A DNA stretch of 64,000 nucleotides, taken from NCBI RefSeq assembly GCF_023806465.1, contig NZ_JAMSLS010000001.1, positions 558,001 through 622,000 on the forward strand, read 5' to 3'. Position 1 is the first letter of the stretch. The number at the start of each line of letters is the position of its first letter. Positions 1 through 64,000 of this stretch are shown piece by piece. The notes below the pieces were generated by a model, which was not told the DNA's origin, searched no databases, and was given only the letters and a program-made list of their open reading frames with translations. A program made the position numbers and the translations under genes. The stretch is from Thermomicrobium sp. CFH 73360 (GTDB lineage: Bacteria; Chloroflexota; Chloroflexia; Thermomicrobiales; Thermomicrobiaceae).

Positions 1-1
1 G

Positions 2-424
2 GCCTTGCTGCTCGAAGTGGCCGCGGCCGTCCTCACACGCAGCCTCTCCGGCGCTCCCGGCCCCTGGACCGACGAGGCAGTGGCAGCAGTTGGGGGAAAC
101 ACTCAGGCGTTAGGGCAGACGCTCTACTCGGACTATATGCTGGCGATTCAGCTCACCGCGCTGCTGCTCCTCGCGGCAACCATCGGCGCGATCGTTCTGG
201 CACGACCAGAGGCGGTCAGCGAGCGCGTCGCAGCAGCACGACGGACGCTGACGATCTCGCTCGCTCACCCGCGCGGCCTCGACCAGCCGGAGCGCCCGCC
301 TGCATTGCCGCGACCTTCTGACGGACAGGTCAAGCCGGCAGGCAGTGGCCGGCCAATTGTCTTGGCACGTTCGGCCAATGAGTTCACCGAGCAACCTGCC
401 TGGGGAGAGTGGAGGACGCCATGA
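2..424 (+). CDS. nuoJ: NADH-quinone oxidoreductase subunit J, 3' part
   Basis: This is the C-terminal part of a membrane subunit of complex I; the gene begins before the window. The visible 140 residues contain one membrane segment near residues 45-62 (LAIQLTALLLLAATIGAIVL) followed by a long hydrophilic, proline-rich tail. The part of NuoJ usually most conserved lies upstream, so the call rests mainly on position directly before nuoK, L, M and N. The stop TGA overlaps the nuoK start codon (ATGA at 421-424), which suggests translational coupling. Subunit J helps form the proton-translocating membrane arm. The tail of about 75 residues is longer than in many NuoJ proteins. Confidence 0.8.
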   Translation, partial: ALLLEVAAAVLTRSLSGAPGPWTDEAVAAVGGNTQALGQTLYSDYMLAIQLTALLLLAATIGAIVLARPEAVSERVAAARRTLTISLAHPRGLDQPERPPALPRPSDGQVKPAGSGRPIVLARSANEFTEQPAWGEWRTP

Positions 425-729
425 CTGAACTTTCGGCGACGCACTTTCTCCTCTTGAGTGCGGCGCTCTTCATCATCGGCATGGTCGGTGTCCTGACCCG
501 GCGCAACATCTTGGTCATTTTCATGTGCATTGAGCTCATGTTGAATGCGGTTAACGTGAGCTTGATCGGCTTTGCGTGGGAACTTCATCAACTGACCGGC
601 CAGGTTTTTGCGCTCTTCGTCATCGCCATCGCGGCGGCTGAAGCAGTCGTCGGGCTTGGGATCGTGATGGCACTCACCCGCCGAGCCGATACGGTCGACA
701 TCGACGAACTCCGCCAGCTCCGCGAATGA
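421..729 (+). CDS. nuoK: NADH-quinone oxidoreductase subunit K
   Basis: A 102-residue protein with three membrane helices, the usual size for NuoK, a proton-channel subunit of the complex I membrane arm. The start chosen is ATG 421 because GGAGG at 411-415 lies five bases upstream; an in-frame GTG at 409 would put that site inside the gene. The sequence reads like the family: an N-terminal helix, then NILVIFMCIELMLNAVN, which carries the conserved membrane glutamate (CIELMLNAVN), then a third helix with a second acidic residue in AAAEAVVGL. It overlaps nuoJ by four bases and is followed 13 bases later by nuoL. Confidence 0.95.
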   Translation: MTELSATHFLLLSAALFIIGMVGVLTRRNILVIFMCIELMLNAVNVSLIGFAWELHQLTGQVFALFVIAIAAAEAVVGLGIVMALTRRADTVDIDELRQLRE

Positions 730-742
730 ACGGGGAGAAGCG

Positions 743-2644
743 ATGGAACGGACAGTCGACTGGCTTGTCGTGATTCCGCTCGCACCACTGCTGGCGGCGG
801 TAATCAACTTCTTGTTCGGGAAATGGTGGATCCGCCATCGCGCGCATTGGATTGCAGTGCCAGCGGTCGGAGTCTCGTTCCTGACCAGCATCGTTGCGGC
901 GTGGACAGTGCTCAGCCGCCATGAACGCCTGCATCAGCCGTTGTACACCTGGATCAGAGCGGGTGAATTTCACGTGCCGGTGGAGTTGGTCGCCGACCAA
1001 CTGACGGTGGTGATGCTTCTCGTTGTCACTGGCGTGAGCTTCCTTGTTCACGTCTACTCAATCGGCTACATGCACCATGACCCCGGCTACTATCGCTTCT
1101 TTGCCTGGCTGCCGCTCTTCGTCTTCTCGATGGTGATGCTCGTCCTGGCAAATAACTTTCTCGTGCTCTTCGTCTTCTGGGAGGCGGTTGGGCTGTGCTC
1201 GTATCTCCTCATCGGGTTCTGGTTCCGTCGCCGCTCGGCAGCGGAAGCAGCAAAGAAGGCGTTCGTCGTCAACCGTATCGGTGACTTTGGTTTTGCACTC
1301 GGTATCATGTTGCTCTTCACTAGTCTCCGCACGCTTGATTACCACGCGGTCTTTGAGGCCATACCACAGCTCAGCTCCGGCACCGTGACGGCGATCGCTC
1401 TTCTCCTCTTCACCGGTGCGATCGGCAAGTCCGCGCAACTGCCGCTCTTTGTATGGCTTCCAGACGCTATGGAGGGACCGACCCCGGTTTCGGCCCTGAT
1501 CCACGCAGCAACGATGGTGACCGCCGGCATCTTCATGGTTGCCCGAGCGCATCCGATCTTCCTTGCCTCACCGATCGCTCTGTGGGTTGTCGCAGTGATC
1601 GGCGCACTCACCGCCTTTGTGGCCGCAACAATTGCGACGACGCAGTTCGACATAAAACGCGTGGTGGCCTACTCCACTGTGAGTCAGCTTGGGTATATGG
1701 CACTCGCACTCGGAGTTGGGGCGTGGATCCCCGCCATGTTTCACCTTCTCACGCATGCCTTCTTCAAGGCCCTCCTCTTCCTCGGTTCGGGCGCGGTGAT
1801 GCACGCCATGCACGACGAGCTTGATATGCGCCGCATGGGCGGGCTCAAGCGCTGGATGCCACTCACGTACTGGACGTTTGTGATCGGCGCTGCCGCTAAC
1901 GCCGGCATTGTGCCACTTGCTGGTTTTTGGAGCAAAGACGAAATCCTCGTCGGCGCATGGGTCGGGGGTGCACCGCTGCTCGCACTCGTCGGACTGGTAG
2001 CTGCTTTCTTCACGGCGCTCTATATGTTCCGCGCTGTCTTTCTCACCTTCCACGGCCAGCCACGCTTCGATCCACACGAACTCCATCCACACGATCCGCC
2101 GGCAACGATGGCGGTGCCGCTCGTGATCCTGGCAATCGGCGCAGCAGTCACTGGATTTCTTGGCGTCCCTCCCGAAACTGGCTGGATTCACCACGCCCTT
2201 GAGCCGGTCTTCGAGAGTGCCACACATCACAAAGTCTCACTCAGCTTGACGCTCGGTATGGCTCTCGCCTCGACACTCGTCGCGCTTGCCGGTCTTTGGA
2301 CGGCTCATGCGGCCTACGTCCGTGGGACAATCTCACCTGCTGCGGTGGCGGAGCGCCTTGGTCCGCTGTATCGACTGGCTGCCAACGGGTGGTATTTTGA
2401 CGTCTTCTACCAGCGGTCTGTTGTCCGACCGCTCGATGCCGCAGCGAATTGGCTGTGGCGCACGGTCGACGTCGGCATCATCGACGGTGCAGTGAACGGC
2501 TCAGCTCGCATCGTCGCTTTGACAGCACAGATGTGGCGACGCCTCCAAACGGGGCTGGTGGCCAACTATGCGTTGGCGATCGCCCTCGGCACGGTCTTGC
2601 TGGTCGGGATATATCTGGCTTTCGGCAGTACGCTCTTCCGTTGA
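743..2644 (+). CDS. nuoL: NADH-quinone oxidoreductase subunit L
   Basis: A 633-residue antiporter-like proton-pumping subunit of complex I, the normal length. ATG 743 follows a GGGGAG site (732-737). Typical segments are present: VFWEAVGLCSYLLIGFW, KSAQLPLFVWLPDAMEGPTP (residues about 230-250) with HAATMV just after, and FKALLFLGSGAVMHA. The long C-terminal lateral helix region of NuoL is represented after residue 450, with a final transmembrane anchor near the end. It lies between nuoK and nuoM, with 23 bases to nuoM. Confidence 0.96.
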   Translation: MERTVDWLVVIPLAPLLAAVINFLFGKWWIRHRAHWIAVPAVGVSFLTSIVAAWTVLSRHERLHQPLYTWIRAGEFHVPVELVADQLTVVMLLVVTGVSFLVHVYSIGYMHHDPGYYRFFAWLPLFVFSMVMLVLANNFLVLFVFWEAVGLCSYLLIGFWFRRRSAAEAAKKAFVVNRIGDFGFALGIMLLFTSLRTLDYHAVFEAIPQLSSGTVTAIALLLFTGAIGKSAQLPLFVWLPDAMEGPTPVSALIHAATMVTAGIFMVARAHPIFLASPIALWVVAVIGALTAFVAATIATTQFDIKRVVAYSTVSQLGYMALALGVGAWIPAMFHLLTHAFFKALLFLGSGAVMHAMHDELDMRRMGGLKRWMPLTYWTFVIGAAANAGIVPLAGFWSKDEILVGAWVGGAPLLALVGLVAAFFTALYMFRAVFLTFHGQPRFDPHELHPHDPPATMAVPLVILAIGAAVTGFLGVPPETGWIHHALEPVFESATHHKVSLSLTLGMALASTLVALAGLWTAHAAYVRGTISPAAVAERLGPLYRLAANGWYFDVFYQRSVVRPLDAAANWLWRTVDVGIIDGAVNGSARIVALTAQMWRRLQTGLVANYALAIALGTVLLVGIYLAFGSTLFR

Positions 2645-2667
2645 ACGCTGGCGCAGGGGAGTGAGCG

Positions 2668-4254
2668 GTGGAACGGTTGCCGATCTTAAGTCTGATCACC
2701 TTCAGCCCGCTTGTCGGGGCAGTCATTCTCTTCCTGTGGGGGAATGCCTCGGCACGAGCTGTGCGCTGGATTGCGCTCGTTGCAAGCGGAGTATCCTTTG
2801 CCCTTTCGCTGGCAATGCTCCTTCGTTTCGACCCCGGCCGAGCCGGCATGCAATTCACAGAGAGTTTCGAATGGTTACCGGAGCTCGGCATCGCCTACCG
2901 GCTGGGGGTGGACGGGATTAGCGCACCGCTGGTCGGACTTACCACGCTCCTCACCCTCATCGCTGTCATCGCCTCCTGGGATCCAATCCGTCATCGCGTC
3001 CGCGAGTACTATATAACGCTCTTGCTCCTGGCAACCGGCATGCTGGGGGTCTTTGTCAGTCTTGATCTTTTCCTCTTCTACGTTTTCTGGGAGATCGTGC
3101 TGATCCCTATGGCGCTCATCATTGGGATTTGGGGTAGCGCCAACCGTGTCTACGCCGCGGTGAAGTTCTTCCTGTACACGCTGGCCGGAAGCCTTCTGAT
3201 GCTGGTGGGGATCGTTGCTCTCTACCAGGAGTACTTCCAGCAGACCGGCATCCGCACACTGGATGTCCTGGAACTCGCCCAGGGCACCTACAGTTCGACC
3301 TTCCAGTTCTGGACGTTCCTCGCCTTCTTTCTCGCCTTCGCAATCAAGGTCCCTATGTGGCCGTTCCATACCTGGCTTCCTGATGCCCACGTCGAGGCTC
3401 CGACTGCAGGCTCCGTGATCCTGGCCGGGGTACTTCTCAAAATGGGGGGGTACGGATTCCTCCGCTTCAACTTGCCGCTCTTCCCAGAAGCGACGCAGCG
3501 CTGGGCCCCGGCCATCGTCGTGCTTTCGGTGATCGCCATCCTTTATGGTGCACTCATGGCGCTCGTCCAGCGCGACTTCAAGAAGCTCGTGGCATATTCC
3601 TCCGTCAGTCATATGGGCTTTGTGACGCTCGGCATCTTCGCACTGAACCAGCAGGGACTCAGTGGCGCCATGGTGGTCATGCTCAGCCATGGCTTTGTGA
3701 CCAGCGCGCTTTTCCTTCTCGTCGGCGTACTGTACGAGCGGGCGCACACCCGTGAACTCGCCGCATTTGGTGGCCTTGCCCGCAACATGCCGATTTTCGC
3801 GGCATTTTTCGGGTTCTTTGCCCTCGCCTCTCTCGGTCTTCCCGGCCTCAGCGGTTTCGTCGGTGAGTTCCTCACACTTCTGGGAGGTTTCCGCAGCTAC
3901 CGCTGGGCTGGCGTGCTCGGAACGGTGGTCGTTATCCTCGCCGCCTGGTACATGCTCCGGGTGTATCAGCGTGTCGCACTCGTCCGGGCTCCTGGTGAAC
4001 CACCTGATCCAGACGACCCAGAACTCCGCATGGCCATCACCCAGGGTGTCCCACCGGTCGCTGGTGGCGGTGACACGGACCAGCATACGCCCGATCCGCG
4101 CACGTTCCCAGATGTGACCTGGCGCGAAGCACTGACGCTCGCGCCCCTGGCACTGCTCACGCTCTGGATAGGCGTCTACCCGCTGCCAGTGCTCGACATG
4201 ATCGAGCTTTCGGTACGCGCGATCCTCGCCGCCGTAACCGGCGAGAGCATGTGA
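2668..4254 (+). CDS. nuoM: NADH-quinone oxidoreductase subunit M
   Basis: A 528-residue antiporter-like subunit of the complex I membrane arm. The start is GTG 2668, with AGGGGAG at 2655-2661. Family landmarks include [39 protein letters not shown] with the conserved lysine and histidines of the proton channel, and [18 protein letters not shown]. Between the last two helices there is a hydrophilic insert of about 50 residues (roughly residues 440-490, rich in Pro and Asp). It is followed 13 bases later by nuoN and belongs to the same operon. Confidence 0.96.
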
Positions 4255-4267
4255 GGGGAGATCGACG

Positions 4268-5752
4268 ATGCCGTTGCGCCTCGTCGCACCCGAGTGGTCA
4301 TTGCTCGTCCCACCATTAATCGTCCTTGGCACGATCGTCCTTCTGCTTGCCATTGATGCCGTGAGCGAGCGTGCGGCTCGCAAGACAGCGCTTCCACTCG
4401 CGCTGGTTGGCCAGCTCCTCGCACTCGTCTCTTTGGCGACCGTTGATTGGGGGCAGGGAGCCACCACGTTCGGTGTCAGCTATCGTGCCGACTGGTTCGC
4501 GCTGGTTGTTTCGCTCATCGCACTCGTCTCGGGGATCCTCTCTGTCCTTGTCTCGGCCGGATACACCGAGTCTGGACTCGAGCCTGGTGTCGGCCTCGCT
4601 GAATATCTCGCCTTGCTGCTCTTCTCTGTCTTCGGAACGATGGTCGTGGGCGCCGCTGGTGACTTGATCGTCCTCCTGCTTGGCCTCGAGATGAGCGCCG
4701 TTGCCGTCTACGCCCTCACTGCCTTCGCGCGGCGACGCCTGACCAGCGTCGAAGGAGCGCTCAAGTACTTCCTGTTGGGTGCCTTCGCCAGTGCCATCCT
4801 CATTTATGGCATGGCCTGGGTCTACGGACTAACTGGCAGCATCGTACTCAGCGATATTGCCCACACGCTGCGGACGGTTGTCACGCCTGGCCAGCCACTC
4901 GATCCCGCGCTCCTGCTTGCGCTGCTGCTCCTGGCAGTTGGGTTGGGCTTCAAGATCGCGGCCGTCCCGTTCCACATGTGGACGCCAGACGCGTATCAGG
5001 GTGCGCCGACTCCCGTCTCCGCCTACATGTCGGTTGTCCCCAAGGTCGCTGGCTTCGCCGCTGTGGCACGGGTTCTGGTTCAAGCACTGCAGCCATTGAG
5101 CGACCAGTGGGCAGGGCTCCTTGGGATTCTCGCCCTCATCACCATGGTGTACGGCAATGTCGTGGCTATCGCTCAGCGCGACCTCAAGCGGATGCTTGGG
5201 TATTCAGCTATTGGCCACACCGGCTATATGTTGGCCGGCCTTGCAGCCTTCACCAACGGACTCGCAGGCGACCGTAGTGTGGGTAGTGTTCTCTTCTATC
5301 TTTTTGCGTATGCCTTTATGAACATCGGCGCTTTCGGCGTCATTGCCTGGCTTCAAGAGCGCGGGCTGGGAACGACGCTCGACGACGTTGCTGGCCTCGC
5401 AGGACGGGCCCCACTCGCAGCACTCACCATGGCGATCTTCATGCTTTCGTTGATGGGGATGCCTCCGCTGCTCGGGTTCTATGCGAAGTACTACGTGATC
5501 CTCGCACTGATTGAAGCTGGGCAGCTCTGGCTCGCTGTCGCTATCGTTGTGATGAGCGCTGTGTCTGCCTTCTTTTATCTGCGTGTCGTCACTCAGATGT
5601 ACTTCCAGGAACCGGGGGGCACCTGGCGCCCGGTCCGAACTCCGCTGCTCGGGCTTGGGCTCACCCTCATGGCCGTCGCAACCCTTGCGCTGGGCCTGGT
5701 TTCCGGCCCAATCCTCGAGTTGGCACAACACTGGCCGGCCGCGCTCACCTGA
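4268..5752 (+). CDS. nuoN: NADH-quinone oxidoreductase subunit N
   Basis: A 494-residue antiporter-like subunit, the last gene of the complex I block. ATG 4268 follows GAGGGGAG at 4253-4260, which overlaps the nuoM stop. It has about fourteen membrane segments; [20 protein letters not shown] and [17 protein letters not shown] are NuoN hallmarks. The next gene (GNAT protein, 5777) starts only 24 bases later, so the transcript may continue, but that gene has no functional tie to complex I. Confidence 0.96.
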
Positions 5753-5776
5753 GATGGTAGCAGCCCGTTCGGGGGC

Positions 5777-6709
5777 ATGATGAGCTGGGCAATTGAACCT
5801 TATCGGGACGAAGATGCAACTGCCATCGCCAAACTCTGGAACGAGGAGTTCGGGAATCATCTACCGCTCTCGCCTGAACTCCTGCTCCAGCGTTGGCGGC
5901 CAGCTCCGCGTGAACCGGCAGCAGGATGGGTCGCACGCCAAGGCGAGCGTGTTGTTGGAGCTCTCCTTGTGCGGCTCCCCTCACTTGCCTGGTTCCCACA
6001 GGGCGTCGGATTCGTCACCTTCTTCGTCGTTGCCCGGTCCGTGCGTGGCCAAGGCATTGGCCGCACGCTCCTTGCCCAGGCAACTGCTCACGCCAGGGCA
6101 CACGGGTACCATGCGCTCGTCTTTGGTGGAGGACCAGGCCACCTTGTCCCTGGTATTCCCACCACAGCGCCACTTGCTACTTGGCAGTTCCTGGGACGAG
6201 CAGGCGCATTCCCGCGCGAAGTTTTCCATGACCTTCTTGTCGATCTCACATTACCCTCTCTCGTCATCAACTGGCCGGAGGGCGTCACTCTTGAACCAGC
6301 ACCTCGCGACGAGATGCTCTCTTTCCTGGCCCGAGAATTCCCTGGTGAGTGGGAAATTGACGTCACCGAGGCCTACGAGGCGGGCGCGACTGTTCTCGGA
6401 CTACGTCGCAACCACGAACTCATCGGATTCGCCGCAACCCATCATCCCGGCCAGTGGCCACCTCCGCCAAGCCTTTTCTGGGCCCAAGCCTTGCCGGGCG
6501 CAGTCGCTGGTCTTGGTCCGCTCGGCATTGCCGCCGCGCATCGCAAACAAGGGTTCGGCCTGGCTATGGTGCGTGGAGCACTTGAGCAGCTGCGCCGGAC
6601 TGGCGCACGCTGGGTCGTGATCGACTGGACCGAGCTCGCCACCTTCTACGGTCGCGCTGGTGCTCACGTGTGGCGCACCTATCAGATGGCTACGCTGCCA
6701 ATTGCCTAA
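5777..6709 (+). CDS. protein with two GNAT acetyltransferase domains
   Basis: A 310-residue cytoplasmic protein that appears to contain two GNAT domains in tandem. The first (residues about 1-155) shows the acetyl-CoA loop RSVRGQGIGRTLLAQATAHA; the second (about 165-308) has AAHRKQGFGLAMVRGALEQL. Each matches the Q/R-x-x-G-x-G/A pattern. The substrate cannot be told from the sequence. Two adjacent ATG codons occur at 5777 and 5780; either may be used, and no strong ribosome binding site separates them. The gene follows nuoN by 24 bases on the same strand. Confidence 0.85.
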   Translation: MMSWAIEPYRDEDATAIAKLWNEEFGNHLPLSPELLLQRWRPAPREPAAGWVARQGERVVGALLVRLPSLAWFPQGVGFVTFFVVARSVRGQGIGRTLLAQATAHARAHGYHALVFGGGPGHLVPGIPTTAPLATWQFLGRAGAFPREVFHDLLVDLTLPSLVINWPEGVTLEPAPRDEMLSFLAREFPGEWEIDVTEAYEAGATVLGLRRNHELIGFAATHHPGQWPPPPSLFWAQALPGAVAGLGPLGIAAAHRKQGFGLAMVRGALEQLRRTGARWVVIDWTELATFYGRAGAHVWRTYQMATLPIA

Positions 6710-6770
6710 GAGCCTCTCCAGGCGGAGCAAGTTCCTGACTGATACCTGACCGCAGGAGCGCGAGTACCTC

Positions 6771-7964
6771 ATGAGACACCCACGTCTCATTTTGAAACCT
6801 GGTCACGATCGTCCAGTGCGTCGCCACCACCCCTGGATCTTCTCCGGCGCGGTCGCTGAGCTGGAAGGACGCATCGAGGACGGCGAAATCATCGATGTCT
6901 ATAGCAGCGACCGCGAATGGCTCGCTCGCGGATACCTCAACCGCCGTTCCCAGATCATCGTCCGGCTCCTCACCTGGAACCCTGAGGAAGCGATCGACGA
7001 GTCGTTCTGGGAACGCCGCATCGACCGCGCACTCGCCGCACGGCACCTCCTGAGACTCGACGAGATCACCGACGCCTACCGACTTGTCTATGCTGAGAGT
7101 GATTGGATCCCAGGCCTCCTCGTCGACCGCTACAGAGACTTTCTCGTCATCCAGTCGCTGACACTCGGCATCGAGCGGCGCAAGGAACTCCTGGTGCGCA
7201 TCCTCACCGAGCGCTGCCGCCCCACTGGGATCTACGAGCGCAGTGATCTGGATGTGCGGGCGAAGGAGGGGTTACCCCCTGCGGATGGTGTACGCCATGG
7301 GGAGATACCGCCGGAACGAATCGTCATCCGGGAGCATGGGTACCTGTTCCGCGTCGACATCCGGCACGGGCAAAAGACTGGCTTCTACCTCGACCAACGC
7401 GAGAACCGGCGGCGCGTTGCTCCCTATCTTGCGGGGGCACGAGTACTGAACGCGTTTTCCTATACCGGTGCCTTCGCAGTGTACGCACTCGCCGCCGGTG
7501 CGGAATCTGTGGTGAATCTGGATACGTCTGCCGAGGCACTCGCCGATGCGGCCGCCAATGTGCAGCTCAATGGCTTCCCTGCCAGTCGCTTCGAGAACGT
7601 CGAAGGCGATGCCTTTCGGGTTCTCCGCCAGTTCCGTGCCAGTGGGCGCCGCTTCCAGGCTGTGATCCTCGATCCACCCAAATTTGCCTTTGTGCAAGCG
7701 CATCTGGAACGCGCGGCACGCGGCTACAAAGACATCAACTTGCAGGCACTTCACCTTCTCGAGTCAGGCGGAATTCTCGTCACGTTCTCCTGTTCAGGCC
7801 TGGTCTCCGCGGATCTCTTCCAGAAGATCGTCTTCGCTGCCGCCGAGGATGCTGACCGTGAGGTCCAGATTCTCGAGCGTCTGGGACAAGCCCCTGACCA
7901 TCCAGTCCGTCTGTCGTTCCCCGAAGGCGAGTATCTCAAAGGACTCATCTGCCGCGTCTGGTGA
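6771..7964 (+). CDS. rlmI: RlmI-type class I rRNA methyltransferase (PUA + methyltransferase)
   Basis: A 397-residue member of the YccW/RlmI family, which methylates C5 of a cytosine in 23S rRNA using S-adenosylmethionine. An N-terminal PUA domain (residues about 5-80, beginning LKPGHDRPVRRHHPWIFSGA) precedes an EEHE-like central part and a Rossmann methyltransferase domain. Characteristic runs are GQKTGFYLDQRENRRRV, LNAFSYTGAFAVYALAAGA (SAM binding), VILDPPKFA and LVTFSCSG, whose Cys fits the catalytic cysteine of m5C methyltransferases. ATG 6771 is the chosen start; only a weak GGAG-like site precedes it. Confidence 0.92.
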   Translation: MRHPRLILKPGHDRPVRRHHPWIFSGAVAELEGRIEDGEIIDVYSSDREWLARGYLNRRSQIIVRLLTWNPEEAIDESFWERRIDRALAARHLLRLDEITDAYRLVYAESDWIPGLLVDRYRDFLVIQSLTLGIERRKELLVRILTERCRPTGIYERSDLDVRAKEGLPPADGVRHGEIPPERIVIREHGYLFRVDIRHGQKTGFYLDQRENRRRVAPYLAGARVLNAFSYTGAFAVYALAAGAESVVNLDTSAEALADAAANVQLNGFPASRFENVEGDAFRVLRQFRASGRRFQAVILDPPKFAFVQAHLERAARGYKDINLQALHLLESGGILVTFSCSGLVSADLFQKIVFAAAEDADREVQILERLGQAPDHPVRLSFPEGEYLKGLICRVW

Positions 7965-8412
7965 AGGAACGCGCCTGTGCGCGATCACCGCTCGGCAATC
8001 CCTTCGCGGGGTCTTCCTCACCGATGATCCCCAAAGCTCAATCGCGCCACCCCCTCGATCCTGGCCTAAATCACCGACGACAGTCCTCCGGCTCGAAGAA
8101 CTTTCTGTCCTTCTCACCTCGGCCGCTCGGAGGGGTGGATCGGCAAGAGGAGTTGTCCGCTCAGCCGCGAGCCACAGGAAATCTGTACCCACACCAGACG
8201 GAAACTCGCACGCATGGTCAATGCGGATCAGGACCAAACGGGTCACCGTGATCACCACGACGAAAGGACAAACCGTCGGTGCCGTCAGGAACATCACGAG
8301 TACGAGACCCTGAATGCCCGGCACGCCATGCACCAATCAAACCTTATCCCAGGAAGAACCGCCGAGGAGCAGGCAGAAACACGCTCAGCCCCTACAACGA
8401 ACCAAGCACTCC
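7965..8412. other. intergenic region without a supported gene
   Basis: This 448-base stretch separates two convergent genes. Open frames on both strands lack family resemblance. One minus-strand frame (from about 8336) encodes a hydrophobic run, GLVLVMFLTAPTVCPFVVV, that could be a membrane helix, but it has no convincing ribosome binding site and runs on antisense into the upstream gene, so I do not call it. Confidence 0.6.
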
Positions 8413-9615
8413 TCAGCGACCCGCGGCCTCGACGAGTGCTGCCCGAAGTGCTCGCCCCAGCCGTTCCGCGCCGACAAGCATCGCCTCGATTGAGAGCGTC
8501 GTGAAACCAAGCCTGAAGCTTGGACTCGGACGGTGGTCTGGATAGAAGTCCGAGCCGGGCACGTAGGTCACCCCAGCTGCGGCGCAGTGCGGTAACAGCG
8601 CCGCACTGTCTACGTCACCCTGGAGCGTTACCCAGAGAAAGAAGCCACCACCCGGCAGCCGCCACGTCGCCAGATCACCGAGTTCCCGCGCCAGCGCATC
8701 GGCAAGCGTCCGACAACGTGTGCCATAGACTCGCCGTGCCGCCGTCAGATGCTCCTCGTACCAGGGGCTGGTAATCACGGCAGCGATCGCACGCTGGAGA
8801 AGCCGGTCAGACTGAATATCAGCGGCTTCCTTCGCGTCGATCAGCGGCTTCATCAAGTAACGAGGCGCGACAAGCCAACCGACACGCAGACCGGGAGCAA
8901 GCGTCTTGGAGAAACTCCCCAGCGAGAGCACGTCTTCAGAGAACGCACGCAACGGTGGTGGTGGTACCGTCTCGTACCAGAGATCCCCATAGGGATCGTC
9001 CTCGACAATCGGGACGCCGTAGCGCTCGGCAAGTTCAACGACCGCTCGCCGCCTTTCCAGCGACATCGTCACGCCAGCCGGGTTTTGGAACGTGGGAACT
9101 GTGTAGAACAACTTCGGCCGCGGCTGGCGAGCCAACAACTCTTCGAGCCGTTCGAGTTGCACGCCTTCCTCATCGAGCGGAACCGCCTCAATCCGCACCG
9201 CGTACGGCTCAAAGACCTGTAGCGCGCCGAAGTAGGTCGGCCCTTCAACCAGGACCCGATCTCCTGGCTCGAGCAGGAGACGCGCCACAAGATCGATCGC
9301 CTGCTGGGCCCCTTGCGTAACCAGGATCGTGTCCGGATCGACTACTGCTCCCCGACGTGCGAGCCGAGCGGCAATCGCCTCGCGAAGCGGCCGATACCCC
9401 TCGGTCTCGCCATACCAGAGCGCTGTTGGCTCGGAACGCCAGGCACGTGCGAGTTCTTCGGCAAGCGGTTCGGTCGGTAAGCATTCAACCGGCGGCGCAC
9501 CACCAGTGAAATGAATCGTGTCTGGCGGAGCAGAAAGGCGTGAAAAATCTGTCCGAATGCACGGGCGGAACGCGGCGACGCGCTTTGCCAGAATCCTGTC
9601 CCAAGAAAGCCTCAC
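8413..9615 (-). CDS. PLP-dependent aminotransferase, class I/II fold (2-aminoadipate transaminase-like)
   Basis: A 400-residue fold-type I aminotransferase resembling the LysN/GntR-linked group that acts on 2-aminoadipate, aromatic or branched amino acids. The Schiff-base lysine lies in SFSKTLAPGLRVGW; other family features are TQGAQQAIDLVARLL, EGPTYFGAL, VPTFQNPAGVTMS and EDDPYGDL. No GntR-type DNA-binding domain is attached. The start is GTG at 9615, which overlaps the stop of the upstream alaX-like gene (GTGA), and GGAGGA lies just upstream within that gene. The exact substrate cannot be decided. Confidence 0.9.
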   Translation of the reverse strand: MRLSWDRILAKRVAAFRPCIRTDFSRLSAPPDTIHFTGGAPPVECLPTEPLAEELARAWRSEPTALWYGETEGYRPLREAIAARLARRGAVVDPDTILVTQGAQQAIDLVARLLLEPGDRVLVEGPTYFGALQVFEPYAVRIEAVPLDEEGVQLERLEELLARQPRPKLFYTVPTFQNPAGVTMSLERRRAVVELAERYGVPIVEDDPYGDLWYETVPPPPLRAFSEDVLSLGSFSKTLAPGLRVGWLVAPRYLMKPLIDAKEAADIQSDRLLQRAIAAVITSPWYEEHLTAARRVYGTRCRTLADALARELGDLATWRLPGGGFFLWVTLQGDVDSAALLPHCAAAGVTYVPGSDFYPDHRPSPSFRLGFTTLSIEAMLVGAERLGRALRAALVEAAGR

Positions 9616-10364
9616 ATTTCCTCCATTCGCTCGGGCCCATCCACAAGCTCGATCTCGATTCGCTTGTTCCTGCGTCCCTTCGAGCGTGTCCCAACCACCC
9701 GGATCCCGCCGACCTCCAGCGTATTGTGTACGTGCGTGCCACCGTCAGCCTGGAGATCCAGTCCCTCGATTGCCACGACCCGCACCTGCTGGATTGACGG
9801 CGGAAGTAAATTGATCTTCGTGCGGATCAAATCCGGAATGGACTCTGCTTCCTCCCGCGGGATCATCCACCAGCGTACTGGCAGGCCGCGGCTGATCGCC
9901 TCGTTGGCGAGCGCCTCGATCTGCGCCACCCGTTCCGGTGCCAGATCCTCTAATTCGAAATCCATCCGTGCCTTGTCGACGTCCAGTGCCGCGCCTGTCA
10001 CCAGCGCGCCATACTCGCGGTAGACCACCGCCGAGAGAATGTGCAACGCAGTGTGAAAGCGCATCAACCGGTAGCGCCGCTCCCAGTCAAGGACGCCATG
10101 CACGGGTGTACCAATTGGTGGCGGCACTCGGTCAAGCAGATGGACAAGTTCGTCTGCAGCCGCTCCACGCCGCACCGAAACAACGCGCCACCGTTGACCG
10201 TCTGGAGCAATGAGCTCACCGGTATCGTGTGGCTGCCCTCCACCGCCCGGATAGAATCCCGTCCGATTGAGGACGACCCCATGGTCAGGCGTCACCGCGA
10301 CGACTGTTGCATCGAACTCACGGAGGTAGCTGTCGTCAAGGTACAAGAGCTCCGTCACCGGCAT
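9612..10364 (-). CDS. AlaX-like alanyl-tRNA editing protein
   Basis: A 250-residue free-standing relative of the AlaRS editing domain; such proteins hydrolyse mischarged Ser- or Gly-tRNA(Ala). The N-terminal segment has VLNRTGFYPGGGGQPHDTGEL; the zinc motif HxxxH is seen in MRFHTALHILSAVV, and ADGGTHVHNTLEVG gives the second part of the site. The presence of an N-terminal beta-barrel segment and the overall size fit AlaX-M. I chose ATG 10364 (MPVTELLYLDD) since homologous sequence begins there; the open frame extends 17 residues further. It is coupled to the downstream aminotransferase by a GTGA overlap. Confidence 0.88.
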   Translation of the reverse strand: MPVTELLYLDDSYLREFDATVVAVTPDHGVVLNRTGFYPGGGGQPHDTGELIAPDGQRWRVVSVRRGAAADELVHLLDRVPPPIGTPVHGVLDWERRYRLMRFHTALHILSAVVYREYGALVTGAALDVDKARMDFELEDLAPERVAQIEALANEAISRGLPVRWWMIPREEAESIPDLIRTKINLLPPSIQQVRVVAIEGLDLQADGGTHVHNTLEVGGIRVVGTRSKGRRNKRIEIELVDGPERMEEM

Positions 10365-10887
10365 TGTACCCCCCGCCGCGATGATAGGACGCACACCAGC
10401 GACCGTCAAACGCAAGGGCTGCTAGCAGCTGGGTTCGGATGTCACGCACCGTACGACTTCAGTCACGGTGTGTTGCGTTTCCAGAACAGATGCAACGGAG
10501 CTCACGGCCGCAGTCTGACACTACCATCTTTCACCTTCGCCTAACTCTTCCCGCAGCTCCCAGACAGAAAGCGACCGAGAAGGGCATGCGTCACGACATC
10601 ACCCTCACACCAGCAGGGCAACCACTTCGCGCCCACAAAGATCACCCACACAAGTGGTGAGGAACGTCTCTCGTGGCTTGGCTGCTCGGCATGGGGGGTA
10701 CGAGCGGGATTGCTCGGGAGGAATGCACCTCCTGGCACGGTGCACTTGAGACAACAACTCGTTGTGTCATCGATCGTGGTACCGCAGAGAACATCCCTCC
10801 CACGTTCACGAGAGATTGGACACAGCACGGCGGACCAACAGCGCACGCACCCCTGCAGGACAATCCGCAGCAGCCTTCCGACGACAC
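10365..10887. other. intergenic region without a supported gene
   Basis: A stretch of 523 bases between two minus-strand genes. Open frames on both strands look like chance frames. A run UGGUACCGC on the plus strand (near 10776-10788) resembles the core of a T-box, but no tRNA synthetase or amino-acid gene lies downstream on that strand. I find no tRNA or clear terminator. Confidence 0.55.
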
Positions 10888-11565
10888 TCAAGATGCCTCA
10901 GTTTCTGGTATCTGTCCGTCGAACTCCGCCAGCATCTCGCGAGCGCGCCGCAAGAGTTCCAGGACCTCTTCGTCGCTCGCCTGGTGGAAGTCTTGGTACC
11001 AGGCGCCAACACCATCGAGCGGTTCGGGCATGAGTAGCACTTCAATGCGGTCAACCTCACGGCGCAGACGTTCCGCTGTCGAGGGCGGCGCCACTGGCAA
11101 GGCGACGATGATCCGTTCCGGATGTTGCTCGCGGACCGCAGCGATTGCCCCCAACATCGTAAACCCGGTCGCGACCCCATCGTCGACAAGAATCGCTGTC
11201 TTCCCAGCCAGGTCCGGAAGTGGCCGTCCCTCGCGATACAGCTGGCGACGCCGTTCGAGCTCCGCCATCAGTTTGGGCACGACACGCCGAATATACTCCT
11301 CGGTGGCCACTCCCAGTGCGACTTCTTCTTGATTCACGGAGACGAAACCATTTTCGGCCACGACACCGATCGCATATTCTGGATTAAACGGAGCTCCAAT
11401 CTTGCGCGTCAGGATGACGTCCAGGGGAAGGCGGAGTGCACGCGCAATCTCATACCCCACCAAAACACCCCCGCGCGGCAAAGCCAGCACGATCGCAGCT
11501 TGTCCTGCAAGGTCGCGCAAGCGCTCAGCGAGCTGTCGTCCTGCATCGAAACGATCTCGAAACAT
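10888..11565 (-). CDS. phosphoribosyltransferase-fold protein
   Basis: A 225-residue protein of the type I phosphoribosyltransferase family (PF00156). The PRPP-binding loop is AILVDDGVATGFTM (residues about 128-141), with the two acidic residues and the small-residue loop intact. The N-terminal FRDRFDAGRQLAERLRDL and ALPRGGVLVGYEIAR are typical of the group found as a stand-alone predicted phosphoribosyltransferase or fused to hydrolases, rather than of a known nucleotide salvage enzyme. ATG 11565 is chosen because GGAGGTGGGG precedes it; a GTG lies directly before it. The gene diverges from RNase J. Confidence 0.87.
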   Translation of the reverse strand: MFRDRFDAGRQLAERLRDLAGQAAIVLALPRGGVLVGYEIARALRLPLDVILTRKIGAPFNPEYAIGVVAENGFVSVNQEEVALGVATEEYIRRVVPKLMAELERRRQLYREGRPLPDLAGKTAILVDDGVATGFTMLGAIAAVREQHPERIIVALPVAPPSTAERLRREVDRIEVLLMPEPLDGVGAWYQDFHQASDEEVLELLRRAREMLAEFDGQIPETEAS

Positions 11566-11674
11566 CACCCACCCCCACCTCCGTACTGCTCGTCACAGTG
11601 TCTTCCTCAGCTATGATTGACGCAATCGTGCGGCGACCCTGCGAGCGCCGCGTTTATCAGCGGAGGAACGGTAC

Positions 11675-13336
11675 ATGGCCAAACCACGTCTTCGGATCAT
11701 CCCGCTCGGCGGCGTCGGCGAGATCGGGAAGAGCATGACCGTTTACGAGTACCGGAACGACATGATTGTCATCGACGCCGGCGCCAAATTCCCCGAAGAG
11801 GATCTCCGTGGAGTTGATCTGATTATCCCCGACGTCGGTTATATCAAGCAACGCCTCTCCAAGCTCCGCGCCATCCTCCTCACCCACGGGCACGAGGATC
11901 ACATCGGTGGGATCCCGTTCATCCTGAACGAGTTGAAAGGGATCGCACCAGTCCCAATTTATGGCTCGGAACTCGCCATCGCGTATGCGCGGGCGAAGAT
12001 CGAGGACTACAGCGATCCCAAGCTCGCTGACTTCCGGGTCGTCCAACCGCGGAAGCGGTATCGTCTCGGTGCGCACTTTGAGGTAGAGTTCATTCCTGTC
12101 ACCCATAGTATTCCGGGAAGCTACGCCATTGCGCTCAAGACGCCGCTCGGCTGGGTCGTCCATACTGGCGACTACAAGTTCGACCCCACACCTCCACTCG
12201 GACCGAGGACTGATGAGGAACGGCTCAAGCAGATCGGTCGCGAGGGAGTCCTGGTGCTCCTCTCCGACGCAGTACGCGTCGAGCGGCCAGGTCGGACACC
12301 CTCCGAAGCCGTGGTCAGCGAGACACTCGACCGGATCATCGGCGCAGCCGAAGGTCGTGTCGTCCTGACGACATTCGCCTCCAACATCACCCGGATTGAT
12401 CAGGCGATCCGAGCGGCATATCGACATGGGCGAAAAGTGGCGATCTCTGGCCGCAGCATGGAGCAGAGTACACGGATTGCGCAGGAGCTTGGCTATCTCA
12501 AGCCGCCGCCTGAAGTGATTGTTCCGCTTGAGATCGCCATGACCTTGCCGCGCAAGCAAGCAATGCTCTTGACGACTGGTAGCCAGGGTGAGGCAACCGC
12601 AGCGCTCGCACGGATCGCAAGTAGCGATCATCCACATATCCGCCTCACACCGGGTGACCTCGTCATCTTCTCGGCAACGCCCATCCCTGGCAATGAGCAA
12701 ACCGTCAGCGAGACGATCGACCAGCTCTTTCGCATGGGCATTAAGGTTATCTACCCGGATATCGAGCCGACTGTCCACGTTTCGGGACACGCCAGTCGCG
12801 ACGAACTCAAGCATATGTTGAGACTGCTTCGCCCACGCTTCTGTGTGCCGGTACACGGTGAGTACCGGCATTTGGCGCTTTACCGAGAACTTGCACTTGA
12901 ACTGGGTTATCTTCCGGAACGGGTCATCATCCCCGAACTTGGGAGTGTGTTGAGCTTCAGCCGAGAAGACGCACGGCGTGAGGGTACTGTCGACTGTGGC
13001 CCGGTGCTCGTCGATTTTGTCACCCCGACGCACGCTCTCTTGCGACGCCGCGACGAAGTGGCAGCGAGCGGCGTCATCATCGCCGCCTTTGTCATCGACC
13101 GCGAGACCGGCAAACTGATTGCCGGTCCTGAAGTCACAGCGCGGGGACTCAACGGGAAGGTCAGTCCGGAAACATTGGCCAAGGTCACTGAAGAGTTCAA
13201 GCGGTTTCTGGCCAAGCAAAAGGGCGGCTTCAGCCACGGCTACCTGGTCAGTCGCACAAAAAGCGTACTCGGACGCCAGCTTTATCGCCGGGCCAAGTTC
13301 CGTCCGCTCATTCTCCCGCTCATCAGCGAGTTGTGA
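11675..13336 (+). CDS. rnj: ribonuclease J
   Basis: A 553-residue metallo-beta-lactamase/beta-CASP nuclease, the usual size for RNase J, which trims and degrades RNA as endo- and 5'-exonuclease. The zinc motif HGHEDHIGG is at residues 71-79 (H71, H73, D75, H76), with HSIPGSYAI (from about residue 147) and the beta-CASP region with GSQGE and HVSGHASRDEL (residues about 370-380). The C-terminal domain follows to residue 553. ATG 11675 follows GGAGGAACG. It stands alone on the plus strand, divergent from the phosphoribosyltransferase gene. Confidence 0.95.
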   Translation: MAKPRLRIIPLGGVGEIGKSMTVYEYRNDMIVIDAGAKFPEEDLRGVDLIIPDVGYIKQRLSKLRAILLTHGHEDHIGGIPFILNELKGIAPVPIYGSELAIAYARAKIEDYSDPKLADFRVVQPRKRYRLGAHFEVEFIPVTHSIPGSYAIALKTPLGWVVHTGDYKFDPTPPLGPRTDEERLKQIGREGVLVLLSDAVRVERPGRTPSEAVVSETLDRIIGAAEGRVVLTTFASNITRIDQAIRAAYRHGRKVAISGRSMEQSTRIAQELGYLKPPPEVIVPLEIAMTLPRKQAMLLTTGSQGEATAALARIASSDHPHIRLTPGDLVIFSATPIPGNEQTVSETIDQLFRMGIKVIYPDIEPTVHVSGHASRDELKHMLRLLRPRFCVPVHGEYRHLALYRELALELGYLPERVIIPELGSVLSFSREDARREGTVDCGPVLVDFVTPTHALLRRRDEVAASGVIIAAFVIDRETGKLIAGPEVTARGLNGKVSPETLAKVTEEFKRFLAKQKGGFSHGYLVSRTKSVLGRQLYRRAKFRPLILPLISEL

Positions 13337-13350
13337 AGCAACTCAACTGT

Positions 13351-13704
13351 TTAGCGAAGACGCGCAATCAGTACGTTGACGATCACCAGCGCCATGACGA
13401 TGAGCGCGGACAGTGCTTGGCTGTTCGCTCGCCCGAGGCGATTGCGCAAGACAACACTCAACCCCAATGCGAGGAGCGCCAGGTAGCCCGTGATCGGGTG
13501 CCAGATACTGATCACCTGCGGCGCCCGAATATAGAGGATTGTGCCCAGCACGACCTGCAGCGCAATCAACAGGTGCGCGATGCCAACCAGCCACATCGGC
13601 AGACCACCCTGTCGCCGCCGCAGGTAGCTCCCAAGAGCGATCAGGAGATAGACAATCGCGAGCGATTCGCCGAGCGCCCCATGGATCGCGACAATCGTCC
13701 CCAT
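13351..13704 (-). CDS. small four-helix membrane protein, function unknown
   Basis: A 117-residue hydrophobic protein with four predicted membrane helices. Short charged loops separate them (LRRRQGGLP, RNRLGRANSQ). The segment SIWHPITGYLALLALGL recalls small cytochrome b561-like or SirB-like membrane proteins, with one histidine in WHP, but I cannot place it in a family. ATG 13704 is preceded by AAGGAGGGAGA, an excellent ribosome binding site. It ends 14 bases from the RNase J stop on the opposite strand and follows the next gene in the same direction. Confidence 0.75.
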   Translation of the reverse strand: MGTIVAIHGALGESLAIVYLLIALGSYLRRRQGGLPMWLVGIAHLLIALQVVLGTILYIRAPQVISIWHPITGYLALLALGLSVVLRNRLGRANSQALSALIVMALVIVNVLIARLR

Positions 13705-13745
13705 TCTCCCTCCTTCCCACGCGCAATCCTAGCACAGAGACATGA

Positions 13746-14270
13746 CTATGCGTTTGGTAATCGACTAGAGAGCCACCATCCCACTGCTCCAAGACTCAGC
13801 GTGAGTGGAAATATCCACCGCTCTGGAAGCGTGACGATACGGGCTGGATGGAAGAGTGGCGCACCTCCGGTCGCCAGATCGCGCACCAGGTGCGATCCCA
13901 AGCCGAGTCCTAAACCGAGACCAAACGGATGATCCCAGCGGAACGCCCAACCCACCAACAAGCCGGCCGTCACTGCCGAATGCGTGGGTGGGCGGCTCGG
14001 CATGGTCATGCAGGCCCGCAATTGGAGCGAACGCGCCGCAACAACGTGATCGAGATCGATCGCCAACGCACCGACCAGCGCCCCCGCGAGCACACGCGCC
14101 GGAGCCCTGACGCGGCTCGCAAGCGGTAGCGTCGTCGCAAGCGCGAGTGCAGCATGTGAGGCAGCATCGCTCAACCCGCGGCGGAGTGTGCCCGGCGGTG
14201 CTTCGCTCCAGATCCGATGGGCCATGACTGTTGCAACCCACGCTGCACCGCTAAGAGTCCAGTGTCGCAT
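13746..14270 (-). CDS. YdjM-like membrane-bound metal-dependent hydrolase (putative)
   Basis: A 174-residue membrane protein. It resembles the YdjM/DUF457 group by scattered acidic and histidine residues at helix ends: GALAIDLDHVVAAR, PTHSAVTAGLLVGW and GSHLVRDLATGG. Such residues may bind a metal; the reaction of this family is not well known. ATG 14270 follows GGGGGTGAGG. The longer open frame upstream is not supported, because it has no family-like sequence. It diverges from queC and is followed in the same direction by the small membrane protein at 13351. Confidence 0.7.
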   Translation of the reverse strand: MRHWTLSGAAWVATVMAHRIWSEAPPGTLRRGLSDAASHAALALATTLPLASRVRAPARVLAGALVGALAIDLDHVVAARSLQLRACMTMPSRPPTHSAVTAGLLVGWAFRWDHPFGLGLGLGLGSHLVRDLATGGAPLFHPARIVTLPERWIFPLTLSLGAVGWWLSSRLPNA

Positions 14271-14341
14271 CCTCACCCCCACTTCCCAAGCCGAGCATAC
14301 TCGAGATGCGAGAACTGCGGAGAACCCGGAAGGAGACAAGG

Positions 14342-15061
14342 GTGGAAAGCAACACATTGCCACGCCGCGCTGTTGTCCTCCTCTCTGGAGGTCTTGACAG
14401 CACAACACTTGCGTATCTCCTCCACGCATACGGCTTCCAGCTCTACGGTCTCTCATTCCGCTACGGCCAGCGTCACGAACGCGAGCTCCTGGCGGCGCAG
14501 GCTGTCGCACAGCGACTCGGTTTTGCCGAGCACCGGATCCTGACGCTTGATCTCGCTCAGTGGGGCGGCTCCTCGCTCCTTGGCACCGGAGAGATTCCCT
14601 CGCAGCCGACAAGCGGAATCCCGTCAACCTACGTCCCTGTCCGTAACCTCATATTCCTTGCCGTCGCCCACGCTTACGCCGAGGCAATCGATGCCGACGC
14701 CGTGGCTCTCGCTGTCAGCCAGGTCGACTACAGCGGCTATCCTGACTGTCGCGGGGAGTTCCTCGCGGCCTACCAGCAGGCGGCTGATCTCGCCTCGCGC
14801 CGCTTCGTCGAGACTGGCCGGCGCATCCCCATCCTCGCACCGTTCTTAGACGTGCCGAAGTCAGCGATCATCCGCTTGGGCCTGCGTCTTGGAGTTGACT
14901 ACGGCCTCACCTGGTCTTGCTACCGTGGGGGCGAGTGGCCCTGCCAACAGTGCGATTCTTGCCGCTTACGAGCACGCGCCTTCGCGGAAGTAGGTGTTCC
15001 CGACCCGCTTCTCGCGCCTCCCGCAGCGCCTCGTGGTACAACAGGCGCGGTGGACAGATGA
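14342..15061 (+). CDS. queC: 7-cyano-7-deazaguanine synthase
   Basis: A 239-residue enzyme that converts 7-carboxy-7-deazaguanine to preQ0 with ATP and ammonia, in queuosine biosynthesis. The PP-loop SGGLDS is at residues 15-20, FRYGQRHERE follows, and the zinc site appears at the C-terminus as CYRGG...CQQCDSC. The start is GTG 14342, with AGGAG at 14331-14335; the open frame extends 12 residues upstream to an ATG that lacks such a site. The stop is ten bases before the start of the YchF-like gene, so the two are probably cotranscribed. No other queuosine gene is in view. Confidence 0.95.
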   Translation: MESNTLPRRAVVLLSGGLDSTTLAYLLHAYGFQLYGLSFRYGQRHERELLAAQAVAQRLGFAEHRILTLDLAQWGGSSLLGTGEIPSQPTSGIPSTYVPVRNLIFLAVAHAYAEAIDADAVALAVSQVDYSGYPDCRGEFLAAYQQAADLASRRFVETGRRIPILAPFLDVPKSAIIRLGLRLGVDYGLTWSCYRGGEWPCQQCDSCRLRARAFAEVGVPDPLLAPPAAPRGTTGAVDR

Positions 15062-15071
15062 GGGAGGTTGC

Positions 15072-16175
15072 ATGCCAGTCCAGCTCGTATTGATCGGGCT
15101 TCCGCAGAGTGGCAAGACAACGGTCTTCAACGCGTTGACCGGCGCGAGCGCAGCAACTGGTACCTTCAGTGGTGTCGAGGACGAACCGAACTTGGCTACC
15201 GTCAAGGTACCTGATCCGCGGCTTGATGCGCTCACCGAGATGTTCCAGCCACGTCGCACCGTTCCGGCCGAGATCCAGTACTGGGATGTCGCCGGGCTGG
15301 CGAAAGGGATTCACGAACGCGGACTCAGCGGCCGCCTCCTTGGCTATTTGCAGCAGGCGAGCGCACTTGTCCATGTCGTCCGCGCGTTTGATGACCCCAC
15401 CGTTCCTCATCCGGAAGGCTCGGTCGATCCACTGCGTGACATTGCCACCATCGACATGGAACTCCTTTTCGTCGACCTTGCCATGGTGGACAAGCGCCTG
15501 CAGCGGATCCGCCAAATGATTCCCAAGCTCCGCGGCTCAGAGCGCGAGGTGCACGAACGCGAAGGTGCGGTTCTGGAACGTCTACACCGCGCACTGAGCG
15601 AAGGGACACCAATCCGAGCCGTCGAGCTCGCTCCCGACGAGGAGAAGCTCCTCCGTGGCTTCGGCTTCCTGACGCAGAAGCCGCTCCTTATCCTGCTCAA
15701 TCTTGGCGAAGAACGACTCCCCGAAGCCGAAACACTCCTCGCAGCCGCAAGCGAGCGTGTTACTGGCCCCGGTGTCGCGGTCGAGGCCTTGCCAGGAAAG
15801 CTCGAGGCCGAACTGGCCCAGCTCGCCCCTGACGAGGCAGCCATCTTTATGCGAGAACTAGGGATCGTCGAGCCAGCACGAAACCGCGTCATCCGTACTT
15901 CATATCGCTTGCTCGGACTCATCTCCTTCTTTACCGTTGGCCCCGACGAAGTCCGTGCCTGGACAATCCGCCGCGGAGCAACCGCTGTCGAGGCGGCCGG
16001 CGCGATCCACACCGATCTTGCGCAAGGCTTCATTCGCGCCGAGGTCGTCCATTATGACGATCTCGTCCGTGCTGGTGGGCTCGCAGAGGCACGGAAGCTC
16101 GGCGCGCTGCGTCTCGAAGGTCGCCAGTACGTCGTTCAGGACGGAGACATCGTCCACATCCTGTTCAACGTCTGA
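15072..16175 (+). CDS. ychF: YchF/Obg-family GTPase (TGS domain)
   Basis: A 367-residue GTPase of the Obg superfamily. The P-loop is GLPQSGKTT (residues 9-17), the switch II region reads YWDVAGLAKG, where usual DxxG gives DVAG, and a C-terminal TGS domain begins near residue 280 (LISFFTVGPDEVRAWTIRRGATAVEAAG). The guanine-specificity motif is altered, as in YchF proteins that bind ATP as well as GTP (LLNLGEERLP in place of NKxD). ATG 15072 has GGGAGG at 15062-15067. These proteins associate with ribosomes. It follows queC by ten bases. Confidence 0.9.
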   Translation: MPVQLVLIGLPQSGKTTVFNALTGASAATGTFSGVEDEPNLATVKVPDPRLDALTEMFQPRRTVPAEIQYWDVAGLAKGIHERGLSGRLLGYLQQASALVHVVRAFDDPTVPHPEGSVDPLRDIATIDMELLFVDLAMVDKRLQRIRQMIPKLRGSEREVHEREGAVLERLHRALSEGTPIRAVELAPDEEKLLRGFGFLTQKPLLILLNLGEERLPEAETLLAAASERVTGPGVAVEALPGKLEAELAQLAPDEAAIFMRELGIVEPARNRVIRTSYRLLGLISFFTVGPDEVRAWTIRRGATAVEAAGAIHTDLAQGFIRAEVVHYDDLVRAGGLAEARKLGALRLEGRQYVVQDGDIVHILFNV

Positions 16176-16194
16176 TTCCCGCGGGGGCCGCACG

Positions 16195-18690
16195 GTGAGC
16201 GTGGATCTTGGACCACGAACGGCTGGACTGCTCCCGAGTTGGCTCATTCTCCTGACCGCCATGCTCTGGATTGCGGCAATCGTTGCCGTCTGGCGCTGGC
16301 GTCGCCGCCTGGCCGGGGAACTTACTGCGCCCGGCGCACTCGCGCTCGCCTGGCTCCTCTTCTTTTGGCGCCCGTTGACGACGCCTGCTTCCGTACCACG
16401 TGGCGGTGGCGATCTCGCCTCATTCTTTTTCCCGCTTCACGCCTTTGCAGCTCGCACAGTACAAGAGGGATATTTGCCCCTCTGGAACCCGACACTCTTC
16501 AGTGGTCTACCCCACTGGGCCAATTACCAAACCGGAATCCTCTACCCGCCGAACTGGCTTGCCTGGCTACTGGCGCGGCCGTTCAACTACGGGGCGCTCG
16601 AACTCCTGGTACTCGTCCACTACGCAATTGCGAGCCTGGGGGCCTATGCACTTGCACGTTATGGGCTTTCCCTCGGTCGGATCCCGAGCCTCGCTGCTGG
16701 AATTGTTTTCCCCTACAGCGGTTTTCTCGTCGCTCACCTCGGACACTACTCGATGCTCGCAACCGCTGTCTGGATCCCGTGGCTGTGGCTCGCGCTTGCC
16801 CGTCTCGTTGCAACGCAACACTGGCGCTGGGTGGGCGGGATCGCGCTGGCGACCTTTCTCCTCGCAACCGGCGGCCATCAACAGACACTCTTCTATGGTC
16901 TCCTGGCAAGTGGCCTCTGGTGGCTCGCTTGTCTCATCTCCTGGCATGGCCAGGAGCTCCGCCGGTTTTGGCAAGGGATCACTGAGCACGCACACTCGGA
17001 ATGGCTTTTGGCCCTTCGAGCACTCGTGGCCGAGGGGCTCCGCGCCGGGCTTGGCGTTACCAGTGGGCTCTTGCTCGCTGCACCAGCGCTACTTCCCGCA
17101 CTCGAACTCGCACGGCGATCGGTCCGGGCCGGCGGGCTGAGTTACGAGCAGGCAAGCGAGTTTGCACTTCAGCCAATTGCGTTGCTCTCCTTTGTCCTCC
17201 CACGCCTCTGGGGTGATAACCCGACTAACTGGTGGGGAAGTTGGGCCAGTGGGGAAGTGTGGGGCTATGCGGGGATTATTACGCTACTCCTGGCCGGTCT
17301 CGGCCTTGTTTGGAGTCGCGAGCCACTCCGCTGGGCGTTGGGTGGTCTTGGATTACTGGCACTCTTGCACGCGCTTGGTCCCAGCACGCCGCTGCACGGT
17401 TGGATCTATCGCTTCCTACCGTTCGCTGATCTGCTGCGCGCACCAGCCCGCACACTCCTCTTTGTTGACCTCACTTTCGCCTTGCTCGCAGCGCTTGGCC
17501 TGGCTGCTCTCACTAACACCTCACGAAACAGTCTGGGACTTCTGCAACGCGGTCTCGCTGTCACCATTGCTGCACTCAGCTTCGTGATAACACCGCTCCT
17601 ACTGCTGTCTATTGTTGCCACTGCCACGCCACCTCCACGAGCGATCATTGCGTTAGATGGAGTACTCCTTGCACTTCTCTGGCTTGCATTGACGACCCTC
17701 TGGCTCTGGGCACATTCGAAGCAACTCCCAACAACGGTCAGCTTACTGGTTGGGATCATCTTCGTAACACTTGATCTCTTCAGTGCGACTGCCCCGTTCA
17801 ACCCCACGCCAGATGACCTGCTCGTGGACTACCGTCATCCGAACGTAGTGGAAAGCGTTCGCAGCGCTTCCCACCAGGACGGGCCTTGGCGTCTGCTCTC
17901 CCTCTCCATCCGGTGGCAGCCGAGCGCTGCAGCCGTCCACGCGCTGGAAGACGCTGGTGGGCTCTACGACCCGATGCAACCGGCAGCCTACGCAAAGATC
18001 CTGGACTGCGCTCGGAGTGCGCCGCAGCGCCCACTGCTCGATCTCCTGAACGTGCGGTTCCTCCTTACATCTGCTGAGGCTGTCCCACCCGGAACACGTT
18101 TCCAGGAGAAAATCACGAGTGCGGAAGGGCTCGTGCTCTGGGAGAATCCCGACGCGCTGCCACGCGCCTGGCTGACCACGAACGCCACCGTGACCAGTCT
18201 TGAGGCTGCGCTCGCGCGCCTCTGCGAACCCGACTTTGACCCGCGACGGGAGCTTCTGCTCACTGGTCCGTTACCACCGCCCGACCCCACCGCGACCGGT
18301 AGCACCCAGATCGCTTGGGACGGGCCAAACCAGCTAAACGTTCGTGTCCAGGTGAGCGCACCAGCGTACCTCGTCGTCGCAGTATCGGCTGATCCTGGTT
18401 GGCACGCACAGCTTGACGGGACGCCCGTCCCGATAGCTCTTGCCGACGGAATTTACCAAGCTGTCTGGGTTCCGGCGGGCGAGCACACTGTCATCTTTAG
18501 CTACCAACCACCGCTTCTTGGGTGGGGGCTGCTCGCGGCGAGCGTTGGTGGGGCCATACTGTTGCTCGCACTCACACGTGACATTGCTGTTCGTCGGCTC
18601 TCGGCCGTCTCACGGGGCGCTCAACCATCCCTTGCTCCGGCCGAGGCATCACATGCCATCACGAGCGAGCCGAGCCAGCGCAACCGCTGA
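16195..18690 (+). CDS. YfhO-like large membrane protein
   Basis: An 832-residue protein with about a dozen membrane helices and a C-terminal soluble domain. The region DLASFFFPLHAFAARTVQEG and PLWNPTLFSGLPHWANYQTG is typical of the YfhO family (PF09586), thought to act in cell-surface glycosylation, possibly as lipid-linked sugar transferases. The soluble tail ends with a final helix near residue 790. GTG 16195 is the chosen start, 19 bases after the YchF stop; a second GTG at 16201 is possible and the ribosome binding site is weak (GCGGGGGCC). The longer open frame upstream overlaps the GTPase gene and is not credible. Confidence 0.82.
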   Translation: MSVDLGPRTAGLLPSWLILLTAMLWIAAIVAVWRWRRRLAGELTAPGALALAWLLFFWRPLTTPASVPRGGGDLASFFFPLHAFAARTVQEGYLPLWNPTLFSGLPHWANYQTGILYPPNWLAWLLARPFNYGALELLVLVHYAIASLGAYALARYGLSLGRIPSLAAGIVFPYSGFLVAHLGHYSMLATAVWIPWLWLALARLVATQHWRWVGGIALATFLLATGGHQQTLFYGLLASGLWWLACLISWHGQELRRFWQGITEHAHSEWLLALRALVAEGLRAGLGVTSGLLLAAPALLPALELARRSVRAGGLSYEQASEFALQPIALLSFVLPRLWGDNPTNWWGSWASGEVWGYAGIITLLLAGLGLVWSREPLRWALGGLGLLALLHALGPSTPLHGWIYRFLPFADLLRAPARTLLFVDLTFALLAALGLAALTNTSRNSLGLLQRGLAVTIAALSFVITPLLLLSIVATATPPPRAIIALDGVLLALLWLALTTLWLWAHSKQLPTTVSLLVGIIFVTLDLFSATAPFNPTPDDLLVDYRHPNVVESVRSASHQDGPWRLLSLSIRWQPSAAAVHALEDAGGLYDPMQPAAYAKILDCARSAPQRPLLDLLNVRFLLTSAEAVPPGTRFQEKITSAEGLVLWENPDALPRAWLTTNATVTSLEAALARLCEPDFDPRRELLLTGPLPPPDPTATGSTQIAWDGPNQLNVRVQVSAPAYLVVAVSADPGWHAQLDGTPVPIALADGIYQAVWVPAGEHTVIFSYQPPLLGWGLLAASVGGAILLLALTRDIAVRRLSAVSRGAQPSLAPAEASHAITSEPSQRNR

Positions 18691-18741
18691 TACCCTGAAC
18701 CGTCCTCATGCGAGGTCGAGTCAGCTCAACCACAGTGTCCG

Positions 18742-19389
18742 CTACCAACGGGCCTTCGCGCCGTAGCTCTGCCGGAGTGCCGCAACCGCCTCCTCGCCGA
18801 TGCGGTGGAGCTCCATCGCCGCACTGCGTGCCGTCACCACAAGGCGGCACAGGAACTCCAACACCTCGACGCGCCGAAATGCATCCAGTGGTGACTCACC
18901 CACCGTGACAACACCATGGTTTGCCATCATCGCGACCCAGCGATCCTTGCCAAGGGCTTCAGCGACGGCACGGGCGAGCTCATCCGTACCCGGCTGGATA
19001 TACGGTACGCGGGCGATCTCACCCAGATAGAGCGCCGTCTCAGGTACAAGATCCGTGGGGAGTTCGATGTCGGTACAGGCCACGAGGGTGGTGTAGAAGG
19101 GCGAGAGATGAATCACGCAGCGGACGTCTGGACGCGCCTGGTAGATGCGGCGATGCAGCTGAATTTCGGTCGACGCCTCCGGCGGCTCGCCCGGCCCTCC
19201 TTGCAGCGGCGCTAGAACAAAGTCCTGGGTATCGAGCTGGTCGAGTGCTGTACCACGCATCGTGATCAAGAAGTGCGACTCACTTCGGCGCAGGCTGAGG
19301 TTCCCACCGGTTCCCCAGAGATAGCCACGGCTGCCGGCAAGCCGCCCCAAGGCGATGAGGCTCTGATGGGGCACGAGTTCAACCGGCAT
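18742..19389 (-). CDS. class II aldolase/adducin-family protein with altered metal site
   Basis: A 215-residue protein of the FucA/AraD fold. Family features are GRLAGSRGYLWGTGGNLSLR (N-terminal phosphate-binding region), ASTEIQLHRRIYQARPDVRCV with the acidic residue, and MMANHGVVTVG with the third histidine. The usual HxHPxYAT zinc motif reads HLSPFYTT here, so the second histidine is Ser. It may therefore bind metal differently, or have lost aldolase activity. It is 27 bases downstream of sucD on the same strand, an unusual partner for succinyl-CoA ligase. Confidence 0.85.
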   Translation of the reverse strand: MPVELVPHQSLIALGRLAGSRGYLWGTGGNLSLRRSESHFLITMRGTALDQLDTQDFVLAPLQGGPGEPPEASTEIQLHRRIYQARPDVRCVIHLSPFYTTLVACTDIELPTDLVPETALYLGEIARVPYIQPGTDELARAVAEALGKDRWVAMMANHGVVTVGESPLDAFRRVEVLEFLCRLVVTARSAAMELHRIGEEAVAALRQSYGAKARW

Positions 19390-19416
19390 AGTGATCCTTC
19401 CTCCCGTGCCGGGCTG

Positions 19417-20292
19417 TCAGACGCCCTCAAGCACACGGCGAATGAGATCCGCCACCTGGGCTGGTCGCTCGGCGACCGGCACATCCGCCGCTTCAAGCGC
19501 CGCGATCTTCTCCGCGGCCGTCCCTCTTCCGCCGCTGATGATTGCCCCAGCGTGTCCCATTCGCCGTCCGGGCGGTGCCGTGCGTCCAGCAATGAACCCG
19601 ACCACGGGTTTGGTGACGTGTTGGCGGATATACGCTGCAGCCGCCTCCTCGTCTGCACCACCGATCTCACCAATGAGGACAATCGCCCTCGTCTCCGGAT
19701 CGTTCTGGAAAAGCTCCAAGACTTCGATGAACGACGTGCCGATGATCGGATCGCCGCCGATTCCAACGGCTGTCGACTGACCGATTCCGGCACGCGTCAG
19801 CGCCCAGACGACCTCGTAGGTGAGTGTCCCACTTCGCGAGACAATACCGACCGGTCCCGGCGTGTGGATGAAGCCCGGCATGATGCCGACTTTTGCCTTC
19901 CCAGGGGAGATCAGGCCTGGACAATTCGGCCCGATCAGCCGAACCCCTCGCTCACGCACCGCGTGGTAGACCTGCAGCGTCTCAAGCACCGGGATCCCCT
20001 CGGTGATACAGATGATCAGAGGGATACCCGCCTCGGCCGCCTCAAGAATGGCATCGGGTGCAAACGGTGCTGGCACCGCAACGAAGGAGGCATTTGGTTG
20101 AGTTGCCGCAACTGCCTCCGCGACCGTATTGAAGACTGGTACACCGTGAACTTCTCGCCCGCCAGGGCCAGGTGTCACCCCGGCCACAATGTTCGTCCCG
20201 TACTCGAGCATCTGCTGGGTATGGAACGACCCCTCACGCCCAGTGATCCCTTGCACCAGGAGTCGTGTCGATGTATCGACCAGGATCGCCAT
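19417..20292 (-). CDS. sucD: succinyl-CoA ligase, alpha subunit
   Basis: A 291-residue subunit of the TCA-cycle enzyme that makes ATP or GTP from succinyl-CoA. The CoA-binding start ([20 protein letters not shown]), [18 protein letters not shown], and the catalytic histidine in [13 protein letters not shown] (His247) are all present; length is normal. ATG 20292 is chosen; a GTG lies one codon earlier. It follows sucC by 15 bases, and a class II aldolase relative follows it. Confidence 0.96.
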
Positions 20293-20307
20293 CACCTGCC
20301 CCCGACC

Positions 20308-21444
20308 TCACTGGCTCTGCGCCGCTGCAACGGCACGCTGCGCCGCCTCTTCCATCGTGTCCACCACGGTCAATCCCGCCTCTTCGAGAAGCCGCCGTCC
20401 CTCTTCCTGTCTCGTACCAACCAAGCGGATCACCATCGGTACTCGCACCTCAACCTGACGCAGCGCCTCAAGGAGTCCCTGCGCGACCACGTCACCGCGT
20501 GTGATTCCACCAAAGATGTTCACCAGGATTGCGCGGACATTCGGGTCTGCCACGACGAGACGCAGTGCCGCTGCCACCCGCTGCACCGAGGCTCCACCAC
20601 CAATGTCGAGGAAATTTGCCGGCTCTCCGCCATACAGCTTGATCGCATCCATCGTTGCCATCGAGAGCCCAGCACCGTTGACGATGCAACCGACCGTCCC
20701 ATTGAGTCGCACAAAGCTAATACCTGCAAGTCGCGCTTCACGCTCGAGCGGATCCTCTTCTTCAGGATCGCGGAGTTCGGCCAGATCCGGATGGCGGATG
20801 AGCCCGTTATCGTCCAATACAACCTTCGTATCGAGGGCGAGCCACGTGCGATCGCTCGTCAGCACGAGTGGGTTGATCTCGGCGAGTGAGGCATCGCAGT
20901 CGACGTAGGCCTGGTACAGCTGGCGCGCAAGAGCGGCAAATCCTCGCACCAAGTCCGGCTCAATCCCAAGCCGGAAGGCGAGCCGCCGTGCCTGGAAGTC
21001 CTGGAAACCAAGGCATGGATCAGCATGTTCTCGCACAATGGCCTCAGGACGTTCACGTGCCACTTCCTCAATATCAACGCCACCTGCACTGCTCGCCATG
21101 ACCGCGACACGACGTGCGTCCCGATCCAGTACAACACCAAGATAGTATTCGCGTTCAAAGGCAACGGCCGGTGCCACGAGAACCTTACGGACGATCCTCC
21201 CTCGGATGTCCATGCCGAGGATCTGCCGAGCGACCGCCTCAGCCTGAGCAGGATCGTCCGCGAGCCGGATTCCGCCTGCCTTCCCACGGCCGCCGGCGTG
21301 GACCTGCGCCTTCACGACGACACGGCTACCCAGTTGCTGGGCCGCCGCACGCGCTTCTTCCGGAGTTCGCGCCAGTATGCCACGGTTCACTGGTATTCCA
21401 TATCGTGTGAGCAGTTCTGCCGCTTGATATTCGTGGAGATCCAT
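20308..21444 (-). CDS. sucC: succinyl-CoA ligase, beta subunit
   Basis: A 378-residue ATP-grasp subunit partnering SucD. It begins [20 protein letters not shown] as usual; [14 protein letters not shown] binds nucleotide; EINPLV and the C-terminal [18 protein letters not shown] and [16 protein letters not shown] are conserved. ATG 21444 follows GGTGGGG; the open frame has 12 further codons upstream that are unlikely to be translated. An extended -10 promoter element lies 32 bases upstream (see 21476-21484). Together with sucD and the aldolase relative it makes a three-gene operon. Confidence 0.96.
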
Positions 21445-21475
21445 CGCCCCACCCTTCGACTCAACAACCGAGCCG

Positions 21476-21484
21476 ATCATACCA
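21476..21484 (-). promoter_or_regulatory. extended -10 promoter element upstream of sucCD
   Basis: On the minus strand the bases read TGGTATGAT: a TGn extension followed by TATGAT. No good -35 box is visible 17 bases upstream, as is common for extended -10 promoters. The predicted start would be near 21469, leaving about 25 bases before sucC. Confidence 0.45.
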
Positions 21485-22176
21485 CGCGCCCAGTGTGCTT
21501 TCGGCGCGTCTGTTCAGCAAGAATGACGACGGGCGCCGAGTCACCCCGGCCAAGCGGCAACACGCCAAGCAGAGCACATGCCTCGGCTTGCCCAATAAAC
21601 AAACCCCTTGCACCACAGCCTGACGCGGCTTCCACCGTGGAACGCGGAGTCACGATGCTGGCAAAAACCTACCGGCAACGTGCTGACTCCACAGAGTGTC
21701 AGTGAGCTTGACCACGACGGGCTGCTCGAGGTGATCACGACAGACTATTCCGCATCCGGGCCAAGCGTATCCCCGCCTGGGCACTGCATCCTCCGTCGTC
21801 CTACAGCGCCCTCGCAACATCCAGGTGGCGTCAACGTCGTCAAAGTGGCTACCGATTCTGCCTGGCACGGGAGCCTGCGCACGCGCGAATCGCCGACAAC
21901 AAAAGTGCAGAGAGTCAACGCCTTCCCCACCTGTTCCTCTTGCTCCATCCAGAGCGCCTTCAATGCGCGATCGCGAGCTTTCTCGTGCAGCACGCGGCGA
22001 ACCCGAGCGGCACGGATCTTCAGTACTAGGAGGCCACCTGAACACGCATGAGCGAACTCTCATCGCGGAGAAGCACGGCACAGCTCTGCCAGTCTCGTCA
22101 CCGCCAAAGTCCGAGGCATACACCTGGCAAAGCACGTCATCCTCTCATGCGAACGACATGAACTCGCCCTCATACT
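21485..22176. other. 692-base region without a supported gene
   Basis: No intact gene is seen between sucC and the binding-protein gene. A minus-strand segment around 21920-22030 reads like coding sequence (VRRVLHEKARDRALKALWM, then EQEEQVGKAL) but loses that character within about 40 codons and has no start. It could be a decayed gene; I cannot name it. Confidence 0.5.
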
Positions 22177-23469
22177 TCAAAACGAGACATCATCAATGTC
22201 ACGAATGAGATCAAGGACGACATTCCCGAAGTCACCACTCGGTAAGAGCTCGACACGTCGGATGAAGACTGTGATGACAGCTCCCTGCGACTCGGGATGG
22301 AAACGGAACTCACCGGTCGGCCCAGTGAACCGGACTGCCCGGAGCGCCTCGAGGAAAGCCGTCGTGTCCTCGATCGCCCCGTGAGTAGCACGCAAAGCCT
22401 CGCCGATGACTCGGCCAGTCAGGTACCCCTGGTAGACGAACTGGTTCGCTTGTGTGTCAAAACGCTCGCGGCAGCGCCGGATGAGCGTTTGGTTTTCTGG
22501 GGAATCGTAGAGCACTGCATAGTGCGAAGAGCTGACATAGTCAAGAGCAGCCTCGCCCTGCTCTGGCAAGATACTTTCATCAACCGTATCACCGGAGCCA
22601 AAGAGCGGGATGCGGTCTTTCAACCCGAACTCCGTATACTGCTGGACAAAGCGCACTGCGTCCACACCCGAGTAGAACGCGAAGATCGCATCGGCTGGTA
22701 GCTGAGCCAGACGCTGGAGGTATGGCCCATAATCAGGGGTATCCACTGGTGCATACACCTCGCCGACGATCTCGCCGCCAGAGGCTTGAAAACGTCGAGC
22801 GAACGCTCCCACTTTGTCATGCCCGGCTGAGTAGTCGAGTCCAGTCAGTGCCACGCGGCGATAGCCAAGCCGCTCGTAGGCGTACTGGCCGAACGGTGCC
22901 TCGTGCTGGCCGTTGGCGAATGAGACACGGAAGAGAAGTGGGCTGCGCAGTTTCGGATCGCGGGTCAACCCCGGCAATCCCGCGTTGCTCACGATGAGTG
23001 GGACCCTAGCCGAGACGACGTAGTCACGCAGAGCTCCAGCTTCGCTACTCAACGTTACGCCGGTCAGGATGTGCACGCGTTCTCGTTCGACGAGTTGCCG
23101 GGCTTTGGCCAGCGCCTGATCCGGATTGCCGGCTGTATCCTCGACCTTGAGTTGGAGTTCCCGACCAACGACCTCGGTGCCGAGCTCGTCCAGGGCAAGC
23201 TGAATGCCACGAACGAGATTCTCTCCAAGTGAGGCAAATGGCCCCGAAAGCGCGACAATCATACCGATCCGCACCGGGTCGCTCGATGGCTTCGATGCCG
23301 CCGCTGTGCTTCGAGCTTCTGGCACAGCCGGTGTCATAGTCGCGCCAGAGGCTGGAGAGGAGCTCCTCTCCTCTGTCGCTGGCGCCGACCGACATGCGGC
23401 GAGGAGCGCACTGGCCACAATGACGCCGCGCGCGAGCACTTGCCGTCGGGACATCCGTACTTCGTCCAT
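22177..23469 (-). CDS. ABC transporter substrate-binding lipoprotein, Leu/Ile/Val type
   Basis: A 430-residue periplasmic-binding-type protein of the type I (LivJ-like) fold. The N-terminus has a twin-arginine-like start (MSRRQVLARG) and a lipobox LLAAC with the lipidated Cys at residue 26, so it is exported and membrane-anchored. Family features are RIGMIVALSGPFASLGENLVRGIQLA, LKVEDTAGNPDQALAKARQLV and GGEIVGEVYAPVDTPDYGPYL. The ligand may be a branched-chain amino acid, amide or similar compound. ATG 23469 follows GAGGGGAG. No permease or ATPase genes adjoin it, so it is an orphan in this window. A strong promoter lies upstream. Confidence 0.9.
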   Translation of the reverse strand: MDEVRMSRRQVLARGVIVASALLAACRSAPATEERSSSPASGATMTPAVPEARSTAAASKPSSDPVRIGMIVALSGPFASLGENLVRGIQLALDELGTEVVGRELQLKVEDTAGNPDQALAKARQLVERERVHILTGVTLSSEAGALRDYVVSARVPLIVSNAGLPGLTRDPKLRSPLLFRVSFANGQHEAPFGQYAYERLGYRRVALTGLDYSAGHDKVGAFARRFQASGGEIVGEVYAPVDTPDYGPYLQRLAQLPADAIFAFYSGVDAVRFVQQYTEFGLKDRIPLFGSGDTVDESILPEQGEAALDYVSSSHYAVLYDSPENQTLIRRCRERFDTQANQFVYQGYLTGRVIGEALRATHGAIEDTTAFLEALRAVRFTGPTGEFRFHPESQGAVITVFIRRVELLPSGDFGNVVLDLIRDIDDVSF

Positions 23470-23521
23470 GTCTTCTCCCCTCATTCCCCCGGCCGAATCA
23501 GGGCGGGCAATCAACTCTCGT

Positions 23522-23550
23522 ATATTAATGACTAAAGTATTCAGCGTCAA
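23522..23550 (-). promoter_or_regulatory. sigma70-type promoter of the binding-protein gene
   Basis: Minus strand: TTGACG (23550-23545), 17-base spacer, TAATAT (23527-23522). This is a near-consensus vegetative promoter with a predicted start near 23515, giving a leader of about 45 bases before ATG 23469. Confidence 0.7.
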
Positions 23551-23933
23551 GATGCGCACGCCCCCAATCAACGGACAAGCCTTCCCTACAAGGACTACTC
23601 AACAGATCGCGCACCGGTGCCGCATGCAAGGTGAGACCCCGTGCTTCTCCGCGTCAGCCATGGGCACAACTATTCTCTTGCTGAGGAATACCTCCACGAT
23701 ACCGGTTAAGCTTTCACTTTGCCTCTGTTATCCTGTTTCGCAACCCAGAACCATGGTCATACTCAGCGTAGGACGCCGCTGTCATTCCCTGCACCGAATG
23801 GGAGGTCGGGATGGTGGCCGTACTTTGGGAGCCTGTCTCCGAAGCGACCGGTGATGGCAACACGGTATCCCAAGCTACTGAGCGCGCAGAGCGACCTGCG
23901 TCCGTAGCATCGTTGCAGCCCACTTGCGGCCAG
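23551..23933. other. intergenic region between divergent genes
   Basis: Nothing gene-like is seen in these 383 bases between the two divergent promoters. Short open frames in both directions lack ribosome binding sites and family resemblance. Confidence 0.5.
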
Positions 23934-23962
23934 TTGCACGGCGCAATTCGACCGGTTACACT
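23934..23962 (+). promoter_or_regulatory. sigma70-type promoter of the YtxH-like pair
   Basis: TTGCAC (23934-23939), 17-base spacer, TACACT (23957-23962). The predicted start is near 23969, about 55 bases before the first gene at 24025. Confidence 0.55.
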
Positions 23963-24024
23963 GCCATCGTGTGATCTTCACGGTTCGATCCATGGCGGAG
24001 GCCACTCCGGGAGGGAGGTCTACG

Positions 24025-24318
24025 ATGCGACGAGGAACATTGCGCAGCTTCGTCGGTGGCCTCGCGCTCGGCACTGTGCTCGGCGCGTTGGCGGTCTGGC
24101 TGATCGTCCCGAAGCGCCAGGAGTTGCTGCCAGCTTGGCGAGAACGCACCAACGAGTTTGTTCGGCGGGCACGCGCGCAAGGCGAGCAGGTCGCTGTCGC
24201 ACTCCGGACGCAGGTCGGGTCCGTTCGCCAGATACTTGCCACACGGAAGGACGAGCAACCAGAGGCGAAGCGCGAAGAGCCTGAACCGACAAGCGTGATG
24301 ACGCAGTCTGAGGGCTGA
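24025..24318 (+). CDS. YtxH-like small membrane protein
   Basis: A 97-residue protein: a basic start (MRRGTLRSF), one membrane segment rich in glycine (VGGLALGTVLGALAVWLIVP), then a charged, probably helical tail. This is the layout of YtxH/general stress small membrane proteins (PF12732), whose role is not well defined. ATG 24025 follows GGGAGG at 24013-24018; the open frame upstream is not needed. It is followed six bases later by a second protein of the same type. Confidence 0.7.
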   Translation: MRRGTLRSFVGGLALGTVLGALAVWLIVPKRQELLPAWRERTNEFVRRARAQGEQVAVALRTQVGSVRQILATRKDEQPEAKREEPEPTSVMTQSEG

Positions 24319-24324
24319 GCACCC

Positions 24325-24501
24325 ATGTTGGGACGTCTGCGAACTGCCGCCAAGTTTTTCGCGTGGGGTCTGTTGCTTGGGCTGTTGTTTGCGCCAGCGA
24401 GCGGTCAGGAACTCCGTCGCCGCATGGTCCGCTGGGTCATGGGCTGCATCGAGGCACGCGCGGCACAACTCAGAGAGCGGTTCAGCGGAACCATGAGCTG
24501 A
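24325..24501 (+). CDS. second YtxH-like small membrane protein (58 residues)
   Basis: A short gene of 58 residues. It has a basic start (MLGRLRTAAKFF), a membrane segment (AWGLLLGLLFAPASGQELR) in which APASGQELR matches the APxSGxELR signature of YtxH proteins, and an amphipathic tail. It starts six bases after the previous gene with the same layout, so the two probably work together. A strong terminator follows at 24548. No typical ribosome binding site is seen, so it may be translated by coupling. Confidence 0.65.
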   Translation: MLGRLRTAAKFFAWGLLLGLLFAPASGQELRRRMVRWVMGCIEARAAQLRERFSGTMS

Positions 24502-24547
24502 CGACCTGGCGCGCAGCTGAGAAGTCATCGTTGAGTCCCGACCCCAG

Positions 24548-24588
24548 AGGGTGCAGTGCAAGAATTTGCGCTGCACCCTTCGTCTTTT
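24548..24588 (+). terminator. rho-independent terminator after the YtxH-like pair
   Basis: A 14-bp stem with one G-T wobble (AGGGTGCAGTGCAA at 24548-24561 with TTGCGCTGCACCCT at 24566-24579), a GAAT loop, then TCGTCTTTT. Confidence 0.85.
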
Positions 24589-25215
24589 CCAGTCCAGCGA
24601 CCACCATCGTCCCACAACGTTCACCGTACAGAAGCGGCTCCGCAGAGGCAGAAGGGTAAGACGATCGGAGGTGCTCCCGCAATGGCAGAAAATGTCCCTG
24701 TTCGGATCCGGAGCAGTGCCTCATCGCACAAAAGACGAAACGCCTCGTTCTCTGTGCACTACTTGCCACCCGCGGCAGTTTGGCCTGTCTCTCGTGTGTC
24801 AGCTGCGGAATATGCGGAACAGCGCCTTACGTTGGCAAGAGACTCGCAAACCGGGTGCGCAACCCATGGCAACCTCGGGTGATGAACCACAAAGCGCCGG
24901 CTGCGCTGACGACTCGCTGCTTGTGCATCACTCCGGGCAGCCACGCCAGCGCACCGTTCCCGAAGATGGCTGTCCGGGGAGATGCGGAGGCACAAGCAAC
25001 CGCAATGATCCTGAGTAGGCTGACAGACTTTGAACCGAGCGAACCGCTCTGACCTCTGCCGTTGGGTAGTTGGTGAAGCCCAGCCACCGCCGAGTCAATC
25101 CATTTCCGAAGGGACGGCCTGCCCTCGGACACACCACCTTTGCCCGCAGAGACGAGAGCGTCAGGGATACGCACCGTCCCCATCGTGCTCGCAGGGCCTT
25201 GTTCGTCACAAGGTC
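24589..25215. other. 627-base region without a confident gene
   Basis: No confident gene. One plus-strand frame (24795-24930) encodes CGICGTAPYVGKRLAN and then RCLC about 30 residues on, a faint echo of the zinc-binding form of ribosomal protein L28, but the spacing is wrong and the rest does not fit (see findings). No tRNA is seen. Confidence 0.45.
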
Positions 25216-25244
25216 TTGACAGCGGCCGACACCACCCTTAGGAT
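25216..25244 (+). promoter_or_regulatory. sigma70 promoter of the deoxysugar operon
   Basis: TTGACA (25216-25221), a 17-base spacer, then TAGGAT (25239-25244). The predicted start is near 25251. Two inverted repeats lie directly downstream, so repression at the start of transcription is likely. Confidence 0.75.
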
Positions 25245-25251
25245 GGAGATA

Positions 25252-25285
25252 GTTCGAGAAAAAGAACAGTTTTCGATATATCGAA
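25252..25285 (+). promoter_or_regulatory. probable IclR-type operator
   Basis: A perfect 14-bp palindrome TTCGATATATCGAA (25272-25285) and, just before it, GTTC-N8-GAAC (25252-25267). Both lie between the predicted transcription start and the regulator gene at 25302. IclR proteins usually bind palindromes at or near their own promoter, so autoregulation is the simplest reading. Confidence 0.6.
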
Positions 25286-25301
25286 CAACACAGGAGTGGG
25301 C

Positions 25302-26126
25302 ATGCGTGGTCAGTCACCGGCAGTCTGGCGAGCGGTCGCAAGTCTGAATGCGCTCGCCCGAGCGAGTGATGGCATGACGTTAAGCGAACTCGCACGTGCC
25401 ATCGGCGAGCCGAAGAGCTCGCTCCACCCGGTTCTGACAACGCTTGTTGAGGCCGGTCTCCTTGTGCGCGAGGAGACGACCAAGCGCTACCGGCTGGGTC
25501 CACATGTCTTGGTGCTTGCCGGCGCTTACGCGCGACAAAGCGACCTCCTCCGCGCCTTTACGGACGTGGCACGTCCGCTTGCCCGTGAACTAGGCGAAAC
25601 GATCCAGCTGGCTGTTCTGCAAGGGCGTGAAGTGCTCTACATTGGCAAACAGGAAGGGACCCAGTGGGTACGCCTCGCCTCCGAGGTCGGGACACGCTTA
25701 CCGGCACACGCCACCTCACTTGGGAAGTGCTTGCTGGCCTGGTTGCCGGAAGAGGAACTCGAGCGCCTGCTCAGTGAGGGGCCGTTGGTCGCGTTGACAC
25801 CGCGGACGATCACCGACCCGGCGGCGCTCCGTGCTGAGTTAGCACGCGTGCGCGAGCAAGGCTACGCCGTGGACCGCGGCGAGACACTGCCCGACGTCTG
25901 GTGTTTTGGCGCACCAGTCCGTGACGCGAGCGGGGCTGTGATCGCCGCCATCAGCATCTCTGTGCCAGTGACGCGGATCACGTCGCAACGCAGTGAAGAA
26001 CTCATCGCTGCTGTTCTGCACGCAGCTGGGCAACTCTCGCGGCGCTTGGGTCACGGTGGGGTCGACGCTCTAGGTGGAGATCGATTGGTGGAACAGATCG
26101 AGATGAGGAGGAGGGTAGGACTATGA
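25302..26126 (+). CDS. IclR-family transcriptional regulator
   Basis: A 274-residue regulator: winged helix-turn-helix at residues about 8-65 (AVASLNALARASDGMTLSEL, AIGEPKSSLHPVLTTLVEAG) and an IclR effector domain at about 80-250 (IGKQEGTQWVRLASEVGTRL, HATSLGKCLLAWLPEEEL, GAVIAAISISVP). ATG 25302 follows CAGGAG at 25291-25296; an in-frame GTG lies two codons upstream. Its stop overlaps the next start (ATGA), so it is the first gene of the transporter operon and probably senses the sugar or a pathway intermediate. Confidence 0.93.
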   Translation: MRGQSPAVWRAVASLNALARASDGMTLSELARAIGEPKSSLHPVLTTLVEAGLLVREETTKRYRLGPHVLVLAGAYARQSDLLRAFTDVARPLARELGETIQLAVLQGREVLYIGKQEGTQWVRLASEVGTRLPAHATSLGKCLLAWLPEEELERLLSEGPLVALTPRTITDPAALRAELARVREQGYAVDRGETLPDVWCFGAPVRDASGAVIAAISISVPVTRITSQRSEELIAAVLHAAGQLSRRLGHGGVDALGGDRLVEQIEMRRRVGL

Positions 26127-27655
26127 CACGCACCCTGTCTCGTCGGCAATTCCTGGGGACCACAATCGCAGCGGGGAGTGCGCTACTGGCCGCTTGTCGC
26201 CGGGAGGAAGCAACACCGACACCGGCACCCGCAGCTGGAACACCAGCGGCCGGGATGCAGTTCGAAGGGGTCGAGGTCAATGTGATCACCTTCACCGGGC
26301 CACAGATCGCCGAGCCGCTGCAGCGACGAGCTCCAGAGTTTCAGAAACTCACCGGCGCCAAGATCAACGTCATTACGGTCCCCTTCGCCGACCTCTACCA
26401 GAAGATCCTCACCGACTTTACAACCGGCACGAACAGCTACCATGTCATCGTTTTCGCTCCCCAATGGATGGCAGACTACGTGGAGCCCGGGTATCTAGAA
26501 GATCTCACGCCACGTATCGAGGCTGACCCTGCGCTCCAGTGGGAGGATATTGCGCCCTTCTTCCGGAATTTCAGCGCGACCTACGGCGGGAAGATCTACA
26601 CGATCCCGCTCGACGGTGACTTCCAAATGGTGTACTACCGCACAGACCTGCTCGAGGCCGAAGGGCTGAAGCCTCCCGAAACATGGGAAGACTATCTGGC
26701 GATCGCACAGCACTTCCACGGAAAGGATCTCAACGGCGATGGTGTTCCGGACTTTGGCTCTGGGATCGCCAAGCGCCGCGGAGCACAGAGCTACTGGATG
26801 TTCTGGTCGATCGCGGCCTCCTTCCTGCAGAGCCAAGGGACGCAGCAGGGCGCATTCTTTGATGTCGATACCATGGAGCCCTTGACAAACAACGAGGCGT
26901 TTGAACGCGCACTGGAGATCTACAAGGAGACCGGCAAGTACGGCCCCCCGGACGAGCTCAACTGGGACGTTGGCGACAGCCGCGCAGCCTTCGTCACTGG
27001 ACGCTGCGCTCTTACGTTGGACTGGGGTGACATCGGCACGCTCGCGATCGATCCCGAGCAGTCTAAGGTCAAGGACAAGGTGGGCGCGATCATTCTCCCG
27101 GGCACAAAAGTAGTGCTCGATCGCAAGGCAGGCAAACTCGTCGCCTGCGACGCCAACACCTGCCCGCACGCAATCAACGGCATAAACCATTCCCCCTATG
27201 CAGCGTTTGGTGGTTGGTCTGGAGCGATCAATAAGAACGCCCCCGCCAAAGTGAAGGATGCCGGATATGCCTTCCTCTCCTACATGAGCCAGCCTGCACA
27301 GGCAAATGTCGATGTAACAATTGGCAAGACCGGATTCAACCCGTACCGGATCTCCCAGTTTGAGAACATTGACCTCTGGGTGAAAGCAGGAATGAGCGAA
27401 GCCGCAGCACGAAACTACCTTGGAGCGATCAAGGACAGTCTCAATAGTCCGAACATGGTGCTTGATCTGCGCATTCCGGGTGCGCAGCGCTACCAGGGGG
27501 TTGTGCTAGACACGGTTCTCTCGCGCTATCTTGCTGGTGAGTTGACGACCAAACAGGCGATGGAGGAATTGACAAAGGGCTGGAACGAGATTACTGACGA
27601 ACTAGGCCGCGAGAAGCAGAAGCAAGCCTATCGTTCGAGTCTCAGCATCCGCTGA
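26123..27655 (+). CDS. ABC sugar transporter, substrate-binding lipoprotein
   Basis: A 510-residue extracellular solute-binding protein family 1. The signal has a twin-arginine-like motif (LSRRQFLGTT) and a lipobox LLAAC with Cys25, followed by a Thr/Pro/Ala linker. YQKILTDFTTGTNSYHVIVF and LLEAEGLKPPETWEDYLAIA are typical of the sugar-binding group; an EF-hand-like loop (DLNGDGVPDFGSG) may bind calcium. It is the binding component for the two permeases that follow; no ATPase gene is in the operon, so an MsmK-type shared ATPase is likely encoded elsewhere. Confidence 0.93.
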   Translation: MTRTLSRRQFLGTTIAAGSALLAACRREEATPTPAPAAGTPAAGMQFEGVEVNVITFTGPQIAEPLQRRAPEFQKLTGAKINVITVPFADLYQKILTDFTTGTNSYHVIVFAPQWMADYVEPGYLEDLTPRIEADPALQWEDIAPFFRNFSATYGGKIYTIPLDGDFQMVYYRTDLLEAEGLKPPETWEDYLAIAQHFHGKDLNGDGVPDFGSGIAKRRGAQSYWMFWSIAASFLQSQGTQQGAFFDVDTMEPLTNNEAFERALEIYKETGKYGPPDELNWDVGDSRAAFVTGRCALTLDWGDIGTLAIDPEQSKVKDKVGAIILPGTKVVLDRKAGKLVACDANTCPHAINGINHSPYAAFGGWSGAINKNAPAKVKDAGYAFLSYMSQPAQANVDVTIGKTGFNPYRISQFENIDLWVKAGMSEAAARNYLGAIKDSLNSPNMVLDLRIPGAQRYQGVVLDTVLSRYLAGELTTKQAMEELTKGWNEITDELGREKQKQAYRSSLSIR

Positions 27656-27677
27656 TACGGAAGGGGAAGCGCGAATT

Positions 27678-28859
27678 GTGCGTGGTATCCCACCAGTGAC
27701 GACGCCACAACGACGTGGGGATGCGGTGGCGGCTCCGGCCCGCCGCATCCCCTGGTCTCGAGAGGCACTCGTGAGTTGGGCGGACCGGCAAGCCGGTGCA
27801 GTGCTCGTGCTACCGGCTGTCCTGGTTATCCTTGTCCTCTCGATCTTCCCACTCCTCTTCTCACTCTACCTTTCGCTTTCGCGCTTCCAACCAGTGGCTG
27901 GTGGATTCCGCATTCACTTCGTTGGACTGCTGAACTATCGCAAGCTTCTTCTCGGCTCGGAACAGGAGCACTTCCTTGGCCGCATTGGGGAGCTCGGGTT
28001 CGGCGGCTGGCTCGCCTTCGTGGTCTTGGCGGCCATCGGGCTTGTCCTGCTCTGGCGCTCACTCCGCACTGGACCGCTGAGCGTATCCCGTATCGCCGGC
28101 CACACCGTTGTCGCGGTTGCTGGGCTGCTCGCGCTTTGGCTCGCAATTCGGACTGTCGTCGCCACCGGTGGCCGACCCGGCACACTCGTCGTCACGTGGG
28201 CCTATGTCTTTGGTGGCGTGGCCCTCCAGTTCCTTGTAGGGCTGCTCCTCGCTGCCCTGTGCGCACAACAGCTACCTGGTCGTCGGTTCTTCCGAGTTGT
28301 CTTCCTTCTCCCCATGATGATCACACCCGTTGGCGTCGCCTACACGTTCCGCATGCTTACCGATACCGGCAAGGGACCATTCGCACCGCTCGCCAACTGG
28401 CTGGGCTACGCGAACGTCAGTTGGGTGAACGACCCCTGGGGTGCGCGGATTGCGGTGATGATCGGCGATCTCTGGCAGTGGACACCCTTCATGTTCATCG
28501 TCTTGCTCGCCGCCCTGGAGAGCCAGTCTCCCGAGCCGATCGAGGCCGCAATCGTGGACGGTGCCAACCGATGGCAGATCTTCTGGCACATCACACTGCC
28601 GCAGATCGGCCCCGTGGCAAGTACTGTCATTCTGATCCGCCTCATCGAGGCCTTCAAGATTTTCGACATGCCGAACGTTCTGACTGGCGGCGGCCCTGGT
28701 ACCGCGACAGAATCGCTCACGCTCCATGCCTACGTCCTCTGGCGCTCGCTTGACTACGGGACGTCGGCCGCTGTCGCCTACTCGCTGCTCTTCGTTGTGA
28801 CCTTCGTTGGTATCGCCTACGTGCGACTTGTGCATCGTCGGTTGACCGAAGCGCTTTAG
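27678..28859 (+). CDS. ABC sugar transporter permease 1 (MalF/UgpA type) with extra helices
   Basis: A 393-residue inner-membrane permease. The coupling EAA loop is IEAAIVDGANRWQIFWHITLPQ. After the first helix and the NYRKLL segment there is an extra stretch (residues about 105-168) containing two additional hydrophobic helices before the usual core begins, which makes it about 70-90 residues longer than most members. GTG 27678 follows AAGGGGAAGC. It is followed ten bases later by the second permease. Confidence 0.92.
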   Translation: MRGIPPVTTPQRRGDAVAAPARRIPWSREALVSWADRQAGAVLVLPAVLVILVLSIFPLLFSLYLSLSRFQPVAGGFRIHFVGLLNYRKLLLGSEQEHFLGRIGELGFGGWLAFVVLAAIGLVLLWRSLRTGPLSVSRIAGHTVVAVAGLLALWLAIRTVVATGGRPGTLVVTWAYVFGGVALQFLVGLLLAALCAQQLPGRRFFRVVFLLPMMITPVGVAYTFRMLTDTGKGPFAPLANWLGYANVSWVNDPWGARIAVMIGDLWQWTPFMFIVLLAALESQSPEPIEAAIVDGANRWQIFWHITLPQIGPVASTVILIRLIEAFKIFDMPNVLTGGGPGTATESLTLHAYVLWRSLDYGTSAAVAYSLLFVVTFVGIAYVRLVHRRLTEAL

Positions 28860-28869
28860 GAGGGATCGC

Positions 28870-29895
28870 ATGGCACTCCGTTGGCGCACGAGCCCGACAA
28901 CTCCTACCCCGCTCGGAGCAATCATCTCGTACCTCATTTTGGGCTTCTGGACGTTCGTCGTCCTCTTCCCGCTGTACTGGCTGGTGATCACCGCATTCAA
29001 ACTCCCGGTGCACGTGAACGAAGGGCCGACCTACATCCCATTTGCGGACTTTCAGCCATCTCTCCACGCCTGGCGATACATCCTCGTCGACCTTGGGAAT
29101 GACACGTTGCGTCCTTATCTCAACACAGTCGTCGTCGGTGTTACGAGCTCCATCCTCACGCTCATGTTCGGGGCAGCAGCGACGTACGGGCTGAGTCGAT
29201 TCACCTACCGTGTCCGACTGGCGACTGCGCTTCTCTTTCTTGGCTTTGCTGTCCTTGCTGCTGTCGGCATCCAGCTGGGCTTGCCGTGGCAGCTCGCCGT
29301 AGCCGGTGGACTCGGAGCCTTCGCGCTCGCGCGAGCGGGAGCACTTCGCCGTGTTGGCGGTCCACGACTTGGTAACGCCGACATCGCCTTTTGGATGATC
29401 TCCCAACGCATGCTGCCACCGGTCGCGATCGTCATTCCGATCTATATCCTCTTCCAACGTCTTGGGATGCTCGACACCCGACCTGCCTTGGTCGTCGCGT
29501 ATGTCGCAGCCAACCTGCCGATCGCGGTGTGGCTTCTGCGTGACTACTTTCGGACAATCCCGCTCGAACTCGAGGAAAGCGCTGCTATCGATGGGGCGAA
29601 CCGTTACCAGATCCTCTGGCGTATCGTCCTGCCGCTTTCGCTGCCGGGGCTGGTCGCCACCTTCTTGTTCATCTTCGTTCTAGCCTGGAATGAATACCTC
29701 CTAGCGCTCTTCCTCAGCAGCGCGAAGGCGCAGACAATGCCTCTCCTTGTCGCAGCCCAGAACGCAACCCGCGGCCCACAGTGGTGGTACATGTCCGTCC
29801 TGATCCTCCTCATGATTGGGCCGGTGATTGCACTCGCCATCGTGCTCGAGCGGTACATCGCGCGTGGGCTCTTGCTCGGCGCGGTACGTGGTTGA
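28870..29895 (+). CDS. ABC sugar transporter permease 2 (MalG type) with extra helices
   Basis: A 341-residue permease, partner of the preceding one. ATG 28870 has AGGAGGGATC just upstream. The EAA loop is LEESAAIDGANRYQILWRIV. Between YGLSRFTYRVR and DIAFWMISQRMLPP, where these proteins normally pass directly, lies an extra segment of about 50 residues (116-168) with two hydrophobic stretches. The FWMISQRMLPPVAIVIPIY version of this region is one I associate with a polyol or deoxysugar subgroup, but that is an impression. Confidence 0.92.
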   Translation: MALRWRTSPTTPTPLGAIISYLILGFWTFVVLFPLYWLVITAFKLPVHVNEGPTYIPFADFQPSLHAWRYILVDLGNDTLRPYLNTVVVGVTSSILTLMFGAAATYGLSRFTYRVRLATALLFLGFAVLAAVGIQLGLPWQLAVAGGLGAFALARAGALRRVGGPRLGNADIAFWMISQRMLPPVAIVIPIYILFQRLGMLDTRPALVVAYVAANLPIAVWLLRDYFRTIPLELEESAAIDGANRYQILWRIVLPLSLPGLVATFLFIFVLAWNEYLLALFLSSAKAQTMPLLVAAQNATRGPQWWYMSVLILLMIGPVIALAIVLERYIARGLLLGAVRG

Positions 29896-29912
29896 GAGAG
29901 GAGTCACGGCCA

Positions 29913-30665
29913 ATGCAACTCCGTGACCGTATCGCCGTTGTCACCGGCGCCGGATCAGGGATTGGCCGGGCAATCTCCCATCGCTTTGCAGAAGCGGGCG
30001 CAACCGTCATCGCCGCTGACCTGGATCCTCAGGCCGCCGAGGCAACTGCCCTCCTCGCACCGGATCGCATCCTCCCCTACCAGGTGGACGTCCGCGCTGA
30101 GACAAGCGTCCGTGCCCTCATGGACAGTGTCCTCGCCCGCTTCGGCCGCATCGACATCTTGGTCAATAACGCCGGCATCGGCACGACCAAGGACATCGTC
30201 GAGACCGAGCTGGAGGAATGGGAGCAAGTCTTCGCGGTCAACGTGCGCGGGGTTTTCCTCTGCTGCAAGTATGCACTGCCCAGTATGCTCGCTCGTCGCT
30301 CTGGCGTCATCATCAACATCGGCTCAGTAGCTGGCCTCATCGGTATCCCGAAGCGTGCTGCCTACTGTGCGAGCAAGGGCGCGGTCGTCACACTCACCAA
30401 GCAGATCGCCATCGCCTACGTGAAAGATGGCATCCGTTGCAACTGCATCTGTCCCGGTACAGTTGACACCCCGTGGGTCGAGCGCCTCGTGGCTCGCGAG
30501 CCGGATCCTCTGGCTGCCCGACGCGCGCTGGAAGCCCGGCAACCCATGGGAAGGCTGGTTCGACCGGAAGAGGTCGCTGCCGCTGCGCTCTACCTCGCCT
30601 CCGACGAGGCAGCAGCCGTCACCGGCAGCATCCTGGTCGTCGACGGCGGCTGGCTGGCGCAGTAA
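29913..30665 (+). CDS. short-chain dehydrogenase/reductase, probable sugar or sugar-acid dehydrogenase
   Basis: A 250-residue classical SDR with NAD(P)-binding TGAGSGIG (residues 11-18), NNAG (85-88) and the catalytic Ser138, Tyr151 and Lys155 (YCASK). Asp at the end of the second strand (VIAADLD) suggests NAD rather than NADP. ATG 29913 is chosen because homologous sequence starts there. In oxidative L-fucose pathways an SDR either oxidises the sugar or oxidises 2-keto-3-deoxy-L-fuconate. Since an aldo-keto reductase gene is also present for the first step, the second role is more likely here (inference). Confidence 0.9.
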   Translation: MQLRDRIAVVTGAGSGIGRAISHRFAEAGATVIAADLDPQAAEATALLAPDRILPYQVDVRAETSVRALMDSVLARFGRIDILVNNAGIGTTKDIVETELEEWEQVFAVNVRGVFLCCKYALPSMLARRSGVIINIGSVAGLIGIPKRAAYCASKGAVVTLTKQIAIAYVKDGIRCNCICPGTVDTPWVERLVAREPDPLAARRALEARQPMGRLVRPEEVAAAALYLASDEAAAVTGSILVVDGGWLAQ

Positions 30666-30683
30666 GTAAAGGAGTCATGCGCC

Positions 30684-31061
30684 ATGAAGTGCTACGGCCT
30701 CACACTCTGTCTCCGCGACGACCCAGACGCGATCGCCGCCTACATTCAGTATCACCAGGCAGTCTGGCCGCAGGTCTGCGCTCGCATCCGGGAGGTGGGA
30801 ATCCATACCATGCGCATCTTTCTCCGCGGCCGACGTCTCTTCATGTATATCGAGACAGACGATACCTTCGACTTGGCACGCGATTTCCCTCGTGTCAACG
30901 AGGATCCTGTCTCTGCTGAATGGAACCGCTTGATGGCAACACTCCAGGAACGGGCCCCGGAAGCGAACCCGGATGAATGGTGGGCACCAATGGCGCTGGT
31001 GTTCGACCTCGACTGGCCACAGCATCGCTCCGGCCCGGCTACAGGGCAGGAGGTCTCCTGA
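30684..31061 (+). CDS. RhaM/FucU-type deoxysugar mutarotase
   Basis: A 125-residue protein of the L-rhamnose mutarotase family (DUF718), which interconverts the anomers of L-rhamnose or L-fucose. The conserved pattern YIQYHQAVWPQVCARIREVG contains the histidine expected in the active site, and HTMRIFLRGRRLFMYIETDD and NPDEWWAPM are typical of the family. ATG 30684 is 18 bases after the SDR stop. Its stop overlaps the next start (TGATG). The specificity for rhamnose or fucose cannot be read from sequence. Confidence 0.88.
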   Translation: MKCYGLTLCLRDDPDAIAAYIQYHQAVWPQVCARIREVGIHTMRIFLRGRRLFMYIETDDTFDLARDFPRVNEDPVSAEWNRLMATLQERAPEANPDEWWAPMALVFDLDWPQHRSGPATGQEVS

Positions 31062-32044
31062 TGAGTACAGCACTACCCCGCCGTATCCTCGGACGCACCG
31101 GGCTCGAGGTGAGCATCGTCTGTGCCGGATGTGCACCACTGGGCAATATGCCGGAGACCTTCGGCTACTCCGTCCCCGAAAAGCAGGCACTGGCCACCCT
31201 GCGTGCGATCTTCCACAGCCCGATTACCTTTCTGGACACCGCTGCAGCGTATGGTGACGGGGAGAGCGAGCGCCGGATCGGCCTTGTCCTCCGCGAGCTC
31301 GGTGGACTTCCACCTGGCTACGTCCTCGCCACCAAGGCCGACCGGGATCTTGCGACGGGCCGTTTTGACGCGTGGCAAGTCCGCCGCTCAGTCGAGCGCA
31401 GTCTGAAGCTGCTCGGCCTTCAAAAGCTGCAGCTCGTCTACTTTCACGATCCAGAACACGCTGGTCTCAGCGTCTCAGACGCGTTGGCACCAGAGGGGCC
31501 AGTTCGGATGCTGCTCGCTTTGCGCGATGCCGGCCTCATCGAGCACATTGGCGTTGCTGCCGGGCCGATCGATATGCTCCTGGCCTATATCGAGACCGGC
31601 CTCTTTGAGGTGGTGATTACCCACAATCGATATACCTTATTGAACCGTACCGCAGAACCGCTGATCCAGCGAGCAAACGAGCTCGGCGTGGCAGTGGTGA
31701 ATGCAGCCCCCTACGGAAGCGGTCTCCTAGCCAAAGGACCGTCCGCCTATCCACGCTACGCCTATCGACAGGCGCATCCAGAGGAACTCGAGCGTGCACG
31801 ACAATTGGAAGAGATCTGCACACGTCACGGCGTGCCGCTCGCTGCCGTAGCCCTGCAGTTCTCCTTGCGCGACCCGCGGATCGCCGCCACTATCGTCGGC
31901 ATGAGCCGGCCAGAGCGGGTCGAAGACACGCTGCGACTCGCGACTTGGCCCATCCCGGACATCGTCTGGGAAGAACTCGCGGCCGTCCCGCTACTTCCCT
32001 ACGATCCCCAGACTGGACAGCTGGTCAGCACAACCGGAAAGTGA
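31061..32044 (+). CDS. aldo/keto reductase, probable L-fucose (D-threo-aldose) 1-dehydrogenase
   Basis: A 327-residue aldo-keto reductase. The catalytic tetrad is visible: Asp59 (LDTAAAYGDGESE), Tyr64, Lys92 (ATKAD) and His129 (VYFHDPE). The region RRILGRTGLEVSIVCAGCAP is the usual first strand. Aldose 1-dehydrogenases of this group oxidise L-fucose to its lactone with NAD or NADP. The ATG at 31061 overlaps the mutarotase stop (TGATG), so the two are translationally coupled; a longer open frame upstream is inside the mutarotase gene. Confidence 0.9.
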   Translation: MSTALPRRILGRTGLEVSIVCAGCAPLGNMPETFGYSVPEKQALATLRAIFHSPITFLDTAAAYGDGESERRIGLVLRELGGLPPGYVLATKADRDLATGRFDAWQVRRSVERSLKLLGLQKLQLVYFHDPEHAGLSVSDALAPEGPVRMLLALRDAGLIEHIGVAAGPIDMLLAYIETGLFEVVITHNRYTLLNRTAEPLIQRANELGVAVVNAAPYGSGLLAKGPSAYPRYAYRQAHPEELERARQLEEICTRHGVPLAAVALQFSLRDPRIAATIVGMSRPERVEDTLRLATWPIPDIVWEELAAVPLLPYDPQTGQLVSTTGK

Positions 32045-32054
32045 GGCGGGCAAA

Positions 32055-32915
32055 ATGCCGATTGGTACAACTCCAGTTATCGATACGCACATTCACTTCT
32101 GGGACATCGAACGATCTGACCTCTACTGGATGACCCCCGAACTTGAAGAACAACTCCGTCCACTCCGGCGAAGTTTTGGCCCCGAAGACCTCGATCCCCA
32201 ACGCCAAGCAGCTGGTGTTGACCAGATCATCATCGTTCAGGCTGCACGTTCGGCGTGGGATCACGCGTGGTGGTTCTCACTTGCAGAGCGGCATCCCTGG
32301 ATTGTCGCCGTTGTCGGTTGGGTTGACCTGGAAGCGCCCGATGTCGGTGAGCAGCTCAACCGCTATCAGCAGCATCCGTCCTTCCGCGGCGTCCGAGCAA
32401 CCGCCGAGAACGTGCCTGATCCTGACTGGCTCGCCTCATCTTCTGTCCAGCGCGGCATCGCTGCTGTCGCCGAGCGGGGTTTGACACTCGATCTCCTGGT
32501 TCGCGTCCAGCACCTGCCACATGTCCCACGCCTCGCCGAGCGCTTTCCGACCCTGACCGTGGTCGTCGATCACCTCGCCAAGCCACCGATCGCGAGTGGT
32601 GACCTTGCGCAGTGGCGTGAGCAGATAGCCGCCCTGACCCCGTATCCGAACGTGTGGTGCAAGCTCTCTGGGCTTCTCACGGAGGCCGGACCCAACCCAA
32701 CGGCCGAGGCAATCCGACCGGTCGTCGAGTTCGCGCTCGAGTATTTCGGCCCCCGCCGACTTCTCTGGGGCAGCGACTGGCCGGTCGCAACATTAGCCGC
32801 CGACTATTTGACAACCTTCCGTACCTACCAGATACTCACGGCCGCACTGAGCGAGGCGGAACGGGCAGCAGTCTTTGGCGGGAACGCCCGGCGAGTTTAC
32901 CGCCTCGCGGACTAA
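32055..32915 (+). CDS. amidohydrolase-family sugar lactonase, probable L-fuconolactone hydrolase
   Basis: A 286-residue TIM-barrel metal hydrolase of the group with HxH at the start (IDTHIHFWD, His12 and His14), VVVDHLAKPP in the middle, and LWGSDWPV with the terminal aspartate. This group (COG3618) includes L-fuconolactone and L-rhamnono-lactone hydrolases. It follows the aldo/keto reductase by ten bases and is the last gene of the operon. The next pathway step, a dehydratase, is not in the window. Confidence 0.9.
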   Translation: MPIGTTPVIDTHIHFWDIERSDLYWMTPELEEQLRPLRRSFGPEDLDPQRQAAGVDQIIIVQAARSAWDHAWWFSLAERHPWIVAVVGWVDLEAPDVGEQLNRYQQHPSFRGVRATAENVPDPDWLASSSVQRGIAAVAERGLTLDLLVRVQHLPHVPRLAERFPTLTVVVDHLAKPPIASGDLAQWREQIAALTPYPNVWCKLSGLLTEAGPNPTAEAIRPVVEFALEYFGPRRLLWGSDWPVATLAADYLTTFRTYQILTAALSEAERAAVFGGNARRVYRLAD

Positions 32916-33417
32916 AGCATCAGGACAGAAGCTCACAGCACGGGCCGACGGAGGATGATCGAAGAGCCGTGGATCGGATCCCGCAGCAACATCGCGCGGC
33001 TGCACCAGAGTGAGGACAGCAAGAACATCGTCAGTCTCGGGCAGGAGCCTACCGGCGACCGCAACGACTCGGACCAGCTGCCAGATGCGATCGCTTCTGC
33101 TCTCGCTTGACTCCCCGTGCAACGGAACGGTTCACCAGGATGCCGGTCGACCAAGGAACCCACTCGCGTCGTGCAGTCGCTCTCTCAGGGGGCTAAGCAC
33201 CAACCGCGTGCAGTCCCTGGTGCGTACGACGCATCGCCTCGAGACGACCGAACTCTTTAGACAGCCCAGGGTCACTGTGCCCGCAGACGCGTCCCAAAAG
33301 GCTCACGCATTTCTGGACCAGACAAAATCGACCCTCGGTCCTCTCGCCCCTTGCGGAGAACGCTATTCTGTCGCATGCTAGAAGCGTCGCGACCGGAATC
33401 ACGGGGAGGGAGCACCG
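32916..33417. other. 502-base region without a supported gene
   Basis: Nothing gene-like is seen. The bases directly before the next gene carry GGGGAGGGAGC, its ribosome binding site (33403-33413). No clear rho-independent terminator follows the sugar operon. Confidence 0.5.
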
Positions 33418-33810
33418 ATGCAGTTCGACGAGTTTATCGGCAAAGTGCAACATCGAGCACGCCTGGCCTCCCGGGGTGAAGCCGAACGGGTGACACGCGC
33501 GGTCCTCGAGACCCTGGCCGAACGACTTGCTGGCGGTGAAGCCAAGGACCTGGCAGCCCAACTCCCGATGATCGTCAAGGACTACATCCTCGAATACCCG
33601 CATGCTGGCGAGGGCCGGCACATGTCGTTGAAGGAGTTCTATGAGCGCGTCGCCGAGCGCTTGCACGCGCCGATGCCAGAAGCCGCCTTCTGGGCCCGCG
33701 CCGTCATGAGCGTGGTCCAGGAAGCGGTGAGCACTGGCGAAATGGACGACGTCAAACATCAACTCGGCCCCGAGTACGCACCACTGTTCGAATGGGAAGG
33801 GCCGCGCTGA
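33418..33810 (+). CDS. DUF2267-family protein
   Basis: A 130-residue soluble, mostly helical protein of the DUF2267 family. It begins MQFDEFIGKVQHRARLASRG and continues VTRAVLETLAERLAGGEAKD and LPMIVKDYILEYPHAGEGRH, a pattern repeated in the family, then a second half with EFYERVAERL. The function is unknown; such genes often sit near stress or membrane-related genes. ATG 33418 follows GGGGAGGGAGC. It appears to be a single-gene unit. Confidence 0.85.
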   Translation: MQFDEFIGKVQHRARLASRGEAERVTRAVLETLAERLAGGEAKDLAAQLPMIVKDYILEYPHAGEGRHMSLKEFYERVAERLHAPMPEAAFWARAVMSVVQEAVSTGEMDDVKHQLGPEYAPLFEWEGPR

Positions 33811-34018
33811 GGTCACTCATCGTTGGATGAACAGTCGGCTCTCGCTGCAAGGAGGGGTGGAGTCTCTGAGGCCTGGCGTGGGTGGTTTTCTGCTCCTGAG
33901 CTTCCACGAAGGGGGTCCATAATCTCCTGCCACCTCACCCGACGCCTGCCAAGACCACTCCAGCCTGGCACGTCTCGCAAGACGTGGCGTAGGACGAGAC
34001 AACTGTGCGCTGGCGCGC

Positions 34019-34024
34019 TACAAT
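34019..34024 (+). promoter_or_regulatory. -10 box (TACAAT) before the 56-residue gene
   Basis: TACAAT with GAGACA 17 bases upstream (33996-34001) forms a plausible vegetative promoter. The predicted start near 34031 is about 24 bases before ATG 34055. Confidence 0.5.
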
Positions 34025-34054
34025 CCGGCGCGGAAGAAATGGAAGGGGCTGGAT

Positions 34055-34225
34055 ATGGGCTTCATCGGGATGCAGCCGGAGCCATTGACGCCGCGTGGAC
34101 GCGCGATCGTGCTCACTGCGGTGGTCCTTGCGCTGCTCTTCGTCGTGGTGTGGGGTGCAGGAATCGCCCTCATGCTTCACAACCCCGGCCAAGGCTCTAT
34201 CTGTCTGAGTGGTCGCTGTTGGTAG
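34055..34225 (+). CDS. 56-residue membrane protein, function unknown
   Basis: A short gene. The product begins MGFIGMQPEPLTPRGR, has one membrane helix (AIVLTAVVLALLFVVVWGAG) and ends in ICLSGRCW with two cysteines. AAGGGG lies six to seven bases before ATG 34055, and a promoter-like TACAAT precedes it, so expression is likely. No family is recognised. It converges with the GNAT gene, ending six bases from that stop. Confidence 0.6.
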   Translation: MGFIGMQPEPLTPRGRAIVLTAVVLALLFVVVWGAGIALMLHNPGQGSICLSGRCW

Positions 34226-34231
34226 GCGCAA

Positions 34232-34735
34232 TTACTGCCAGGAGGAGCGCTCGCCACGGCGCTTCTGCATAAGGACGCCGTGGCGATTTCGCCCGTAGTA
34301 GTGACGTACCTCGGCGACCGGCACGTATCCGAAGCGGCGATAGAGCGCCTGGGCTGGTGTGTTCTTGTCTTCCACCATCAGGGTGTAGAGCTCCGCATCG
34401 CACTCACGCTCGAGCGCAGCGAGCAGAACCGATCCTACACCTCGCCGCCGCCAGTCAGGCCGTACGCAGAGGTTGAGGACCCGGGCATGCTGGTTCCGCT
34501 GATCACCGACGATGCATCCGACAAGCTCATCGCCCACGCGTGCCACCAACACGTGCACACCTGGCCAGAGCCAGAGCGCAAGCAACGCGAAGAGACTGTA
34601 GGCTTGACGCGCCTCAAAGCATGTGCGCTGGAGACGTGCCAACGGCCAGAGGTCACGCAATGTCGCCGGCTGTATCCAGAGTTCGCGGCCGCCAATGCGT
34701 TCGATCGTCACTAAGCGGACCGTATGCCCGGCCAC
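34232..34735 (-). CDS. GNAT acetyltransferase (RimI-like)
   Basis: A 167-residue single-domain N-acetyltransferase. The acetyl-CoA binding motif is RPDWRRRGVGSVLLAALE, followed by LMVEDKNTPAQALYRRFGYV, a pattern shared with RimI-type protein N-terminal acetylases. The start chosen is GTG 34735, since GGAGGGAGG lies just upstream; the open frame goes 23 codons further but without support. It lies downstream of the broken HD-GYP gene on the same strand. The substrate is unknown. Confidence 0.85.
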   Translation of the reverse strand: MAGHTVRLVTIERIGGRELWIQPATLRDLWPLARLQRTCFEARQAYSLFALLALWLWPGVHVLVARVGDELVGCIVGDQRNQHARVLNLCVRPDWRRRGVGSVLLAALERECDAELYTLMVEDKNTPAQALYRRFGYVPVAEVRHYYGRNRHGVLMQKRRGERSSWQ

Positions 34736-34781
34736 CGTTCCTCCCTCCGCAGGGCATGATGATACCCTGACGGCAAGATAC

Positions 34782-36292
34782 TCACGCACCGGACCGCGCT
34801 TCACTCGGCGTCTGGTTCACCAACGACTCGACGTCGGCCAGCCGTTCTGTCAAGAGTGCTGACCCATGACGCTCTACGAGGCGTTCAAGCGCGGCAACAC
34901 AGGCGGCGTCGCGACATGTTCCTGCTTCATCCCGGAGTGCTGCCAGAGCCTCAGGAACGGACAGCGCGGGACGGTATGGGCAAGCTGACGTCAGCGCAGC
35001 GAAAATATGCGCCCCAGCCAAAAGACGGGCACCGAGCGGCATACCGTCACACCGTAGCCCATCGGGGTCGAGCCGTTCGTGGTGCCACCGGATTGCTGGC
35101 AGCATCGGCGCAAAGGAACGGACCTGCCGCGCGATCTCCCAACTCTGGATTGGGTGGTCCTGGACTAGCGCGAATTCGTCCGGCGTCAGCGGTCCGGGCT
35201 TCTGCAGAACTCTGGGGGAATTCCATTTTCCCCAGGTCGTGGAGAATTGCAGCCTGATAGAGGATCCGCTCACGCTCCGGAGGAAGTCCAAGTTCGCGGG
35301 CAATCAGCGCTGCCAGACGCGCAACACGCACACTATGCCCTTTCGTGTAGACATCCTTCGCTTCTCCTACCGCCGCCAGTGCCGCGATGACCTCCGTGTA
35401 CCCACGTTCCAAATGCTCGAGTGCGTCGCGCAGGAGCAGCCCCTCTACGACCCCACGCCACGTGCCGTGCAAGGCATACTCCCGCACTAAACTAATCAAG
35501 GCCACCGCATACGCGAGTAGCAAAAGCACGTGATATTCCCACCAACTCACATGCCAGACTGGCGCGAGCAGCAACGACACCTGCGCTTGCAGGAGGAAGA
35601 CACCCGCAACTAGCAGACCACGGACGAGCGGGCTCGACCAGCGCCGTTCGACACGCCAGTAATGAACCGCAGTGATGAGCAGCAAGGCAATACTCGCCAC
35701 TCCAAAACTGACGGTAGTCCATCCTGTGCTCAGCGCTCTCACTGCCTGCCCCACCGCCTGAAGGAGTGGCGCCCTCTCCAGCGGACCCATTACGCGGAGT
35801 GTGACCAGATCCATAACAGCGACAAAACCGGTGAGAAGGAGCAGGAGACTCGTTACCAGCAGGATGCGGCCGCGCAGGCGAAGGAGTGTCCGATGAATCG
35901 CGACACGCTCCTCCAGCGTGCTCGCAGCCAAGAACCACGCACCCGCGAACAGCCCTATCCTTGCGGTAGCACCTACCCAACCGTTGGGATCTGGAGCAAT
36001 GATGCCTGGCGTCGCAAGTCCGTGCACAAAGAAGAGTCCTGACAGCGTAAGGAATGCGAGGGCGAGCGCGAGCACTCGAAGATCAGCGATGTGGGCAGCG
36101 CCAATCAGAACAAGTACAGCGAGCAAACAGGAAAGCGCCGCGAGCGTGGAGACTATTTAGGAAATGCGCCTTTGGAACGACCACCGGCTCATCGGGCAGC
36201 ACACCGGAGAGCAGCACAGCCAAAACGGCAAGCGGCAGCAGCGATCCGACAGTCCACCCTCTGCTCGAAACGCCTTCGCTTCGCCTGGCCAC
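34782..36292 (-). pseudogene. HD-GYP phosphodiesterase-like gene broken by two frameshifts
   Basis: The gene reads in three frames. It starts at GTG 36292 (AGGAG seven bases upstream) with a basic N-terminus and first helix (LLPLAVLAVLLSGVLPDEPV). Near 36156-36158 one base too many shifts the frame; after it come about seven more membrane helices and the first half of an HD domain (KGHSVRVARLAALIARELGL, then HDLGKMEFP). At a run of five G (35214-35218) a second extra base shifts the frame again, and the rest of the HD-GYP domain follows (RVLQKPGPLTPDEFALVQDH). Removing one base at each site restores one continuous protein. The GYP part is degenerate. It lies 20 bases after a GGDEF gene. Confidence 0.8.
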
Positions 36293-36312
36293 GCGCCGGC
36301 TCCTGGTCGCGT

Positions 36313-39300
36313 CTACTGTTTCCCATTTCCGCTTTGAAGGGGATCAAAGTCTTTCGAGAAGACCGCGATATCAAAGGTGTTCTTTCCACGTCGCTTGGCT
36401 GCATAGAGCGCTTGGTCAGCCGCCAAGAGCAGGGTTCCGCTATCCGGATAGGGTGCTGCCGTTGCCAGTGCAGCGCCGATCGAGAGACTCACGTGGACGA
36501 AGGTGTCTTGGAGGTCAAACGGGCGATCCAACGCACGCAGCAACCGTTCTGCAATCCCTTGCACTTCCTCAGGGTTCGTGACTCCCTCCAAAAGCACCGT
36601 GAATTCGTCTCCGGCAAAACGGGCTACCGTGTCGCCGGCCCGGAGATGCGAGCTGAGACGCTGCGCGACCTCCTGCAGCATAAGGTCTCCCGCTGCGTGC
36701 CCCCATGTATCGTTGACTCGCTTGAAGTCGTCCAGATCGATGAAGAGGACGGCGAGCCCACTGCCATCGCGCTGCGCTCGGGCCAAAGCGTGTTCCACGC
36801 GGTCAAGGAACAGGAGACGATTGGCCAGACCGGTGAGCGGGTCGTGGAAAGCTCGGTGTCGCAGATCCTCCGATTCGCGCCAGCGCTCGAGCGCGAGCGC
36901 CGCAAGTTGCGTCGCCAACTCTACGAGTTGCTCTTCCTCCGGCCGCGGAGCTCGTGGCTCGGAGGCATAGAGTGCGATCGTCCCCAATATCCCACCGGTC
37001 GTATCGCGGATCGGCGTTGACCACGCTGCACGGAAACCACATCGCCTGGCAATCTCCCGGTACTCTGCCCACCGTACATCGCTTTCGATGTCCTCCACGA
37101 CAACTGATCGATTGAGGAAAGCTGCCGTTCCGCAGCTCCCCACATTCGGCCCAATCCGGAGGCCGTCGATGGCTGCCACATATTCGGATGGCAGATTCGG
37201 CGCTGCACCGTGATACAGTCGGTCATCCTTCCCCACAAGGAGCACCGAACAGCGAATGCCTGACGCCCGCGCTTCAACGAACCGGCACAACGAATCGAGC
37301 ACTTCGCTCAGTGGAGCCGCCTCCGCGATGAGACGAAGTAAGGCAGTCTGGGCGGCGAGCAACTCTTCGCTCTGCTTACGCTCAGTCACGTCCAAGAGCA
37401 ACCCGTGCCAGAAGAGCGGGTTCCCATGAGCATCGCGGAGCAGCACCGCACGATTCTCCAGCCAGACCCACCGGCCGTCCTTCCGCTGGAAACGGTACGT
37501 GACCTGGAACGGCTCGCCCGTTTCATCGGTTCGGACTGCCTCGGCGTAGATCCGAGGCTGGTCGTCCGGGTGCATACGACTGAACCAAAGGCCAGGAGTT
37601 GCGGTGAACTCCTCGCGGCTGAACCCCGTTACCTCTTCGATACGCTGGCTCAGATACGTCACCGGATAGTGCAGTGTTCCATCCGGGAGCAACACCGGTG
37701 TCGCCGAGGTAACGATCACGGCAGCGGGTATCTGCTCGACTAACGTTCGGTAGCGTTCCTCCGCGGCGCGGAGCTCCTCTTCGATCCGTTTGCGTTCGGT
37801 CACGTCGAGCATCACACCCTGCCAGTAGAGCGGCTTTCCCTCCGCATCGCGGATCAGGCGAGCCGTGCTCTCCAGCCAACGCACTTCACCATCACGCCGA
37901 ACGATACGGAACTCGCTGTGGAAGCGGCCAGTCACCCAAGCCTCACGAGTCTCCCGGCGCACGCGTGGGTAGTCATCAGGATGAATAGCCTGAACCCAGA
38001 GCGAGCGGTCTCGCTGATGCTCCTCTGGTGAATAGCCCGTAAGCTGCTCAATTTGCGGACTGACATAGAGGAGTGGACGATCGATCCGGCCATCTGGGTA
38101 GCGCATTGGCGTCGCGCCTTCGACATACACCACGGCTGGCAACTGCTCGACGAGCGTGCGGTACCGCTCCTCGGCTTCGCGCAGCGCCTGTTCGGCCTGC
38201 TTCTCGGGCGTAATATCAATGATCAGCGCATGCCAGGAGTGGACCGTGCCACTCGCGTCTCGGATTGGCCAAGTCTCATTGCGATGCCAGACGATGCGCC
38301 CGTCCTTACGAACGAATCGGTACTCGACTCGGATTGGTTCGCCCGTACGCTCCAGGCGCCCCAACGCTTCCAGCACTCTCGCCCGGTCGTCAGGATAGAT
38401 CGATCGAATGAGGACACCGTGCTGTTGCCATTCCTCTGGGGTATACCCCGTGAGATCCAGGATCCGCGGGCTTACATACCGGGTCTGAAAACTCGGCAGC
38501 CCATCCGTCAGCCACTCCGCCCGCGGCTCCACAATGACCAGTGCTGCCGGCAGCTGCTCCACCAGCGTGCGGAAACGCTCCTCCGCTTCACGGAGTGCGT
38601 GTTCGGCACGCTTGCGCTCGGTGATATCCATCAGGACTGCTTGCCGGGCCTCGATCGCACCGTCTGGCCCACGGATCACCCGTACCTCGTGCCAGAGCCA
38701 GACTGTTCGGCCGTCCTTCCGCAGGAATCGGTACTCCAGGCGGAGTGGTTCTCCGGTCTCTTCATGTCTCCAGAATGCCTGTAACACCCACTCCCGATCC
38801 TCTGGGTGCAAACTGCGCGCCCAGATCCCTGGAACTTTCCAGTCTTCCGGTGTGTATCCAGTGACTTCCTCAATCTGCGGGCTGACATACGAGGTCTCGT
38901 ACCCAGGCATCCCGTCCGGCAGACGCAGCGCATAGGGCACTACGCGGATGACCGCAGCCGGCAGCTGCTCTACCAGCGTGCGGTACTGCGCCTCAGCCTC
39001 GCGTAAGGCCTGCTCCGCTCGCTTGCGCGCAGTGATATCGGTCAGCAGTACCTGACGGTAGAGTGGGCGTCCTTCGGCGTCATGAATCACCTTCGTCCGA
39101 TGCCAGATCCAGATGAGCGAGCCGTCTTTCCGGTAGAGGCGGTACTCGATGTCGAGCGGTTGAGCGGCCTGCTCTGAGGCGTGCATCACCGTAAAGACCC
39201 AATCGCGGTCGTCTGGATGAAGCTGACGCGTCCAGGTTCCCGGTACCAGCCATTCGTCCGGCGTGAACCCAGTTAGCTGCTCAATGCCTGGACTCACATA

Positions 39301-42300
39301 GTGGAACGTGTAGTGCCGCGTCCCATCCGGATGGATTTCGGAGAAGGCGGAACGGATCAACACCGCGCCAGGAAGCTGCTCGACCAGCGCCCGATACCGT
39401 GCCTCGGCTTCCCGAAGGGCGAGTTCCGACTCCTTACGTCGCGTGACATCCATCAGCAGGACCTGCCGCTGGTATGGCCTCCCGTCAGGTGACCGAATAA
39501 CTCGTGTGATGTGCCAGATCCAGATGATCTGTCCATCCTTCCGGATATACCGGTACTCGAGGTCAAGCGGGCTCCCGGTCCGCTCTGACTCTCGCATCGC
39601 CGCGAGCACGAACTCGCGATCCTCTGGGTGAAGCTGCCTTGACCAGCGTCCAGGTTGTCCCCATTCCTCGACCGTGAAGCCGGTCAACCACTCGATGTTC
39701 GGGCTCACGTAATGGATGTCGTAGGCCAGCGCACCATCGGGTAGAACACGCGAGGTCGGAGCGCGCAGGATCACCGCTCCCGGTAGTTGCTCGACGAGTG
39801 TCCGGTAGCGCTCCTCAGCCTCGCGCAGGGCGAGTTCGGTTTGCTTGCGCTCTGTGATATCGGTCAGCAAAACCTGACGGTAGAGTGGCGAGCCATCAGA
39901 GGCACGGATAACGTGGGAAATGCTCCAGATCCAGATGACGCGCCCGTCCTTCCTCCGGAAGCGGTACTCGATGGAAATCGGGGCACCAGTGCGATCTGCT
40001 TCGGTCATCGCACTGACCACACGCTCCTGGTCGTCCGGATGGAGTCGCTCAAGCCACAACCCGGTGTGCCACTCCGAGGATGTGAAGCCGGTCAAGCGCT
40101 CGATGGCCGGGCTCACGTACGGATACGGCTCCGTCGTGACCAACATTGAGGTTTCGGGGAAGAGCGGCCGGATGAGCACCGCGCCCGGCGACTGCTCCAC
40201 CAGCGTGCGATAGCGTTCCTCGGCTAGTTGGAGTCGTTCGAGCAGTGCCCGCTGCTCAGTGATGTCCAGCGTGATGAGATAGAGATATCGCGGTCGACCA
40301 TGCGCGTCGCGGACGAGCGCACCGTCCTGACGTAGCCAGACCATGCGCCCGTCCTTCCTCCGGAAACGATACTCGAGCGGCTGCGTCGGCCCCCTCGTGT
40401 ACCAGGTGCGTGCCTCCGCGAGCACCCACTCCCGGTCGTCTGGGTGAATCCCCCGCATCCAGACACCGAGCTCGTTCCACTCCTCTGGCGTGTACCCTGT
40501 GAAGTCGACAATTCGCGGACTGCAGTAGAGCGTCCGCCAGCCCAGCGTGCCGTCTGGCAATGGCACTGGCTCCGGTTCGACGATCGTCACCGCTGCCGGG
40601 TGATGCTCGGCCAAGAGGCGGAAACGCTCCTCGGCCTCCCGGCCCGCTTCCTCTGCCAGCTTCTCGCTGGTCACATCGAGCAGGAGCGAGTGCCAAAAGC
40701 GCGGTTCACCGTGCTCGTCAACGATAAGCGTCGCCTCGTGTCGAATCCAGACCGTACGTCCGTCGGCTCGGACAAGCCGGTACTCCACCGTCTGGCTGCC
40801 TAGCTCGCGCAGACAACGCTCCAGACGAGCGAGGACACGCGGCCGGTCATCCGGATGGATGAGTCGCATCCAGAGCCCTGGCTCGGCCCATGCCCCAGGT
40901 GGATACCCGCTGAGCTGCTCGATCTGCGGGCTGACATACACCAACTCGAAGCTTGGTACCCCATCAGAGAGCCAGCTCGGTTGCGCCGCAACGACGAGCA
41001 AGGCCCCCGGCAGTTGCTCGACGAGTGTCCGGTAACGCTCCTCAGCCTCGCGCAGGGCCTCCTCCACCCGCTTCTGCGCGGTGACATCCACGATCACCCC
41101 TTGCCACGCGAGCGGGCGCCCTGTCACATCACGTAACAGCAGAGCATACTCACGCACCCAGACCACCGACCCGTCAGCTCGGACCAGCCGATAGTCGAGT
41201 GCGAACGGCTCCCCGGTCGCATCGGTCCGCAGCGACTCGTCGCGTACCCGCTCGCAGTCCTCCGGATGGATGAGCGAGACGTAGAGGTCGGGGCGAGCGA
41301 GAAACTCACTCACCGGATATCCGGTGAGTTGCTCGATGTACTCGTTGACATACTGCCAGCGGTAAGAGGGCATCCCGGAGGGCGCGAGTTCCGGCTCCGG
41401 ATCGGTGGCGTAGATGACCGCGGGCATCGTCTGGAACAGCAAGGTCAGACGCTGCTCTGCCTCCTCGCGAGCGCGTTCTGCCTCCATCCGTTCCGTGATG
41501 TCTTGAACGACCCCGTGGAGGTAGCGTTTGCCCTGCCGCTCTCGGCTGAGACGTGCAGTATCTTCCACCCAGATTAACTGCCCGTCACGCCGAATCATGC
41601 GGTAACGCAACGAGTACGGGCGCTCGTCCCGGATTGCCTGCTCGACTTCCTGTACGACCCAGTCACGATCCGCCGGATGGAGATGCTCGAACCACCGGCC
41701 GCGAACGCGGAGCCAGTCATCCGGGGTATAGCCGAGCAACAGCTCGATCTGCGGACTGATGTAACTCGGCTCACTCCGGTCATCAATCGGCACACGGTAC
41801 ACGACCACTGGCAGGAGTTCCACAAGTTCTCGATACCGTTGCTCAGCAGCTGCGGCCCGTCGCTCGCTCGCCCGTCGCGCCGAGATGTCACGCAGCCGCA
41901 CGACGTGAGCCAGAAGATGGCTGTCCTCCCGAACCGGCAGATAGTCGAGCTCGATCACTGCACCATCGCGGCGCTCCAGCTCAAGCTGCCGGAGCGGTTG
42001 CCCTGTGGCGAATGCTTGGCGCAGGCGATCAATGAACTCCATATCGGCGAATCGCTGCCGGAAGAGCATGACAACGTCGGCAAACGAGCATTCCGACGAG
42101 GCCCCAGACTCCCAACCGCCGAGCAGTTGCCGCGCAATCGCATTCGCGTAGCGGAGCATGAGATCTGGGTCAAAGATCAGGATACCGATCTCCACATGCT
42201 CAACTAGGAACGGACCGAGCCAGCGTTCTAATGCACTCGGATCGTCCAGTGGTGGGCGAGAGCGGTCAGCGAGCGGTCGGAGCAGCCAGCTCGCAGTGGC

Positions 42301-42555
42301 CAATTCCCCTGGCACGCTTGCGACTTCACACCGTTGGATTCGGTCGGAGAGGGTGAGCGTCAGCTCGGCCCACCCCGGCTCGCCACGCCGAGCTGCGGCC
42401 AGCAGCGCCTCAACCTGCGCACGTTCGTGCAGGGGCACCAGCTCAACCACCGCGCGCCCGAGGAGTGCAGCGTCCGGGGGCGTTGCAGCAGTAATCCGCC
42501 CCAGCGCATCGAGGCGCAGGAGAATCGTCATCGTCGTTGAGACCGCGGCCTGCAC
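36313..42555 (-). CDS. giant multi-PAS sensor diguanylate cyclase (13 PAS + GAF + GGDEF)
   Basis: A 2080-residue cytoplasmic protein without obvious membrane segments. From the N-terminus: a degenerate PAS, a canonical PAS, then eleven consecutive PAS_3-type units of about 135 residues each joined by near-identical helical linkers (variants of AEERYRTLVEQLP and DITERKRAEQALRE). Then a GAF domain (about 1735-1890) and a GGDEF domain (about 1895-2070). The catalytic motif is AGDEF (RFAGDEFTVLL), a variant still active in some cyclases. FIDLDDFKRVNDTWGHAAGD is intact. GTG 42555 is taken as start, ATG 42531 is also possible. It probably makes cyclic di-GMP in response to several signals. The broken HD-GYP gene follows. 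Confidence 0.93.
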   Translation of the reverse strand: MQAAVSTTMTILLRLDALGRITAATPPDAALLGRAVVELVPLHERAQVEALLAAARRGEPGWAELTLTLSDRIQRCEVASVPGELATASWLLRPLADRSRPPLDDPSALERWLGPFLVEHVEIGILIFDPDLMLRYANAIARQLLGGWESGASSECSFADVVMLFRQRFADMEFIDRLRQAFATGQPLRQLELERRDGAVIELDYLPVREDSHLLAHVVRLRDISARRASERRAAAAEQRYRELVELLPVVVYRVPIDDRSEPSYISPQIELLLGYTPDDWLRVRGRWFEHLHPADRDWVVQEVEQAIRDERPYSLRYRMIRRDGQLIWVEDTARLSRERQGKRYLHGVVQDITERMEAERAREEAEQRLTLLFQTMPAVIYATDPEPELAPSGMPSYRWQYVNEYIEQLTGYPVSEFLARPDLYVSLIHPEDCERVRDESLRTDATGEPFALDYRLVRADGSVVWVREYALLLRDVTGRPLAWQGVIVDVTAQKRVEEALREAEERYRTLVEQLPGALLVVAAQPSWLSDGVPSFELVYVSPQIEQLSGYPPGAWAEPGLWMRLIHPDDRPRVLARLERCLRELGSQTVEYRLVRADGRTVWIRHEATLIVDEHGEPRFWHSLLLDVTSEKLAEEAGREAEERFRLLAEHHPAAVTIVEPEPVPLPDGTLGWRTLYCSPRIVDFTGYTPEEWNELGVWMRGIHPDDREWVLAEARTWYTRGPTQPLEYRFRRKDGRMVWLRQDGALVRDAHGRPRYLYLITLDITEQRALLERLQLAEERYRTLVEQSPGAVLIRPLFPETSMLVTTEPYPYVSPAIERLTGFTSSEWHTGLWLERLHPDDQERVVSAMTEADRTGAPISIEYRFRRKDGRVIWIWSISHVIRASDGSPLYRQVLLTDITERKQTELALREAEERYRTLVEQLPGAVILRAPTSRVLPDGALAYDIHYVSPNIEWLTGFTVEEWGQPGRWSRQLHPEDREFVLAAMRESERTGSPLDLEYRYIRKDGQIIWIWHITRVIRSPDGRPYQRQVLLMDVTRRKESELALREAEARYRALVEQLPGAVLIRSAFSEIHPDGTRHYTFHYVSPGIEQLTGFTPDEWLVPGTWTRQLHPDDRDWVFTVMHASEQAAQPLDIEYRLYRKDGSLIWIWHRTKVIHDAEGRPLYRQVLLTDITARKRAEQALREAEAQYRTLVEQLPAAVIRVVPYALRLPDGMPGYETSYVSPQIEEVTGYTPEDWKVPGIWARSLHPEDREWVLQAFWRHEETGEPLRLEYRFLRKDGRTVWLWHEVRVIRGPDGAIEARQAVLMDITERKRAEHALREAEERFRTLVEQLPAALVIVEPRAEWLTDGLPSFQTRYVSPRILDLTGYTPEEWQQHGVLIRSIYPDDRARVLEALGRLERTGEPIRVEYRFVRKDGRIVWHRNETWPIRDASGTVHSWHALIIDITPEKQAEQALREAEERYRTLVEQLPAVVYVEGATPMRYPDGRIDRPLLYVSPQIEQLTGYSPEEHQRDRSLWVQAIHPDDYPRVRRETREAWVTGRFHSEFRIVRRDGEVRWLESTARLIRDAEGKPLYWQGVMLDVTERKRIEEELRAAEERYRTLVEQIPAAVIVTSATPVLLPDGTLHYPVTYLSQRIEEVTGFSREEFTATPGLWFSRMHPDDQPRIYAEAVRTDETGEPFQVTYRFQRKDGRWVWLENRAVLLRDAHGNPLFWHGLLLDVTERKQSEELLAAQTALLRLIAEAAPLSEVLDSLCRFVEARASGIRCSVLLVGKDDRLYHGAAPNLPSEYVAAIDGLRIGPNVGSCGTAAFLNRSVVVEDIESDVRWAEYREIARRCGFRAAWSTPIRDTTGGILGTIALYASEPRAPRPEEEQLVELATQLAALALERWRESEDLRHRAFHDPLTGLANRLLFLDRVEHALARAQRDGSGLAVLFIDLDDFKRVNDTWGHAAGDLMLQEVAQRLSSHLRAGDTVARFAGDEFTVLLEGVTNPEEVQGIAERLLRALDRPFDLQDTFVHVSLSIGAALATAAPYPDSGTLLLAADQALYAAKRRGKNTFDIAVFSKDFDPLQSGNGKQ
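37700..41860 (-). repeat. tandem PAS-coding repeat, about 400-bp period
   Basis: Eleven copies of a linker-coding sequence recur every 388-420 bases (near 37735, 38131, 38540, 38957, 39367, 39781, 40186, 40595, 41005, 41425 and 41813). Two of these, 39781-39831 and 41008-41058, differ at only two of 51 positions. The similarity at DNA level points to recent duplication or conversion. Confidence 0.8.
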
Positions 42556-42843
42556 GATGCGATCGCCTCACAGTGTCCGACCGGGCCACCAGTATACCCG
42601 GATGAGTCCGACCCCATCCAAAGACATTGTCGACGAGGACATCGCTCTCCTGGTGACCGATTCGTCCCAAATTTCTGACGCCAGTAAAGGGGATGACTGA
42701 AGTGGGTGTGAATGTTCTCGGAACGCAACAAAGGTCTGCCATCGTCCTTCCGGTTGCGCGCACCCGGCCAGCGCGGCATGAGTCAAGGCTGGTCGGCTGC
42801 GGCGCCGGCTCGGGTACAATCGCTGAGTGTGCCGGAGGCAGGA

Positions 42844-44316
42844 ATGGTGCGAGAGCCACAGGCCATTGATCTGAAAACGCAACCGCATGACTCGGTGCTC
42901 CACCGGCTTCCTGCCGCTTTGCACGACATCAACGATCGGCTGGCACGGGTTTTCGCCGCCGCCGGCCACGAGCTCTACCTCGTCGGCGGGGTGGTACGCG
43001 ATCTCCTGCTTGGCCGACCGGTGACAGACCTGGACTACACCACCTCAGCACCCCCGGAGGAGACGAAGCGACTGGGGCAGGAAGCCGGGGCCGACAGCAT
43101 CTATACTGTCGGCGAAGCGTTCGGCACTATCGGCCTGGTGTTCGCCGGAATCACGGTCGAGATCACGACGTACCGCACCGAGTGGTACCCAACGCCGGAC
43201 CGGCGCCCAGCCGTCCGCTTTGGCAACAGCCTCAGCGAGGACTTGGCACGACGCGATTTCACAGTCAATGCGATCGCCGTCCACGCGGTGACTGGGGAGT
43301 TGGTCGATCCCTTTGGTGGGTCTCATGATCTGGAACACCGACTCCTGCGTGCCGTCGGTGATTCACGGGAACGCTTCCACGAAGACCCCCTCCGGATGCT
43401 GCGAGCGGCACGATTCGCCGCGCAACTCGGCTTCGAGGTAGAGCCGGAAACGCGAGCAGCGATCCGGGAACTCGCGGCCGAACTCCAGCGTGTCAGCGTT
43501 GAGCGGATCACGCAAGAGCTCAACCGCCTGCTCCTCGCGCCGGAGCCTGACCGTGGCCTCGAGCTCTTGCGGCAGACTGGGCTCCTCTCCTTCGTCCTTC
43601 CGGAACTCGTTCCCCTGGCTGAGGACGTGGCCGACCGGCGTCACAAGGACATCTGGCGCCATACCTTACAGGTCGTCCGACAGAGCCCACCGCGTCTCGC
43701 CGTGCGCTGGGCTGCCCTCTTGCATGACGCTGCCAAGCCGATGACGCGGACGATCGACGAGCGTGGCGAAGTCCACTTCTTCGGCCACGAGATCGAGGGC
43801 GCACATCTGGCACGCAAGACGTTGCGGCGCCTCCGGCAAGAGAAGACGCTCATTGAGCGCGTGGCACGGCTGGTCGAGCTGCATCTTCGTCCGGCTGCCT
43901 ACGATGAGACGTGGACCGACTCGGCAGTCCGTCGCCTCATGGTCGAGGCTGGTGATCTCCTGAACGACCTTCTTGATCTGGTTGCGGCCGACGTGACCAG
44001 CGCACGTGCTACCCGGCGCCGCGAAGCGGCCGCACGGATCGCGCGCCTCCGGGCGCACATCCGACGCCTCGAGGAAGAAGCGGCACTGGCGCAAATCAAA
44101 AGTCCTCTGGATGGTCATGAACTCATGGCGATCTTCGGGTTGCCGCCAGGACGCTGGATCGCCGAGGTGAAAAGCTACCTTCGTGAACTCGTCATCGAAG
44201 GACAGCTCGCCCCGGGTGACAAGGAGACTGCTCGCCTGCTCGCCGAGCGCTGGCTTGCTCAGCATCCTGAGATCATCGCACAGGCAGCTCAGCGATCTCG
44301 CGGGGCTGTTGATTGA
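42844..44316 (+). CDS. cca: CCA tRNA nucleotidyltransferase / poly(A) polymerase family
   Basis: A 490-residue enzyme of the class II nucleotidyltransferase group that adds or repairs the 3' CCA end of tRNA. Motifs: [20 protein letters not shown] with the Gly-Gly (48-49) and metal-binding Asp62 and Asp64, [31 protein letters not shown], and an HD domain later (HDAAKPMT). ATG 42844 follows GGAGG at 42834-42838; the open frame upstream is not supported. A TACAAT box at 42815-42820 may be its -10. Its 3' end overlaps the chemoreceptor gene on the other strand by 44 bases. Confidence 0.92.
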
Positions 44317-46090
44317 CCGTGTCGCGGGACTCCTCGTCGAGCCACCGGAAGGAACCAGCAACGCTCGCCAGCTGCTGCGCGGTTGTCCTCGTCTCCTCCG
44401 TTACCCTCCCGAGGCGGTCGGTCTCTGCGTGGAGCTGCGCTACGAGGGCTGCCAACGCCTCGGCCGCATGACTCGTCTCCCGGCTGGTCGCTGCGACTTC
44501 GCGCACCTGCTGCGTGACCGTGTTCAAGGTGGCTGCCACCTGCTCGGTCGCTGCTGTATGTCCCTCTACGACCCGTGCGACCCGCTCGATCTCCCCGACC
44601 AGTTCCTCTTTCGCTCGTGCCATCGAGACCGTCGCCGCACCAATCGTACCCATCCGCTCACCGATGTCACGGGCACTCGTGGTCAAGCGTTGGAGAGCGG
44701 CCTCTGCTTCACCAGCGAGCGTCATACCGTCCTCCACTTCGCGAATACCAGTCGCAGTGACCGCCACCAGATCGTCCAGTGTGCGCAGAATTTCCTCGAC
44801 GAGTCCACGGATTTCCTGAGTGGTCGTACTTGAACGCTCAGCCAGTTTACGAACCTCCTCGGCGACAACGGCAAAACCCTTCCCGGCTTCGCCGGCTCGT
44901 GCTGCCTCAATCGCCGCGTTCAAGGCAAGGAGATTCGTCTGGCGTGCCAGTTCATCGACTGCCTCAACCATCAGGGTAATCCGCCGCGAAAGACCTACCA
45001 TCTCGTCGATCTGCGCACCGACCTGGCGAATCCCCTCTCCAGACCTGCGCAAGGATGCGATGGCACGCCGCACAGTTTCGCTACCGGTACTCGCCTCCTC
45101 CACATTCCGTTGGCTGGCAGCGACCCCCTCCTGTGCTCCGGTTGCCACAGCGTGAATCGCCTCCGCGAGCGCCTGAGCGAGTTCGGTCAGCCGCCGCAGC
45201 GCCTGCTGTTGCTCCGCAGCACCACGGGCAATCTCCGCAACCGCGCGCTGCACTTCATCGACTGCTCGCTCGACGAGGCCGAGGAATTCGCTCTGCTGCG
45301 TCGCGCCCTGCGCCACGAGCTGAACCGATCGCGCTGCTTCAGCTGATGCATGAGCAAGAACTTGACTCGCCGCACCAAGTCGGTCGCTGGTCGTTTTTGC
45401 AACACTCGTGGCACGTTGGAGCCCGAGAACCGCTGCTCGCACAGCCGTCTTGAGTTCTCGGTAACGGTCCGAGAGATCGTCCTCTGGCCGCTCCGGCTCC
45501 ACAGAGCGCAGGTCGAAGCCGACGCTATCGAGATACTCGAAGAAGAAGGCATCGACGACGGCCTGCATGTCGAGGTTGAAGACTTTGACCAGCGCGCGTT
45601 CGACGCGCCACCAGCGCCACGGCTGGAGCGGGAAGCTCCGCCGGAGTTCGGTACGGATGAGGTCGAGGTACCGCCCGTAACTCCCAAGATACCACTTCAT
45701 TGGGAGGTCGATGACGTTGTGGCGGGCACCGATCCGCAGCCGCCGCTGAAAGTACGGGAGGTCGTAGCCGCTTCCGGCAGCACGGAAGATCTCGAGAAAG
45801 TACTCTGCCTGTGTTCGCTCCAGTCGGCGCCGCACCTCGGTAAGCGACATCCCGTGCGCCTGAGCGTATCGCTCGAAAAAGCGCCTGGTCGGCTCAAAAC
45901 TGAACTGGAAGTCATAGAAACGCTGGGCGATCCGGTTTGCCACGCGCTCCGCCCAGGGGGCAAGGCGCGCCAGCTCCCGCTGTTCCTGCGCGGTTAATCC
46001 AAGGAACGCGAGCCGTTGCGCCAAACCCGAAGTGGTGAGACGGATTTGCGTGGCGAGGTCACGGGTCATTGCGCGTGATGGGTTGTGCAT
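44273..46090 (-). CDS. globin-coupled methyl-accepting chemotaxis protein (HemAT-like)
   Basis: A 605-residue soluble chemoreceptor. The N-terminal protoglobin domain (residues about 15-195) has the proximal heme histidine at His124 in [20 protein letters not shown]. The C-terminal signalling domain (about 290-580) contains the invariant hairpin tip, read in part as [20 protein letters not shown] with [20 protein letters not shown]. There are no membrane helices, as in HemAT oxygen sensors. ATG 46090 is preceded by GGGAGG about ten bases upstream. No other chemotaxis gene is in the window. Its last 44 bases overlap the cca gene. Confidence 0.93.
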
Positions 46091-46313
46091 CGTGATAATC
46101 CTCCCTTCTGAGGCCCGATCGACCGGAACCAGCCATATTTGCTACTATCAAGTCATGATTCTTGAGAAACACGCCCGTTATCCGTTCGCTTCGGACTAGG
46201 CGTTCATGCGTGAATAACGGAAGAACACGTCGTTCCCGCAAGTCTTCCCTCCTAGGAAAGAAGTGGGATCTCAGCAGTACGTTCGTTCATTAGACTGAAC
46301 AGCGAGGGAGACG

Positions 46314-47408
46314 GTGCAGGATCGAAATTTGCTCACCGGCGCGATCGACGAATGGCTCGCCGGTCGTCCTGCGGCAACGCGTCGCGCCTATATCCATGAC
46401 GTGCAAGAGTTCCTCTCAGCAGTCGGCGGGAGCTTCGCCCAGCTGGACGAGGTGGCGATCCGGCGTTGGTTGGCGACATTCGAGCGTCGTCATCTAGCAC
46501 CAGCGACGATGCGACGCAAGCTTGCCGCTGTCCGTTCTTTTCTCCGCTTTCTCCACGAACGGGGAGTCACGACGCACGATCTCAGTCACACTATTCCCAC
46601 ACTCGTACGACCAGCCGGAGCACCCCCACCAGTGGTACGGACAACAGAACGAGGCCGCCATCTGGCCGCTGCACTGCGGGTGGCTGAGCCGCGCCTGAAA
46701 CTCCTTTTGTGGCTCGTCGGCTGTGGTTGCCCCCTACCCGCTATCGCGCACCTCCGCTGGAAAGACCTTCAGCAACGTGACGGGGAAGGAATTGCGCTCT
46801 GCCTTGACGATCATGACCGGCCAATGCGTTGTGTGATCCCCGGGATCATCTGGCGCTCTCTCGAGCCGCTCAAAGCCGCCGCTCCTCCTGACGCACCGGT
46901 CTTCACCCGACCGGACAGAACACCTGCCACCCCGCAAGACCTCGCTGACACGATCGGCTGGGTGCTCGAGGAGGATAGCGCAGCCGATCTGCCACCCCCC
47001 AACACTCGTGATTCTGACCGTCTTCTGACACTTAGCGAGGTGGCCCAGCGGCTCGGCCTGCCAGAGACAACTGTGCGGTACTATCGAGACCGCTTCGCAC
47101 CCTATCTCCCCGTGGTTGGTGAAGGACGGTCGCGTCGTTACCCGCCGCAAGCGGTCGAGCGACTACGCTGGATCGTCGAGCAACTCCGTGCCGGGTTTGC
47201 AATACAAGAGATCGAGGCACAGCTCCGCAGTCGAGCTGGAGAAGTCACTCCCGCTACTGAAAAAGATGCCCAGCTTGCGGAAACTGTTGATCGGCTAAGC
47301 CAGCGCATCAGTGAACTGACGCAGAGCCTCCTCCGTGTTGCCCGGGCACTTGAGGAACAGAGACGCCATTTGATGACCAGCGACCCAGAGGAACAGCCAC
47401 CAGCCTGA
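46314..47408 (+). CDS. fusion of an inactive tyrosine-recombinase fold with a MerR-type DNA-binding domain
   Basis: A 364-residue protein with an unusual order of parts. Residues about 1-85 form a phage-integrase SAM-like core-binding domain (ATRRAYIHDVQEFLSAVGG, MRRKLAAVRSFLRFLHERGV). Residues about 115-215 resemble the recombinase catalytic domain (LRLLLWLVGCGCPLPAIAHL-like), but the first arginine is replaced (GCPLPAI for GLRISEL), and no H-x-x-R or active-site tyrosine is visible. Residues 238-305 are a MerR-like winged helix (TLSEVAQRLGLPETTVRYYR), then a coiled coil to about residue 350. It is likely a DNA-binding regulator. GTG 46314 follows GAGGGAG. Confidence 0.75.
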   Translation: MQDRNLLTGAIDEWLAGRPAATRRAYIHDVQEFLSAVGGSFAQLDEVAIRRWLATFERRHLAPATMRRKLAAVRSFLRFLHERGVTTHDLSHTIPTLVRPAGAPPPVVRTTERGRHLAAALRVAEPRLKLLLWLVGCGCPLPAIAHLRWKDLQQRDGEGIALCLDDHDRPMRCVIPGIIWRSLEPLKAAAPPDAPVFTRPDRTPATPQDLADTIGWVLEEDSAADLPPPNTRDSDRLLTLSEVAQRLGLPETTVRYYRDRFAPYLPVVGEGRSRRYPPQAVERLRWIVEQLRAGFAIQEIEAQLRSRAGEVTPATEKDAQLAETVDRLSQRISELTQSLLRVARALEEQRRHLMTSDPEEQPPA

Positions 47409-47594
47409 CCAGCCCAGTGCGGCAGATCTTCCGACACCCGCATCGATAACCTACAGTGCGACTCTCCGCTCCAATCAGTGTCGCCGGCCGCCTCACGCAC
47501 TGCCTCGCGCTCTCATGCCGGTCCTCTATTGAGGGCTGACGTCCATTCCATGCATCGCTTCATCGGCCAGAATTCGTCAGGCTGCTGTGAATCC

Positions 47595-48158
47595 TCACCA
47601 TTCGTCAACGATTGCCCGGGCCGCCCAGATCGTGTTCGGAAAGCGCAGGCGAAGGATGTTCCAGACGCGATCAAGCTCTGGGCGAGACCGTGTTGCCAAA
47701 TACACAGCCACTCCCCACCAGTACGCAGCCTCTGGGGACCAGGGGCTGGGCGGTTCACGTTCGGCGATCCGGCGGAACAGCGCGCTCGCCTTCTGGAAGC
47801 AGACCCAAGAGAGTGCGACGTGTCCCTCCCTGAGATCGAGAAGCTCCAGGAAAAGATCGGGAGGCAAGAAGTCTGGACTCCGGTACCGAGCCTCACCACG
47901 TCGATCGAGAAAAAGGATAGTTGGTGTCCAAATGACCTCGAGTGGACGCAGCCATTGGCGCGGATCCTGAAAGAGATCCAGCGAAAGCGGCACGAAGCGC
48001 TCTTCGACCGCCGCCACGACGCGTGGGTCGCTGAAAGTCGCGGCTTCCAGCCGCGCACACCCTCGTCAGTCAACCTTCCACACGTAGGCGAGCACCAGCT
48101 TGCGTTCTCGCTGCGCGGTCTCGAGTGCTTGGGGAAGGCTGCGTCGCCAAGCGATCAT
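47595..48158 (-). CDS. thioredoxin-like protein with in-frame TGA at the redox-active position (candidate selenoprotein)
   Basis: The reading frame is continuous for 187 codons except one TGA at codon 31 (48068-48066). The start is ATG 48158 with GGGAGG (48171-48166) seven bases upstream. Before the TGA: MIAWRRSLPQALETAQRERK, then LVLAYVWKVD; after it: RGCARLEAATFSDPRVVAAV. This aligns with thioredoxin-like proteins of the form W-x3-C-x-G-C-x-R/K-L/M-D/E, so TGA replaces the first Cys of CxxC. VIWTPTILFLDRRGEARYRS and FLPPDLFLELL carry the cis-Pro region and the family's C-terminal part, which ends in a helical hairpin. A SECIS-like hairpin follows. If Sec is inserted, this is a UxxC protein; otherwise it is a pseudogene. 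No signal peptide is seen. Confidence 0.75.
48039..48055 (-). promoter_or_regulatory. SECIS-like hairpin downstream of the in-frame TGA
   Basis: On the minus strand a perfect 7-bp stem CGCGGCT / AGCCGCG with loop GGA begins 10 bases after the TGA. The first loop G is the 18th base after the TGA, within the distance range expected for bacterial SECIS elements, which need a G at the start of a small apical loop. The GU of the E. coli loop is absent. Confidence 0.45.
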
Positions 48159-48402
48159 CGGTGGACCTCCCAGACTGAAAATCGACAATCGGCCGTATGC
48201 GCCCTCACCGTGATTGCCGGCAAGTGAGCGCCAGGTATCATCACGGAGCGGATTCGCAGGCCTCGACGCCCACCGAGAGAAGTGGCCGTCCACGAGCGCA
48301 CCACGATAAGACTTCGGATGCCAAGAACACCACTGTTCTGACTCCGGCCCCGCGGGAGCAACGGAAAATCTGCGCGATCATCGCGCAACGGGCGCTCGAG
48401 CA

Positions 48403-51400
48403 TTATGCTTTTGGACGCAAGAGCGCAGCGAGTTCCTCCGGTGGCAGAGGACGGCCGAGCCAGAAGCCCTGGCCGTAATCGCAGCCGAGTTCCCGTAGAA
48501 GTTCCTCCTGCTGCGCGTTCTCGATCCCCTCGGCCGTCACGCTCAGTCCCAGGGCGCGCGCCAGGTCGAGCACCGAACGGACAACCGCTTGGCTCGCCGG
48601 ATCGCACTCGATGTCACGGATGAGTTCGCGGTCGAGTTTCAGTCCGCGCACTGGCAAGCGCTTCAGATAGCCGAGCGAAGAGTAGCCCGCCCCGAAGTCG
48701 TCGATCAAGACCGCTACACCCAGCGCGCGGAGGCGCTCCAAACGCTCCCGGGAGACCGCAGGATCGAGTATCGCCGATTCAGTCAGCTCGAGCGTGAGCT
48801 GGTGCGGCTCGATCCCTGTGACGTGCAGGATATCCTCCACGAGCTGCGGGATGTCCAGGTGGACGAAATCGGTCGGACTGAGGTTGACGCTGACCGCAAG
48901 GTGCGGCATAGCACCGGACCGTAACCAGCGCCGCAACTGCCGACAAGCCTGGAGAAGGACCCACTGCGTCAATTGGGTGATGAGTCCGGTCACCTCGGCG
49001 AGCGGAACGAACACCGCCGGGGAGACGGGACCACGGGTCGGGTGATGCCAACGCACCAACGTTTCCACACTGGACACCTGCTGGCTGCGGAGATCGAGCA
49101 CCGGTTGGTAATGGAGTCGGAGATCCCCTTGTTCCAATGCCCGTCGCAGGTCACGCTCCAGGAGCTGCCGTTCAACGCTCGCCTGGTACAGCGCAGGGTC
49201 GTAGACTGCGAGCGACTCTCGTCCCGACCGTTTTCCGACTTGGAAGGCGATCTCAGCCCGCCGCAACACGGTTGCCGCGTCGTCTCCGTCTTGCACGATC
49301 GCGAGCCCACCGCGCATGCGGAGGTAGACCTCGTCGCTACCGACCACATACCAGCCACTGAGATCGCGCAGGAGCTCCTCCGCGACGGTCACTACCGCCC
49401 CAGGATCCGACGCACCGAGCAGCACCGCAAAGCGGTCAGCCTCCAAGCGTGCGGCAAGCAAGGCGTCGCTGACGCGACGCAGGCGCCCAGCAACGGCTCG
49501 GAGCGCCGCGTCACCTGCCTCCCAGCTGATCGCATCGTTTAGGAGCGAGAACCGCTCGAGATCGCAGCAGAGCACGCCGAGCACCCAGTGAGGAGATCGT
49601 GAGAGCAACGCTTCCAGTTCCTCCAAGAATCCGAAGCGGTTGGCGAGTCCGGTCAGCTGGTCGCGCGTCGCTCGTTCGCGCAGGAGCTGTTCGGCCCTTC
49701 GCCGCTCGCTGACGTCGCGGACGGACAGGACAATCCCAGCGATGTGCGGCTCGGCGCGGAGATCGAGACCGGAAAGCTCGACGACACGGCCCGTACTGTT
49801 CGCTACTGTCGCCTCGATCCGATGGGGATAGTCAGGAGCAAGCTCGTTCAGCACCCATCGCGCGATCCGTTCACGCTCGGTCACGAGTTCCCACAAGGGA
49901 TGACCGATGATGGTCACCGGGTCCTGACCCAGAGTGGAACGAGCCGCAGGCGACGCGAAGCGGACCACCCCCTGTTCGTCGAGTACAAGGAGCGCATCAG
50001 GCGAGGCGAGTACCGTGGCACGCAGCCAGGCATGGTGCTGGGCCTCGGCCCGTTCAGCACGACGCTGCTGGAGCGCAACCGTCATGAGCTGTCCAACGAG
50101 CGCCACGAGGTCGATTTCCTCCTCGCTCCACTGACGCTCATGCCGGTGCATGGCAGCCACCAGGCATCCGAGCAATCGGCCGGAGGAGAAGAGCGGTACT
50201 GCGAGCAGCGAGCGGATACCGAGCTGCTCGAGAAGGAAGCGCTCGTTGTTGGCTTCCTCCGAAAGGTCAGCAAGCGCGGGCAACACAAGTGCCTGCCCGC
50301 GCTCAAGCTGTCTCCGCACCCACTGTAGACAGACGAGTGTCGAGGTATCAGGAAAGTCAACGCGAACATCGAGACCGGGCGCGCGCCAGTGCACCAAACA
50401 GGTCACTGTTTCATCTTCACAGGTGAAAAGCCCGAGACGATCGACTGCTAGGAACTGTCCGATCTCGGACAATGCCGCCGTGATGGCCGCTTCCATCCGG
50501 TCATGGGACGCAGCGACCAACTGGCTTGCGACCCCGAGGAGCGTATTATGGAAGGCAAGCTCACGCTGCAGACGTGCTTCCATCCGCTTCTGCGCTGTCA
50601 CATCGGTCAGCAGACCATGCCAGATCCACGGTTGCCCGAGCGGGTCGCAGACGAGGACAGCCTCATCACGTAGCCAGATCGTGCGCCCATCGCCGGTACG
50701 GAACCGATACTCGACCTGGAAGGCTTCTCCCGAACGATCGGTGCGCTCCTCCTCGTGCAATGCCCAAGCACGATCCTCCTCGAGGACATAGCGCTCGTAC
50801 CACGTGACACGATCCACCTGGAGCGCCGACGCCGGCCAGCCGAGCAAGCGCTCAGCCACCGGACTAACATAGATTTTCCGGTGGGGAGGAGCCGCTTCTT
50901 CGGCATAGACGACGGCTGGCAGTTGTTCGACCAGCGCCTGATACTGTCGCGCCAGTGTGTCGAATTCCGGTGAGCGACGAACAAGTTCACTCAGATCGTG
51001 CAACGTCGACCAAAGAAAGATCCGGTCCCCAATCCGAACCGGACCAGTGATGACCTCGACCGAACGGACACGGCCGTCGGCAAAGCGGTGCTGGAAGACG
51101 TACCGCGATCGGGGACGCTGCCTTGCCTCGGCGAGCCGAGCACGGATTTCAGCTGGTGGAAGGGTATTGATACGATCGATGGTGAACGAACGAAGGAGTT
51201 CGCGCGACCAACCATAGAAACGCGCCGCAGCCTCGTTTGCATCGACGATCTGGCCGTCCGATGGATCGATCAACAGCTGCGGTTCTGGTCCATGCCAGAG
51301 CGTGCGGAGGAACTCCGGTGCCTCTCCAACTGGCGAGTGGAATGGAGCGCGTGGAGGAGATGGTCGACCAGGCGACACCCGTGGCTCTGTTCGCTGCTCC

Positions 51401-51420
51401 TGAGACTCGCGCCCGTCCAC
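48403..51420 (-). CDS. PAS-PAS-GAF-PAS-GGDEF-EAL protein, probable cyclic di-GMP phosphodiesterase
   Basis: A 1005-residue cytoplasmic sensor protein: PAS domains at about 35-155 and 165-290, GAF at about 300-455, PAS at about 465-590, GGDEF at about 590-755 and EAL at about 765-1003. The GGDEF motif is EADRF, so cyclase activity is unlikely. The EAL domain keeps its catalytic residues: ETLVRW (E-x-L), SVNLSP, LELTES, IDDFGAGYSSLGYLKRL, TAEGIE and YGQGFWLG. GTG 51420 is chosen because GGAGG (51427-51431) lies six bases upstream; the frame runs 78 codons further but there the sequence is non-family. It probably degrades cyclic di-GMP, opposing the multi-PAS cyclase. Confidence 0.92.
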   Translation of the reverse strand: MDGRESQEQRTEPRVSPGRPSPPRAPFHSPVGEAPEFLRTLWHGPEPQLLIDPSDGQIVDANEAAARFYGWSRELLRSFTIDRINTLPPAEIRARLAEARQRPRSRYVFQHRFADGRVRSVEVITGPVRIGDRIFLWSTLHDLSELVRRSPEFDTLARQYQALVEQLPAVVYAEEAAPPHRKIYVSPVAERLLGWPASALQVDRVTWYERYVLEEDRAWALHEEERTDRSGEAFQVEYRFRTGDGRTIWLRDEAVLVCDPLGQPWIWHGLLTDVTAQKRMEARLQRELAFHNTLLGVASQLVAASHDRMEAAITAALSEIGQFLAVDRLGLFTCEDETVTCLVHWRAPGLDVRVDFPDTSTLVCLQWVRRQLERGQALVLPALADLSEEANNERFLLEQLGIRSLLAVPLFSSGRLLGCLVAAMHRHERQWSEEEIDLVALVGQLMTVALQQRRAERAEAQHHAWLRATVLASPDALLVLDEQGVVRFASPAARSTLGQDPVTIIGHPLWELVTERERIARWVLNELAPDYPHRIEATVANSTGRVVELSGLDLRAEPHIAGIVLSVRDVSERRRAEQLLRERATRDQLTGLANRFGFLEELEALLSRSPHWVLGVLCCDLERFSLLNDAISWEAGDAALRAVAGRLRRVSDALLAARLEADRFAVLLGASDPGAVVTVAEELLRDLSGWYVVGSDEVYLRMRGGLAIVQDGDDAATVLRRAEIAFQVGKRSGRESLAVYDPALYQASVERQLLERDLRRALEQGDLRLHYQPVLDLRSQQVSSVETLVRWHHPTRGPVSPAVFVPLAEVTGLITQLTQWVLLQACRQLRRWLRSGAMPHLAVSVNLSPTDFVHLDIPQLVEDILHVTGIEPHQLTLELTESAILDPAVSRERLERLRALGVAVLIDDFGAGYSSLGYLKRLPVRGLKLDRELIRDIECDPASQAVVRSVLDLARALGLSVTAEGIENAQQEELLRELGCDYGQGFWLGRPLPPEELAALLRPKA

Positions 51421-51984
51421 CCTGATCCTCCACGTTCCGGTGAGGACACGCTCAGTCTTCTCTATTCGGCAGATTGCGCGACACGCTGAAGGGGGTAGTC
51501 GCCGTGTCGCTCCAGATCCTGGCCCGTCCGCCGGGAGTTGAGCCCAAGGGTAGAAGCGGCGAACGATCCCAGGCCAGGGGTCGCGAGCGAGAAGGCAGTC
51601 GTTTGCAACAACAGAGGCTCGGGAGGACGCAACCCCGGTGAAGGGCAGTGACACAGTTTGTATCTGTGCGTGGCGCAGTCACCCGAGCCTCTGAGTTTCA
51701 TCTCACAGCTGGCCTCTAGATCACCAGTACGTTGAAGAAGCTTCCCAGCAGCTCGAAGCGAGCGCGCGGCGATTTCTCCCGATATGCCCTGGATACATCC
51801 CATCGTCGGCAGTATGCATCAGAGCAAACAGGTGTCGGCAGCAGAATGGGTGGAGCGGATCATTGACCTCACCACCCATAAGTCAGCGCTCTGCAATTGG
51901 GTTGGCACGAGCCGAGTTCACGGCTGCGACGGGCAGTTGTGCACGGAGCGGCACGAAGCAGACCTTCCACATCACCGCGGGGGC
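51421..51984. other. intergenic region with a long inverted repeat
   Basis: No gene is supported here. The main feature is an inverted repeat at 51612-51693 (see next entry). Open frames in both directions show no family resemblance. Confidence 0.5.
51612..51693 (-). ncRNA. possible structured leader RNA of the GGDEF-EAL gene
   Basis: An 82-base element is closed by a perfect 12-bp stem (CAGAGGCTCGGG / CCCGAGCCTCTG). Inside, the minus strand can form CACAG-N7-CTGTG plus GTGA/TCAC, and CCC-N6-GGG. It ends about 190 bases before the GTG start of the cyclic di-GMP phosphodiesterase gene. The strand and function are uncertain. CACGCACAG recalls the GEMM riboswitch, but the rest of that consensus is missing. 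Confidence 0.35.
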
Positions 51985-52013
51985 TTGACTCGGGCAGTCG
52001 TCTCTGCTATCCT
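51985..52013 (+). promoter_or_regulatory. sigma70-type promoter of the glutamine synthetase region
   Basis: TTGACT (51985-51990), 17-base spacer, TATCCT (52008-52013). The predicted start is about 52020-52021, exactly where the structured leader begins. Confidence 0.65.
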
Positions 52014-52020
52014 AAAAGTG

Positions 52021-52193
52021 CACGGCCCTGAGGGGTGAGTGCGCAGCCGGCGCAACGGTCGGCGGAAGCTGACCGGCCCTGGCTCTCACCGAGCCGCCAT
52101 TGGCGGTCGCGGCGTCCGGTGATGAACCGGCTCCGCGGGCCAATGAGAGTTGTGAGGGCGGCGTCGGCTGCGAGGCTGCCAGTCAGGGCCGTG
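52021..52193 (+). ncRNA. 173-nt structured leader RNA upstream of glutamine synthetase
   Basis: The 5' and 3' ends pair perfectly over 11 bases (CACGGCCCTGA with TCAGGGCCGTG). Inside, a 12-bp helix is possible between 52042-52053 and 52161-52172, flanked by a symmetric 10/10 internal loop. Further hairpins include 52056-52075 (8 bp, GGAA tetraloop), 52116-52130 (CCGG, loop TGATGAA) and a CATTGGC/GCCAATG pairing (52098-52104 with 52139-52145). The start coincides with the predicted transcription start. GTTCTTTCC follows the closing stem and could act as a weak terminator. It may be a riboswitch-like leader or a small RNA; I do not recognise a known family. Confidence 0.55.
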
Positions 52194-52214
52194 TTCTTTC
52201 CCTGATTACCTCAA

Positions 52215-52231
52215 TTGTGCAAATTGCACAA
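52215..52231 (+). promoter_or_regulatory. palindromic operator-like site before glutamine synthetase
   Basis: TTGTGCAA, one base, TTGCACAA: a perfect 8-bp inverted repeat with a central A, about 115 bases before the glnA start. It has the form of a dimeric repressor or activator site and could mediate nitrogen control; it does not match the GlnR/TnrA consensus. Confidence 0.5.
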
Positions 52232-52347
52232 AACCGCCGCACAAGACGTAGCAGACTGCCGAGGCGTTCCCGATCCTCCGGCGTCTACCCTGGTGTCAGG
52301 CCGGCAGGGACGACTGACGGCGAGAGGCCAACACGCGGGGGATCGCC

Positions 52348-53796
52348 ATGTACGGCACGTGCAGAACACCGGGAGAGGTCCTCGATCTCATCCGACAACG
52401 CAATATTCAGATTGTTGACCTCCGGTTCACCGACCTTCCAGGCACCTGGCAGCACGCCTCGTTACCGGCCAGTCAACTCGGCCTCGCCGACTTCGAACGT
52501 GGGATTGGATTCGATGGATCGAGTATCCGTGGTTTCCAAGCCATCGAAGAAAGCGACATGCTCCTCGTCCCCGATCCAACGACCGCCTTCGTCGACCCCT
52601 TCGCCACGATCCCGACATTAGCCATCATCTGCAATGTCATTGACCCGGAGACGCGGCAGCCCTATTCGCGTGATCCGCGCTACATCGCGCAGAAGGCCGA
52701 AGCGTTCCTTCGCACCACCGGAATCGCTGACCAGAGCTTCTGGGGACCGGAGATCGAATTCTTCCTCTTCGATCACGTCAGCTACGATGTCCTGCCGTAC
52801 CGGATGGGCTTTAGTATCGACTCCCGCGAAGGTTATTGGAACAGCGGCCGAAACGACGGAAAGCCTAACCTCGGCTACACCATCCGCCCCAAGGAGGGAT
52901 ATTTCCCTGCACCGCCGCACGATACCTTCCAGGACATCCGCAGCGAAGCTGCGCTTATCCTGGAGCAGATCGGTATTCCGGTCGAAATGCACCATCACGA
53001 GGTCGCGACGGCCGGGCAGGGTGAGATCGACATGCGTCGCGATACGCTGACCGCGATGGCCGATAAGGTCATGATCTACAAGTATGTCGTCAAGAACGTG
53101 GCGCGCAAGCACGGTTGTACAGCCACCTTTATGCCGAAGCCGCTCTTTGGCGATAACGGCAACGGCATGCACACGCACCAGAGCCTGTGGCGGGACGGCA
53201 TGAACCTCTTCTACGCACCCTGCCACTACGCTGAGTTGTCCGAGACGGCACTCCACTACATTGCCGGGCTCTTGACGCACGTCGACGCACTGCTCGCCTT
53301 CACGAGTCCAACAACGAACTCCTACAAGCGGCTCGTGCCGCACTACGAAGCACCAGTCAACATTGCCTTCTCTAAGCGCAACCGTAGCGCCTGTGTCCGC
53401 ATTCCGATGTACACCACCGGGCCGGAAAATGCGGCAACCAAGCGGATCGAGTTCCGACCGCCCGATCCGAGCTGCAATCCGTATCTGGCCTTTGCCGCCA
53501 TGCTCATGGCCGGAATCGACGGCATCATGCAGCGCCTCGACGCCAGCCCATTTGGCCCGCTGGATGTGAATACCTACCACCTTCCACCGGAGGAGGCAGC
53601 TCGGATTCGAAGCGTCCCTGGTTCGCTCAGCGCGGTGCTCGAGGCACTGGAGCGTGATCATTCCTGGCTCCTCGAAGGCGACGTCTTTACGCGCGACGTG
53701 CTTGAGACCTGGGTCGCCTACAAGCGGGAAAAGGAGCTCCAGGAAGTCAATATCCGGCCACATCCCTATGAGTTCTACCTGTACTTCGATGTATGA
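52348..53796 (+). CDS. glnA: glutamine synthetase, type I (beta-like)
   Basis: A 482-residue enzyme that makes glutamine from glutamate, ammonia and ATP. Signature runs are FDGSSIRGFQAIEESDMLLV, HHHEVATAGQGEIDMR, KPLFGDNGNGMHTHQSLW and PTTNSYKRLVPHYEAPV, and the metal-binding glutamates are present. NTYHLPPEEAARI at the C-terminal side keeps the Tyr that is adenylylated in beta-type enzymes (usual NLYDLPPEE), so control by adenylylation is possible. ATG 52348 is the start. Upstream are a promoter, a structured leader and a palindrome. Confidence 0.95.
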   Translation: MYGTCRTPGEVLDLIRQRNIQIVDLRFTDLPGTWQHASLPASQLGLADFERGIGFDGSSIRGFQAIEESDMLLVPDPTTAFVDPFATIPTLAIICNVIDPETRQPYSRDPRYIAQKAEAFLRTTGIADQSFWGPEIEFFLFDHVSYDVLPYRMGFSIDSREGYWNSGRNDGKPNLGYTIRPKEGYFPAPPHDTFQDIRSEAALILEQIGIPVEMHHHEVATAGQGEIDMRRDTLTAMADKVMIYKYVVKNVARKHGCTATFMPKPLFGDNGNGMHTHQSLWRDGMNLFYAPCHYAELSETALHYIAGLLTHVDALLAFTSPTTNSYKRLVPHYEAPVNIAFSKRNRSACVRIPMYTTGPENAATKRIEFRPPDPSCNPYLAFAAMLMAGIDGIMQRLDASPFGPLDVNTYHLPPEEAARIRSVPGSLSAVLEALERDHSWLLEGDVFTRDVLETWVAYKREKELQEVNIRPHPYEFYLYFDV

Positions 53797-53984
53797 CGGA
53801 CGTGTTCGCACATTGGTGGGTGGGGATGGGAGGTGGTGTGATGGGACCATGACGCGTTAAGGAGTTAAGGAGTACACTCATGGGCGGCCAGGATGGCCAC
53901 GGCGTAGCCGCGAGGATCAACCGGTGGCAACGGCGCCGTTGGTGGATCGGCAGTGACGGTCGATTCCAAGAAGGAGGTTTTGCT

Positions 53985-55349
53985 TTGGTTGTCGATACGA
54001 GTGTCGTCGGTCGTCGCGCACCAGCTCCGACCCCAGAAGAGGTGCTGAAGCGTGCCGAAGAACTCAAAATCGAGTTCGTCAGCCTCCAATTCACCGACAT
54101 TATGGGGATCGTGAAGAACGTCCAAATCCCCGTCGATGTCTTCCCTCATGTTATCGAGCAGGGACAGTGGTTCGACGGCTCCTCGATCGAGGGGTTTGCC
54201 CGCATCGCCGAGAGCGATATGTTTCTGATGCCGGACCTCTCTACCTTCGCCCCGATTCCTTGGGATCCGCAGACCGCACGTGTGATCTGCTGGGTGTACA
54301 ACCCCAACGGGGAACTCTTCCCGGGTGATCCGCGTGTGGTCCTTCTGCGTCAGCTCGAGCGGGCAGCAAAGCTCGGCTTCGTCTATAACACCGGGCCAGA
54401 ACTCGAGTTCTTCCTGTTCCGCAAGGAGAACGGCAAGATCATGCCGCTCCCCCATGACCAAGGGAGCTACTTCGACTTGACCACTGACCTTGCTGCCGAG
54501 GTACGCAAGGACATGATCCGAGCTCTGCAGGCCTTCGGCATCAAGGTCGAGGCTGGGCACCACGAGGTCGCGATCGGCCAGCACGAGATCGACTTTGAGT
54601 ATTCCGATGCTCTTACGACGGCCGATAACGCGATCACCTTCAAGTACACGCTGAAGGCGATCGCGCAACACCATGACCTGCACGCGACCTTTATGCCTAA
54701 GCCGATCGCCGGCATCAATGGGAGCGGCATGCACACGCACCAGAGTTTGGCATCGATTGAGACTGGTGAGAACCTGTTTGTCGATGTCGACGACCCGTAC
54801 GGGCTCTCTGATCTCGCCAAACACTTCATCGCTGGCCAGCTGTACCACGCCCGCGGGATGTGCGCGGTTCTGGCACCACTCGTCAATAGCTACAAGCGGC
54901 TCGTGCCCGGCTACGAGGCACCGGTCTACATCAGCTGGGCACGGCAGAACCGCTCGGCCCTGATCCGCGTGCCAGCCGTGCGACATGGTCGCCTCCAGGC
55001 AACACGCATCGAGCTCCGTTGTCCGGACCCCTCCGCCAACCCCTACCTGGCCTACGCGGTCATGCTCGCTGCCGGACTGGATGGGATTGAGCGGAAGCTG
55101 TCGCTTCCCGAGCCGGTGGAAGAGAATGTCTACCACTTCACGGACGAAGACCTCAAGCGGCGCAACATCCAGACGCTCCCGGCGACGCTCGGTGAAGCAA
55201 TGGCAGAACTGGAGAAGGACGAGGTGATCCGCGAGGCGCTTGGTGAGCACGTCTTCGAGCGGTTGCTCGAAGCACAGAAGCGCGACTGGGACACCTTCCG
55301 GCAGTATGTGACCCAGTGGGAGCTCGATCGGTACCTCGAGATCTACTGA
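53985..55349 (+). CDS. glnA: glutamine synthetase, type I (alpha-like)
   Basis: A second type I glutamine synthetase, 454 residues from TTG 53985, which has AAGGAGG at 53971-53977. An in-frame ATG at 53880, itself preceded by AAGGAG, would add 35 residues with many Arg and Trp. The sequence (FDGSSIEGFARIAESDMFLM, GHHEVAIGQHEIDFEYSDAL, KPIAGINGSGMHTHQSL) is of the alpha class. The region VYHFTDEDLKRRN replaces the adenylylation loop, so adenylylation is not expected; feedback inhibition is the usual control in this class. It lies 188 bases after the first gene and ends at a strong terminator. Confidence 0.94.
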   Translation: MVVDTSVVGRRAPAPTPEEVLKRAEELKIEFVSLQFTDIMGIVKNVQIPVDVFPHVIEQGQWFDGSSIEGFARIAESDMFLMPDLSTFAPIPWDPQTARVICWVYNPNGELFPGDPRVVLLRQLERAAKLGFVYNTGPELEFFLFRKENGKIMPLPHDQGSYFDLTTDLAAEVRKDMIRALQAFGIKVEAGHHEVAIGQHEIDFEYSDALTTADNAITFKYTLKAIAQHHDLHATFMPKPIAGINGSGMHTHQSLASIETGENLFVDVDDPYGLSDLAKHFIAGQLYHARGMCAVLAPLVNSYKRLVPGYEAPVYISWARQNRSALIRVPAVRHGRLQATRIELRCPDPSANPYLAYAVMLAAGLDGIERKLSLPEPVEENVYHFTDEDLKRRNIQTLPATLGEAMAELEKDEVIREALGEHVFERLLEAQKRDWDTFRQYVTQWELDRYLEIY

Positions 55350-55372
55350 CGGAGCACCCGCGAGGTTCGTGC

Positions 55373-55408
55373 ACGGCCCGCTCTGATCCGTCGGAGCGGG
55401 CCGTTTTG
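55373..55408 (+). terminator. rho-independent terminator after the glutamine synthetase pair
   Basis: An 11-bp perfect stem (ACGGCCCGCTC at 55373-55383 with GAGCGGGCCGT at 55394-55404), a ten-base loop, then TTTTG. Confidence 0.9.
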
Positions 55409-56005
55409 CTCACGTCACCCGTCGTTCGGTCCAGTCCAGCCCAGACGTGGCAGTCGGCATCGCACCGGAGAGCCATCCGCTCGCATCCCCCGCTGGCCAA
55501 TCCACGGTCGCTCCGGTCAAGGTCAGTACCCCGTGCGATCAGAACCGTTTGCGGTTGGAGAGGACCCACCCCAGCCTGCCTCATCGCAGACCGGCGAGAT
55601 TGGCTACCCCGGCTCAAGCTCGTCCACCCACACCGGTTTGAATCGTCCGGTTCTGAATTTCGACGAATGTCCGCACGATGACTGTGCCACATTCGTTGGT
55701 TCGATACAACAGTGCGAAGCTGGAGCTTGACATCTCACACAGTCACCCAAGACCCTGAACAAGAGCACGGAACCAGCCACAGCACAGCACGGCGTGGCTT
55801 TCAGTGTTGGCACACGGTTTGACAGACAGCGAGCTCGACCGCAGCACGAATTGAGCGTTGCTGAGCGACGAGTCGAGGTGTTCGCCTCACCACCTCCTCG
55901 ATGGAGCACACTGGGAGCAGATGTGCTGGCAGCCGGTTTGGCTTGACAGTCAGTGGAGTCGTCCAGGACACTGAGGGGTAGAACAGTTCTCGAAAGGACG
56001 CTGAC
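55409..56005. other. 597-base region without a supported gene
   Basis: I see no gene, RNA or repeat here. AAAGGA shortly before 56006 serves the next gene. Confidence 0.5.
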
Positions 56006-56695
56006 ATGAATCGCATCCTCCTAGCATTAATCGCACTCCTCATGGCGAGCGCCTGCGCCACCGTGGCTCCCCCAACACCAACACCGCTTCCCCCAACTCC
56101 GACGCCACTCCCTGAAGGGCCGCCGGCTGTCAGCGGCCCCGACCGAGAGCGTCTGACCGCCTGGGCTCAAGCGTGGTTAACCGTCAGCAAATTCCGCGCT
56201 GAGATCACAGTGTACGACCAGTCCGGCACCGTGCAGCAGCACCTGCAGCTGGCGGTTGTGCTGCCTGATCGGCTTCACGCGGTTCAGCTCGACCCAGCTA
56301 GTGGGCAACCAACGCAAGAGTGGATCATCGTGGGTGACGCTGGTTGGATCAAGCAAGGGGAGCGCTGGCAACTTGGGCAAATCCAGCAGCCGCCGAATTT
56401 CAGTGAACTCTACGACCCCGCTGCGCTCGCCGAAGCCCGCGATGCGACAGCAGGGGGCGCATCCGTGACCATACGAGAACTTGCCGGCGAGTCGATCGAC
56501 GGGATTCTCTGTGAGCGGTGGGAGATCATCGTCACGCCAGCAGGTCAGCAGGCGAATCGGATGACACTCTGGGTCGGCCGTGAGGACCAGTTGCCGCGCC
56601 AACTCCGCACCGAATATCCCGACGGCTCGGTGCTTCAGCTCCGGTACTGGGGCTACGACGAGGCGATCGACATCCAGCCGCCGAGCGAGCAGTGA
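56006..56695 (+). CDS. secreted lipoprotein, possibly LppX/LolA-like
   Basis: A 229-residue exported lipoprotein: signal MNRILLALIALLMASAC with lipid-modified Cys17, a Thr/Pro-rich linker, then a soluble beta-rich domain. The pattern (KFRAEITVYDQSGTVQQHLQ, DRLHAVQLDP, EWIIVGDAGWIKQGERWQLG, REDQLPRQLRTEYPDGSVLQ) resembles LppX/LolA-like lipid-binding domains, but no family can be named surely. A second Cys in DGILCERWE is free. ATG 56006 follows AAAGGA. It stands alone. Confidence 0.75.
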   Translation: MNRILLALIALLMASACATVAPPTPTPLPPTPTPLPEGPPAVSGPDRERLTAWAQAWLTVSKFRAEITVYDQSGTVQQHLQLAVVLPDRLHAVQLDPASGQPTQEWIIVGDAGWIKQGERWQLGQIQQPPNFSELYDPAALAEARDATAGGASVTIRELAGESIDGILCERWEIIVTPAGQQANRMTLWVGREDQLPRQLRTEYPDGSVLQLRYWGYDEAIDIQPPSEQ

Positions 56696-56913
56696 GTCTC
56701 GCCAGGTCTTGTTCAATCAATGAAGGGAGGCAGCTGGGCCAGGGGGACGGAGGGGCCCTCCTCGTTGCTGGCATTGTCGGGTTCGTGGGGTTTACCTCCT
56801 TCTGTTCGGGATTACCCTTGGCACGGTTCTCAGTCGTCATCCTTCGGCTTCCTCGTCTGATCCTGGGCGAACGCAGCGCCAAGCAGCGGGCCAAACTACT
56901 CGCCCGGTCGTGA
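56692..56913 (+). CDS. possible small membrane protein, doubtful
   Basis: A 73-residue frame whose GTG overlaps the lipoprotein stop (GTGA). It contains one hydrophobic run (LLVAGIVGFVGFTSFCSGLP) and a basic tail (ERSAKQRAKLLARS), a layout seen in small membrane proteins. No family resemblance is certain and there is no independent ribosome binding site. It may be real by translational coupling or may be chance. Confidence 0.3.
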   Translation: MSLARSCSINEGRQLGQGDGGALLVAGIVGFVGFTSFCSGLPLARFSVVILRLPRLILGERSAKQRAKLLARS

Positions 56914-56915
56914 AC

Positions 56916-57014
56916 AGCCGGGTTCAGTCCCCAAGCCGGCTCAACCCGGCTCGTACCTCAGCCCCCGTCAGGGGGCTTGCGGATTCAGCCCGGGGATCCG
57001 GCCCGGGCTGAATC
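56916..57014. other. three consecutive strong hairpins
   Basis: Perfect inverted repeats follow each other: AGCCGGGTT/AACCCGGCT (56916-56924, 56943-56951), AGCCCCC-GTCA-GGGGGCT (56960-56977), and a 13-bp stem GATTCAGCCCGGG/CCCGGGCTGAATC (56982-56994, 57002-57014). None is followed by a T run, so they are not typical terminators. They lie 200-300 bases before the UroD-like gene. Confidence 0.7.
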
Positions 57015-57214
57015 TCACCAACTCGAGCACGTACTGCCAGAGATCCGGTCGGACCTGAACGGACGCTACGCAAGAGCCCTCACCATGCTGCAGAATAGTC
57101 GCGACGCGCTGGCGCAGCAGGGTGCAGGCGTCTCGGGCACCCTGCGGCACCTGCAAGCGCTCAGCGGAGCAAGCGGAACTCTCGCGCTCGCGGAGGCGCT
57201 GGAAGGCGAGCAAC

Positions 57215-58219
57215 GTGTCGACGAGCGAACACTGGGAACGCGTGCGTGGAGCCATCGCTGGCGAACCGGTGGATGCTCCCCCAGTGAGTCTTTGGCGCCA
57301 CTTCCCCGAGGACGACCAGCGAGCCGAGACGCTCGCATCCGTTACGCTGGCCTGGCAGCATCGCTTCAATTTCGATTTCGTCAAGCTGATGCCACCGGGT
57401 GATTATCCGGTCATTGCCTGGGGTGGGGAAAGTGAGTATCGTGGAAGTCCTACCGGCACACGCACTGTCACACGATATCCCGTCCAGGACGTGCAGGACT
57501 GGAGCCGGATTCGACCACTTCCCGTCAAAGGTGGTGTACTGCGCCAGGTTATCGAGACGGCCCGGTTCGTCAACGAGGCCCTTAACGGTACCGTACCGGT
57601 GCTGCAGACGATCTTCAGCCCGTTGACGGTTGCCTACAAGCTCTCAGCTGGACGCGTGCTGCGTGATCTCGACGAGTCTCCAGACCTGGTCGAGGAGGCG
57701 CTTGCTGCGATTACTGGGACGATGCGTCACCTCGTCCAGGCCTCGCTCGATGCCGGAGCACATGGCATCTTCTTTGCTACCCAGTGCGCGACTGCTGAGG
57801 TCACCGACGCAGCGACGTATACTCGCTGGGGTCACCCGTGGGATCTGGCGGTGCTTGAAGCAGCAGCAGGTGCGCTATTCATTGTCTTGCACCTTCACGG
57901 GCTTCAGCCCCACTTTGAGTTGCTCATGGACTATCCGGTGCAGGTCCTCAACTGGCACGACCGGCGCACAGCGATCAGTCTCGCCGAGGGTGAACGCCGC
58001 AGTGGCCGTTGCGTCGCTGGCGGCCTTGATGAGACGGCAATCGCAGCGATGCCTCCGACCGCAGTGGCCGAGCAAGCGCGTGAGGCAGTTGCACAACTTG
58101 GTGGACGGCACCTCATGGTGACACCCGGCTGCGTGATACCGATCGCAACTCCTGACGCCAATGTGGCCGCAGCAGTACAGGCTGTGCGTGCAGGCGGAGC
58201 GGAAAAGCAGCGGAGCTGA
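57215..58219 (+). CDS. uroporphyrinogen decarboxylase-family protein
   Basis: A 334-residue TIM-barrel protein of the UroD/MtaA-CmuA family. It reads WERVRGAIAGEPVDAPPVSL at the start, LHLHGLQPHFELLMDYPVQV near the middle, and CVAGGLDETAIAAMPPTAVA and GGRHLMVTPGCVIPIATPDA near the end, the usual family layout. True HemE has conserved Asp and Arg residues at the N-terminus that I cannot confirm, so a methyltransferase-like or uncharacterised role is more likely. GTG 57215 is chosen, with GGAAGG at 57201-57206. It lies eight bases before the nuclease-fold gene. Confidence 0.82.
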   Translation: MSTSEHWERVRGAIAGEPVDAPPVSLWRHFPEDDQRAETLASVTLAWQHRFNFDFVKLMPPGDYPVIAWGGESEYRGSPTGTRTVTRYPVQDVQDWSRIRPLPVKGGVLRQVIETARFVNEALNGTVPVLQTIFSPLTVAYKLSAGRVLRDLDESPDLVEEALAAITGTMRHLVQASLDAGAHGIFFATQCATAEVTDAATYTRWGHPWDLAVLEAAAGALFIVLHLHGLQPHFELLMDYPVQVLNWHDRRTAISLAEGERRSGRCVAGGLDETAIAAMPPTAVAEQAREAVAQLGGRHLMVTPGCVIPIATPDANVAAAVQAVRAGGAEKQRS

Positions 58220-58227
58220 TCGTATCA

Positions 58228-59280
58228 ATGCCGCTCTTCACCGCCCCTCCTGCTCCGCGATTGGCTCGCCTTGTGGCCCCGCACCGTGAGACGCTGGCCC
58301 AGCGGCTCGCCCGGGCGGCGACGCCGGCTGACCGACGTGTGCGATCTCTCCTTGAGGCCTGGTTTGTGCGTCTTCCCGAGGCGGCACAAACCGACGTCCG
58401 CAGCCGACTCTGGGAGCGCGATCGCCGACTGGCACTTGCAGCGTTTTGGGAACTCTACTTGCACGAACTGCTCCTTACGTTGGGCTATGAAACAACCCCA
58501 CACCCCGTCCTCGCAGCAGCAGGACCACGCCCTGACTTCCTTGCAGTTCGGCAAGGCGAATCCCTGTACGTGGAAGCCCTCGTCCACGGGCCACCAACCG
58601 AGGCCTGGCGAGCCGAGCGTCGCCTCTATCCGATCCTCGACGTGCTCCACGAGTTCGCGTGCTCTGGGTGGTTCCTCACGCTTGGGCGTGTCGAGTGTGG
58701 CCACAGTACCCCACCGCTCCGCGACCTGCGCCTGGCAATTGGCGAGTGGTTGGAGTCGCTTCCTCCCGAGCAAGACGAGGCACGGCTCGAATGGCGCCGA
58801 AACGGCTGGACTGTCGAACTCCGGGCGACCCGTTCTTTATCGACTCCAGCATCGGATGTCTTTCCCCTCCAACCAGCGCCAGCGATGTCGCTGCGGACGC
58901 TTGCATCGAAGCTCCAGGCAAAGGCCAAACGCTACCGCTCGCTCGACAATCCCTTGCTCCTCGCACTCTGCATCTCGCGACCGCTGGCAGAGGAAACACT
59001 CACCGACTCGCTCCCCCGCATTGTCGTAGGACTCCCCGACTGGGTCATGGGTGTCCTGGTCGCGTCCGGCCTTGATCCTTGGACCATCGCGACGACACCG
59101 CTGCGGCTCGTTCGCCGTGGAGACGCGCCACTACCGACCACCGGTTTTTTCGCTGCACTGGAACGCATCGGTGCACGACAGCTGACTCCTGAACTCATGG
59201 AGATCGATAAGCCGTGGCGGATCTTCAACCTCTGGCCTCACTGGCCAGCCGACCCTCTTGCCGAGGAAGAGTGCAGATAG
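58228..59280 (+). CDS. protein with a PD-(D/E)XK-like nuclease motif, function unknown
   Basis: A 350-residue soluble protein. After an alpha-helical N-terminus with LYLHELLLTLGYE comes GPRPDFLAVRQGESLYVEA: PD at 102-103, and Glu116 in YVEA, the layout of a restriction-endonuclease-like fold, with Glu80 upstream. The lysine of ExK is not present in its usual place. The C-terminal half shows no known domain. It starts eight bases after the UroD-like gene and is probably cotranscribed with it. Function not known. Confidence 0.65.
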   Translation: MPLFTAPPAPRLARLVAPHRETLAQRLARAATPADRRVRSLLEAWFVRLPEAAQTDVRSRLWERDRRLALAAFWELYLHELLLTLGYETTPHPVLAAAGPRPDFLAVRQGESLYVEALVHGPPTEAWRAERRLYPILDVLHEFACSGWFLTLGRVECGHSTPPLRDLRLAIGEWLESLPPEQDEARLEWRRNGWTVELRATRSLSTPASDVFPLQPAPAMSLRTLASKLQAKAKRYRSLDNPLLLALCISRPLAEETLTDSLPRIVVGLPDWVMGVLVASGLDPWTIATTPLRLVRRGDAPLPTTGFFAALERIGARQLTPELMEIDKPWRIFNLWPHWPADPLAEEECR

Positions 59281-59814
59281 TCCAGACGACAGACGAACGA
59301 ACACTCTCGTCACTTGGCCACGGCCAAGAACGAACGAAAATGAGGAGCTCGCTGCTGCGCGGACATGACTCATCGTCGGGACGGGCGCACTATCGCGTAC
59401 CTGTCCGATGCTCCTCCGGTCCTTTCGCTGAGCAGCAATGAGAGAGGTTCTCCCTCTTACTCGCTTAGACTGCACACTACCATGAAGCAGCCCAAGGTGT
59501 CCTGGGTTTCTCTCGAAGACTGCCCCTCGTCGGTAGTCCCAGCGTTATGCACTTGCCACCGCTTCGTGCTGAATGATAGGGGATCACCATCAGGAAAGGA
59601 GCCGTTAGGCCTCCGAGGACACGAGGCAGCCGATAGAGATCAGACAACCATAGGAGTAAAAAGGAGAAGACATGAAACACCGGCTCCCCACACCGTGGGG
59701 AGCACCAGATGCCTCTGACCAAAGGAACTCAGCTGCGGCCGGGCATCGCTCAGGCCTGTCGGAGGATGGGAGACGATCCGGTACAGTTGGCCTGCGTTCG
59801 CACACTGGCCACCG
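59281..59814. other. 534-base region without a supported gene
   Basis: No supported gene. A 9-bp hairpin (GCTCCCCAC-ACC-GTGGGGAGC, 59683-59703) lies inside a plus-strand frame that begins at ATG 59672 with an excellent ribosome binding site (AAAAGGAG), but that frame runs antisense into the decarboxylase gene and looks random. Confidence 0.5.
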
Positions 59815-61302
59815 TTACTCCTGGACGACCAGGACAGTGGCAAGCGTTGGGTCACTGGCACCGTTGAAGCGCATGCCTGCGGCAATTCCCGTCTCAAGGA
59901 ACTCGACGACCTCACGGCGGATCGCCTCGCCTGGCGCGACGACTGGAATGCCTGGCGGGTAAGGCGTAATCGGTTCCGCAGCGATGCGATCCACTGCACG
60001 CGCGAGTGGTACACGCTCGGTCGATGCGAAGAACGCTTCACGAGGGGTCAGAACTTGCGGTGCTCCTGCCACAATCGGCCCGGTCGCCCGGAGCAAGGCA
60101 GCAAGCCCGCTGACCGCCGTGTCGCGTCGTTGCGCACCCTGCTCGCGAGCCAGTGCGGTAAAGGCATGGACAAGCGCCTCGATCGTCTCTGGCGCATCGC
60201 CGAGCGTCAGCAAGCAGACGACGCTCACCAGATCGGCCATCTCCGCGGCAACACCGTGGTCGCGCCGCAAGCGTCGCTTCGCCTCCAGGCCCGTCAGGCC
60301 GAGCCCCTGAACATCAACCACCAGGCGCGTCCGATCGAAACCTGCACCGGGTCGGTCAGCAATGATCTCTGGGCCGAGAACGCGCAAGCCAGGGATCGCC
60401 GCAAGTGCTGCGCGGGCACGTTCTGCCAGTTCGAGCGTTCGGGCGAGGAGCTGCTCCCCCTCCAATGCCAACCGTCGCCGTGTCGCATCGAGCGATGCGT
60501 ACAGGAAAGCAGCAGGACTCGTCGTCTGCACCATGGCCACGGCGGCGCGGAGGCGCGCCGGATCGACCAGCTGCCCGGCAATGAGCAGGAGGGCAGTCTG
60601 CGTGAGTGCGCCAGCAAGCTTGTGCAGGCTGGTAACCGCTAGATCGGCACCCGAGGGGATTGCCGCTGGCGGGAGCTCCGGGTGGAACGGCAGATGGGGC
60701 CCCCAAGCCTCATCGACGAAGAACGGCACCCCGCGCTCATGGCAAATCGCAGCCAAGCGAGGAAGGTCACTCGTGACACCAGTGTAAGTCGGACTCACGA
60801 CCGCGACCGCCGTCGCATCAGGGTGCGCAGCAAGGGCTTGCTCGACCGACTCAGGAGCCACATCGAGCAACATCCCACTCTCGCAGTGCACTTCGGGGAC
60901 GACGTAGACCGGTCGCGCGCCACCGAGCACCAGGCCAGCGAGCAATGACTTGTGCATCGCGCGGGTCACGACGATCGGCCGGCCTGGTCGGCCGAGTGTC
61001 AGGAGTGCTGCGAGATTCCCGGTCGTGCTCCCGTTGACGAGGAAGACCGCATCACGCGCCCGCCAGAGTCGGGCAGCCAATCGCTCAGCCTCCTCTAAAG
61101 GATCGCTCGTGAGATGGCTGTCGTACGTGCCGCCGTCGTGGGGAATGTCGAGCTGCAAAGCACGAGAACCGAAAACCGCGCAGAACTCCGGCGGCGCACC
61201 GCGCCCTTGCTTGTGCCCCGGCGTTGAGAAAGGAACGACCCCCTCGTCGAGATAAGCGACCCACTGCCGTACATACGGTGCTCGACGCTGCTCGTCGTCC
61301 AC
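59815..61302 (-). CDS. Orn/Lys/Arg decarboxylase-family PLP enzyme
   Basis: A 495-residue fold-type I decarboxylase. The N-terminal motif PFSTPGHKQGRG, LVNGSTTGNLAALLTLGRPG, and TSLHKLAGALTQ with the PLP lysine (Lys228) are typical. The short form without the response-regulator-like wing domain fits the arginine decarboxylase SpeA-like group of Gram-positive bacteria and Chloroflexota; ornithine or lysine may also be substrates. GTG 61302 follows GGGAGG eight bases upstream. It would supply agmatine, cadaverine or putrescine. It diverges from the next gene. Confidence 0.92.
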   Translation of the reverse strand: MDDEQRRAPYVRQWVAYLDEGVVPFSTPGHKQGRGAPPEFCAVFGSRALQLDIPHDGGTYDSHLTSDPLEEAERLAARLWRARDAVFLVNGSTTGNLAALLTLGRPGRPIVVTRAMHKSLLAGLVLGGARPVYVVPEVHCESGMLLDVAPESVEQALAAHPDATAVAVVSPTYTGVTSDLPRLAAICHERGVPFFVDEAWGPHLPFHPELPPAAIPSGADLAVTSLHKLAGALTQTALLLIAGQLVDPARLRAAVAMVQTTSPAAFLYASLDATRRRLALEGEQLLARTLELAERARAALAAIPGLRVLGPEIIADRPGAGFDRTRLVVDVQGLGLTGLEAKRRLRRDHGVAAEMADLVSVVCLLTLGDAPETIEALVHAFTALAREQGAQRRDTAVSGLAALLRATGPIVAGAPQVLTPREAFFASTERVPLARAVDRIAAEPITPYPPGIPVVAPGEAIRREVVEFLETGIAAGMRFNGASDPTLATVLVVQE

Positions 61303-61534
61303 GCCACCGCCCTCCCAGACGCAATCACCGAAGGGTCGAGTATACCCCCAATCGCTCGAGCCGTCCGGATTGCACTCTCCTGTTGGCACCCGATCGTCAC
61401 GCACCTGGTCATCTCTCAGACGAGCATGTGCCTGTGCAGTCTCCTTGTGGTGCCCGGTAGACACCTCGCAGAGGGAGGTGCATAATGGCATGCGATACGG
61501 CCCACGTTGTGGGTGGCAAAACGCGGAGCGCGCC

Positions 61535-62314
61535 GTGGCAGAACAGCCGACACGCGACCAATTCCAGCCCGATGATGAACTGTTCGAAGCGATCCAACGT
61601 TTCCTCGCGGAGCAGTCCTCGGACACGATTGATGCGGAACTCCGCCGTGCTCTGTCCGAAGCACGCCGGTTCATCGATCAGGAATTGCGGGATCGCCCAG
61701 AGTATAAGCGGATGCTCCGCGCACTTGAGCGGGTGATTGAGGACGAATTCCCAGGCGCATTCACGGCACCAGTGCGAGCTCGCCTGGCCGAACTCCTGTA
61801 CCGCTACGGGCTCGCGCACTATTGGCTCGTCCAGGGGCGGGAACTCCCAGAGTGGCTCGCCCCCGCTGGGGAAGGCGAGGAAGCTGCCGAGGCTCCCCCA
61901 GAAGAAGCTCGCCCGTTGGTGATCTACGATATCTGGTTCCCCCAGGACATTGCGCTTGAGCATGCTGATGATGGCTACTACCTACACATCAGTGACGGAC
62001 GAATTGATCTCTCGCTCTACTTAGGAGAAGAGCCGAACGAGCGCGGCGCACTCACTGACCTCCTTGGCCATTATCGGTTCGCCTTAACGCATGCGCCGCA
62101 TGGTGAACCAGCAGAACCGAGCGATCGCCTTACTCCGGTCTTGACGGTCGAACTCGACTACAGCGGCTCTGAACTCGTCGAGGCGAACGATCATGTCGAC
62201 GTGCTGTTCCTTGACCCGCAGGGTGAGCCGATCGTCCGGATGCACGCCCGGGCCGCCGAACTCCGTCTCATCGTCGAAGAACTCCAGACGATCGGCCGGG
62301 ACGGTGGCTTCTGA
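61535..62314 (+). CDS. acidic protein, function unknown
   Basis: A 259-residue cytoplasmic protein. The N-terminal half is helical and highly charged (ELFEAIQRFLAEQSSDTIDA, RRFIDQELRDRPEYKRMLRA); after an acidic linker comes a beta-rich half (VIYDIWFPQDIALEHADDGY, VLTVELDYSGSELVEANDHV). I recognise no family. GTG 61535 is chosen, with GGAG at 61525-61528; an in-frame ATG at 61490 with GGGAGG eleven bases upstream is an alternative that adds 15 residues. It diverges from the decarboxylase gene. Confidence 0.7.
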   Translation: MAEQPTRDQFQPDDELFEAIQRFLAEQSSDTIDAELRRALSEARRFIDQELRDRPEYKRMLRALERVIEDEFPGAFTAPVRARLAELLYRYGLAHYWLVQGRELPEWLAPAGEGEEAAEAPPEEARPLVIYDIWFPQDIALEHADDGYYLHISDGRIDLSLYLGEEPNERGALTDLLGHYRFALTHAPHGEPAEPSDRLTPVLTVELDYSGSELVEANDHVDVLFLDPQGEPIVRMHARAAELRLIVEELQTIGRDGGF

Positions 62315-62389
62315 CTTTGAAGGGGATGGTCGCTCTCACGTAAGAGCGAGACCCTTCGAGCGGAGACTTGCCTCCGCCCGTGGCCAGCA

Positions 62390-63271
62390 TCACACTACAC
62401 GTCCACAACGGGGGCAAAAGACCTCGGCGTCGCTGATATCCGCATGACAGTAGGGGCACCGCCCACCCGCAGGAAGCGGTGCGGCTGGTGTTGCTGAGCG
62501 AGCCAGCACCGCAGTCTCCTGGTTTGCAAGATCACTCACCGCTCGCCCTCCGGTATCGGTTTGTTCAAGAGTCGGACGCAGGGGACGCGTCGGCTCCTCA
62601 GCGGGACGGACCGGCTCGGTCTTATAGGCCGCTGCCGACGCGCGATAGCTCGATGGCATCCGCGGCGGAAGCGGTCGCGTTGGGGTGTGCTGGAGGGCAA
62701 ATTCTGCCCCACCGCGGCTGACCTCGACCTCCTCTTCGACGGCCCGTGCACCAAGGACCGCCACCAGCACGATCACTGGTAGACTAAGGATCGCTCCGGC
62801 CAGCAGCACCCACGGCATGCTTTCGCTGAGGATCCGGGCGACAAGCGCTTGCTCAAAGAGACCAGAAGGGAGACCACCGAGGAGATAAAGCCGGATAGCC
62901 CGCAAGGCAAAGCCGAGGAGAAGCGTCCCGTTGGCGAAGGCAACGAGCGCACCCAGTAAGCGCCCAATGAGCCCGGGTTGTGGCGTAAGGATGACCGCGC
63001 TCGAACCATAGCCGATCAAGAACGTGCAGGCGACGAGCAGCAGTACTGCTGCGAGAAAGCTGGCAGCCCCCTCCCCTAGCCCAGTCCAGTCAGCAAGGTC
63101 GAGCCCCCACGGCTGCGCCCAGAACTCGCCAAGCGCAAAACCGAGCAGGATCCCGAGCGTCACGAACACCTCGCGCGCTGCACCACGCCAGAACCCGATC
63201 GGGACGAAGAGTGCCAGTAACACCAGGAGGAGGATGTCAAGAACGAGATAGAGCGTCACAACCAGTCCCAC
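62390..63271 (-). CDS. CvpA-like membrane protein with C-terminal zinc ribbon
   Basis: A 293-residue protein. The N-terminal half has four or five membrane helices in the CvpA pattern (LDILLLVLLALFVPIGFWRG, AREVFVTLGILLGFALGEFW). A proline-rich linker follows, then a zinc ribbon with Cys272, 275, 286 and 289 (CPYCHADISDAEVFCPRC). CvpA proteins are linked with colicin V export and cell-envelope functions; the zinc ribbon is an addition of unknown purpose. GTG 63271 starts the frame; a GTG four codons on (63259) is also possible. Confidence 0.78.
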   Translation of the reverse strand: MGLVVTLYLVLDILLLVLLALFVPIGFWRGAAREVFVTLGILLGFALGEFWAQPWGLDLADWTGLGEGAASFLAAVLLLVACTFLIGYGSSAVILTPQPGLIGRLLGALVAFANGTLLLGFALRAIRLYLLGGLPSGLFEQALVARILSESMPWVLLAGAILSLPVIVLVAVLGARAVEEEVEVSRGGAEFALQHTPTRPLPPRMPSSYRASAAAYKTEPVRPAEEPTRPLRPTLEQTDTGGRAVSDLANQETAVLARSATPAAPLPAGGRCPYCHADISDAEVFCPRCGRVV

Positions 63272-63559
63272 CTCGCGGCAGCATGCTCACTCCGTGCCAA
63301 GCCTACCACGTGTCGGACATCCTTCGATACCTGTCCAGCGGTGAGCGGCACCGCCGGGGATACGACGGGTGCAACGGGAGTGACTTCTTTCTGTCTGCGC
63401 TGCCCCAACCCCGCTGTACACTGCCGTAACCGATGCAGTACGCAACACGCGCCATGCGCTGGCACGCGTTCCCTCGGTGAGTCACGAACTTCCTGTCTTG
63501 CATGCTTCACAAGGAGACGGGGCACACGCCGAGCAGTTGACGACTGGATACCACGCCGG

Positions 63560-64000
63560 TCACCGGACGAGCTGGAACACTCCCGCGAGGACGTCGCGAA
63601 GAAGGCGCGTCGGACGCAGATCGCGGATGAGTTCGCGGATGATCGTGCCGTACTTCTGCGCTTTTGGCGTGCCGTCCACCGTCAAATAGTGCTGGAATGC
63701 TCGCGTGAGCGCTTCGGGATACTCACGGAGGAGATACGGCCGCTGGTGTACAAATGGGGTCACATTACGAATGGTTTCCAAATCCGGCAGGATAAAGCTT
63801 TCCTCAAGCTTCTGCCAGTAACGGCTGAGAGCAAACGCCGAAAAATCGCCTACGGCACGAGCTTCCAGGATGGTTTCGGCAGCCAGCTTGCCAGAAATCA
63901 TGGCAAAGTTGGAACCTTCACGGCTCAAGGGATTAACGAAACCGGCCGCATCCCCAACGACGAGCGCACCGTCAGCGAAGAGGGTTGGCAGAGCTCGCCA
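63560..64000 (-). CDS. fixC: FixC-like FAD-dependent oxidoreductase, C-terminal part
   Basis: The C-terminal 146 residues of a flavoprotein of the electron-transfer flavoprotein:quinone oxidoreductase (FixC) or geranylgeranyl reductase family; the 5' part lies beyond the window. Just inside the edge, ALVVGDAAGFVNPLSREGSN binds FAD, followed by FAMISGKLAAETILEA. FixC takes electrons from FixAB to quinone. The stop is TGA-type at 63560; no downstream gene in the same direction is seen until 63271. Confidence 0.85.
   Translation of the reverse strand, partial: WRALPTLFADGALVVGDAAGFVNPLSREGSNFAMISGKLAAETILEARAVGDFSAFALSRYWQKLEESFILPDLETIRNVTPFVHQRPYLLREYPEALTRAFQHYLTVDGTPKAQKYGTIIRELIRDLRPTRLLRDVLAGVFQLVR

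Follow-up and report, generated by a model that had tools for sequence, protein, structure and literature searches.

The window, a stretch of 64,000 nucleotides from Thermomicrobium sp. CFH 73360, contains a reverse-strand gene that is interrupted by a TGA at codon 31, and the question is whether this codon ends the protein, is a mutation or is read as selenocysteine (Sec). The original prediction was a selenoprotein, and the frame at 47595-48158, its start, the GGGAGG sequence and the lone internal TGA were all found as it had described them (Table 1). The frame ends with a TGA at 47595-47597. A listing of open reading frames under the standard code gives, in the same frame, just a 140-amino-acid ORF 3' of the internal TGA that starts with GTG at 48017, whereas the read-through product is MIAWRRSLPQALETAQRERKLVLAYVWKVD-U-RGCARLEAATFSDP... 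The window DNA had no matches to Rfam at the gathering thresholds, and no tRNA was found in it with ARAGORN.

Table 1. Coordinates of the gene, its predicted elements and its upstream neighbour in related genera
Feature	Position	Strand	Remark
Predicted selenoprotein gene	47595..48158	-	187 codons and a stop; TPR-like helices come after a thioredoxin-like domain
Ribosome-binding site GGGAGG	48166..48171	-	read directly; 7 bases 5' of the ATG at 48158
TGA codon 31, putatively read as Sec	48066..48068	-	first residue of U-R-G-C; 36 TGA and 9 Cys in 45 orthologues
Cys34 codon TGT, predicted second redox residue	48057..48059	-	invariant in the alignment
Codons +6 to +12, candidate SECIS region	48030..48050	-	nucleotide-level freezing in TGA orthologues
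Preferred own-genus SECIS hairpin (predicted) CGCGGC-UGGAA-GCCGCG	48039..48055	-	loop about 16-17 nt after the UGA; G at loop positions 1-2
C-terminal helical TPR-like tail	47598..47818	-	about residues 114-187; profile matches and structure model
DinB_2/MDMPI_N-like gene	L049:1997-2536, L054:3032-3562, equivalents in L051, L058, L059		upstream neighbour

If the UGA is read as Sec, the host should have the machinery to do so, and a search for selA, selB, selD and tRNA-Sec had been proposed with the original prediction. Indeed, the host genome (3.06 Mb, completeness 99.7%) has all of them, the tRNA-Sec with a UCA anticodon. The host selD has its own in-frame TGA in the context SCAGUAGK, presumably the usual Sec site of selD; in a formate dehydrogenase alpha-like gene, the context of the TGA is NQARI-U-HSS, and another gene of this type also has an internal TGA. 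In light of the tRNA-Sec, selA, selB, selD and these UGA-containing genes, it is very probable that UGA is decoded as Sec in this organism. As a separate observation, about 50 bases separate the end of a tyrosine-integrase-like ORF (L001:7-1593, G000 contig C33) from the 3' end of the tRNA-Sec gene, which may serve as attachment site of an integrative element.

An in-frame stop codon, which standard annotation would read as a stop, could also have arisen by a nonsense mutation from TGC or TGT or by a sequencing error, leaving a pseudogene or an early end. The homologue alignment that the original prediction had called for bears on this directly. In the same family, the gene is present in 15 of 21 genomes, with TGA at codon 31 in 14 and TGC in one. 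The full-length orthologues of the class comprise 29 with TGA, which is thus found at the same aligned codon in 28 other genomes, more than chance would account for, and nine with TGC or TGT. Eight further TGA copies were found in the rest of the phylum, two of them in one genome, and seven of the eight were read and compared. Of 45 orthologues altogether, 36 have TGA at codon 31 and the other nine a Cys codon, with no third state and no TAA or TAG anywhere. The TGA orthologues come from independent assemblies in several classes of Chloroflexota and reach down to about 33% identity. Further stops or frameshifts in relatives, which would have spoken for a decaying gene, were not seen; both flanks of the TGA are conserved and otherwise open. 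We rejected a nonsense mutation or pseudogene, given the conservation of the TGA at codon 31, and consider this explanation to have next to no probability. The relatives that have names are Bacterium HR28, Thermomicrobium sp. SKW109, Thermalbibacter longus and Sphaerobacter spp. Named genomes were scanned with a single narrow peptide pattern, and the orthologue sets come from Chloroflexota. The Sec/Cys difference even occurs within one genus (L026 versus L027-L029). Since three near-complete members of the family (G005, G019 and G020) do not have the gene, it is dispensable. The genome with two copies of the family (G328) has them on contigs C110 (L090) and C63; both contain the TGA, and they have diverged.

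If the TGA encodes Sec, its distribution should follow that of the sel genes. In fact, selA or selB was above the cut-off in 29 of 29 TGA genomes of the class. In all of these but G129 and G148, selA was above the cut-off; both exceptions have selB above the cut-off, and G129 also has a tRNA-Sec match of 65 bits. Seven of the nine Cys genomes have neither selA nor selB above the cut-offs; G002 and G080 keep both. When selA alone is counted, its association with the state of codon 31 has a Fisher P of 9e-5. Because the seven Cys genomes that have no sel genes belong to a single clade, the co-occurrence represents few independent events. The orthologue tree, which was rooted at the midpoint only and has a few long deep branches, requires three state changes. 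Instead of nine independent events, there would thus be one well-supported loss and, apart from it, two exchanges. On the simplest reading, Sec would be the older state and Cys the derived one.

Bacterial Sec insertion needs a signal within the message, and here the alignment gave evidence beyond what the original prediction had. In the TGA orthologues, the nucleotides of codons +6 to +12 after the TGA hardly vary, whereas those of adjacent codons do. Among sequences with the commonest residue, the codon was GAT in 31 of 31, GCC in 32 of 32, GTG in 30 of 31, ACG in 25 of 29, TAT in 25 of 29 and CCA in 14 of 26 cases; these are raw counts over related sequences. The frozen codons are far off the usage of the genes themselves (TAT, for example, has a usage of 0.22). 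None of the nine Cys orthologues shows the freezing, and their amino acids have changed as well (for example, LDAVTYP to LANETFT). In most lineages, the frozen stretch is predicted to fold as CUGGAUGC-CGUGAC-GUAUCCAG, with the loop 24-29 nt after the UGA. The folding energy was lower in TGA than in Cys orthologues (P = 4e-5), 84% of cells were paired compared to 15-53% when slid, pair counts exceeded those of shuffled and slid controls, and the alifold energy of 29 sequences was below that of 300 of 300 codon-column shuffles. Synonymous-shuffle energy tests on single sequences were mostly weak when taken individually; the test that proved informative was that of codon freezing. RNAalifold found no common structure across all 36 TGA sequences, which was resolved by splitting them into lineages. 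The genus of the window gene prefers a hairpin different from the commonest one, C(G/A)CGGC-UGGAA-GCCG(C/U)G, with a G-C to A-U double change within the genus, and family f3 has AUCGGC-UGGAU-GCCGAU. The predicted hairpin of the gene itself has a stem of 6-7 bp, a UGGAA or GGA loop that starts 17-18 nt after the UGA, and a 42-nt MFE of -17.3. Bacterial SECIS elements are limited to a loop of 3-9 nt, a stem of 4-16 bp, a G in the first two loop positions, a distance of 16-37 nt after the UGA and an MFE of at most -7.5 kcal/mol (PMC13188914). As predicted folds, both hairpin forms, including that of the gene itself, lie within these limits. From the folding, two hairpin registers may really be in use.

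Thus, because relatives across the phylum keep the TGA together with a conserved insertion signal, the gene almost certainly encodes a selenium-containing redox protein, and the sel genes, the TGA/Cys exchange in orthologues and the intact relatives strongly support the original interpretation. We hold with great confidence that the sequence data describe a selenoprotein with a thioredoxin fold, probably cytoplasmic, in which SelB and tRNA-Sec would decode UGA codon 31 as Sec under the direction of a hairpin within the coding sequence about 11-37 nt 3' of the UGA. Sequence evidence strongly supports the Sec codon and its decoding machinery, as well as the constraint on the SECIS and the exchange of Sec and Cys among relatives. 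Readthrough is known in bacteria, and with the GTG start at 48017 one might argue that the TGA is translated by near-cognate suppression as Trp, Arg or Cys, or that it separates two products. However, the TGA aligns with the catalytic Cys and is exchanged for Cys only, it tracks the Sec machinery across genomes, it is followed by the frozen SECIS-like element, and, according to the structure model, a protein starting at 48017 would lose the first beta strand and the active site of the thioredoxin fold. Both readings are therefore very improbable.

What kind of redox protein could this be? The two sides of the TGA had been thought to belong to one thioredoxin-like family, and the Pfam matches of the read-through protein do run across the TGA: Thioredoxin_7 (PF13899) matched with 6.7e-9 and 36.2 bits (cut-off, 27), Thioredoxin_2 with 1.4e-8, and Thioredox_DsbH was also above its cut-off. 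Besides the PF13899 score, the protein has the UxxC motif and, in the model, the proline before the third strand (Pro79) that go with Thioredoxin_7. A classical thioredoxin (PF00085, WCGPC) is not indicated, with a weak PF00085 match in 4 of 28 members and UxGC without Trp. The placement of the TGA on the first redox Cys held in 45 of 45 orthologues, all with TGA or a Cys codon there. The proposed pattern C-x-G-C-x-R-L-D/E stood in part: all 28 aligned members share Cys34 and Pro79 (the proline of WTPT), and position 37 is nearly invariant, but distant relatives have UxAC instead of UxGC. The AlphaFold model (pLDDT 95.6, pTM 0.88) consists of a thioredoxin-like domain and then about four helices, and matches to TPR_6, YbgF and CpoB at the C-terminal tail support a TPR-like nature of the latter. 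Among solved structures, DsbD-gamma, a Thermus thioredoxin, DsbH, a Bacteroides disulfide isomerase and the thioredoxin-TPR protein YbbN come nearest to it. A signal peptide or membrane segment was not apparent by eye. Most likely, the protein acts in the cytoplasm as a thiol:disulfide (or selenol-based peroxide) oxidoreductase whose tail would bind proteins. Sec31 and Cys34 (U-x-G-C) would form the redox pair; by analogy with DsbD-gamma and thioredoxin, Sec31 would be the attacking nucleophile, and Cys34 would resolve the selenenylsulfide, either in thiol/disulfide exchange or when a peroxide is reduced. A partner or substrate is probably bound by the TPR-like helices. We infer the reaction, the partner, the location in the cytoplasm and what the tail does.

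The chaperedoxin YbbN/CnoX combines thioredoxin and TPR parts and protects and reduces proteins, and the protein could be a selenium-dependent counterpart of it rather than a general disulfide reductase. It has the same order of a thioredoxin domain and then TPR helices, with YbgF/TPR matches at the C terminus, and Foldseek aligned YbbN over 188 columns with an E value of 3.9e-7, but with an rmsd of 10.7, a TMq of 0.42 and only 15% identity. The superposition over the whole length is poor, the tail is shorter, and the thioredoxin domain is nearer to DsbD-gamma and DsbH than to YbbN. Moreover, a conserved operon with chaperones was not seen; a DinB-family gene lies directly upstream in two genera instead. 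A chaperedoxin is an unlikely assignment.

Among known selenoproteins, the thiol:disulfide interchange family (PF13098, UxxC, reference WP_011366075.1) comes closest (PMC13188914, PMC9312934). The protein shares the UxxC and scores above the PF13098 cut-off; however, its best Pfam match is PF13899, it ends in a TPR-like tail and a signal peptide is not apparent, although WP_011366075.1 was compared by description only. The best NCBIfam match was the C-terminal DsbD-like thioredoxin region of TsoB (NF045694), a rhodanese/DsbD fusion, but its 42 bits are far below the cut-off of 805, the rhodanese/DsbD part is missing, and a single Sec in UxxC stands against UxxxxU in TsoB. With the thioredoxin domains of DsbD-gamma and DsbH/DUF255, the protein shares the fold, the position of the CxxC and a profile match, but it has Sec for the first Cys, is free-standing and carries the TPR-like tail. 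No NCBIfam model was reached at its cut-off (VPGUxxT, 25 of 275 bits; Trx7-PDZ, unmatched). Table 1 of a 2026 review lists 119 prokaryotic selenoprotein families or subfamilies, several of them thioredoxin-like with UxxC and the PF13098 family being the nearest, but neither a thioredoxin-TPR family nor a PF13899 UxxC family is among them. A literature search for Thermomicrobia and selenoproteins found no description of the gene. Since no NCBIfam cut-off was reached and neither the 2026 list nor the literature contained such an entry, we rate the gene as a family or subfamily of selenoproteins that is new within a well-known kind; public protein databases may hold annotations of it. Only tentatively, and with more doubt than confidence, do we consider an undescribed phylum-wide Chloroflexota family of UxxC thioredoxin-TPR proteins, possibly selenium-dependent chaperedoxins, whose SECIS would be switched by lineage between two mutually exclusive registers and would dictate LDAVTYP after the active site.

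The gene neighbourhoods of the orthologues gave no phylum-wide operon. A tRNA nucleotidyltransferase is near the gene in about 10 loci, and the DinB_2/MDMPI_N-like gene directly upstream in two related genera possibly forms an operon with it there; this superfamily includes thiol-dependent enzymes. In the window itself, the ORF at 46314-47408 (+) has an N-terminal phage-integrase SAM-like domain and then a MerR-type HTH, without a match to an integrase catalytic domain, and is an unusual fusion or a degenerate recombinase. By eye, the translation of 36313-42555 (-) is a 2080-aa protein in which many PAS-like repeats stand in tandem and which also has a GAF-like region and a GGDEF domain, and the ORFs at 52348-53796 and 53880-55349 (+) are a tandem pair of different glutamine synthetase-like genes.

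The gene would represent a family of selenoproteins that would be cut short or overlooked in standard annotation, and it would widen the use of selenium, known or predicted, in Thermomicrobia-type Chloroflexota beyond SelD and formate dehydrogenase. The orthologues are a natural set of Sec and Cys forms that may show what Sec buys a thioredoxin fold, and also how the constraint of a SECIS shapes a protein and is released after the loss of Sec.

Follow-up and report, generated by a model that had tools for sequence, protein, structure and literature searches.

In the 64,000-nt stretch of Thermomicrobium sp. CFH 73360 analyzed here (assembly GCF_023806465.1, contig NZ_JAMSLS010000001.1, positions 558,001 to 622,000 of the forward strand; hereafter the window), a highly structured element of 173 nt can be found on the + strand at 52021-52193, upstream of a glutamine synthetase (GS) gene with Gln-synt_N and Gln-synt_C domains (52348-53796, +). 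The GS start codon lies 154 nt after the element, and a second, different GS gene follows in tandem at 53880-55349. The element is preceded by a sigma70-type promoter, TTGACT-17-TATCCT (51985-52013, +), from which the predicted transcript would start 6-8 nt further on, at about 52019-52021, and end within a T-rich stretch (52019-52199, ends inferred; a covariance model match covers 52019-52196). This promoter is the only sigma70-like site in 51650-52400, where shuffled sequences give 0.0 +/- 0.2. Between the element and GS, a palindrome, TTGTGCA-AAT-TGCACAA (52215-52231), is found about 120 nt before the GS start; it is a candidate operator of an unidentified regulator and belongs to the GS gene rather than to the RNA. 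A 173-aa TTG frame at 52100 overlaps GS out of frame and is not supported as a coding sequence. Elsewhere in the window, a 2080-aa ORF (36313-42555) looks, judging its translation by eye, like a long series of repeated PAS-type sensor domains ending in a GGDEF domain.

The predicted fold begins with a closing stem, P1, in which 52021-52031 (CACGGCCCTGA) pairs perfectly over 11 bp with 52183-52193 (TCAGGGCCGTG). An internal loop separates P1 from a 12-bp helix, P2 (52042-52053 with 52161-52172), which opens into a three-way junction with the P3 hairpin (52056-52075; 8 bp, tetraloop) and with P4 and the multiloop arms that it closes (52076-52159), including the strongly conserved GGTCGCGG...CCGCGGGCC arm. 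P1 is directly followed by TTCTTT (52194-52199), proposed to form an intrinsic terminator together with P1; a local-hairpin scan does not see it because the hairpin partner is 160 nt away. The MFE of the element is -118.0 kcal/mol against a dinucleotide-shuffle mean of -85.7 (z -7.36, 0/200 shuffles as good). Of 2128 sampled 173-nt windows on both strands it ranks first, followed by its own minus strand at -99.0, while the best unrelated stretch reaches -90.6. The only other clustered perfect 11-mer inverted repeat of similar span in the window (42903-43088) lies inside a coding gene and folds only to z -3.3.

A BLAST search over 60 relatives returned homologues in the genus of the window (g1) and in two other genera of the Thermomicrobiaceae (g3, the sister genus, and g4), the match in genome G001 covering 52019-52193 and stopping exactly at the stem end. 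A pattern scan places the homologues in Thermomicrobium, Thermalbibacter and further Thermomicrobiaceae. Absence of covariation among relatives had been named beforehand as an outcome that would count against the element, and the element survives this test: an alignment of ten homologues supports 59 consensus pairs, with 97.8% of cells paired (100% in P3), 15 pairs changed on both sides, five of them in the closing stem, and 55 double-change cells against 19.1 in shuffles (0/500 shuffles as good). While shuffling does not preserve relatedness, slid controls, the safer yardstick, gave values far below those observed. The observation made in the earlier note, a strongly structured element starting just after a promoter in front of GS, is confirmed.

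No family of Rfam 15 matches the window or the loci of the element's type (named R1) above the curated gathering cut-off. At E<=10, the segment 51950-52400 returned only 17.4 bits for Pseudomon-groES (cut-off 50) and 15.7 bits for SNORD23 (cut-off 64). Literature searches found no description of such an RNA; the genome paper of T. roseum lists one small RNA gene on each replicon (PMC2615216), for which no names were found in the parts consulted.

Although R1 is found upstream of and co-oriented with GS in 9 of its 10 genomes, and every Thermomicrobiaceae genome with this GS subtype has it, close linkage is not conserved. The distance between the RNA and GS is 154-180 nt in g1 and g4 but 489-548 nt in g3, while the palindrome (TTGTGCAnnnTGCACAA), exact in six genomes and present with one or two changes in g3, remains close to the GS start in all nine genomes carrying this GS. 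In genome G018, the interval holds what reads as the end of an MFS transporter gene. In Thermalbibacter longus (genome G013, locus L029), the order is RNA, MFS gene and second GS, the first GS being absent, so that the RNA stays when the gene behind it changes.

R1 is one of a family of homologous RNA genes. Its covariance model found weak full-length matches elsewhere in the window's genome (G000) and in genomes G006 and G007, whose ends showed the same layout: TTGACA-17-TAnnnT, then CGRTYCCGANGAGT, and about 170-200 nt later GGCTCGTCGGRRYCG and a run of T. Pattern searches with either arm uncovered further members, giving 54 loci in all, with one to three per genome: types R2 and R3 in Thermomicrobium (in G000, contig C12, 592445-592656 minus, and contig C1, about 350002-350201 plus, respectively), R3-like loci in g3 and g4, types A and B in genus g2, type C in genus g5, and, in two other families of the order Thermomicrobiales, 7 loci of 250-290 nt (family f2) and 14 loci of 182-193 nt (family f3). 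Among the Thermomicrobiaceae (f1), 18 of 21 genomes have one or more members, and the other three are only 54-78% complete, several of the genomes being drafts. A further candidate in g1, RNA-4 (GGATCGTCGGGGCCG), showed no proper stem partner with a promoter and was dropped. Loci of types R2, R3, A, B, and C have no Rfam match at E<=1.

The members share the promoter (TTGACA-17/18-TAnnnT, at the same place wherever enough upstream sequence is present), a TSS-proximal closing stem (YCCGANGAG...CTCGTCGGG) and a T-rich tail, but differ inside; promoter and stem are conserved in register in f1, f2, and f3. The R1 of the window has drifted to CCTGAGGGG while keeping its pairing and position, and the R1 of g3 and g4 is intermediate. 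In all homologues the closing stem is followed by a more or less U-rich stretch, best read as a long-range intrinsic terminator; it is strongest at loci L016 and L017 and weak in the genus of the window (TTCTTT, and CGTCTTC in G001), where read-through into GS is therefore possible. Across 35 distinct family sequences P1 is 92% paired, with 8 pairs changed on both sides, a score of 0.348 against 0.229 in shuffles and at most 0.116 in slid controls, and a fixed mismatch position (mostly G.G) at pair 10. All 15 members tested fold better than shuffles (z -3.4 to -9.2), always more stably on the strand read from the promoter. Run over 62 kb of member loci, the R1 model has other members as its seven best matches (E 7e-5 to 0.01), and eleven of its twelve best are members (to E 0.3). 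A single sequence alignment of all types aligns only P1 reliably, but types R1, R2, A, B, and C fold into the same plan of P1, internal loop, P2, junction with P3 and P4, and multiloop. For f3, only P1, promoter and tail are shown to be shared, and its members (L168-L178, L182-L184) carry two conserved GCGGGG segments inside. Types R2 and R3 (e.g., L049, L074, L090, and L098) have a Shine-Dalgarno-like GGGAGGTGA/GGGGGTGA in the 3' half, with no start codon conserved behind it.

With regard to the range of the family, the combined promoter-arm pattern has no hits when reversed (0 in 158 genomes), and a scan of 400 Chloroflexota genomes gave nothing beyond chance outside the order. The few hits there, two in the class and three more in the phylum sample, look like chance: L149 and L150 have no stem partner, the other three being judged without folding. 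As the pattern is strict, to the point that the R1 of g1 itself would not match it, absence outside the order is not proven.

Several paralogues face convergent genes, namely a protoglobin gene for R2, a PALP-family (threonine-synthase-like) gene for R3 of G000, an ABC-transporter permease gene for R3 of genome G009, an rsmI-type gene for A and C, and a pyruvate kinase gene for B, and such RNAs cannot be leaders. In f3, by contrast, the RNA is often followed by a co-oriented gene, 2-hydroxyacid dehydrogenase-like in four genomes and queuosine salvage-like in two.

Taken together, these data are best explained, with good though not full confidence, by a stand-alone small-RNA gene. In this view, transcription starts at the first bases of P1, and the last-made strand of P1 closes the whole molecule just as the U-rich stretch is transcribed, so that P1 would double as the terminator stem. 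The product would be a compact RNA of about 175-180 nt with both ends locked in a helix, and so probably long-lived, which most likely acts in trans as a protein-bound RNA, the conserved P1 and junction being the common recognition part and the interior the paralogue-specific part. Its place in front of GS would be inherited gene order, perhaps with some read-through. While the fold, the conserved promoter and stem, the family and the decoupling from GS rest on sequence and covariation, it is by inference only that transcription, termination, stability, trans action and protein binding, and hence function, are proposed, and no protein partner is identified. The interpretation given in the earlier note is partly supported: it was right that the element is a structured RNA without an assigned family starting at its promoter, and an independent small RNA was one of its two readings, but the other, a nitrogen- or metabolite-sensing riboswitch of GS, is not supported.

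Among the alternatives, a cis-acting leader of GS survives best, although it remains unlikely. Here P1 and the U-rich stretch would terminate transcription, and a ligand or protein opening P1 would let RNA polymerase read into GS. The co-orientation with GS in 9 of 10 genomes and the weak T-stretch in g1 can be put forward for it. Against it stand the variable distance, the MFS gene or its remnant in between, the retention of R1 without this GS in G013, the homologues ending in front of convergent genes, and the fact that no conserved alternative pairing freeing P1 was seen. The glutamine riboswitches, glnA RNA and Downstream-peptide RNA, are likewise located upstream of a glutamine synthetase gene (PMC2864571), but they have no match here at any useful E-value, and R1 is much larger, is followed by its own terminator-like end and is not tied to nitrogen genes in its homologues.

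A diverged or substituted 6S RNA is still less likely. R1 resembles 6S RNA in being GC-rich, of similar length (about 160-190 nt), and with paired ends and its own, inferred, transcription. Moreover, canonical 6S RNA (RF00013) is found in g2 and g5 (L063-L070, in genomes G007, G012, G015, G014, G017, G010, G020, and G019) and weakly in genus g6, whereas no match at E<=1 is found in G000 or any genome with R1, a presence complementary to that of R1, which occurs exactly in g1, g3, and g4. However, the consensus has P2, a three-way junction and P3/P4 where 6S has a long hairpin with a central single-stranded bubble, and since the homologues A, B, and C live beside a canonical 6S in g2 and g5, the family is not 6S. 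Genera g1, g3, and g4 may simply hold a 6S too diverged for RF00013. A mobile or repeat element (MITE-like) with terminal inverted repeats, suggested only by the perfect 11-bp repeats, is all but excluded by the single copy at DNA level in the genome, the promoter and tail in register, vertical inheritance at conserved places and, above all, the compensatory changes, which contradict it.

Other known RNAs do not account for the element. Bacterial Y RNAs, bound by Ro60/Rsr, also have a closing stem with conserved sequence and a conserved mismatch position, a variable interior, a U-rich end and several paralogues, but there is no Rfam match, and the TROVE domain (PF05731) is absent from all Thermomicrobiaceae genomes while being detected in the control, Deinobacterium, so that a Y-RNA role through Ro is ruled out. 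The SRP RNA of the genome lies elsewhere (G000, C12:98774-98873, 78.8 bits). No RNase P family matches in the window, and T. roseum has a separate C-type RNase P RNA of 350 nt (PMC7191817). Chloroflexi-1 (RF01698), reported from Chloroflexus aggregans (PMC2864571), is likewise a conserved, structured RNA of unknown function found by comparative genomics, but it does not match here.

More speculatively, and with less than even likelihood, it can be hypothesized that these RNAs form a new class of modular structured RNAs, in which a common terminal-stem module, i.e., a promoter-proximal stem that would also terminate transcription and recruit a shared protein, carries interchangeable interiors, with one to three members per genome throughout an order acting as global regulators; the member in the window may have taken over from 6S RNA in three genera, although such a replacement is in itself unlikely. 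The existence of the family raises the question of why 6S RNA is not detectable exactly where type R1 occurs. Its sharp sequence signature (promoter plus YCCGANGAG arm) allows its members to be listed, and cultured strains of Thermomicrobium and Thermalbibacter exist in which expression and partner proteins are accessible. Order-wide, multi-copy structured RNAs without an Rfam family are uncommon, and some such RNAs, e.g., 6S, CsrB-like, Y RNA and OLE-type, have turned out to have basic roles.
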